32,541 bases of DNA, from positions 1 through 32,541 of the forward strand of contig JAIXWI010000025.1 in assembly GCA_027491355.1 (NCBI GenBank). The letters are read 5' to 3'. Of the stretch, positions 1 to 32,541 are shown one piece after another. Below the pieces are notes generated by a model, which was given only the letters and a program-made list of their open reading frames with translations, was not told where the DNA came from and did not search any database. A program made the position numbers and the translations under genes. The DNA comes from Bacteroidota bacterium (lineage in GTDB: Bacteria; Bacteroidota; Bacteroidia; UKL13-3). How positions within the stretch are numbered: position 1 is the stretch's first letter; each line of letters begins with the position of its first letter.

Positions 1-1
1 G

Positions 2-74
2 TGATTCCGCTGGGACTCGAACCCAGGACCCCTACATTAAAAGTGTAATGCTCTACCAGCTGAGCTACGGAATC
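2..74 (-). tRNA. tRNA-Lys (UUU anticodon)
   Basis: Read on the minus strand the segment folds as a cloverleaf. The acceptor stem is GATTCCG paired with CGGAATC, the D arm carries AGCTGGTAGA, and the anticodon loop CTTTTAA gives anticodon TTT, so lysine. The T arm contains GGTTCGAGTCC. The discriminator base is A. The window ends one base past it, so it cannot be seen whether CCA is encoded. Confidence 0.96.
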
Positions 75-190
75 ATTGTTACAATAAACAAGTAACGGGG
101 TGCAAAAGTATGAAGATTTTTCACTTAGGCAAACCATTTCTAAAATATTTTCGCTTTTTTTATTGGATGCCTGAAAACCAGCACCAATAA

Positions 191-919
191 TTATTCTATA
201 CCATTGCTTTGTCCCCAAATAGCTTGCAAATTTTCTATACTATGAGCGTCATTTAGTTCAAAATTACCAATTCGGGTTCTGCATAAGCTATCTAAATATG
301 CCAATCCCCCTAATTTTATACCTATATCATGTGCCAAAGATCGGATGTAGGTACCCTTGCTACATACAATCCTAAATTGCACCAGAGGCCAATTGTTTTG
401 GGTAATCTCAAATGCCTTCACTTCTACTTTGCGCGCTTTCATTTCTAAATCCTCTCCAGCCCTCGCGCTTTGGTATGCACGTTTACCATTCACCTTTATT
501 GCTGAATAAACAGGCGGTATCTGCATGATTTCACCTATAAAGGTATTGGCAGCTGCCTGAATTGTAGAAGTATCGTGTAAGGGCATAGAAATGCTTTGGT
601 CAATTTCGGTTTCTTTGTCAAAACTCGGTCTGCTTGCTCCAAAATAGATACTGCCCGTGTATTCTTTTTCCTGCCCCATGTACAAATTGATTTGCTTGGT
701 TTCTTTGCCAATACAAACAATGAGTAATCCAGTAGCCAAAGGATCGAGCGTTCCCGCATGACCCACTTTAACTTTTCGTTTTTTTCCATTGAGCAGACCC
801 AATTGAATGTTCAATTGGCGTAAAACCAAGTATTTGATTTTATTGGTGACATCAAAAGAAGTCCAAGTCAATGGTTTATTGACCAGTAACACGGTTCCTT
901 TTTCAAAGTCTAGTTGCAT
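191..919 (-). CDS. truB: tRNA pseudouridine(55) synthase TruB
   Basis: This cytoplasmic enzyme isomerises uridine 55 in the T loop of tRNAs. The catalytic motif GHAGTLDPLATG is at residues 53-64 with the nucleophile Asp59, and the N-terminus has the family's LLVNKPLTWTS. At 242 residues it has the usual length for short Bacteroidota TruB. A longer in-frame reading to 997 would run deep into uppP; the ATG at 919, one base after the uppP stop, fits the family N-terminus and tight operon spacing. It is the last gene of the ftsX–DUF3098–uppP–truB operon, followed by tRNA-Lys on the same strand. Confidence 0.96.
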   Translation of the reverse strand: MQLDFEKGTVLLVNKPLTWTSFDVTNKIKYLVLRQLNIQLGLLNGKKRKVKVGHAGTLDPLATGLLIVCIGKETKQINLYMGQEKEYTGSIYFGASRPSFDKETEIDQSISMPLHDTSTIQAAANTFIGEIMQIPPVYSAIKVNGKRAYQSARAGEDLEMKARKVEVKAFEITQNNWPLVQFRIVCSKGTYIRSLAHDIGIKLGGLAYLDSLCRTRIGNFELNDAHSIENLQAIWGQSNGIE

Positions 920-920
920 G

Positions 921-1709
921 TTAAATGACCTGTAAGTCAAACCCGATAAAGCCCAACAAGAGCAATACCAATCCAAGTACAATTCTGTACCAGCCAAAAG
1001 CTTTGAATCCGTTTTTGGTTAAAAAGCCAATGAATCTTTTGATGGCAAAAATGGCAACAACAAATGCAACTACATTTCCCAACAACAACATACTCAATTC
1101 TGAACTTTGCACTTCGTGTGTTTTAAAATACTTGAGCATTTTGTATGCAGTGGCTGCAAACATGGTAGGTACTGCCAAGAAAAATGAAAATTCTGCAGCT
1201 GTTTTTCTGCTCATACCTTGGCTCAATCCACCAATTATGGTGGCCGCTGACCTTGATACCCCTGGAATCATGGCAATGACTTGAAATAATCCAATGAACA
1301 AGGCATTTAAATAGCTCGGTTCTTTTTCAGATTCCGCATGCTGATTGAACCATTTGTCGATGTACAAAAAAACAATCCCACCTAGCAATAAAGTAATGGC
1401 TACTACTGTAACGTTTTCTAGAAGGGCATCAATGTAATCATTGAACAAAAAACCAAATACGGCAGCAGGTATAAAGGCCACAAATAATTTGAAATAGAAA
1501 TCAAAACTTTGGAAAAAGCGTTTCCAATACAAATACACTACAGATAAAATGGCACCAAATTGTATGGCAACAGTAAACATTTTAACAAAATCCGAGTTGG
1601 CATTTCCAAAGAAAGAAGACGCAATGATCATGTGTCCAGTGGAGGATACAGGCAAAAACTCAGTAATTCCCTCTACAATGGCGAGGAAAATGGCTTCAAA
1701 AATTTCCAT
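921..1709 (-). CDS. uppP: Undecaprenyl-diphosphatase UppP/BacA
   Basis: The protein is an integral membrane phosphatase that turns undecaprenyl diphosphate into the monophosphate, recycling the lipid carrier for peptidoglycan and other envelope polymers; overexpression gives bacitracin resistance in other bacteria. Signature 1, [14 protein letters not shown], is at residues 13-26 and signature 2, PGVSRS, at 149-154 with the catalytic Arg. Several hydrophobic segments fill the 262 residues, the normal family length. It lies 8 bases after the DUF3098 gene and directly before truB, an order common in Bacteroidota. Confidence 0.97.
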
Positions 1710-1717
1710 TACTAAGA

Positions 1718-1954
1718 TTATGCTTTTTTACGCATGATGGCAAAAATGCCAACAACGAATCCAGCAATGACCATGATTGGCGCTAAAGTGATTTTCTGAA
1801 AGCTGAAAATATCTTCAGACTTTCCGGCCATGAAACCAAATCCAATGATGATGAACAACACGGCTGCTCCCATAAGCAGGTAGTTTTCTTTACCGAATAA
1901 GAATGAATCCGAATTTGTCGATTCTTTTTTAGTGCTTGCTTGCTCTTTACTCAT
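1718..1954 (-). CDS. DUF3098 family small membrane protein
   Basis: This 78-residue protein has a charged N-terminus and two hydrophobic segments, about residues 25-45 and 52-72, and a basic tail (RKKA). Size, layout and position between ftsX and uppP match the DUF3098 family, which is known from Bacteroidota and has no assigned function. The gene is co-directional with its neighbours, 26 bases after ftsX and 8 before uppP, so it is probably co-transcribed. A link to cell division or envelope synthesis is inferred from this neighbourhood only. Confidence 0.85.
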
Positions 1955-1980
1955 GTCTGCAATATCTATTAAACTTTCTA

Positions 1981-2832
1981 TTAATACAAATCTTCAATTT
2001 TGGTATTCAAATACCTATTGGTGCTGGTCCAACTGCTCACAACACTCATGCTCAAACCTAATAACAACAAGGCTACAAACAAGCCAAAATAAAGCGGCCC
2101 GTCGTACAATTGTTCAATTTCTGGTATCCAGTAGGGCAGGGTATTCAATAAACTCAATAAAATGGCTAAACTGATGACCCAACCCAGGAAACCATTTTTA
2201 AGTGAACTCCATACAAAAGGTTTAATGATGAACCAATTGGTTGCACCTACCAACTGCATGCTCTTAATGGCAAAACGTTGTGCATATAAATTTAACCTGA
2301 CCGTATTGTTGATTAAAACAGCCGATATTAAGGCAAACAATAAAGACAATGACACCAATACCATACCAATTGATTTCATATTGGAAGAGGCTTGTTCAAA
2401 AACAGATTTTTGAAAGGCCACCTCGCTAACTCCTGGTAATTGTTTTAAAAAGGTTTCTGCTTTGTTGAGCTCTTCTATACTGGTAGCATTGGCTTTGAGT
2501 TTGATTTGAAATGAGGGAATGAGCGGATTGAACCCTAAAAAGCTGATAAAATCTTGACCTATTTCTTGACTGAATTCTGCGGCTGCCTGTTCTTTGCTTA
2601 CAAATTTGATGTCACGAGCAATGCCTTCGCTCATGATTTTTTGTTGGATCAATGGTATTTCCTCTTTGGCAACCGATTCATTCAAAAATACTTGCACGAC
2701 CATGTTTTCACGGATATAAGTGCTCAGCTTTGAAGACTGAATCAGCAATACGCCTAACAAACCTAACATCAATAGGACCATTGAAATACTCAAAATGGCA
2801 GAAAGATAACTGTGTTTTTTCTTTGGTTTCAT
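1981..2832 (-). CDS. ftsX: Cell division protein FtsX (permease-like)
   Basis: FtsX is the membrane partner of the ATPase FtsE and regulates septal peptidoglycan hydrolysis. One transmembrane helix (about residues 12-34) is followed by an extracytoplasmic domain containing the VFLNESV stretch, then three C-terminal helices of the FtsX permease type. The reading frame is open up to 2904, but a promoter (TTG-N19-TATTTTTG, 2860-2889) lies inside that extension, so the ATG at 2832 (start MKPKKKHSYLS, 283 residues) is chosen. ftsE is not in the window, as is usual for Bacteroidota, where the two genes are often apart. Confidence 0.93.
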   Translation of the reverse strand: MKPKKKHSYLSAILSISMVLLMLGLLGVLLIQSSKLSTYIRENMVVQVFLNESVAKEEIPLIQQKIMSEGIARDIKFVSKEQAAAEFSQEIGQDFISFLGFNPLIPSFQIKLKANATSIEELNKAETFLKQLPGVSEVAFQKSVFEQASSNMKSIGMVLVSLSLLFALISAVLINNTVRLNLYAQRFAIKSMQLVGATNWFIIKPFVWSSLKNGFLGWVISLAILLSLLNTLPYWIPEIEQLYDGPLYFGLFVALLLLGLSMSVVSSWTSTNRYLNTKIEDLY

Positions 2833-2859
2833 AAGGGCTTTGCCTACTTTTATGACAAG

Positions 2860-2889
2860 CAAAAATACAAAATCTGAGGGATGTGCCAA
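2860..2889 (-). promoter_or_regulatory. Promoter of the ftsX operon
   Basis: On the minus strand TTG (2887-2889) is followed after exactly 19 bases by TATTTTTG (2860-2867), the Bacteroidota sigma-A consensus TTG-N19-TAnnTTTG. It lies 28 bases before the chosen ftsX ATG and back to back with the leuS promoter. Confidence 0.8.
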
Positions 2890-2908
2890 CGTAAATAATG
2901 GCATCTAA

Positions 2909-2939
2909 TTGGAAAAACCTCCACAGCCGTCTATTTTTG
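2909..2939 (+). promoter_or_regulatory. Promoter of leuS
   Basis: TTG at 2909-2911 and TATTTTTG at 2932-2939 are 20 bases apart and match the Bacteroidota promoter consensus. The ATG used for leuS at 2966 lies 26 bases downstream. This excludes the upstream in-frame start at 2909, which sits on the promoter itself. Confidence 0.8.
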
Positions 2940-2965
2940 CAGACTTTAAAACGCAATATCCGCTC

Positions 2966-5887
2966 ATGAGCAAAGAATACTCTCACCACGAAATTGAATC
3001 AAAATGGCAAGCCTATTGGGTGCAGCATAAAACTTATCAAGTACAGGAAAACACAGACAAAGAAAGTTTCTATGTGTTAGACATGTTTCCATACCCAAGT
3101 GGAGCTGGTTTGCATGTTGGGCATCCGCTTGGTTACATTGCCTCTGATATTTACAGCCGTTACAAACGTTTAAAAGGATACAATGTGTTGCATCCAATGG
3201 GTTATGATGCCTTTGGTTTACCAGCTGAACAATATGCCATTCAAACAGGACAACATCCAGCTATTACTACCAAAGAAAACATTGCTCGTTACCGTGAGCA
3301 ATTAGATAAATTGGGTTTTAGTTACGATTGGGAGCGCTCAGTTAAAACAGCCGACCCAAGTTACTATAAGTGGACTCAATGGATTTTTATTCAATTGTTT
3401 CATTCCTGGTATGATCCTGAATTGAACAAAGCAGTTCCAATTAAAACGTTGATTGCAAAGTTTGAATCTGATGGATTGGGTCATTTGGCCTCTTTGGCTC
3501 CGGAGTTAGAAAATTTTACTGCAACTCAATGGAATGGTTTTTCAGAAAAAGAAAAAGAGGATGTGTTGATGGCTTTTCGTTTGGCCTATTTGGCAGAATC
3601 ATTTGTAAATTGGTGCCCAGAATTGGGAACTGTTCTGGCTAATGACGAAGTTAAAGATGGTCTAAGTGAAAGAGGCGGTTATTCGGTAGAGCGCAAATTG
3701 ATGATGCAATGGAGTTTGAGAATTACTGCTTATGCCGATAGGTTGTTAACAGATTTGGATGGCATAGATTGGACAGCATCATTGAAAGAAGCGCAACGCA
3801 ACTGGATTGGTAAAAGTACTGGTGCCAGTGTGTTTTTTAAGGTTCAACATGCCGAATTGCAAATTGAAGTATTTACCACCCGTCCCGATACTTTGTTTGG
3901 AGTTTCTTATCTGACATTGGCTCCAGAACACGAATGGGTTGAGCAATTGACCACTCCTGAACAAAAGGAATCGGTGATGGCTTACTTAACCTATGCAAAA
4001 GCCAGAAGTGAGCGCGAGCGAATGGCCGATGTGAAAAAAGTTACTGGTGTGTTTTCCGGCGCATATGCCTTGCATCCTTTTACCAATGAGCCATTACCAA
4101 TTTGGATTGGGGATTATGTATTGGCCGGCTATGGAACAGGTGCTGTAATGGCTGTTCCTGCCCATGATAGCCGCGATTTTGCATTTGCTAAACAGTTCAA
4201 TTTACCCATAAAACAAGTCATTGAGGTGCCAGAAGGGCACGATTTGCAATTGGCTTCCTACGATGAAAAACAAGGCAAACTCATTGCTTCTGACTTTTTA
4301 AACGGACTCGAAGTAAAAGCAGCAATCAATGCTTGTATAGCAGCATTAGAAAAACAAGGCAATGGAAAGGGCAAAACCAATTTCCGTTTACGTGATGCCA
4401 TTTTTGGCAGACAAAGGTATTGGGGCGAACCAATTCCAGTATATTACAAAGACGGGATAGCTTATACACTTGATGAAAGCGAATTGCCGCTATTGTTGCC
4501 TGAAATAGATACCTATTTGCCTACTTCAACTGGTGAACCACCATTGGCCAGAGCTAAAGATTGGAAGTACAAAGGTCAATACAATTATGAGTGGAGTACC
4601 ATGCCAGGTTGGGCTGGTAGTTCATGGTATTTCTTAAGGTATATGGATCCTCTTAACCCAAATGAATTTGCTAGTAAAGAAGCGCTGAGTTATTGGAAGC
4701 AAATAGATTTGTATCTGGGTGGAAGCGAACATGCCACAGGGCATTTGTTGTACGTCAGGTTTTGGACCAAATTCTTGTTTGATTTAGGATTAATTCCTGT
4801 TAATGAACCAGCAAAAAAGCTCATCAATCAAGGCATGATTCAAGGAACCTCCGAAAAATTAAGAAAGTTGGAGGCCAATAAACACGCCTGTTATACATTA
4901 CAAAATGAACAAGCCACATTACACATTGATGGACAACATTATGTTTTACCTCATAAACCAAGTAATGTATTTGTCAGTGAAAATGCCCTGAGTCGTTTGG
5001 GAGAAATTGCCCATACCTTGAGTGGGTCTAATATAGATGTCAATTATGTAGAGAAAGGACAGTTGAATTATGAGCAGTTTGTACAAACGCACCATTACCA
5101 AGATGCATTGTTTTTATGTGAAGGTGGTTATTGGTTCAAAGGTCAGTTCCATGCATTTTCAAATGGAGGATCGGCAGCCATAGTTTGTTTCCAAGAGGTT
5201 GAAAAAATGTCAAAGTCTAAGTACAATGTTGTTACACCTGATACCATTGTTGCGCAATATGGAGCTGATACACTGCGCTTATACGAAATGTTTTTAGGGC
5301 CATTGGAACAAAGCAAACCATGGAGCACCCAAGGCATTGAAGGGGTGCACAGATTCTTAAAAAAATTGTGGCGTTTGTTTTATGATGCCAATGGAAATTT
5401 GCTTGTTAAAGATGAACCTGCTCCTAAACCAGTGTTGAAGGCATTGCATAAAACCATCAAAAAAGTAGGTGAGGACATAACGCTATTTTCTTTCAATACC
5501 TCTGTCAGTACATTCATGATTTGTGTCAATGAATTAACTGAACTCAAAGCCAATCAACTTCAAGTAATGAAAGATTTACTAGTGGTATTGAGTCCTTATG
5601 CACCACATATTGCAGAAGAGTTATGGGAAGCAATTGGTATGCAAGGGAGCATTGCCAATGCCAAATTCCCAACGTTCAATCCTGAGTTTTTAATTGAAGA
5701 CAGTTTCTCATATCCAATTTCTGTGAATGGAAAACACAGAACCAATATTGAATTTGCTTTGGATGTAGATGCTGCTGTAGTTGAACAAACCGTATTAAGA
5801 GACGAGATTGTTCAAAAATGGTTAGAAGGAAAATCTCCTAAAAAGGTGGTTTTTGTAAAAGGAAAAATTGTGAATATAGTAATTTAA
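2966..5887 (+). CDS. leuS: Leucine--tRNA ligase (LeuRS)
   Basis: This class I aminoacyl-tRNA synthetase charges tRNA-Leu and edits mischarged tRNA. The HIGH-type motif is HVGH at residues 50-53, and KMSKS is at 747-751. The CP1 editing domain lies between, with TTRPDTLFG and the AVPAHDSRDF stretch. The protein has 973 residues, longer than the roughly 860 of E. coli; a good part of the excess is an insertion upstream of KMSKS (about residues 620-740), as seen in other Bacteroidota LeuRS. Single plus-strand transcription unit with its own promoter and a strong terminator. Confidence 0.98.
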   Translation: MSKEYSHHEIESKWQAYWVQHKTYQVQENTDKESFYVLDMFPYPSGAGLHVGHPLGYIASDIYSRYKRLKGYNVLHPMGYDAFGLPAEQYAIQTGQHPAITTKENIARYREQLDKLGFSYDWERSVKTADPSYYKWTQWIFIQLFHSWYDPELNKAVPIKTLIAKFESDGLGHLASLAPELENFTATQWNGFSEKEKEDVLMAFRLAYLAESFVNWCPELGTVLANDEVKDGLSERGGYSVERKLMMQWSLRITAYADRLLTDLDGIDWTASLKEAQRNWIGKSTGASVFFKVQHAELQIEVFTTRPDTLFGVSYLTLAPEHEWVEQLTTPEQKESVMAYLTYAKARSERERMADVKKVTGVFSGAYALHPFTNEPLPIWIGDYVLAGYGTGAVMAVPAHDSRDFAFAKQFNLPIKQVIEVPEGHDLQLASYDEKQGKLIASDFLNGLEVKAAINACIAALEKQGNGKGKTNFRLRDAIFGRQRYWGEPIPVYYKDGIAYTLDESELPLLLPEIDTYLPTSTGEPPLARAKDWKYKGQYNYEWSTMPGWAGSSWYFLRYMDPLNPNEFASKEALSYWKQIDLYLGGSEHATGHLLYVRFWTKFLFDLGLIPVNEPAKKLINQGMIQGTSEKLRKLEANKHACYTLQNEQATLHIDGQHYVLPHKPSNVFVSENALSRLGEIAHTLSGSNIDVNYVEKGQLNYEQFVQTHHYQDALFLCEGGYWFKGQFHAFSNGGSAAIVCFQEVEKMSKSKYNVVTPDTIVAQYGADTLRLYEMFLGPLEQSKPWSTQGIEGVHRFLKKLWRLFYDANGNLLVKDEPAPKPVLKALHKTIKKVGEDITLFSFNTSVSTFMICVNELTELKANQLQVMKDLLVVLSPYAPHIAEELWEAIGMQGSIANAKFPTFNPEFLIEDSFSYPISVNGKHRTNIEFALDVDAAVVEQTVLRDEIVQKWLEGKSPKKVVFVKGKIVNIVI

Positions 5888-5908
5888 GTGTGTATACAAG
5901 GTTTAAAT

Positions 5909-5943
5909 AAAGCGCGCGTTTTGCTTTGCAAAACGCGCGCTTT
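5909..5943. terminator. Bidirectional terminator between leuS and the small membrane gene
   Basis: A perfect 16-base inverted repeat, AAAGCGCGCGTTTTGC and its complement, encloses a TTT loop. A-rich and T-rich flanks on both sides allow it to stop leuS on the plus strand and the 5958-6149 gene's opposing transcription. Confidence 0.9.
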
Positions 5944-5957
5944 ATTTACGGTTCAAC

Positions 5958-6149
5958 TTATTTGATAATCCAATTCCAAAATTTCTTGTGCAATAATGGA
6001 ATGCAAATGCCCATTAATGGAACCAAGATAACAGTAAATACCAAGGTTTTTACAATTTGAGCTAGGTTTTGAACCAATGGAAATAAAAGTGCAAAAAGCA
6101 CATTGATTACAGGGTAAACAAAAGCCAGCTTACTAGCAAAAGTTTTCAT
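5958..6149 (-). CDS. Small two-helix membrane protein, like the C-terminal part of ABM-TM proteins
   Basis: A 63-residue protein with two hydrophobic segments separated by a short linker (…LVQNLAQIVKTLVFTVILVP…). The spacing and the VILVPLM motif resemble the two-helix tail found after antibiotic-biosynthesis-monooxygenase domains in some bacterial proteins; this is recalled similarity, not a search result. No ABM domain is attached here, although a separate ABM protein is encoded 2 kb away. A longer reading frame to 6191 would need a TTG start and is not preferred. Function unknown. Confidence 0.6.
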   Translation of the reverse strand: MKTFASKLAFVYPVINVLFALLFPLVQNLAQIVKTLVFTVILVPLMGICIPLLHKKFWNWIIK

Positions 6150-6225
6150 TTTTTTGGTTTGGGTGTACCATGCATCCTGTAAACATACCAATAAACCCCG
6201 TTTTAGTTTTGATTTTAAGTTAGAA

Positions 6226-7551
6226 TCAATGCGATTGTTTTACCCATTTTTGGGTATGAGTAAATTGATTGAATTGAAAATGTAGGGTGTAAATGCCATC
6301 TGAAAAGTCAGCAATATGAATGGTTTTTATATCAGAGGTCTGAAACATTTCTTTACCTAAAAAATCGGTAACAATTACCTTATTGGGTTGCAGTCCTGTA
6401 TATTCAACGTTTAAAAAACTACTGGCTGGATTTGGATAAACAACAATGTTATTTGGATTGAATGCCTCATCAGCAAAACCATTTACGCTACACATGACTT
6501 TATTCAATTCAGTCCAAATTTGGTTGCACAATAAGTAGGGAACTTCTCCTTCATTTGCTTGGTTACCTATACGAACCAATACCAAACCAGTGCTTTTAGA
6601 AATACAAATCAACTGACCATTTTTCCCAATGGCGGCTACCATATCTGCAGGAGCAGCAGGTGTGATTGAACCTGGAAATTGAAGTTGAGAACCCGGCGAC
6701 ATCCAGCTGTTTTTACCATTGAGCCACCATAAATACCCATAAGAAAGATTGATGTTTTGTGAAGTTTGGGTCATTTGTTGAACATAACTTTGGTCACGCA
6801 AAAGGGTATCAGATTCCCAAATGCAATTGTTTTGAACCAACAATCCAAACCTTGCCATACTTCTGGCTTTGCTAAAAAATACATTGTTAAAGCCAATATT
6901 TCCCCAAAAACCTGTCATACCTGTTTTATTTTTGAGTTTGTTTTGGGTATAAGTATTGATGTCTAGCCCTGTTGCTTTTTCTAATACTTTTTCTAACAAG
7001 GTATAGGGGGCATTGTGATAAGCCCATCTGGTTGCTGCAGGAGCTAAATAAACCAAACAAGAATCTGCAGTGCATTGGTTATCAGGTACATTGTCATCTA
7101 AACCACTGGTCATATTCAATTGGTGTTTAATTTGAATTTGAGCCTCTTGTTCTGGGGTACAATTTGTCCATCCTTTGCCTAAATAACTGGAGCTGGTATC
7201 ATTTAACTTCAAATAACCTTCTTCTTGAGCTTTACCTATTAACAATGCAGTCAATGATTTACCTGCAGAGGCCCAATACCAAAGACTGTCTTTAGTAAAT
7301 GTTCCAAAATATTTTTCAAGTACAATTTTGCCATCTTTTAAAACCAAAAAAGCCTTGCTGTCTTGTTTTTGTAAATAAGCATAAAGGTTATCAATTTGGT
7401 CTGTACACCAATTCAAAGATTTGGGCGAAATGGTGTCCCAAGCTTGGGTATTGTTGATGGGAGGGAAATACAATTTTTGAGCAAATAATGGACTGTGCAA
7501 GCCAATTATCCATATGAAAAGCAAAACGGTAGTTATTTTCAAATGTTGCAT
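6226..7551 (-). CDS. Secreted serine hydrolase of the beta-lactamase/PBP4* family with T9SS sorting domain
   Basis: An N-terminal signal peptide (residues 1-24, ending LFAQ) leads a class C beta-lactamase-like domain. The catalytic SxxK is S95-A-G-K98 and the second motif is Y178-H-N180; a GKNGQ stretch occupies the usual third-motif region. Residues about 365-441 are a type A type IX secretion sorting domain (VVYPNPASSFLNVEY … DGIYTLHF). The protein is probably exported through the Sec and Por systems to the surface or medium. The family includes esterases, D-amino peptidases and penicillin-binding enzymes, so the substrate cannot be told. Monocistronic on the minus strand. Confidence 0.88.
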   Translation of the reverse strand: MQHLKITTVLLFIWIIGLHSPLFAQKLYFPPINNTQAWDTISPKSLNWCTDQIDNLYAYLQKQDSKAFLVLKDGKIVLEKYFGTFTKDSLWYWASAGKSLTALLIGKAQEEGYLKLNDTSSSYLGKGWTNCTPEQEAQIQIKHQLNMTSGLDDNVPDNQCTADSCLVYLAPAATRWAYHNAPYTLLEKVLEKATGLDINTYTQNKLKNKTGMTGFWGNIGFNNVFFSKARSMARFGLLVQNNCIWESDTLLRDQSYVQQMTQTSQNINLSYGYLWWLNGKNSWMSPGSQLQFPGSITPAAPADMVAAIGKNGQLICISKSTGLVLVRIGNQANEGEVPYLLCNQIWTELNKVMCSVNGFADEAFNPNNIVVYPNPASSFLNVEYTGLQPNKVIVTDFLGKEMFQTSDIKTIHIADFSDGIYTLHFQFNQFTHTQKWVKQSH

Positions 7552-7602
7552 TGTTACAGATTTATGAGTTGGTATAATTTTCTGGAAATTGAATCCTATC
7601 TA

Positions 7603-7927
7603 TTAAAATATTTCCCAAGTATGTATATCTATCTCTTCGAGAGTAAGTTGTTGCATGAACCCATGGTTCTTAGCTTCATTAGGTGCTTTACCAGCTGTAG
7701 TCAATGCCTTACTAATTATTTTATTCATACATTCAATACCATCTACCTCTATTGAAAGTAAATTTTTCATGGGTTAGCAACATTACAAAATTTTTATCAG
7801 TAAAAACCACATACTTGGCATTGCCATCCAAAAATTGAGTATTCTTGAAAAAGCCCATTTCTAAATAGGATTGAATGGTTTGAATTAGGTTTATTACAGT
7901 CAAGTTGATGACTATTTTATGGCCCAT
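7603..7927 (-). pseudogene. Broken VOC/glyoxalase-family gene
   Basis: The frame starting at 7927 encodes MGHKIVINLTV … DKNFVMLLTHEKF, which matches the N-terminal half of bacterial VOC proteins (typical KIFVNLPVKDLNKS … FVMLL). It stops at 7733. In another frame from about 7748 to the TAA at 7603 the text VDGIECMNKIISKALTTAGK … HGFMQQLTLEEIDIHTWEIF matches the C-terminal half (typical HGFMYGRSFEDLDGHIWEIF). About 25 residues of the middle are missing, so the gene has an internal deletion and a frameshift. VOC enzymes are metal-dependent, for example glyoxalases and dioxygenases. It is not expected to be functional. Confidence 0.78.
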
Positions 7928-8043
7928 TTTTGTAATTTAGCTTACTTTAGATGCACAAATCAAAGAATAGTTTAAAAGCACGGGTTTTGAAAATACCAAT
8001 TATTACTTTTTAAAATAGATATTCACCTTTCAAATCAATACAT

Positions 8044-8376
8044 ATGATACATTGGCAAAATGAACAAGCTCCAGAAACTCCTTACATTGCATCTATTTTT
8101 AATTATTACTTATCAGATAATTTGGAAGGTTATGCCGCCTATGATGAATTTACATTGGAACTGGCCCAAAAAAGTCCAGGTTTTTTAGGCTATGAAAGTT
8201 TCAAGCATGAGGGAAGGGGCAGTTTCATCAGCTATTGGAAAGACATGGATGCTGTGCGAAATTGGGCTGCCAATCCCGAACACATTAAAGCAAAAAAACT
8301 TGGAATGGAAAAATGGTACCGCTATTACCACAGTTTAGTAGCCGAAGTAAAATCTCATCGCAGCAATACACTGTAA
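8044..8376 (+). CDS. Antibiotic biosynthesis monooxygenase (ABM) family protein
   Basis: The 110-residue protein has the small ferredoxin-like ABM fold pattern: an N-terminal strand (YIASIFNYYL), a helix (YAAYDEFTLELAQKSPGFLGYES), a central strand (SFISYWKDMDAVRNWAANPEH) and a C-terminal helix ending WYRYYHSLVAEV. The phrase SYWKDMDAVRNW and the following HIKAKKLG match the heme-degrading/monooxygenase-like branch of ABM proteins common in Bacteroidota. Such proteins usually act as dimers; the substrate is unknown. Single gene with its own terminator just downstream. Confidence 0.82.
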   Translation: MIHWQNEQAPETPYIASIFNYYLSDNLEGYAAYDEFTLELAQKSPGFLGYESFKHEGRGSFISYWKDMDAVRNWAANPEHIKAKKLGMEKWYRYYHSLVAEVKSHRSNTL

Positions 8377-8394
8377 TACTTATATTTTACAAAC

Positions 8395-8423
8395 AAAAAG
8401 CCATGTTTGTTACATGGCTTTTT
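8395..8423. terminator. Rho-independent terminator
   Basis: A 12-base inverted repeat AAAAAGCCATGT / ACATGGCTTTTT with a 5-base loop lies between the convergent ABM gene and the DoxX-like gene and can serve both strands. Confidence 0.88.
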
Positions 8424-8442
8424 GTTGAATCAAAATAGCAAA

Positions 8443-8814
8443 TTATAGGTTCTTTACTGCTTGCAATTTGTGAAATGAAATATAAGAAGCAAGTAACAAA
8501 CCAAAGAAAACAAGTGCCATTATTCCATAAGGAACAAAAGGGTCACCAACTGCAATATGTGCAACCAAAGCTGTGATGTACATGATGCCATAGCCCACAT
8601 ATGCCCACTCTTTAAAACGGCTTGGAATTATTGGTACTATCAACAATACCAAACCAATGAGTTGGCCAATACTGACCTCCAAACCAAGGTAGCGTGGAAG
8701 CTGTAAATGTGTGGTTCCTTCAATAGCCATTTGAGAATTCATTTGAATTGCACTCAACGAGAACAAGCAAATGATGCTGGTTGTAACCCAGTAAATCATT
8801 TTTGTAGATTTCAT
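8443..8814 (-). CDS. DoxX-like membrane protein
   Basis: This 123-residue protein has four hydrophobic segments (about residues 8-24, 48-66, 70-92, 95-115) and the motif LPRYLGLEVSIGQLIGLVLL, which fits the DoxX-like family of small four-helix membrane proteins. DoxX relatives have been linked to quinone or thiosulfate redox chemistry, but most members including this one are uncharacterised. It faces the ABM gene across a shared terminator and is otherwise alone. Confidence 0.78.
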   Translation of the reverse strand: MKSTKMIYWVTTSIICLFSLSAIQMNSQMAIEGTTHLQLPRYLGLEVSIGQLIGLVLLIVPIIPSRFKEWAYVGYGIMYITALVAHIAVGDPFVPYGIMALVFFGLLLASYISFHKLQAVKNL

Positions 8815-8963
8815 GTAATAAATTGAATGATGAAGGTAAATTACAAATTAGTATTTTGATGTCAAAGCAATCAATAAAAATTAAGAACACATCATAGCCT
8901 GTAATTGATTTGATTTAAAGTGTTTTAATGCGCCGCATAGCAAAATAAATACCAGTGACTACT

Positions 8964-9854
8964 TTAATAACCAGACAGGTCGATTGAGATTTTTGATTTG
9001 TAGGTTAAATTTTTAACTTCTAGGGTATCTGCTTTCATTCTTATTTTGCCGCCATCTGCCGTTACAAAAAGTTGTTCTCCTTCCAAACCTACACTGTAAT
9101 AGTTATTTAAATACTTTATGCCAACTTCGCCACTTTCTAAACGGTAATATTCATTTTTCATGTTAACCACCTTATATGCTTTGTTTGCAGTGGGTCTATC
9201 TCCGAATGTGATTTCTGTTTCAGCAGCGCCAACAGTCCCTTTTGGATATTCCGTGTTGTATGTTTTAAAAACATAATTACAACCACTACCATACAAAGGT
9301 TTACTGTAAAAACTTCTGACTTCAATGTTGTTGTATACTGAGTTAACGATATCCTTGATTGCTAATATGTTGTCTTGATTTTGATATACTTTTGAACTGG
9401 TATCGCATGCTGAAATTATAACAGGTGGAACATAACTCAATGGTTTTTTACCAAAAATAAGGCTGTTAAAGTCTGCGTTTGAAAATTTTAAATTTTCAGT
9501 TCCGTTGCTATCAACCATTTCAATGGAGGTTTTTTCATATTTCAATCCCACACAATCATTGTTAACATATACTCCAACTGTGATGTCAGCAGTCCAAGAA
9601 TTGGCAGAAGTTCTTGATATGTTTTTGATGTAAATGCTGGTGTTCTTATTGAATAAATTCGTATGATTCCGAAGTCTTGAAGTTCCATATTCTACAACTT
9701 TACCTTCATTGTTTTTGAATTCAACCACCAATCCATTCATGTCAGCCCAATAACCCTCTATGAGTTTGTTTTTGACGTTGCTGATCAGTTCTTGTGCTTT
9801 TTTACACCCAAATACCATCAGTGTTAAAGCAATCATCAATATTGTTTTTTTCAT
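8964..9854 (-). CDS. Hypothetical lipoprotein
   Basis: The N-terminus MKKTILMIALTLMVFGCKK is a lipoprotein signal with a lipobox Cys at residue 17. The 279-residue mature part is polar, with short strands (for example residues about 95-120 and 225-290), and shows no motif I recognise. Only its export to the envelope is supported. It is read alone on the minus strand and diverges from the rhodopsin gene across a 427-base gap. Confidence 0.72.
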   Translation of the reverse strand: MKKTILMIALTLMVFGCKKAQELISNVKNKLIEGYWADMNGLVVEFKNNEGKVVEYGTSRLRNHTNLFNKNTSIYIKNISRTSANSWTADITVGVYVNNDCVGLKYEKTSIEMVDSNGTENLKFSNADFNSLIFGKKPLSYVPPVIISACDTSSKVYQNQDNILAIKDIVNSVYNNIEVRSFYSKPLYGSGCNYVFKTYNTEYPKGTVGAAETEITFGDRPTANKAYKVVNMKNEYYRLESGEVGIKYLNNYYSVGLEGEQLFVTADGGKIRMKADTLEVKNLTYKSKISIDLSGY

Positions 9855-10281
9855 AACATGAATATAGGGGTATTATTTGTAAATTGAAAATTATATTTAT
9901 TTCATTATTAGTTACTTATGTTTTTATAGATTGCGTTCAATGGTTAGTTTGTATCCTTAATAGTTGGCTCTTGTAAACAAAATAAAAGTTGTAATTACTG
10001 CTTAGTTCAGTCTCCATGAATTTTAAAATTTAGTTTTTTTAATGAAATACCCCCCTTAATTCTAATAATTTATTTTTTTTATTAAATTTTTTTTATAGGG
10101 TGTATATGTCCCATTTTACTGCAAAAAATGACTTTTTAATATAAAAAATTTATTATCAGAATGTTAAGGTTTAAAACATTTTAAAAATAACCATGTTTAC
10201 ATACCAATTGAAGACAGAAATCAATTAAAAAAACGTGGAGATCCGAAAATCCAAAAGAGTAGGAAAACAAAAAACAAAAAA
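9855..10281. other. AT-rich intergenic region upstream of the rhodopsin gene
   Basis: This 427-base gap holds long T and A tracts (for example around 10060-10100) and an A-rich leader directly before the rhodopsin ATG. I see no open frame, no strong hairpin and no exact TAnnTTTG box, so the rhodopsin promoter is not placed. Confidence 0.5.
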
Positions 10282-10998
10282 ATGGAACATTTAAAAATTG
10301 CTAGCGACAACTATGTTGCTTTTACGTTCTTCATTGGAACGATGGCTATGATGGCAGCCTCTGTTTTCTTTTTCTTCGAATTAAGTACTACTTCGAGCAA
10401 ATGGAGAACTTCAGTTTTGGTATCTGGATTGATCACTTTCATTGCAGCAGTTCATTACTACTACATGAGAGGGTACAATTTAGCAACTGGTGATTCACCA
10501 ACCTTTTTCAGGTATGTAGATTGGATCTTAACTGTACCTTTGATGTGTGTTGAATTTTATTTAATCACCAAGAAAGCTGGCGCAAAAGTATCGTTGCTTT
10601 GGAAGCTCATTTTTGCATCTTTAGTGATGTTGATTACAGGTTATTTCGGTGAAACAATTGACCGTGGTAACAGTGTGATGTGGGGTGTGATTTCAGGTGC
10701 GGCTTATTTCTACATTGCGTATTTGGTTTGGTTTGGAGAAGTTGCAAATCTTTCACAAACTGCTGGTAAGCAAGTTGCAAAAGCAACTCGTGTGCTTGCA
10801 TGGTTTGTATTGGTAGGTTGGGCAATTTATCCATTAGGATACATTTTAGGAACTCCAGGTGGATTGTTTGGCATTCAGTTAGTAGCTGACCCTGCTGCTG
10901 CAGCTCATTCTATGGACATCGTTTACAACATTGCTGATGCAATTAATAAAATTGGTTTTGGTTTAGTAATTTATAGCCTTTCAAGAAGCGAAGATTAA
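10282..10998 (+). CDS. Proton-pumping rhodopsin (proteorhodopsin type)
   Basis: This seven-helix retinal protein pumps protons outward in light and so builds proton-motive force. Helix C carries D80 (counter-ion and acceptor), T84 and E91 (donor), the DTE motif of proton pumps. H58 pairs with D80, and K223 in helix G is the retinal Schiff-base lysine (INKIGFG). The colour-tuning position, eight after D80, is M88, typical of green-absorbing forms in Bacteroidota. By hand alignment the helix E site that is Phe in green proteorhodopsin is Gly135 (WGVIS), the small residue that opens the carotenoid-antenna window in xanthorhodopsin. The 238-residue length is normal. The retinal-synthesis fusion gene follows after a terminator. 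Confidence 0.96.
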   Translation: MEHLKIASDNYVAFTFFIGTMAMMAASVFFFFELSTTSSKWRTSVLVSGLITFIAAVHYYYMRGYNLATGDSPTFFRYVDWILTVPLMCVEFYLITKKAGAKVSLLWKLIFASLVMLITGYFGETIDRGNSVMWGVISGAAYFYIAYLVWFGEVANLSQTAGKQVAKATRVLAWFVLVGWAIYPLGYILGTPGGLFGIQLVADPAAAAHSMDIVYNIADAINKIGFGLVIYSLSRSED

Positions 10999-11019
10999 AA
11001 TTAAACAATTACAAATTTT

Positions 11020-11057
11020 AAAAGGGAGGTTGTTGCTAATGAACTACCTCCCTTTTT
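11020..11057 (+). terminator. Terminator between the rhodopsin gene and the crtY-blh fusion
   Basis: AAAAGGGAGGT pairs with ACCTCCCTTTT around a 15-base loop and is followed by TTATTT. It can end most rhodopsin transcripts, leaving reduced read-through or a separate promoter for the next gene. Confidence 0.85.
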
Positions 11058-11141
11058 ATTTCATTCAAAACTGAAACATAACCCCGCACTAGCTAAATAA
11101 AATAGTAGAATCAGTTCCACATTTACAATCTATACGTTAAA

Positions 11142-13124
11142 ATGAATCAATTTTTAAATACATATGATTATATTTTCTGTGGAACTGGAACAGCTGCTAT
11201 ATTGGTGCTTTTGGAGTTAGAAAGGAATCATTTACTTGATAACAAATCGGTATTACTCATAGATCCAGACTCGAAAGAAAAAAACGACAAAACATTTTGT
11301 TTTTGGGCAGCTGTCAATGAACCCATCGCAGTAAACTTAAACCAGCTCATTTCTCATTCTTGGGATGAAGTCATCATCTCAGAAAAAAAAGTAGAAAAAA
11401 TTTGGCCTTACAAGTACAATCATATTTCAAGTATAGCATTATACAAGCAGCTGCATCGGCTTAAGTTAAAATACAATTTTCATGTTCACTCATTCAATGT
11501 AGATACTATTTCAACAGATGAATCAGGTGTTTTTGTAACCGTCAACGAACTAAAAGTAAGGGCGGACAAGGTTTTCGATTCTAGAACCCCGTTGTTCAAA
11601 CAACCTTCAGAAGGAGAAGTTCATATTTCACAGAGTTTCATTGGTTGGGTGGTTGAAACTGAAACACCTATAGCCAATGCCTCCTCGTTCAGGTTCATGG
11701 ATTTTCAAATACCGCAACAGGGTTCAACCCAATTTGTGTATGTACTTCCATTTTCATCCAATAAAGCTTTGATTGAGGTGACAAGATTTGGTTCAGAGCT
11801 TATACCGGAAGCATCCGCCAATGAGTTGCTTCAAAATTACCTACAAGAACATTATGGAAATTATAAAATTTTAGAAATAGAAAGGGGTTGTATACCTATG
11901 ACTAATACAACCATCAATCATTCAAATTTGCCAGGTGTCATATTGTTGGGCGCCAGGAATTATCAGATCAAACCAAGCACTGGATATGCATTTAAAAATA
12001 TGTATTACCATGCACGTTCCGTTGTAGAGGCTATTCAAAACAATGCTTCAGTTTATACATTGAACAAAAATAAACATGATATCAATAAAAGTAGGTTTTC
12101 ATTTTATGATGATTTGTTACTAGATATCTTAAAAAACAAACCCAATGAAGGTAAACATGTTTTTACCTCATTATTAGAAAATATTGAAACCAGAAAGATT
12201 TTAGATTTCTTAGATGAAAAAACCAGCATAAAAGAGGAAATCAGTATTTTTAAGGTATTACCGATGAAACCTTTTCTTGTGAGTTTACTTTCTAAATGCA
12301 AGAACTATAATTGGTTTAGGCCATTCCTCATTGCTGTTTTAACATTTGTTTTACTCATGTTTAAAAACGATGAGCTTGCAAAAGCGCTGTTTTTTATAGG
12401 CTTGGTAACAGTAGGCATTCCACATGGTGCCCTAGATCATTTAATAGAAACAGGAAAACTTGAAACTAAAAAAACGCCATTGTTCATTTTAAAATATTTG
12501 TTTTTAACAGCCTCAGTGGCTTTGTTTTGGTATTATCAACCCCAATTAGCTCTTTTGTTTTTTTTAGTGTTTTCCGCCTGGCATTTTGGTCAAGCTGATG
12601 GCAACAGCTGGAACTTTGGAAGGGTGTTTTCAGCCTTGTGGGGATTGTTTGTATTGTTTTATTTGTTGTCAACACACCAAGAAGAAGCCAATGCCATCAT
12701 ACAAAATTTAGCCAAAATAAGTATTCCGTTCGCCTCACCATTCTGGATTATTTTACCTTGGTTCACATTGGCAATTTTCAAAAGAAATGTTGCTTTTGCA
12801 ATTACCATATGCTGGCTCATGCTCTCATGCAAACTACCTCTCATTGTTTCATTTGGTTTATATTTTATAGGTCAACACAGTTTTTCAGGATGGAACCATT
12901 TACGTAAGCATCTTCAATTAAGTCATGTCAGTATGTGGTTGCATGCTTTGCCATTTCACATTGGTGCCTGGGTTATTTTCATGGTTTTTATTTACCTGAA
13001 TTCAACAGCCAATTTATTCTCGGATTTAAGATTTTGGCCTTTGTTTTTTGTTTTCATTGCTGCAATCAGTTTCCCGCATACCATTTACATGAACAAGATT
13101 TATTTTAAAAGAAAACAACTTTAA
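11142..13124 (+). CDS. Lycopene cyclase–beta-carotene 15,15'-dioxygenase fusion (CrtY-Blh)
   Basis: One 660-residue frame holds two enzymes. Residues 1 to about 380 are a CrtY-type lycopene beta-cyclase: dinucleotide-binding GTGTAA at 14-19, TFCFWA at 51-56 and the conserved KPSTGYAFKNM at 277-287. Residues about 390-660 form a multi-helix membrane Brp/Blh dioxygenase with GIPHGALDH (H428, H433), WHFGQAD (H481), GQHSFSGWNH (H579, H586) and FPHTIYM (H646), which include the iron-binding histidines. The first half makes beta-carotene from lycopene and the second cleaves it to retinal for the adjacent rhodopsin. No stop or frameshift separates the halves; they are joined by a roughly 90-residue polar segment. 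Usually crtY and blh are separate genes. Confidence 0.93.
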   Translation: MNQFLNTYDYIFCGTGTAAILVLLELERNHLLDNKSVLLIDPDSKEKNDKTFCFWAAVNEPIAVNLNQLISHSWDEVIISEKKVEKIWPYKYNHISSIALYKQLHRLKLKYNFHVHSFNVDTISTDESGVFVTVNELKVRADKVFDSRTPLFKQPSEGEVHISQSFIGWVVETETPIANASSFRFMDFQIPQQGSTQFVYVLPFSSNKALIEVTRFGSELIPEASANELLQNYLQEHYGNYKILEIERGCIPMTNTTINHSNLPGVILLGARNYQIKPSTGYAFKNMYYHARSVVEAIQNNASVYTLNKNKHDINKSRFSFYDDLLLDILKNKPNEGKHVFTSLLENIETRKILDFLDEKTSIKEEISIFKVLPMKPFLVSLLSKCKNYNWFRPFLIAVLTFVLLMFKNDELAKALFFIGLVTVGIPHGALDHLIETGKLETKKTPLFILKYLFLTASVALFWYYQPQLALLFFLVFSAWHFGQADGNSWNFGRVFSALWGLFVLFYLLSTHQEEANAIIQNLAKISIPFASPFWIILPWFTLAIFKRNVAFAITICWLMLSCKLPLIVSFGLYFIGQHSFSGWNHLRKHLQLSHVSMWLHALPFHIGAWVIFMVFIYLNSTANLFSDLRFWPLFFVFIAAISFPHTIYMNKIYFKRKQL

Positions 13125-13271
13125 AAAATACCAATCGCTTCTTGGATGTTTCAAAAGCATTTATTTTGTTTGAATAACAATTTTAGTTGACTTCATTCAG
13201 TTCTACACAACTTTCTTTGCAAGCAATCACAATCAATGGCTGCTAACTAGTACTGAAAACTTGTTCCTGTA

Positions 13272-13454
13272 TTACTGCTTCTTTGATTTCAACCACAATA
13301 AAAAATCAATCAGTGCACCTATCAAAACACCTATTGCCAAACCAATGGCTAGCATGTTGTTTGGATGTGATGAATTTGAAGCAAATGCGAACCCCAATGC
13401 CACTCCAATGGCAGCACCTATACCAATTCCATTTCCTACTTTTTTTGAATGCAT
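13272..13454 (-). CDS. Small glycine-rich membrane protein
   Basis: The 60-residue peptide has two glycine/alanine-rich hydrophobic segments (about residues 10-25 and 34-54) and a basic tail (WLKSKKQ). Repeated GIAIGVALG-like text is typical of short, widespread bacterial membrane proteins of unknown role. The opposite-strand frame over the same bases lacks any family features and is taken as a shadow. Alone between the convergent-looking gaps on either side. Confidence 0.6.
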   Translation of the reverse strand: MHSKKVGNGIGIGAAIGVALGFAFASNSSHPNNMLAIGLAIGVLIGALIDFLLWLKSKKQ

Positions 13455-13641
13455 AAAGCCAAAATAGGGTTTTAAAACTATTTTTTAAAATGAAATAGAT
13501 TACTGTACCAGTTTAAACCTTAGCTATGAGTTTTACTTGTTTAATACTTTACTGTCAAATCAATACATTCATTTGTTTAATATTTACAACTGCCCACTTT
13601 CAGGTGTAGATTACCAATTCATTTTTATATAGTTAAATTGG

Positions 13642-13649
13642 TACCTTTG
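13642..13649 (+). promoter_or_regulatory. -7 promoter box before the surface-protein gene
   Basis: TACCTTTG matches TAnnTTTG 35 bases before the ATG at 13685. No exact TTG is found at the expected upstream distance, so the promoter is only partly supported. Confidence 0.45.
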
Positions 13650-13684
13650 GTATTGATTTGGAAATTCTTACATCAACTATTACA

Positions 13685-14344
13685 ATGAAAAATTGCTTAT
13701 TGGTATTCTCATTTTTGCTTTCAATAGCAACTTTTGCTCAAGTAGGTATTGGAACCAATACTCCAGATGCTTCATCTATGTTGGAAGTGAAAAGTACCAA
13801 TAAAGGTTTTTTACCTCCACGTGTTGCTTTAACAGCTACCAATTCTTCAGCACCTGTAACTGCTCCAACAGCTGGTTTGTTGGTATACAACACAGCATCT
13901 GCCGGAACAACACCTTATGATGTTTCACCAGGTTACTATTATTGGAGTGGAGCGGCTTGGTTCAAATTAGCAGAAAATAACAGTACTAGAATAGCAGCCT
14001 TTGTAAATAGAGGAGTAGATGTAACCTTAGGGAATTTAAAGGTAAGAGTTTCTGCTACTGGTAATGCAAGTTTGCAAGTTTCTACTGTTACAGGAACTTA
14101 TACGGTTTATGGAAGTGATACATATGTAGCGGGTGGGGTAGGAGGCACTACAATATCAGATGTGGCAAAATTAACCATCACCACAACCCCAGCTTATTTA
14201 AATGGAGGTTTACATTTTACTGTAGGAGGATTCACTGATACATGGATAATCATGGATCAAACTAACAGTATTGGATGGAGAATTAACATGATTATTGGAG
14301 CAAGCTATATCAATAATCTCATTTCTATTGAAAGGATTTTATAA
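13685..14344 (+). CDS. Secreted surface protein with VGIGTNTPDASSMLEV-type head
   Basis: A signal peptide (MKNCLLVFSFLLSIATFAQ) precedes VGIGTNTPDASSMLEVKSTNKGFL, the opening found on many Bacteroidota exported proteins, often tail-fibre-like or adhesin-like. The rest is a beta-rich, Thr/Gly-rich domain of about 190 residues with no catalytic motif. The ATG at 13685 is chosen because the signal peptide starts there; an upstream in-frame start adds nine polar residues. No type IX sorting domain is seen. Role unknown, surface location inferred. Confidence 0.75.
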   Translation: MKNCLLVFSFLLSIATFAQVGIGTNTPDASSMLEVKSTNKGFLPPRVALTATNSSAPVTAPTAGLLVYNTASAGTTPYDVSPGYYYWSGAAWFKLAENNSTRIAAFVNRGVDVTLGNLKVRVSATGNASLQVSTVTGTYTVYGSDTYVAGGVGGTTISDVAKLTITTTPAYLNGGLHFTVGGFTDTWIIMDQTNSIGWRINMIIGASYINNLISIERIL

Positions 14345-14376
14345 ATGCTATTTTTACCCAAAATCTATCAAGGTAG

Positions 14377-14426
14377 CAATCAAAAAGCAAAAAGCCGACG
14401 TTCGTCGGCTTTTTGCTTTTTGATTG
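14377..14426. terminator. Strong bidirectional terminator
   Basis: A perfect 24-base inverted repeat (left arm 14377-14400, right arm 14403-14426, containing AAAAAGCCGACG and its complement) sits between two convergent genes. The T-rich arm on each strand makes it a terminator both ways. Confidence 0.92.
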
Positions 14427-14443
14427 ACTTGAAAAAAATGGGA

Positions 14444-15259
14444 TTATTTACAATTCCAAGTGATATTGATAACTGAATTATTTGCACCAGTTATTTTCAA
14501 TGAACTTGGATTGCCATTGGAATCAATGGTATAAGTATGCGTATCAATTTCGCTGCTTCCTTCATCAAAGTATTCTACAGTTTTGATCTCGTTTTTGTTT
14601 GCTTTTCCTTTACGGCTTAACCAAGCAGTAAACTGTTCTAGTTTTCCAGGTAAGCTTAAATCATATACAGTTACTTGTGTGAGCGTGCTGTCTGTAACAT
14701 TCCCGCTGTCGTCAAATTTTAAAGAATAAACTTTGGTTTGGTTACCATTTTCATAGGTATAACTTTTTCCATAATAATACTTCTGAACCATCGAATCCAT
14801 TGGAGATTTGTAAGTAGATAAGTCCATTTCTCTGAGCAGGTATCCATCGTTTGAATAAGTAAACTCATTTTCAGAGGTGTAATTAGGATCAGTAGGTGTT
14901 TGTACAGATTTAATTACATAACCTGATGAGTTAAGGGTATGGATAGTTACGTAAGTATATACTTTGCCATCGCTTGAAGTGTAACTTGTAGTTTCAATCA
15001 TTTTATTTCCTTGGTAAGCAAAGGTTGTTTTAGATGAATCATTTTGTGTGCTACTTTCAATGATACGTCTTAAATCATCGTATTTAAATGAACCATTGTA
15101 GGATCCAGTGAATGCTGTTACCAAACAATTAGGTGCTGAAATGGTTGGTGAATTACTTGTAGAGGTTTCTTCTTTTTTACATGAACTCAGCGTAGTAATT
15201 GTTAAAATGGAGAGCGTGAATAAATTTAAAATTAAATTTTTGTTGTTGATGATTTTCAT
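14444..15259 (-). CDS. Hypothetical lipoprotein with RHS/YD-like strand repeats
   Basis: The N-terminus has a lipoprotein signal with lipobox LSSC (Cys27). Residues about 55-250 show recurring beta-strand units such as YDDLRRIIESS, FAYQGNKMIETT, FTYSNDGYLLREM and YTYENGNQTKVY, which resemble the YD-type repeats of Bacteroidota lipoproteins often annotated as DUF4595-like or RHS-like. The protein is probably anchored to the outer membrane. No enzymatic motif is seen. Confidence 0.72.
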   Translation of the reverse strand: MKIINNKNLILNLFTLSILTITTLSSCKKEETSTSNSPTISAPNCLVTAFTGSYNGSFKYDDLRRIIESSTQNDSSKTTFAYQGNKMIETTSYTSSDGKVYTYVTIHTLNSSGYVIKSVQTPTDPNYTSENEFTYSNDGYLLREMDLSTYKSPMDSMVQKYYYGKSYTYENGNQTKVYSLKFDDSGNVTDSTLTQVTVYDLSLPGKLEQFTAWLSRKGKANKNEIKTVEYFDEGSSEIDTHTYTIDSNGNPSSLKITGANNSVINITWNCK

Positions 15260-15503
15260 AATTACTTATTTTGGTATGCAAAATTAATAATTTTGAAACA
15301 ACTAGATTGTGTTAAAAGCAATCAATTGTAAAATTTTAGCAAAACTTTTTTCAACCCTAAAGCAACTGTATTTGTTGGTTTTATTGGAGTCTAAGCTTAC
15401 TCTTTTGAATTTTTTTAATCAATTTTTAATAAATGTATTGCTGATACATTGTAACCTATAGTTTTCAGCATCAATTTTAAACTACAGGTATGTTTTTTGT
15501 GGA

Positions 15504-16091
15504 TTAATATTTGTAACCAATCAATTCTACCACTATTTCATTGCGTCTGTTAATTACTTCGTAGGGAGGGTTATACCCTAGAAAAGAAAATTTATTAATG
15601 AAACTTATTTTTTCTTTGAGCAATTCATTTTTTAAAATAGTCGTATATTTTTCAATCTTCTCATCATCTGCCCACCCATCAAAGCGAATGGCGGCAATGA
15701 TTTTTTCTTCTTGTTTTTCGAAAACGATGTTGCTGTTAGTAGGATTGGGTAAGTTATTCAAATTGTATCCTTTTGGAACCATGAACTTCATTTTTGTTGT
15801 ATCTCCCATTTCCATTACCACAGGTGAGGTCATGGCAATTTTTTCGTTAGATTCATTGTTTCCAAAAATATATCCAGCTAATATTCTGAAACCTTCGCTT
15901 GCACTGGCTTTGTAACCTTTTTTACTGAGTTTAACACTCGAAAACAAAGCTGGGTCGTATTTTCTAACCTCAAATTGATCATACTTTTTAATGACCTCGT
16001 AATTGTGTTGTTCTGTTTTTTGCGTGCTTCTTGATATAAAAAATTGTGCAATTGCTGTCAATATTAAAATTGAAAAGAGGACTACTTTCAT
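15504..16091 (-). CDS. SOUL-family heme-binding-like protein
   Basis: After a short hydrophobic N-terminal anchor (MKVVLFSILILTAIAQFFI), the protein carries the SOUL domain: YEVIKKYDQFEVRKYDPALF, GFRILAGYIFGNNESNEKIAMTSPV and the C-terminal SFLGYNPPYEVINRRNEI. SOUL proteins bind heme or tetrapyrrole in animals, plants and some bacteria; the bacterial role is unclear. The upstream in-frame start at 16121 overlaps a TACATTTG promoter box, so the ATG at 16091 (195 residues) is used. Monocistronic. Confidence 0.9.
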   Translation of the reverse strand: MKVVLFSILILTAIAQFFISRSTQKTEQHNYEVIKKYDQFEVRKYDPALFSSVKLSKKGYKASASEGFRILAGYIFGNNESNEKIAMTSPVVMEMGDTTKMKFMVPKGYNLNNLPNPTNSNIVFEKQEEKIIAAIRFDGWADDEKIEKYTTILKNELLKEKISFINKFSFLGYNPPYEVINRRNEIVVELIGYKY

Positions 16092-16118
16092 ACAGGTGAA
16101 TGCCATTAATGTAAGGAT

Positions 16119-16126
16119 CAAATGTA
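16119..16126 (-). promoter_or_regulatory. -7 promoter box of the SOUL gene
   Basis: On the minus strand TACATTTG matches TAnnTTTG, 27 bases before the ATG at 16091. It decides the start codon. The -33 TTG is not clear. Confidence 0.55.
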
Positions 16127-16358
16127 ACAGATTTACACGGAATTAAGTCATTTTATTGTAGTTTTAGCTTCTGTATACTTTAGGATGTTTTGATTTTCAA
16201 CTGATCCAAAACAGTGATACGAATATCAGGCCTTCTCTTTTCATTGCTTTTTTCGGGGAAGACATCGCTCTCATACTACGCTTGAGTAGGTAACTTTTTT
16301 AATGGTTACAGCGCAAACTTTCAATGAAGATTTTAAGGAACTTTATACTTGCCAGTTT

Positions 16359-16772
16359 TTAGTTTGTGCTTTCTTTTTCAATTTGTTGGAGTATAAAATC
16401 TTGTCCAAATGAGAGCTTTTTGGCTAAAGCACTATTCGGTTCAATCACTCTCCAAAAAGGGGTGATTTCCTCAACAAGATTTCCTTTCTGCAACTTTTCA
16501 TAATTTGCCTCTGCCACAATCCGCAAAAATATTCCTGTTGTTACAGGACAAGTATAATCAGCATCATGCGCTATGGCAAGGTCTTTTCGTAATGTTTTTA
16601 TATCAATGCGCTTACCAAAATCAATTTCCTGGATATAATTTTCAATGATTTTTGGGGTAGCAATAAACATGTTACTGCCTGCTGGAATATCTGCAAAGTC
16701 AATATCAATGCGTTTAATTTTTGACGCTTTGTTTTCATTCAATTTTTCAAGCCAAGTCTTCTTCATTGCCAT
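16359..16772 (-). CDS. MGMT/Ada-like (alkyltransferase-fold) protein
   Basis: A 137-residue protein with the order of elements seen in O6-alkylguanine-DNA alkyltransferase-like domains: DIKTLRKDLAIAHDADYTCPVTTGIF, a helix RIVAEANYEKL, then ITPFWRVIEPNSALAKKL, where PFWRVI is in the place of the active-site PCHRV. The reactive Cys of that motif is absent, as in ATL proteins that flag lesions rather than repair them, but a Cys is present in TCPVTTG. The family assignment is by motif resemblance only. Its promoter lies within the neighbouring repeat at 16815-16878. Confidence 0.45.
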   Translation of the reverse strand: MAMKKTWLEKLNENKASKIKRIDIDFADIPAGSNMFIATPKIIENYIQEIDFGKRIDIKTLRKDLAIAHDADYTCPVTTGIFLRIVAEANYEKLQKGNLVEEITPFWRVIEPNSALAKKLSFGQDFILQQIEKESTN

Positions 16773-16789
16773 TTATTTAGTTGCACTTA

Positions 16790-16828
16790 CAAAATTACCC
16801 AAAAATATAAAATTAGATGCAGCTCCAA
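16790..16828 (-). promoter_or_regulatory. Promoter of the MGMT-like gene, partly inside a repeat
   Basis: On the minus strand TTG (16826-16828) and TATTTTTG (16800-16807) are 18 bases apart; a second TAATTTTG lies at 16790-16797. The TTG belongs to the intergenic repeat copy, so the repeat contributes half of the promoter. Confidence 0.5.
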
Positions 16829-16878
16829 TGTGATGATTGAGTGTTTGACAATTAGGAAGTTGAAGGATTGAGCTTTGT
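16815..16878. repeat. Intergenic repeat, 3' module (copy C)
   Basis: The 64 bases from AGATGCAGCT to GAGCTTTGT align with 30601-30664 (same length, roughly three quarters identical by eye, with AGATGCAGCT and GATGATTGA conserved). It follows the stop of the DHFR-like gene by 35 bases. The inner hairpin half found in copies A and B is missing here. Confidence 0.75.
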
Positions 16879-16913
16879 ATTAATTTACAGGAAGTTTAAG
16901 AAATAACCATCAA

Positions 16914-17444
16914 CTATTTTTGAAGTTCATAACAGTATTGAATTAATCCTGTTTCAAACACTTTTCTGCTCTTTTGTTCAAAATCATTTGGAATGATGCC
17001 TTTATCAAAAAGCAATTTTCCTTTTTCAAGTTTAACAGGGATGACTGATAGTATTATTTCATCTATTAATCGTTCATTTAACAATGATTTTGCTAGGGCA
17101 GCTCCACCGTCACAATAAATATGTTTATGCGGTGAAGATTTTAGTTGGGTTATGAGTGCTTTCAAATCACCATTGTAAAAGAAAAGGTTCGTTCTATCTG
17201 ATTTTATTGAAGCTCTTGTTACCACATAAACATTCTTATCAGGGTGATAAGGGTATCCCATACCAACAACTATTTCATATGTTCTTCTTCCAACTAATAT
17301 GGCTCCTACAGAGTTGATGAATTCATTGTATCCATAATCCTCTCCTTCAATTTGATAAGGGTTCAAAAAATCAATGTTGTCATTTTCCCCTGCAAGAAAT
17401 CCATCACTAGACATAGCGGTATACAAAATTGTTTTACTACTCAT
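16914..17444 (-). CDS. Dihydrofolate reductase/RibD C-terminal family protein
   Basis: The N-terminal SKTILYTAMSSDGFLAG, the central GAILVGRRTYEIV and the C-terminal YCDGGAALAKSLLNERLIDEIILSVIPV are the marks of the RibD C-terminal (dihydrofolate reductase-like) fold, which binds NADPH. Many stand-alone members are of unknown substrate. Length about 176 residues from the ATG at 17444; a TTG ten codons earlier lies inside a repeat box and is not preferred. The gene is bordered by repeat pieces on both sides (16815-16878 and 17459-17485), like the single-gene units at 30.7-31.6 kb. Confidence 0.88.
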   Translation of the reverse strand: MSSKTILYTAMSSDGFLAGENDNIDFLNPYQIEGEDYGYNEFINSVGAILVGRRTYEIVVGMGYPYHPDKNVYVVTRASIKSDRTNLFFYNGDLKALITQLKSSPHKHIYCDGGAALAKSLLNERLIDEIILSVIPVKLEKGKLLFDKGIIPNDFEQKSRKVFETGLIQYCYELQK

Positions 17445-17458
17445 TTTATAAAGAATAT

Positions 17459-17485
17459 GGGTTACACTGTACAAGTATAATCCTT
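17459..17485. repeat. Intergenic repeat, 5' box
   Basis: These 27 bases (beginning GGGTTACACTGTACAAG) are identical to 30946-30972. In both places the box lies just upstream of a minus-strand start codon (14 and 6 bases away). Confidence 0.9.
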
Positions 17486-17656
17486 ATTATTATTAATATA
17501 ATTTTGGGCCTCTGTTATTTTGGTATGTTGCAGCCGGAAAGTGTTAATTTAGTATGGAATAATTAGGATAAAGGGTTATCAGGGTTTCATTAATGTTGTT
17601 GAATGCCTTTGGATTGATCGTTTTGTGAAATCTTTAGCTCAAATAAATCTTTATTG

Positions 17657-18022
17657 TCACCAATAATTATGACCAGAAACAATGGTAAGTATTATTCCTG
17701 TTTCACTTATCTCCTTTCGGTAGTAAATAAATGGTTTGTGTTCATCAAGCATTACAGCATCGGATGCGCCACCTATTAATGTTGTGTCATTCAACTCTTT
17801 TCCAATGAACTGAAAAGAAGACTTGGCATAACTGATTTTGTTTCTTTCAAGTACTTTTATTAAAGAATCTAAATCATCGCAGTAAATTATTTTTACCTTT
17901 TGGTTGTAACTAATCTCGTGAGCATAAATAAAATTTTCAAATTTATTATTACTGATAGTCTGAGCATTTAAATCAATAAATCTTCCAAAGATTAATAAGA
18001 TTATTAAGAATGTGTTTTTCAT
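17657..18022 (-). CDS. Hypothetical exported protein
   Basis: A 121-residue protein with a signal peptide (MKNTFLIILLIFGRFIDLNAQ) and a polar mature part of about 100 residues. The KVKIIYCDDLDSLIKVLERNKISYAKSS stretch reads as a beta-alpha unit; the end (GIILTIVSGHNYW) is a strand. No family recognised. Alone on the minus strand, downstream of the AAA+ operon by about 95 bases. Confidence 0.55.
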   Translation of the reverse strand: MKNTFLIILLIFGRFIDLNAQTISNNKFENFIYAHEISYNQKVKIIYCDDLDSLIKVLERNKISYAKSSFQFIGKELNDTTLIGGASDAVMLDEHKPFIYYRKEISETGIILTIVSGHNYW

Positions 18023-18116
18023 AAATATTAATTTTAATATTTTCCTTTTAATTAGTACCTAGTTTACAAAATAAGTCCCTTCAACTCAATTATTTCATTT
18101 ATTAAACTATTCATTA

Positions 18117-18374
18117 TTATGTGATTGTGTTATAGATTTCAAATCCTAATTTATGCAAGGCAGAACATTTTTCATATTCCTCTCTTAGCTCAAAATATTG
18201 AACCAAAACATCGATAGCATCAACAATTTCTTTAGGTTTATTAAGAATTAACTTACTCCTAAAAGAGCCAATCATGACATTATAAAGTTTATTATAGAAC
18301 TGATCATTGGTACAAGTTTGTCTGCAATGAATAAGCTCCAATAATAACAATGTATTTTCACTCAATTCTACCAT
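18117..18374 (-). CDS. Small helical protein, last gene of the AAA+ operon
   Basis: The 85 residues are nearly all helix-forming, with LLLLELIHCRQTC and EIVDAIDVLVQYFELREEYEKCSALHKLG as the main segments and three Cys. No family recognised. It starts 7 bases after the preceding gene's stop, so it is read as the last gene of the operon. A structural or accessory role is a guess from its place. Confidence 0.55.
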   Translation of the reverse strand: MVELSENTLLLLELIHCRQTCTNDQFYNKLYNVMIGSFRSKLILNKPKEIVDAIDVLVQYFELREEYEKCSALHKLGFEIYNTIT

Positions 18375-18381
18375 ATCATTT

Positions 18382-18759
18382 TTATATATTTTTTAATAAA
18401 TCTTCAGGAAAGTTTTTAAGCTTATAATTCACCCCAAGAGATTGTTCAATCAATTTTTTTCCATGTAAAATAGGCACAAGAATATCTGTTTTTTTTAGAT
18501 AGCCTTTTGGTATTTCATAAATTGATTCACGATTATAGATATTAATATATAAGATTTCTTTTTCACCGTTAGCTTTTAAGATTTCATAGCAGTCAATAGG
18601 TTTAGATTTTCCAACAGAAGTTGTATGTATACGCTGAAAAAAAAATGGCTTCCCATCATCAGTTACTAGTGAATTTAAAAATTCAATAGTATCCTGAATG
18701 CTTTTTACTTTAATTGGATTTAGGGCTGTTTTAGCGTAGTTCTGTTCAAAATTTTCCAT
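18382..18759 (-). CDS. Hypothetical protein, AAA+ operon
   Basis: A soluble 125-residue protein with no signal. A helix (IQDTIEFLNSLV) is followed by strands FFFQRIHTTSV, IDCYEILKANGEKEILYINIY and a helix-turn end (YKLKNFPEDLLKNI). The end resembles the FPEGFKNFN stretch near the end of the upstream 130-residue protein. No family recognised. Ten bases separate it from the gene before and seven from the gene after, so it is probably co-translated. Confidence 0.6.
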   Translation of the reverse strand: MENFEQNYAKTALNPIKVKSIQDTIEFLNSLVTDDGKPFFFQRIHTTSVGKSKPIDCYEILKANGEKEILYINIYNRESIYEIPKGYLKKTDILVPILHGKKLIEQSLGVNYKLKNFPEDLLKNI

Positions 18760-18769
18760 AACATATTTT

Positions 18770-19162
18770 TTATTCTGGAATCCCAGTGATAATTGCTAGA
18801 CTGTTAAAGTTTTTAAATCCTTCAGGGAAGTCCTGAGCATTAAACTTTTTCTGAATACTCAAATCCGAAAATGCATAGAGCGAATGAGGATCCACCACTT
18901 TGTCGAAATAAGGTATGCTCACAGCCCAGTGACTGTAACCACCTACTTCAGCATGGTAAGTTACCATTTTTGTCATATCCAACATACTTGGTGATTTAAC
19001 CCTGTACCTTACGTTGTAATTTTCTTCCCCTGCATGAATAACTAAAAATCCAAGCAGCTTATTATTAACGATGATAAAAGGATGATCGGTACTTTTAACA
19101 GATACCATTAAAATTCCATCATCACAAGTGATCAGGTGAAAAGTGTTATAAACTGTTAGCAT
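18770..19162 (-). CDS. Hypothetical protein, AAA+ operon
   Basis: A 130-residue cytoplasmic protein rich in beta-strands (FHLITCDDGILMVSVKS, PFIIVNNKLLGFLVIHAG, NYNVRYRVKSPS) with MVTYHAEVGGYSHWAVSIPYFDKVVDP in the middle. No family recognised. It lies 63 bases after the AAA+ gene, the widest gap in the operon, so a separate internal promoter is possible. Confidence 0.6.
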   Translation of the reverse strand: MLTVYNTFHLITCDDGILMVSVKSTDHPFIIVNNKLLGFLVIHAGEENYNVRYRVKSPSMLDMTKMVTYHAEVGGYSHWAVSIPYFDKVVDPHSLYAFSDLSIQKKFNAQDFPEGFKNFNSLAIITGIPE

Positions 19163-19225
19163 ATATTTATATATTTTGTATTACAATATTAGTCTATCGA
19201 TTTGCGCTGTATACACAAGGATAAA

Positions 19226-20884
19226 TTATTTAAACCCAATTTTTCTATTTGTACTTCGGAAACCTACTTCTGACACTACATATTCCATGAATAAAGATTC
19301 ATTCTGAGATGTATTGCTGAATAATAATTGATCTGCCATTAATTTTCTTTTGATGTTTTGAATTTGACCACCGCTTAATTCATAACATGCAGCAATTTCC
19401 ATTAATTTATCTGAATTTATATCAGGAAAATGGCTCTCAAGAATCTTTAACCGTGTACTATTATCTGGCAATTCAAACTTCTGTTTATAAAGCAATCTTC
19501 TATCAAAGGCTCCATCGATGTTATTAATAAGATTCGTAGTGGCAATAAAAATACCTTTCATGTCCTCTAATTCTTGAAGTAAAATATTTTGCAATGAATT
19601 ATACATTTGATCAACAGAGTGTTGCACGGTGGTTCTGAGTCCCAATATTGCATCTGCCTCATTAAATAACAAGATTGGTGTTAGTCTGTTATATTTAAGG
19701 GCATCCCCATATTCTCTAAAAACTTTTTTAAGGTTTTTTTCCGATTCACCAACCCACATATCTTTGATACTGGAAATATCTACCTGGTAAATACTTCTTT
19801 GATGTTTTAACGCCAGTTGCTTAACAAGCTCTGTTTTTCCAGTACCAGGCAAACCATGAAATAGCATCGTGAGACAATCTTTCATGCCATTTTCCAAAAA
19901 CTTGTTCATTAGATGTCTATAATTTTCCTCTGACAAAAGTTGTTCGATTTTTTCAACACATTGACCCATACTACTATTAAAATAGAGATTATTCTCTTGT
20001 AGATCAGATGGCTCAATTAGTTTACAATATCTAGTAATCTTTTTTTTAAGGCTTGAATTTAATCTGATTTCCCCGAGTAGATCATTAGTTTTATCTCCCA
20101 ATATCACCGCTGAAAAATCGACAAAATTAGGTCTTTTAAATTCTATAAATCCATCTGTAACCATGGCGCTTAAACCACTAGATATTCGTTGTTTGAATCC
20201 TAATGAATAAGCAGGGTCTTGAGTAAAATGGTCAATAATATTATTAAGATCAAATTCCTCTCTTCCGTAAACAATTTCTGAAGCCAACCAAACAAGTATA
20301 ACTTTTTCTAAATCCATCAATTTTACATTCATCCGTAAATTTGAGATAAAAGCAAAGTTCTCATAATTCTCTAGTTCGAAAATTATTGCTTCAGCTAAAT
20401 CCTCAACCTCACAATCTCCAATATAATTAGATATAGTTTGTCTTAATTGTATTAATGCTTCAGACAATGTATCTGGTATTTGAATAGTTAGTTTAGCTTT
20501 ATCATTATAAGTTACAGCATCCAAAACCAATTTCGATATTTCAAATTCATCTGTCTTAAAAGAATGAAATTTCCTTTTTGATTGAATAAGCCATCCTTTT
20601 CGCTTTAGAATTTTTATATTCTCATAACTATGAATAATATCGAGCGAGCTAAAGCCCATATGCTTCATCAATTTCCTTATGGAGGTTGTTTCCCCCATTA
20701 ATTGTTCGCAAATCAACACAGAAATCAAAGTTGAAAAACTAATATCTAGATCCAAAAAATTTGAAACCAATGATATTTCCTCTTCCAAATCGCTTAAAAG
20801 ATCCGGTTGACGTAATAATTTTTCTCTAGACTCAAATATTTTTGTCATGCTTTCTAGAAGCAAATTGTTTGTTTTTATTTTCAT
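19226..20884 (-). CDS. AAA+ ATPase with long N-terminal domain
   Basis: The C-terminal part is a Cdc48/FtsH-like AAA module. Walker A HGLPGTGKTEL is at about residues 343-353 (K350), followed by the pore-like SIKDMWVGESEKNL. Walker B is ILLFNEAD (404-411), with Asn where most have Asp. Arg finger candidates are R462/R463 in GAFDRRLLY. About 330 N-terminal residues are helical, without a recognised family, and may bind the client or partner. The ATG at 20884 gives 552 residues; a TTG at 20914 is possible. It sits second in a five-gene operon of unknown proteins, suggesting it remodels or loads one of them. Confidence 0.85.
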   Translation of the reverse strand: MKIKTNNLLLESMTKIFESREKLLRQPDLLSDLEEEISLVSNFLDLDISFSTLISVLICEQLMGETTSIRKLMKHMGFSSLDIIHSYENIKILKRKGWLIQSKRKFHSFKTDEFEISKLVLDAVTYNDKAKLTIQIPDTLSEALIQLRQTISNYIGDCEVEDLAEAIIFELENYENFAFISNLRMNVKLMDLEKVILVWLASEIVYGREEFDLNNIIDHFTQDPAYSLGFKQRISSGLSAMVTDGFIEFKRPNFVDFSAVILGDKTNDLLGEIRLNSSLKKKITRYCKLIEPSDLQENNLYFNSSMGQCVEKIEQLLSEENYRHLMNKFLENGMKDCLTMLFHGLPGTGKTELVKQLALKHQRSIYQVDISSIKDMWVGESEKNLKKVFREYGDALKYNRLTPILLFNEADAILGLRTTVQHSVDQMYNSLQNILLQELEDMKGIFIATTNLINNIDGAFDRRLLYKQKFELPDNSTRLKILESHFPDINSDKLMEIAACYELSGGQIQNIKRKLMADQLLFSNTSQNESLFMEYVVSEVGFRSTNRKIGFK

Positions 20885-20926
20885 AATTGGTGTTTTAAAA
20901 TATAAATAATTCAAAATTGAGCATGT

Positions 20927-21520
20927 TTACAAGGATTGAATATTTTTGACTCGCCAATCAATGTAATCATTGATTGACCTATCAGGTACTAAGGAGTCAA
21001 AGTCGTTTCTGTATGGTCGTACTGATGCCACACCATCACCACGGGTAATAAATGGACGTTGACTAGAATACCGTGAAAGGTCAAACTTGAATAATTTAAG
21101 CGCTTTATTAGGTATATCATTGTTTGTACATACATAGTATGTAGGTTTTGAGAAGCCAATTGCATCTTCAGCCATATTAGGATCTTGAAACCACGTAACA
21201 TTAGCTAAATGAGTATCGATACGCCAAAAACTGTACATAGAAAACTCATAACCCTTCATAGGGTAATTTCCATCAAAAAAAATATCCCAAATATCCATAA
21301 AATATGGATATGTGTACTCGAATTTGTAAAGATTCGAGTGTGCAAAAACAGCATACTTATTTGGGCATATTAATCCATGAGCAGCAATTGATAAATTGCG
21401 CTCATGAAAATCATAAGTGATGTGCCACAAGTAACGACTTGTTTTGATTGGTGTTTGGTCTAAACGAGCAAGAAAGTTTTCGGTTAGTGGACTTACTTTT
21501 GAACTAAATGATGATTTCAT
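20927..21520 (-). CDS. Possible ADP-ribosyltransferase-fold protein, first gene of the AAA+ operon
   Basis: The 197-residue soluble protein begins with SRYLWHITYDFHERNLSIAAHGL, like the xHxT … I…GL opening of ART-fold proteins (DarT, RNA 2'-phosphotransferase). FAHSN, WRIDTHLANVTWFQDPNM and TYYVCTNNDIPNKALKLFKFD are placed as in small ART-like proteins where a retrieved strand is followed by a P-rich loop. The family is not certain and no catalytic Glu can be named. Start is fixed by AAAGGAG six bases before the ATG, a strong ribosome site that is rare in Bacteroidota. Next gene begins 13 bases on. Confidence 0.5.
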   Translation of the reverse strand: MKSSFSSKVSPLTENFLARLDQTPIKTSRYLWHITYDFHERNLSIAAHGLICPNKYAVFAHSNLYKFEYTYPYFMDIWDIFFDGNYPMKGYEFSMYSFWRIDTHLANVTWFQDPNMAEDAIGFSKPTYYVCTNNDIPNKALKLFKFDLSRYSSQRPFITRGDGVASVRPYRNDFDSLVPDRSINDYIDWRVKNIQSL

Positions 21521-21530
21521 AATTTCTCCT
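21521..21530 (-). promoter_or_regulatory. Strong Shine-Dalgarno before the AAA+ operon
   Basis: On the minus strand AAAGGAGAAATT comes right before the ATG at 21520. Bacteroidota genes seldom use such sites and no other start in the window shows one this clear, so it may mark DNA from another lineage or a highly translated operon. Confidence 0.7.
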
Positions 21531-21644
21531 TTTTTTAAGACATGAATAATTATATCCGCTCCTGGGATGATTTAAAAATGTCTTTGAAGGATTAAAATTA
21601 TTTACATCACTTTCATCATTCTGAGTGCAATACTAAAAAACTAG

Positions 21645-21668
21645 TTTGCGTTCTATTAGCAACGCAAA
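21645..21668. promoter_or_regulatory. 8-8-8 palindrome, candidate operator of the AAA+ operon
   Basis: TTTGCGTT and AACGCAAA are perfect inverted 8-mers around an 8-base spacer, 125 bases upstream of the first gene. Nearby TAGTTTTT on the minus strand (about 16 bases from a TTG in the palindrome) could be a promoter -7 box, so a dimeric repressor could block it. The surrounding 260-base gap has no open frame. Confidence 0.55.
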
Positions 21669-21780
21669 TTTTTTTTCATTTTTTTAAACATTAAATTTTA
21701 ACCTAACACGTTTTTTATCTAAAATTAGCGTAAAGTTCAATAAAGTATTTCAGACTAAAAAAGTGGCAAGGCTATTCATT

Positions 21781-21882
21781 TTAGGTTTTCTTTTTTAAGT
21801 TTCTTCCACTAACTGCTCGTCCAGCTGCTGTGCGTTTATCAAGCTTTGCTTTCTTTGTGATTCTCATAATTTTTTTTGCCAT
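21781..21882 (-). CDS. 33-residue very basic peptide
   Basis: The ATG at 21882 opens a 33-codon frame ending with TAA at 21781. The product starts MAKKIMRITKKAKLDKRT, continues AAGRAVSGRNLKKKT, and has 13 Lys/Arg and one acidic residue. It follows a promoter-like element with TACATTTG 21 bases before the ATG. The size and charge suggest a nucleic-acid-binding or ribosome-related peptide, but no family is recognised. The promoter and the absence of rare-looking codons support a real gene; translation is not shown. Confidence 0.55.
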   Translation of the reverse strand: MAKKIMRITKKAKLDKRTAAGRAVSGRNLKKKT

Positions 21883-21902
21883 GATTCAATTGATTTATGA
21901 TG

Positions 21903-21937
21903 CAAATGTATGGAGCAACATTGCGGCTATATGCCAA
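21903..21937 (-). promoter_or_regulatory. Shared promoter-like element P1
   Basis: On the minus strand TTG (21935-21937), exactly 24 bases, then TACATTTG (21903-21910). The spacer contains ATAGCCGCAAT. The same layout is found at 23409 and 25950. It precedes the 33-residue peptide gene. Confidence 0.65.
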
Positions 21938-21957
21938 AGTGATTTTATTTTAAATAA

Positions 21958-22719
21958 TTATTCCCAATTACTGAAAATTAATTGATCGACAGACTCGTTA
22001 TTATTATAATTTCTATTGTAATTAAAAGAATTACCTAGTTGATTTTGTTTCAAAAATGCTTTAGCAGTTTCATTTATTTGATTCAAATAAAAAAAGCCAT
22101 TTTTTATCTCTAAATTTTTCAGTATTTGAAGCAAATTAATAAATATAAATTGATCCATATCAGATCTAATATTAATGGTGCTGTTTAATAAAATTTGATT
22201 TTGAACACAGAAATTATAAAACCATTCATTCTCACAATTGATTAGTAAAAGTATGATTTCTTCATTTTTATAAACTTGAATGTTACTTGATTGACATTCG
22301 TTATAAATTATAGATTTTTTTGTGTTAAAATCTAATGAATCGAAATAGTCTTCTTCAGCATCACCAATACCCATTTCCATCAGTGAAGAACTCAAAGGAT
22401 CTGACAATCGTTTCTGCTGAATATAGTGCATATTTAAGCGAGATTGTTGATTTGGATCGTTATTGTCAAATTTAAGAACCGATGGGGATTCCTCTAATTC
22501 GATATTTTCAATAAATTCGAATCCATGAACCCTTGTTAGATTTATAATTTCTTCGCTACTTGTTTTTAATATTTCATTATCTGTAAATACGTATATTTTC
22601 GGCAAAGGAGTTTTAGAACTACGTTCAAAAAGTTTTGTAGCTCCAAAGTCAAATCCAGAGCAAGGATACCAACACTTTACCTGGTTACCAATGAGGTATT
22701 TTAATAACTGTTTATTCAT
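21958..22719 (-). CDS. Hypothetical protein sharing a domain with the 591-residue protein upstream
   Basis: The 253-residue protein begins with a CWYPCSGFDFGATKLFER motif; similar text opens uncharacterised Bacteroidota proteins. Its middle, INLTRVHGFEFIENIELEE and KKSIIYNECQSSNIQVYKN … WFYNFCVQNQILL, lines up with IKNLTNDHGYELQEETILR and KRYIIGIDEEINATVLKKN … FLEWCKANELKL in the 24100-25875 protein. Function unknown. It lies 29 bases after the CAP gene, in the same transcription unit. Confidence 0.6.
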   Translation of the reverse strand: MNKQLLKYLIGNQVKCWYPCSGFDFGATKLFERSSKTPLPKIYVFTDNEILKTSSEEIINLTRVHGFEFIENIELEESPSVLKFDNNDPNQQSRLNMHYIQQKRLSDPLSSSLMEMGIGDAEEDYFDSLDFNTKKSIIYNECQSSNIQVYKNEEIILLLINCENEWFYNFCVQNQILLNSTINIRSDMDQFIFINLLQILKNLEIKNGFFYLNQINETAKAFLKQNQLGNSFNYNRNYNNNESVDQLIFSNWE

Positions 22720-22748
22720 ATGATTATTTTATTATTTCCTGATTTCAA

Positions 22749-23387
22749 TTATTTACAAATCAACATTGTTGCTTTCTGGATATATAAGTTTTGTTTCTTT
22801 TTAAATCTAGAGCCAATATAAAAACCAAGATATTTTGCATCAGGCAAAAGCATGGCAGCGTTATGACCTGGTGATTTTTGCCACATTTTAAATACAGACT
22901 CTACTGACTCGGCATTAATTCTTTGAAATTGTATAGTTGGATCATTACCAACTTGAGCATTCGATATAGCGCAATTTTCATAGATGTTTGGGTGTTTTTC
23001 AGCCCAGCTCTGATCGTATTTTCGAACGCGATCGATAGGCTGATAATATACGTTACCGTCTATATTTAAAGAGTTTTCAATATGAGAAATGGTATCACGA
23101 TTTAACATCCAATTGGTGTGTAATCTACACGCAGAGTCCATTACATCTATTAATTTTAAAGTTGTTAATTGATTTTGAGCTCTATATCCATTGATTAACC
23201 TAAGAAAAATTGAGTCACACTTTTGTTCAGATAAATCAATATTGATTGGATGTTTTTTCAGATAATCCTGAACGTACATATTGATTACATCATCATAAAT
23301 TTGTTGAGAAAGATCCTCTGATTTTTTGTTTTGAGCGTTGAGCTGACAAACCGCCATCAACATCAACATTAATAGCTTCATTTTCAT
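22749..23387 (-). CDS. Secreted CAP/SCP-domain protein
   Basis: A signal peptide (MKMKLLMLMLMAVCQLNAQ) precedes a CAP (SCP/PR1) domain: LINGYRAQNQLTTLKLIDVMDSACRLHTNWM early, SHIENS in the middle and SVFKMWQKSPGHNAAMLLPDAKYLGFYIG at the end. The HTNW and SPGHNA histidines are at the conserved metal/substrate cavity places. CAP proteins are exported and have diverse roles including protease-like or sterol binding activities in other organisms. First gene of a two-gene unit behind element P2. Confidence 0.85.
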   Translation of the reverse strand: MKMKLLMLMLMAVCQLNAQNKKSEDLSQQIYDDVINMYVQDYLKKHPINIDLSEQKCDSIFLRLINGYRAQNQLTTLKLIDVMDSACRLHTNWMLNRDTISHIENSLNIDGNVYYQPIDRVRKYDQSWAEKHPNIYENCAISNAQVGNDPTIQFQRINAESVESVFKMWQKSPGHNAAMLLPDAKYLGFYIGSRFKKKQNLYIQKATMLICK

Positions 23388-23408
23388 AATTCTTATTTAT
23401 TTATGAAA

Positions 23409-23443
23409 CAATATTACAAAACAGGATTGCGGCGTATAACCAA
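23409..23443 (-). promoter_or_regulatory. Shared promoter-like element P2
   Basis: Minus strand: TTG (23441-23443), 24 bases containing ATACGCCGCAAT, then TAATATTG (23409-23416, one base from TAnnTTTG). It lies 21 bases upstream of the CAP gene start. Confidence 0.6.
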
Positions 23444-23469
23444 AGATTAATAAATAATAAAAAAAGTAA

Positions 23470-24069
23470 TTAGAGCCAATTAAACCACGTTTCTTGATTA
23501 ATGTGAGGGATCATTTTATTTTCACAAATGCGCATGGTATGTCCAGTTCCTCCATCTTTGGGATTATTTAAATCATCATAAAAAATGGCAAAGGTTGCTG
23601 GAATTAATGTTTTAGTACCCAAAACCTTGATAGCATCTCGAATAATATACGCTGCCTTTAAGGAATTTTTATCTCTTAACCCATGAAGATACCGGTCAAC
23701 CAATTGATTTGTTTTACTATCTTTTTTGGATTGATAAATTATTTCATGTTCAGATGCTATACATAGCTCATCCAATGAAATTGATTCAAGACCCTCATTA
23801 TATTTCTTTCTATGATTTTTAAAAGGCTTTATTAACTGAATGCGAGAACTGCAAAATGATGTAACCCCTTTTGTAAATAACTCATCTGCACCAGGAGCGT
23901 TGCCGCTTCTAAAATGGATATTTTTAGATTGAGAGGCTAACAAATAGCCCAGTTTTACAAGAAAATCTTGGTCTTCAATTTTTACGTTTCTTTTACCTTC
24001 AAGTAAAACAACTGAATTATCAAAGTCATATTTTTCAATAAATTCTATTAAAGTCATTTTAGTGTTCAA
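23470..24069 (-). CDS. SLOG/DprA-like Rossmann-fold protein
   Basis: The 199-residue protein has VVLLEGKRNVK and IHFRSGNAPGADELFTKGV, the latter like the (S/G)G(A)xxGAD nucleotide-binding loop of SLOG, DprA and lysine-decarboxylase-like domains. The C-terminal NPKDGGTGHTMRICE is a second motif seen in such hypothetical proteins. SLOG domains bind nucleotide ligands and often act in anti-phage or toxin systems. The gene lies 30 bases after the 591-residue protein and is read with it. Confidence 0.65.
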   Translation of the reverse strand: MNTKMTLIEFIEKYDFDNSVVLLEGKRNVKIEDQDFLVKLGYLLASQSKNIHFRSGNAPGADELFTKGVTSFCSSRIQLIKPFKNHRKKYNEGLESISLDELCIASEHEIIYQSKKDSKTNQLVDRYLHGLRDKNSLKAAYIIRDAIKVLGTKTLIPATFAIFYDDLNNPKDGGTGHTMRICENKMIPHINQETWFNWL

Positions 24070-24099
24070 ATTAATTTGAATCGTAAGGAAAAATAAAAT

Positions 24100-25875
24100 T
24101 TAGCCATTTTGATATAAATGTTTCACTCTAGGGATACAATACTCAAGAGTCTTAGGATTGGCATCAATAACTCTTTTTATAAAAGATACTTCATAAGTTA
24201 AATCATCGGATATAAATTCAACAGCTTTGGAATTTTGAGATATAGCAATGGCTGCCAAGTCTTCATTATTTTTTATTTTATCCGAAAGAAATTTTAATAA
24301 CATACCATCTTGTGCTAATGCTAGCCTACATATTTCATGATTTTCTTTCAACGAATCACGCAGGGCATGAATAAAATGAGGGATTTTCGAAATAAGATTT
24401 TTATTAAAAACTAAATCATCTTTAATTATTTTTGGAATTACACTATAATAGATTTCGTAATCTTTTGGTTCCAATAAACCTTCTCTCGGTGAATTTTTCC
24501 ATGCAGTAGCGCCTTTCAACCAAAACTCAGAAGTTCCTTTTAATGTATCATCTGCAATCGCCCACGAAATAGAACCATCATCGTAATTCAAAGTTTCTAA
24601 AATAAAATCTATATCTCCTGAAAAACCTTTTTCTCTAACGATTTCCTTGAAAACATCCCGCTCTTCCTCTGTCCCATATTCCCAATAAATTTTCACGAAA
24701 GCCATTAATACATCCCGTTCCTCTTTCAGGAAATCAGGAACATGTAAAAATGAATCGCCCTCAATAATACGCGAACAAATATGATTAATCATATCCACTT
24801 GATACTCTTCCGACCAATTTGCAAAATCTGATTGTTTAATGTATTGTAAGGTATTCAGTCTGTTATTCTGGTAGACGCAGCATTCATAAAATGATTCATG
24901 ATAATCAAAAAATTCTTTATCTATGATACCTTGGATAAAAGTCATCATATCTTCCGTTATATGAGAACTATGCAATAATGCGGCAATTTCAAATTCATAG
25001 GGTTTTTTAATGGATATAATTTCAATAAGCCTAGATTTTATAAGAATTACTATTTCTTGAGGCAAATTTCTGCATTTCAGTATTTTAGCAATATCATTGT
25101 AAGTTATTGGTTGGTTTTTAATTAAATCAATAAAATAACGGTATTCTTCAAATTCGAGAGAAGTACGATATATATCAAAACCATCTAGGTCCTTATCAAA
25201 ATAAATATTGTCAATGTATTCCGAAATTGTTGATGGAACAATATACCTCTCTGAAATTCCAAGCGAATCACAAATTTGATCTTCATTGAAGACTATGCCT
25301 GATTCATATGGGTTTGTAATTAAGATAGATTGTAGTTTTAGTTCATTTGCCTTACACCATTCTAAAAAAGATATATTATCTAGTTCAATAAAAATACATT
25401 GATTGTTATTTTTTTTTAACACAGTTGCATTTATTTCCTCATCAATTCCAATGATGTATCGCTTTTCATGATGATCAAGGTGAGTGAAAATCTCATCTGA
25501 TTTATCATAACACTCCCAAATTGCAGAACAATTTTCATCAAACCAGGGAATAGTTTTTGATTTAATTTTACAAATTTCAGTCATTCTTTGCCATTGATCA
25601 TCTTTACACAACCATTCGTGCGATAAAATTTCATCAGGAATCCGTAAAATAGTTTCCTCCTGTAATTCATACCCATGATCATTAGTTAAATTTTTTATTA
25701 CTTCATTGGCAAAGTCCAAATCCAATGGAGCTATAGACAACACATAAAGGTTTGATAAGGCATCTGAAATTTTCAGTTCTGTGGTAAAATACCCCCATTT
25801 ATCAGCGGATTTAGGATTTGTTACCCATGTAACACTTGAAGTGTTTTTAATGAGTTCAACAATATTCGTATTCAT
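24100..25875 (-). CDS. Large hypothetical protein with DUF4116-like C-terminal repeats
   Basis: The 591-residue protein is acidic and soluble. Residues about 40-210 line up with the 253-residue protein encoded at 21958-22719. The central part is helical. The last 100 residues contain NHEICRLALAQDGMLLKFLSDKIKNNEDLAAIAISQN… and KAVEFISDDLTYEVSFIKRVIDANPKTLEYC, the pattern of DUF4116 repeats (NnxelallAvkqnG). No catalytic motif is recognised. Reads as the first gene of a unit with the SLOG-like protein, behind element P3. Confidence 0.65.
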   Translation of the reverse strand: MNTNIVELIKNTSSVTWVTNPKSADKWGYFTTELKISDALSNLYVLSIAPLDLDFANEVIKNLTNDHGYELQEETILRIPDEILSHEWLCKDDQWQRMTEICKIKSKTIPWFDENCSAIWECYDKSDEIFTHLDHHEKRYIIGIDEEINATVLKKNNNQCIFIELDNISFLEWCKANELKLQSILITNPYESGIVFNEDQICDSLGISERYIVPSTISEYIDNIYFDKDLDGFDIYRTSLEFEEYRYFIDLIKNQPITYNDIAKILKCRNLPQEIVILIKSRLIEIISIKKPYEFEIAALLHSSHITEDMMTFIQGIIDKEFFDYHESFYECCVYQNNRLNTLQYIKQSDFANWSEEYQVDMINHICSRIIEGDSFLHVPDFLKEERDVLMAFVKIYWEYGTEEERDVFKEIVREKGFSGDIDFILETLNYDDGSISWAIADDTLKGTSEFWLKGATAWKNSPREGLLEPKDYEIYYSVIPKIIKDDLVFNKNLISKIPHFIHALRDSLKENHEICRLALAQDGMLLKFLSDKIKNNEDLAAIAISQNSKAVEFISDDLTYEVSFIKRVIDANPKTLEYCIPRVKHLYQNG

Positions 25876-25949
25876 TTTATCTATTCAGTTAATGAAGCTA
25901 TTTTTAAAAATAATGTCCCAATTGATTTGATTTTTATTTGAGAATGATG

Positions 25950-25984
25950 CAAACATGCAACATAGGTTTGCGGTGTAATGACAA
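25950..25984 (-). promoter_or_regulatory. Shared promoter-like element P3
   Basis: Minus strand: TTG (25982-25984), 24 bases containing TTACACCGCAAA, then CATGTTTG (25950-25957) and CATCAT as in P1. It lies 74 bases upstream of the 24100-25875 gene, so the leader is longer than at P1 and P2. Confidence 0.5.
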
Positions 25985-26064
25985 GTTATAGTGCATTACC
26001 ATCAAAAAAAATAAAATTTGCTTAAAATTTGTCTTAGAATTGCCTAATTGTTTAAATTTATTTA

Positions 26065-26763
26065 TTACTCCTTCAAAACTGACTTAATGTGCCATTTAAA
26101 TCTTTCGAATGAGTACTTATCTGTGGCACCACCTGTGAATTGTGAGGATAAAAATATTGGTGTTAATCCATATAGATAAGTTCCAATTTGATTATCAAAA
26201 TTTAAATTTAAGATATCTCTTATTAAATCAGATGCAAATGCATTAGGTACTATAATTAATTTAGGATTTAATAAACTAATTAGGTCTAAAAATATTTCTT
26301 TTTGTGTATCAAAAAATATTCTCAAATCGTAATCGTTAATCCTATCTGAATAAGCTCTTTTATAAAGTTTTTTCAAATTTATCTGTTTTGTTTCCATCAT
26401 AAGAAATAAGTCAATATGTTCCCATTTCAAATTCAGATATCGACTAATTTGTCTGAATGGTTCATAGTAACTATATCTTTGTTTGGAGATGTTTTGAATA
26501 GAATTATAAACCTCAAGCTTTTCTGATTTAAAATTATTTATCTTATAGTATTCATAGATATTTTCAATTAAATTCTCGTATTGTGTTCCCTCTAAAAACT
26601 TGGAAAAACCTATTTTTGAGAATGAAGGGTTTAACCCAATAAACAATACTGAACCCTCAGAATTTATTATTAAATTTTCATTGTACAGTTGAGGAATCAA
26701 ATTCGAATAATAATACTTCTGCCATAATTCTATGGAACGCATATTTATTTCTGAAATTGTCAT
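26065..26763 (-). CDS. Uracil-DNA-glycosylase-like family protein
   Basis: VLFIGLNPSFSK (G43-L-N-P46) matches motif A of the UDG superfamily, PKLIIVPNAFAS (about 168-179) is the following strand, and FLSSQFTGGATDKYSFERFKWHIK near the end fits the motif B region of uncharacterised UDG-like proteins. A catalytic Asp or Asn cannot be named with certainty. The superfamily also contains members that sense DNA ends or act in defence. The gene starts 23 bases after the WYL gene, the last of a four-gene operon. Confidence 0.65.
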   Translation of the reverse strand: MTISEINMRSIELWQKYYYSNLIPQLYNENLIINSEGSVLFIGLNPSFSKIGFSKFLEGTQYENLIENIYEYYKINNFKSEKLEVYNSIQNISKQRYSYYEPFRQISRYLNLKWEHIDLFLMMETKQINLKKLYKRAYSDRINDYDLRIFFDTQKEIFLDLISLLNPKLIIVPNAFASDLIRDILNLNFDNQIGTYLYGLTPIFLSSQFTGGATDKYSFERFKWHIKSVLKE

Positions 26764-26786
26764 ATCATGTAATAATTAAATATAAT

Positions 26787-27779
26787 TTATTTTTTATACA
26801 AGCTAATGACATCAGTTGCAGTTTTTTTTATGTATTCCAAATAATTATTGGGCGAGACCACCTCAACTCCTGATCCATGACTTAAAATTGCCATATTTAG
26901 CTCAGGAGACTCATACACTTTGATACTCACAATTACATAATCCTCTGTTTGTTCAATAATTTTTTGGCTATGATGAAGAGGTTTTGATAGAATATAATGT
27001 GCGTTGAACTTATTAAATTTAAGCACAAGCTCTAGAGGTTCTTCATTTAACTTTCTGGTGATGCCAAAACTGTGCTTGAAATAGGTTTTCGAGTTGAAGC
27101 CCTTTGTTGTGATAAATGCTTCTTTTGATTTCTTAATCCCTTTTATACGATCCATGCCATAGCAGTAAATAAGTTCATCAGTCTTACTGGCATGATTTCT
27201 GGCAACCAGATAAAATCTGTTTCTATACTCCTTAATCATGTATGGCGATACAATATGTTCCTTTGCTTCTTTACCATATACCACGTATGTGATTTTCAAA
27301 GGTTGCATTTCAAGAATGGCGTCATACAGAACATCAAACCAATCTAATCCATTTTTCACATCGTTCTTTTCAAATTCAATAACCCTATTAGCTTCATTAC
27401 TTTCATGAGTATTTGCTTCTGTTATTAATCTTTGAATTAGATTCTTATAAGATTTTGCAAATTTTGTGTCCTTTAATATATCAAGTACAACTAGACTTGC
27501 CTTGAGCGACATTTCTTCACCATCATCCAAGGCTAAGCCTGTAAGTGAAAATTTTTTTGAATAATAATAATGTTTATCAAAGGCATTCCAATCGATTGGT
27601 GCATCAAATTCTGCTTTGAGCGCCGCAATATCTCTACTAACACAATCTACCGATACATAACGTTCGCATTTTTCGGTTAACACTTCCGAAAGTTTTTGCC
27701 TGTCGAAATGCTTAAAGGAATTGTTTAAACATTGGTCAATAACTCTGTAACGAAAATAGGCATTCTTATTTTTTGGCAT
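26787..27779 (-). CDS. WYL-domain transcriptional regulator
   Basis: An N-terminal winged helix (FRYRVIDQCLNNSFKHFDRQKLSEVLTEKC… VSRDIAALK) is followed by the WYL domain, with PLKITYVVYGKEAKEHIVSPYMIKEYRNRFYLVARNH and IYCYGMDRIKGIK (residues about 150-220), then a C-terminal WCX-like part. WYL regulators bind ligands, often nucleotide or nucleic acid derived, and frequently control phage defence. It lies between the DUF2779 gene and the UDG-like gene with gaps of about 25 bases, so it probably autoregulates the operon. Confidence 0.9.
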   Translation of the reverse strand: MPKNKNAYFRYRVIDQCLNNSFKHFDRQKLSEVLTEKCERYVSVDCVSRDIAALKAEFDAPIDWNAFDKHYYYSKKFSLTGLALDDGEEMSLKASLVVLDILKDTKFAKSYKNLIQRLITEANTHESNEANRVIEFEKNDVKNGLDWFDVLYDAILEMQPLKITYVVYGKEAKEHIVSPYMIKEYRNRFYLVARNHASKTDELIYCYGMDRIKGIKKSKEAFITTKGFNSKTYFKHSFGITRKLNEEPLELVLKFNKFNAHYILSKPLHHSQKIIEQTEDYVIVSIKVYESPELNMAILSHGSGVEVVSPNNYLEYIKKTATDVISLYKK

Positions 27780-27804
27780 ACTATTTTAATTTTGTTTTTT
27801 AAAT

Positions 27805-29685
27805 TTACTTTATTCCCCAATGATGTGCAATAATTACCATTGCCATAGTGTCTAACTTACAGTATTGTAATAACTGATATCTCAATTCATTTCTTTTTTC
27901 TTGGCTAAGTGTATCATCAAACCTAATTCTATGATAAGCTCTCATGGCTGCGGTTCCACCACTTACAACTTCATCATCCCAGTCGGCTTCACTTAGTCCA
28001 CTAGTTAATGTATCATAAGGATCTAAAATCCCACCCAAAAATTCTTCTGGAACATAATCTTTAAAATGTTCTATTTTGTGTAAATAGGGGTGGTGACTCC
28101 ATACAGCTGGCAACACTTTTTTAATAGAAGTTTTCCCTTTCATGTATGGGTGGAAGTAATGCTCTTGCGTCATCTTATTCATATCAACCAATCTGCCATC
28201 CTTATCCCCATCACTGGTAATATCAAACAGCCAATTTCTCAATGGTTCATCTTTTATATCATAAATCTCCATTTGTTTGAGAATGGTTCGTAACACCGTA
28301 TTCTCATGTGTTGCCCACATCAAAGGTGTTCCTGAAGTTCCAATTTGCATCATTAATGAACGGGCAAATTCAAAGTTTGGAAACTCGCTCGGATTAGGGA
28401 ATTTCTCACCTGTATGAATCCATTCTGAATGCACTGGTGTGGTTCCTGGTTTATGTATCGTATGACAACTCCATTGAAAAGCAATCAACTCATAAGGTCG
28501 CATTCCCTTATGAAATGGCAATGCCCCAGTGTATGTTTCAAAATCTATAAAGTGCAGCGGGTATTTTAAGTTATTAGCAACCGATTTCAATTCTTGCGAA
28601 ATCCACTCGGTATTATTGCGGGTATTTTCAATTTGTATTAATTGGCGGGTTCCTCTTGATCCTAACTCTCCTTTGCTGTTTTTTAATCGTTCAGGATCTA
28701 TATCAAACAAATTTGTTTTGCCTTCAGCAATAAGTTCATCGAAATAATATCCTTTGGTGTAATGACCAATGGATCCACCATAGTGCAAATCAAAAATATT
28801 GGGTTCGGTGTAGGCTAAATCTCCCCAACATTCTTTATATCCATTTTGTTGTTTATCAATAGTATTAAACTCACATGCTTTACATCCTTTAGTGATTTTG
28901 TAATCATTGGCCGAAATGCCTTCGTTTAATATTCGGAGAAAATTACTTGCCCTTTGGTTGATGTCATTCTGCATTTCTTCCACAGCCTCTGTTACATCCT
29001 GATACTCTAGTATACCTTCCTTCGCCAATTGTGCTATATATTCTTCTTTATTGTGGGCAGATTCAAATTTAAAAACAACTTCAGGCTTGTTAAAGGCAGG
29101 TTTTTGTTGTGCAGGTAATTCTTCTAACTCTTGGTCGTTCTTTTTATCCTGTTTTTTTACACTAAACCAACCTGCCAAGTCTTCAATAGCTGTGCGCTTT
29201 GCCTTATCTGGCATCAACAACGAACACTTTATCTTGCAGCCAGGGAAAGCCTCCTTAAGTACCGAGTATTGATAAGCAACATCTTCAATGTACTTTTTGA
29301 GTTTTGCTTTATCTTGTTGTTCATCCGTATTGTGAGATTTAGCTTTCACCTCTATCAAGTGAAATGAGTTACCTTGTTTAACCAAAATATCAACTCGAAC
29401 CAATTTTTGTCCAGATACAATGGCTGGTTCAAACAAAACCACATTTTCTTGTTGAAAATGTATGTTGGTTTGCGCAATGCAATCTTGTGTATTCCCATCT
29501 ATTTCAATGCCATCAGGAAAAAGCATGGTTGCCATTTTACCTACAATATAACCGCCCTGAGCCAACATCTCCATGTATTCGTTGGTATCATTAGCCGTGG
29601 GGTAATTAGCCTTTTTATACACCAGCTTTTTAGGGCAGGTTGATGCTAGCTGGAAGTCGGATTTGGAGAGTTGCATATAATACAT
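27805..29685 (-). CDS. DUF2779 nuclease-like protein (Cas4-like N-terminus, DnaQ-like C-terminus)
   Basis: The 626-residue protein starts MQLSKSDFQLASTCPKKL like Cas4/RecB-family nucleases. D99 and E112-V-K114 form the PD-(D/E)XK core, and Cys17 with C268, C271 and C286 could bind an iron-sulfur cluster as in Cas4/AddB. The C-terminal half is the DUF2779 region: DFETYTG (D381, E383), WATHENTVL and YCKLDTMAMV resemble DEDD 3'-5' exonuclease motifs. The protein thus joins two nuclease folds. The ATG at 29676 is an alternative start. WYL and UDG-like genes follow at 25-base spacing. Confidence 0.85.
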   Translation of the reverse strand: MYYMQLSKSDFQLASTCPKKLVYKKANYPTANDTNEYMEMLAQGGYIVGKMATMLFPDGIEIDGNTQDCIAQTNIHFQQENVVLFEPAIVSGQKLVRVDILVKQGNSFHLIEVKAKSHNTDEQQDKAKLKKYIEDVAYQYSVLKEAFPGCKIKCSLLMPDKAKRTAIEDLAGWFSVKKQDKKNDQELEELPAQQKPAFNKPEVVFKFESAHNKEEYIAQLAKEGILEYQDVTEAVEEMQNDINQRASNFLRILNEGISANDYKITKGCKACEFNTIDKQQNGYKECWGDLAYTEPNIFDLHYGGSIGHYTKGYYFDELIAEGKTNLFDIDPERLKNSKGELGSRGTRQLIQIENTRNNTEWISQELKSVANNLKYPLHFIDFETYTGALPFHKGMRPYELIAFQWSCHTIHKPGTTPVHSEWIHTGEKFPNPSEFPNFEFARSLMMQIGTSGTPLMWATHENTVLRTILKQMEIYDIKDEPLRNWLFDITSDGDKDGRLVDMNKMTQEHYFHPYMKGKTSIKKVLPAVWSHHPYLHKIEHFKDYVPEEFLGGILDPYDTLTSGLSEADWDDEVVSGGTAAMRAYHRIRFDDTLSQEKRNELRYQLLQYCKLDTMAMVIIAHHWGIK

Positions 29686-29707
29686 TTAAATATAATGTAA
29701 CTAAAAT

Positions 29708-30334
29708 CTACTCGGTAAATTGACATTCTTTTACTTTCCATAAGAATGAAAGCTGATTTTCAATAAGGTCTGTATGACAATAATCACTTAATTCAAGTTC
29801 TTCCCTGTAATTTTTATAATAATTTTCCATTCCTTTTCCGGAAATTTTATTTCCATATTTAGCCAAAACTCCAGATTTAATCTGATTCTCGTTTAAATAA
29901 TATCTAACCAAATATTTAGTGTCTTTCTTTACTAAATGGAAATCTGTAAATAGGCTAATAGTAAAACATGAAACAGAATCTAAATCATTAAATCCAATTT
30001 TTGGGGTTAAATTTTTCAACTTACTTAACAGCTTCTTGCAATCATTTTTAACCTTTGCTTCATTCATATCAAGTGAATGTTTTAAAAGATTAATTTGATG
30101 TCCGAATTCGATACAATATTTCTGTCCTTCAATTTGAATCAACAAGTCAATACGATTTTTTTCAATAATACTGTATGTATTTACAAAATTCTTACATGCC
30201 CAAAATGCAAACTTAGACCTCACAAACAATTCAACTTGACTTTGTGTCAGACAGAACATTAATTCTTCTCTTATTTCTGCATCATTAATAAATGATTTAA
30301 AATACTTATTCAATTGATTTAATTGTTTATTCAT
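29708..30334 (-). CDS. Possible PD-(D/E)XK nuclease-like protein
   Basis: The 208-residue protein is soluble and mostly helical. RIDLLIQIEGQKYCIEFGHQ (D63, E76-x-G78) has the spacing of a PD-(D/E)XK core, but Gly replaces the Lys of the E-x-K motif, so catalysis is doubtful. No further family is recognised. It is the first gene of the operon with DUF2779, WYL and UDG-like genes, 22 bases before DUF2779. Confidence 0.55.
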   Translation of the reverse strand: MNKQLNQLNKYFKSFINDAEIREELMFCLTQSQVELFVRSKFAFWACKNFVNTYSIIEKNRIDLLIQIEGQKYCIEFGHQINLLKHSLDMNEAKVKNDCKKLLSKLKNLTPKIGFNDLDSVSCFTISLFTDFHLVKKDTKYLVRYYLNENQIKSGVLAKYGNKISGKGMENYYKNYREELELSDYCHTDLIENQLSFLWKVKECQFTE

Positions 30335-30439
30335 TTTTCTAAATTTTATAATTATTTTTTATGATATTATTTGAAAATATACTAAAGATTCTAAGTCATA
30401 CTTAATTTTTTGTATAAATTGATAATTATTTTCGTACTG

Positions 30440-30452
30440 ATTTGAATCAAAT
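30440..30452. promoter_or_regulatory. Palindrome upstream of the DUF2779/WYL operon, candidate WYL operator
   Basis: ATTTGA-A-TCAAAT is a perfect 6-1-6 palindrome 106 bases upstream of the first gene. A second inverted repeat, TTTTAGT (30511-30517) and ACTAAAA (30525-30531), lies further up. Binding by the operon's WYL protein is inferred from position. Confidence 0.35.
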
Positions 30453-30540
30453 TCAAAAACATAACACCACATTTAGTCAGCAACATTACCTCAAATCACA
30501 CATTTTTTGCTTTTAGTATTAGTGACTAAAAATTAAAAAG

Positions 30541-30664
30541 GATTACAATATTAACGATAATCCTTTAGTCTTTTGAATGCATGCTCCTCTTTTCAACGAA
30601 AGATGCAGCTAAATGCGATGATTGAATTCTTTGACTATTTGGAGATTGAGGGGTTGAACTTTGT
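30541..30664. repeat. Intergenic repeat, copy A
   Basis: Bases 30557-30625 are nearly identical to 30964-31034, about 70 bases with one insertion and two or three substitutions. The whole repeat follows the stop of the TfoX-domain gene by 20 bases. Its 30601-30664 part matches copy C at 16815-16878. Confidence 0.9.
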
Positions 30665-30684
30665 GCAAATTTTCAAGATTTGAA

Positions 30685-30939
30685 TCACATTGAATCTTCC
30701 AGGATTTTTTTTATTTCATTCTTTTCATTTGAGGTAATCTCATTCCAATTTTTACCTTGTAACCCCATTTCTATTGAGTAGAATATATTAAGGTGAGGAG
30801 ATACTCCCGCTTTAACTAATTTATTTTTGATTGACCTGTAATCTGATTCTATGAGGTCTTTCCTTGAATATATTCCAATCAAGTTCATTATTTTGACCAT
30901 ATATGGACCGAAGTTCTTTATTTCATTAAGGTCATTCAT
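30685..30939 (-). CDS. TfoX C-terminal domain protein
   Basis: The 84-residue protein matches the stand-alone TfoX/Sxy C-terminal domain, a small helical fold near helix-hairpin-helix: IKNFGPYMVKIMNLIGIYSRKDL, KAGVSPHLNIFYSIEMGLQGKNWNEI and SNEKNEIKKIL. TfoX regulates competence in gammaproteobacteria, but the domain alone is widespread with unknown roles. The gene lies between repeat copies A and B. Confidence 0.85.
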   Translation of the reverse strand: MNDLNEIKNFGPYMVKIMNLIGIYSRKDLIESDYRSIKNKLVKAGVSPHLNIFYSIEMGLQGKNWNEITSNEKNEIKKILEDSM

Positions 30940-30945
30940 AAAAAA

Positions 30946-31066
30946 GGGTTACACTGTACAAGTATAATCCTTTTGTCTTTTGAATGCATGCTCCTCTTTT
31001 CAACGAAAGATGGAGCTACAATGCGATGATTGAGTATGTAATGATTAAAAGACTAAAGGGTTGAAT
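30946..31066. repeat. Intergenic repeat, copy B (complete)
   Basis: This copy fills the gap between two genes. The outer inverted repeat is CCTTTTGTCTTTT (30969-30981) with AAAAGACTAAAGG (31047-31059), one mismatch. An inner hairpin 30990-31016 pairs GCTCC/GGAGC plus TCTTT/AAAGA around TCAACG with a one-base bulge. The 5' box 30946-30972 is identical to 17459-17485. Confidence 0.92.
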
Positions 31067-31074
31067 TTCTTTTA

Positions 31075-31653
31075 TTAACTGCCTTTTAGTTTTTCTCCTT
31101 TTGAAGATAAATGTACAATTTGTTCTATTCTAGAAATCCGTGTTTTATCCGTTTTGGCTAATTTAATCCACCTTAACACAAATCGTTTACTAGAGGCATT
31201 AATTGCCTCGAAAAAAAGTTTTGCTTCATTGTTTATGTTCAATGCTTTTTGAAGGTCATTAGGTATAATGAGATTGTCAACATCGTCCATAAAATTCCAT
31301 AATCCAGCTTTTTTTGAAGTTTCAACTGCATTGAAACCCGATTGATGAATAAGGCCTAATTCTTCTAATTTGGCAAACCGTAATTTGTAAGTTTGCGACC
31401 AATGTTCTACTTTCCTTGGTGCAATCAATTGCATAGTTCTTTCTTTATCCAATTTTCGTCTTATCCCATCAATCCAACCAAAACAAAGTAACTGATCTAA
31501 AACTTCTTGAACTGAAACATACTTTTCAGTTATTTCTTTTTTATAAGTGACTAACCAAATACTCTCTTTTTGGGTATGATTTATCAATAACCATTCTCTT
31601 AACTCTGAGGAAGACTTGACTTCTACTTGAATGAAATTCTCTGTTTTTATCAT
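31075..31653 (-). CDS. YdeI/OmpD-associated (OmdA) family protein
   Basis: The 192-residue protein carries the family's SSSELREWLLINHTQKESIWLVTYKK and VLDQLLCFGWIDGIRRKLD, WSQTYKLRFAKLEELG, and the C-terminal FEAINASSKRFVLRWIKLAKTDKTRISRIEQI. YdeI relatives are linked to bacteriocin or peptide resistance in E. coli, and most are uncharacterised. The stop lies 8 bases from repeat copy B, so this is one of the repeat-bordered units. Confidence 0.9.
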   Translation of the reverse strand: MIKTENFIQVEVKSSSELREWLLINHTQKESIWLVTYKKEITEKYVSVQEVLDQLLCFGWIDGIRRKLDKERTMQLIAPRKVEHWSQTYKLRFAKLEELGLIHQSGFNAVETSKKAGLWNFMDDVDNLIIPNDLQKALNINNEAKLFFEAINASSKRFVLRWIKLAKTDKTRISRIEQIVHLSSKGEKLKGS

Positions 31654-31817
31654 TTATTTTACAATTGTATAATAATTCTCAAATCATAAAAAACCAAGTT
31701 GGGCTAAATCTTTACGAATATTGAATGTAGTTAAGCTGAAGTGTGTTTTGATAGTAAAAGCATTGGGTTTGTTCAAATTTAAATCATTTCACTAATTATG
31801 GATTGTACAAAAATAAA

Positions 31818-31843
31818 AAAGCCCCACATTGCTGTGAGGCTTT
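31818..31843 (-). terminator. Rho-independent terminator
   Basis: AAAGCCTCACA and TGTGGGGCTTT pair with one mismatch around GCAA and are followed by TTTTTTATTTTT on the minus strand. Confidence 0.8.
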
Positions 31844-31880
31844 GGCTCCCCAAGCTGGTCTATTCTCGAACCAATTCTGG
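31843..31880 (-). other. Degenerate tRNA 3' end
   Basis: On the minus strand TTGGTTCGAG, a short insertion, then ACCAGC and TTGGGGAGCCA resemble a T arm, an acceptor half and CCA. The T loop is ten bases instead of seven, and no D or anticodon arm can be found upstream. It lies directly before a terminator, as a tRNA gene would. Best read as the remains of a tRNA gene or of an attachment site. Confidence 0.5.
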
Positions 31881-32045
31881 GATGAATTGAGGGCTTATGC
31901 TACGCTTAATTATCTATTTTAAAACAATCTTTATTAAAAATAATATGTTAGATGACTAAGGACAAAAAATAAAAGTGCAACTGTTTATGATTTTACCTTA
32001 ATGATAGTAAGTCTATATCCTAATCAAATTGTTTTGAAGGAATTC

Positions 32046-32222
32046 TTAATTTGTTGTTGTATATTTTCTATTGCGGAAAAACAAAACTAAAGGAAGTGTG
32101 CCAAAGATGATGTGAAGTATTGATAATTTAAAAGCTCCATTTGTTTGGTAACTTAACATAGTAAAAATGACATTTACGATAATAGTTTGTGCCAAAACGA
32201 ATATAATATTTGATTTTTTCAT
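32046..32222 (-). CDS. Small two-helix membrane protein
   Basis: From the ATG at 32222 the product is 58 residues (MKKSNIIFVLAQ…), with two hydrophobic segments separated by YQTNGAFKLS and a basic end (FRNRKYTTTN). No family recognised. An in-frame start seven codons earlier is possible. Alone on the minus strand. Confidence 0.5.
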   Translation of the reverse strand: MKKSNIIFVLAQTIIVNVIFTMLSYQTNGAFKLSILHIIFGTLPLVLFFRNRKYTTTN

Positions 32223-32360
32223 GATATATCTTTCGAAATTCAAAAGTAGATTAAATTGTTGAGAATTTAAAATTTATGGATTGAGGACAATATCGCATTG
32301 CTCAACTATGTATTTTGACTTCTCTAATCTTCAATGATATCAAGGATTTCCAAGAATTGA

Positions 32361-32398
32361 GAATAAACAAGGCGACATTTCTGTCACCTTGTTTATTC
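32361..32398. terminator. Inverted repeat, probable bidirectional terminator
   Basis: GAATAAACAAGG and CCTTGTTTATTC are perfect arms enclosing CGACATTTCTGTCA, whose GACA/TGTC can extend the stem past one mismatch. No typical T run follows, so termination is likely but not certain. Confidence 0.55.
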
Positions 32399-32432
32399 TG
32401 TTTAAGGAATGCAGTAAAATATTTTTATAATT

Positions 32433-32465
32433 CGCCAAAACTAATTTTATTTTGTAATTTTGGCG
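32433..32465. promoter_or_regulatory. Inverted repeat over the promoter of the partial gene
   Basis: CGCCAAAA (32433-32440) and TTTTGGCG (32458-32465) are exact inverted 8-mers with a 17-base spacer. The right arm overlaps the TAATTTTG -7 box (32455-32462). This layout suits an operator where a dimer blocks the promoter. Confidence 0.6.
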
Positions 32466-32482
32466 AGTTATAAGTTGTTATT

Positions 32483-32541
32483 ATGAGTAAAATTATTGGA
32501 AGAAAGTTGGAGCAGGCTCTGCTGAAAGAAGCCATTGACAA
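32483..32541 (+). CDS. Start of a gene cut by the window edge (possible DUF234-type ATPase)
   Basis: The ATG at 32483 opens MSKIIGRKLEQALLKEAID and runs off the edge. The opening resembles MSKIIGRxxE starts of Bacteroidota AAA/DUF234 ATP-binding proteins, where a P-loop follows 15-20 residues later. That loop is outside the window, so the family is only a suggestion. A promoter box and palindrome lie immediately upstream. Confidence 0.55.
   Translation, partial: MSKIIGRKLEQALLKEAID

What the first reader, a model, noticed from the sequence alone, without database searches (positions are those of the whole stretch)
18117..21520. Unrecognised five-gene AAA+ operon with a possible ADP-ribosyltransferase-fold partner
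Five tightly spaced minus-strand genes encode a protein with ART-like opening (WHIT … AAHGL), an AAA+ ATPase with a large unknown N-terminal domain, two strand-rich unknown proteins with a shared FPE-type ending and a small helical protein. An ATPase with a putative effector and small unknown subunits is the layout of many defence or toxin systems, though none that I can name matches. It lies in accessory DNA near a defence-like operon. This is the best candidate for an undescribed system in the window.
Basis: inference. Interest (0 to 1): 0.62.

Follow-up and report, generated by a model that had tools for sequence, protein, structure and literature searches.

The report
Conserved ART-like and AAA+ accessory operon
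A rare six-gene bacterial operon, unnamed in the libraries searched, pairs a probable ADP-ribosyltransferase-fold protein with an AAA+ ATPase; related genes recur beside ADP-ribose-removing enzymes and WYL regulators, suggesting an undescribed NAD+-based, perhaps anti-phage, system.

Summary
The operon is real. With ten relatives aligned, a profile comparison places the first protein's opening on the ART domain of both DarT and KptA, far above controls and shuffles. So an ART fold is likely; a DarT-type catalytic glutamate is not conserved, so activity is uncertain. The ATPase is a classic AAA+ with a probable winged-helix N-terminus. Its relatives sit by WYL regulators (6 of 12 loci, 0.08 expected). 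The ART-like gene lies within 7 kb of such an ATPase in 5 of 10 loci (0.04-0.17 expected), from three ATPase lineages. In G629 it is directly followed by a phosphatase and an ADP-ribosylglycohydrolase; the same cassette abuts the window genome's second such ATPase. This matches ADP-ribosylglycohydrolase/WYL conflict systems predicted in 2022, but adds the ATPase, the ART-like family and orphan proteins. Defence function is inferred, not shown. Genes 3 and 4 are not homologous.

The parts
20927..21520 (-). ART-like protein, 197 aa; family-wide conserved H33, G49, V58-[FY]-A-H61, D76, Y96, W99-R-I-D-T103, W110, D113, P137, A140
   Evidence: ten relatives aligned (A9); hhalign to DarT and KptA above controls
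19226..20884 (-). AAA+ ATPase, 552 aa; N-terminal ~300 aa mostly helical, read as two winged-helix units; AAA module about 340-470 with Walker A GLPGTGKT, Walker B variant LLFNEAD, ATTN, DRR
   Evidence: PF00004 E 1.1e-21; relatives in 16 loci; winged-helix reading is inference from sequence and low-confidence helices
18770..19162 (-). gene 3, 130 aa, orphan, strand-rich; directly follows the ART-like gene in G657:C19
   Evidence: relatives in G467 and G657
18382..18759 (-). gene 4, 125 aa, orphan
   Evidence: relative in G467 only
18117..18374 (-). gene 5, 85 aa, orphan, helical by the look of the sequence
   Evidence: relative in G467 only
   Evidence: same position in G467
21645..21668 (.). 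perfect inverted repeat TTTGCGTT-8-AACGCAAA about 125 bp upstream of the operon; candidate operator
   Evidence: only copy in the window with up to 3 mismatches, but 36 of 100 shuffles also hold such a match; no exact copy in other genomes' loci
26787..27779 (-). WYL-domain regulator of the same island (linked, not in the operon)
   Evidence: PF13280 3.8e-11; WYL-AAA linkage test
27805..29685 (-). DUF2779 predicted exonuclease of the same island (linked, not in the operon)
   Evidence: PF11074 9.8e-24; recurs in 5 loci

Best explanation
It is an accessory conflict operon of Bacteroidota. The first protein is an ADP-ribosyltransferase-fold enzyme, probably an effector that uses NAD+ to modify a macromolecule or make a soluble ADP-ribose product. 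The AAA+ ATPase with a winged-helix N-terminus senses the trigger (likely foreign nucleic acid or a protein complex) and by ATP-driven remodelling releases or activates the effector; proteins 3-5 are the effector's inhibitor and adaptors. A WYL regulator of the island senses the resulting nucleotide and controls expression, and in sister islands an ADP-ribosylglycohydrolase and a phosphatase reverse the reaction. Shown: conserved gene set, AAA+ identity, statistical linkage of ART-like, AAA+ and WYL genes, adjacency to an ADP-ribosylglycohydrolase cassette in one relative. Supported: ART fold. Inferred: enzyme activity, inhibitor role of gene 3, AAA+ as sensor, WYL control, defence.
For: Six-gene synteny in G467. 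Profile match of ten ART-like sequences to DarT (25.6) and KptA (24.0, at the start of its catalytic domain), eight control proteins at most 12.9, 0 of 150 shuffles each. ART-like within 7 kb of AAA+ in 5 of 10 loci, P about 3e-10 to 3e-7, from at least three AAA+ lineages. AAA+ by WYL in 6 of 12 loci, P 2e-11. G629: ART-like, phosphatase, ADP-ribosylglycohydrolase (PF03747 1e-73), AAA+ and DUF2779 in about 9 kb; G684: AAA+, ART-like, WYL, ADP-ribosylglycohydrolase within about 17 kb; own genome contig C2: phosphatase, ADP-ribosylglycohydrolase, AAA+, WYL. Gene 3 directly follows ART-like without AAA+ in G657:C19.
Against: No acid at the position of DarT's catalytic Glu (Y/F/S there); the profile match covers only the opening 25-33 residues. 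Both AlphaFold models are poor and structure searches gave nothing significant. Five of ten ART-like loci show no AAA+ nearby (two of them cut by contig ends), and most AAA+ loci have no ART-like gene, so shared island cargo is possible. No ADP-ribosylglycohydrolase was found in the window itself. No phage, plasmid or viral-contig copies.
Confidence: 0.42

Rival explanations
1. Hotspot cargo: the ART-like gene, AAA+, WYL, DUF2779 and ADP-ribosylglycohydrolase genes are separate modules collected in the same accessory hotspots and do not act as one machine.
For: Five ART-like loci lack a nearby AAA+; AAA+ relatives have varied neighbours (reverse transcriptase, DUF2779, none).
Against: Six genes with conserved order and spacing in G467; ART-like and AAA+ together with three AAA+ lineages.
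Confidence: 0.25
2. Toxin-immunity or toxin-antitoxin pair: protein 1 is the toxin and gene 3 its neutraliser; the AAA+ and the rest are add-ons.
For: In G657:C19 gene 3 directly follows the ART-like gene with no AAA+ between or after it; both are small and of similar divergence.
Against: Gene 3 was found in only three loci; seven of ten ART-like loci show none nearby, though some are cut by contig ends; no fold or homology for gene 3.
Confidence: 0.2
3. Repair or counter-ADP-ribosylation system: protein 1 is an inactive ART-fold reader of ADP-ribosylated targets and the AAA+ unfolds them, in line with the ADP-ribosylglycohydrolase-centred systems of Iyer et al. 2022.
For: No conserved third catalytic acid at the DarT position; the WYL, phosphatase and ADP-ribosylglycohydrolase setting of relatives matches that paper (PMC9503650).
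Against: The window lacks an ADP-ribosylglycohydrolase; conserved H33 and WRIDT suggest an active site; those systems were defined as lacking an ART.
Confidence: 0.13

Closest known systems
ADP-ribosylglycohydrolase (ARG)-centred conflict systems, Iyer et al. 2022 (PMC9503650, section 3.8)
   Same: WYL regulator, DSP/rhodanese-type phosphatase and ADP-ribosylglycohydrolase recur around this AAA+ family (own genome C2, G629, G684).
   Different: No ARG in the window; those systems were described as lacking a coupled ART, and that section describes no AAA+ of this type and none of the orphan proteins 3-6.
DarT (DarTG toxin-antitoxin, PF14487)
   Same: Opening motif [YW]H-I-T...GL at the same place in the domain.
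   Different: No Pfam hit, no DarT VPxYF motif, no catalytic Glu, no macrodomain DarG partner.
KptA/Tpt1 RNA 2'-phosphotransferase
   Same: FLYHGT...GL...YV of KptA aligns with YLWHIT...GL...AV here.
   Different: No N-terminal domain like KptA's; KptA's second His (after YV) falls on F/Y59 here by extension of the alignment; the rest cannot be aligned.
IetAS anti-phage system and eCIS ATPases
   Same: Same classic AAA+ family; IetA model 74 bits; remote relatives lie beside eCIS_core proteins.
   Different: IetA cut-off is 510 bits; no subtilase-like partner; similarity to the eCIS-side ATPases is confined to the AAA module.

Membership tests
ART fold superfamily | His on first strand followed by helix, GL turn and second strand | tested here: met
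   H33 in all nine sequences that span it; hhalign to DarT and KptA beyond controls and shuffles
ART fold superfamily | overall split-sheet fold | tested here: inconclusive
   AlphaFold pLDDT 39.9; Foldseek best E 2.1, VIA no Z of 2 or more
DarT | sequence family PF14487 | tested here: not met
   no PF14487 hit at E 10 for any of the ten members
DarT | catalytic glutamate before the last core strand | tested here: not met
   Y/F/S at the place 7 residues before I-P; this part of the alignment is by eye
ARG-centred system (Iyer 2022) | ADP-ribosylglycohydrolase gene in the locus | tested here: not met
   none among the island genes scanned in the window; present in G629, own contig C2 and G684 (by BLAST)
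ARG-centred system (Iyer 2022) | WYL or Nudix regulator | tested here: met
   WYL 26787-27779 in the island; linkage test
IetAS | IetA model above curated cut-off | tested here: not met
   74.3 bits against 510
IetAS | subtilase IetS partner | tested here: not met
   no protease family hit in the operon
Classic AAA ATPases | Walker A, Walker B, sensor 1, Arg finger | tested here: met
   PF00004 E 1.1e-21; motifs invariant in three operon relatives, with Asn for the first Asp of Walker B
Anti-phage defence system | protection against phage | not testable with these tools
   needs phage challenge

The most novel reading that the evidence does not exclude
A new NAD+-dependent immune system in which a previously unrecognised ART-fold family, lacking the usual catalytic glutamate, is gated by a winged-helix AAA+ ATPase and feeds a nucleotide signal to a WYL regulator, with ADP-ribosylglycohydrolase and phosphatase as the off switch in sister systems.
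Probability: 0.2. Interest if true: 0.78.

Novelty: new variant of a known kind. Interest (0 to 1): 0.5.

Why it matters
Conflict systems built on NAD+ and ADP-ribose usually couple an enzyme to a known sensor. Here a divergent ART-like family and an AAA+ family come together repeatedly around WYL regulators and ADP-ribosylglycohydrolases. If the ATPase is the sensor, it would give the ARG/WYL systems predicted in 2022 a missing trigger and effector, and it makes a simple two-gene test possible (ART-like plus gene 3).

Tried and rejected
Homology of genes 3 and 4 through the FPE ending: rejected. A weak match of gene 3 to ~485-aa proteins (SDR-like oxidoreductases by eye; E 7e-5 to 7e-4 in single genomes): treated as chance or too remote, not followed. 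ART read-through into AAA+: both are in frame in the window but not in G467, so rejected; the read-through of AAA+ into gene 3 was used only to fold both in one job. Structure prediction of ART-like and of AAA+ with gene 3: too poor to use; Foldseek top hits included ART-fold toxins but at E above 2, so not counted. First hhalign of five sequences against DarT was not significant, 7 of 100 shuffles; it became so with seven and ten sequences. IetAS membership: rejected. Searches of viral contigs, phages and plasmids found no ART-like relatives. The upstream inverted repeat is not shared exactly by relatives.

Full report
What is there. The five ORFs are as described, on the minus strand, with gaps of 42, 63, 10 and 7 bp. 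Only the AAA+ protein has a database name (PF00004); the others have no match worth trusting in Pfam, NCBIfam, PADLOC or PHROGs. Gene 3 is absent from the three same-genus genomes tested, and the island's GC (0.31) is lower than that of the housekeeping end of the window (0.38), so the locus is accessory.

Conservation of the set. Searches for gene 3 and gene 4 found G467. Its 4.6 kb contig holds ART-like, AAA+, genes 3, 4, 5 and a sixth gene in the same order; gaps are 44/64/12/8/85 against 42/63/10/7/94 here, identities 53, 66, 52, 48, 48 and 45%, and dN is 0.27-0.46 with dS 1.7-2.5 where it could be computed. In G657 there are two ART-like genes: one directly followed by gene 3 without AAA+ (C19, at a contig end), and one about 1.6 kb upstream of an AAA+ that is itself directly followed by a WYL regulator (C16 = L051). 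A profile scan of about 85,000 species genomes found just four ART-like loci in three MAGs; whole-genome searches with better profiles added five remote members, 28-41% identical: G546, G589, G592, G629 and G684.

Is protein 1 an ART? In ten aligned members H33, the G49 turn, V58-[FY]-A-[HN], D76, Y96, WRIDT, W110, D113, P137 and A140 are invariant or nearly so. Compared profile to profile with four DarT proteins from related genomes and with E. coli KptA, the family aligns with the start of the ART domain in both (scores 25.6 and 24.0); eight control K-12 proteins score at most 12.9 and none of 150 column shuffles reaches either score. KptA residues 98-128 (FLYHGT...GL...YV) match residues 26-58 here. 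This supports an ART-type opening, not the full fold. At the place of DarT's glutamate the family has Y, F or S, so the chemistry may be closer to the H-H-h clade (RNA repair and soluble ADP-ribose products, as described in PMC9503650) or may be lost. AlphaFold with five sequences failed (pLDDT 39.9).

The AAA+. It is a classic AAA+ (Cdc48/NSF type by PDB search) whose first 300 residues are mostly helical in a low-confidence model; I read two winged-helix units from the sequence, an inference. Close relatives (E below 1e-20) occur in about a quarter of the related genomes with varied neighbours: WYL regulators, DUF2779 nucleases (presumed 3'-5' exonucleases, PMC3985635), a reverse transcriptase in G406 (PF00078). 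WYL genes are rare (23 in 12 genomes), yet 6 of 12 AAA+ loci have one within 7 kb against 0.08 expected, P about 2e-11.

The link between the two. ART-like genes lie within 7 kb of such an AAA+ in 5 of 10 loci; 0.04 to 0.17 expected for one to four AAA+ per genome. G629's ART-like gene is 6.5 kb from its AAA+; G684's is 1.35 kb away on the other strand. The five AAA+ proteins come from three lineages: window, G467 and G657 form a clade (98/97), G684 and G629 are apart. So the pairing was made or kept more than once. The tests were made after the pattern was seen, and island hotspots inflate such linkage.

ADP-ribose context. In G629 the ART-like gene is followed by a DSP-type phosphatase (83 bp gap) and an ADP-ribosylglycohydrolase (56 bp gap), with AAA+ and DUF2779 within about 9 kb. 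The same phosphatase-glycohydrolase pair (48% and 42% identical) abuts the second AAA+ of the window's own genome (contig C2, L024), next to a WYL gene. In G684, AAA+, ART-like, WYL and ADP-ribosylglycohydrolase share about 17 kb. The regulator-like gene beside the G629 AAA+ has BLAST kinship to a WYL protein but no Pfam WYL hit. This matches the conflict systems that Iyer et al. 2022 predicted (ADP-ribosylglycohydrolase, WYL or Nudix regulator, R-P phosphatase), which they define by the absence of a coupled ART. The text of that section describes no AAA+ of this kind.

Mechanism. Shown: gene set, AAA+ motifs, linkages. Supported: ART opening. Inferred: NAD+ chemistry; gene 3 as inhibitor, from its place right after ART-like in G657:C19; AAA+ as sensor; WYL control; defence. 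I put 0.42 on this chain as a whole, about 0.7 on the ART fold alone and 0.95 on the operon being a conserved unit.

Regulation. A perfect 8-bp inverted repeat (21645-21668) lies about 125 bp upstream of the operon; it is the only copy in the window but is not shared exactly by relatives and looser matches arise by chance, so it is only a candidate operator.

Noticed in passing
G000 contig C2 (L024 8701-13450): Second locus of the window's genome: phosphatase, ADP-ribosylglycohydrolase, AAA+ relative, and a WYL regulator; a close fit to the ARG-centred systems of Iyer et al. 2022, with an added AAA+.
   Followed up: partly
L030 7311-10033 (G406): A reverse transcriptase (PF00078) ends 53 bp before an AAA+ relative on the same strand; could be a retron-like unit with this AAA+ as partner.
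   Followed up: no
L034 and L036 (G439, G429): The remotest AAA+ relatives lie beside proteins with the eCIS core domain (PF13699 confirmed in L034; by BLAST similarity in L036).
   Followed up: partly
window 21958-22719 and L027 8429-9019: Two unnamed proteins share a YPCSGFDF motif; one lies just upstream of this operon, the other abuts an AAA+ relative in G421. BLAST at 1e-4 did not join them.
   Followed up: no
window 22749-23387; L050 2798-3847, 6028-6516, 6739-7344: Secreted CAP-domain-like proteins recur near ART-like genes (Pfam CAP 1.4e-8 in the window; the L050 ones by eye).
   Followed up: no
window 23470-24069: DprA-like (SLOG-type) protein, PHROG 768 at 1.4e-13, in the same island; SLOG domains bind NAD-derived nucleotides in other systems.
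   Followed up: no
window 10282-13124: A rhodopsin-like gene followed by a fused carotenoid-cyclase/Blh-like gene; ordinary retinal production by the look of the sequence.
   Followed up: no
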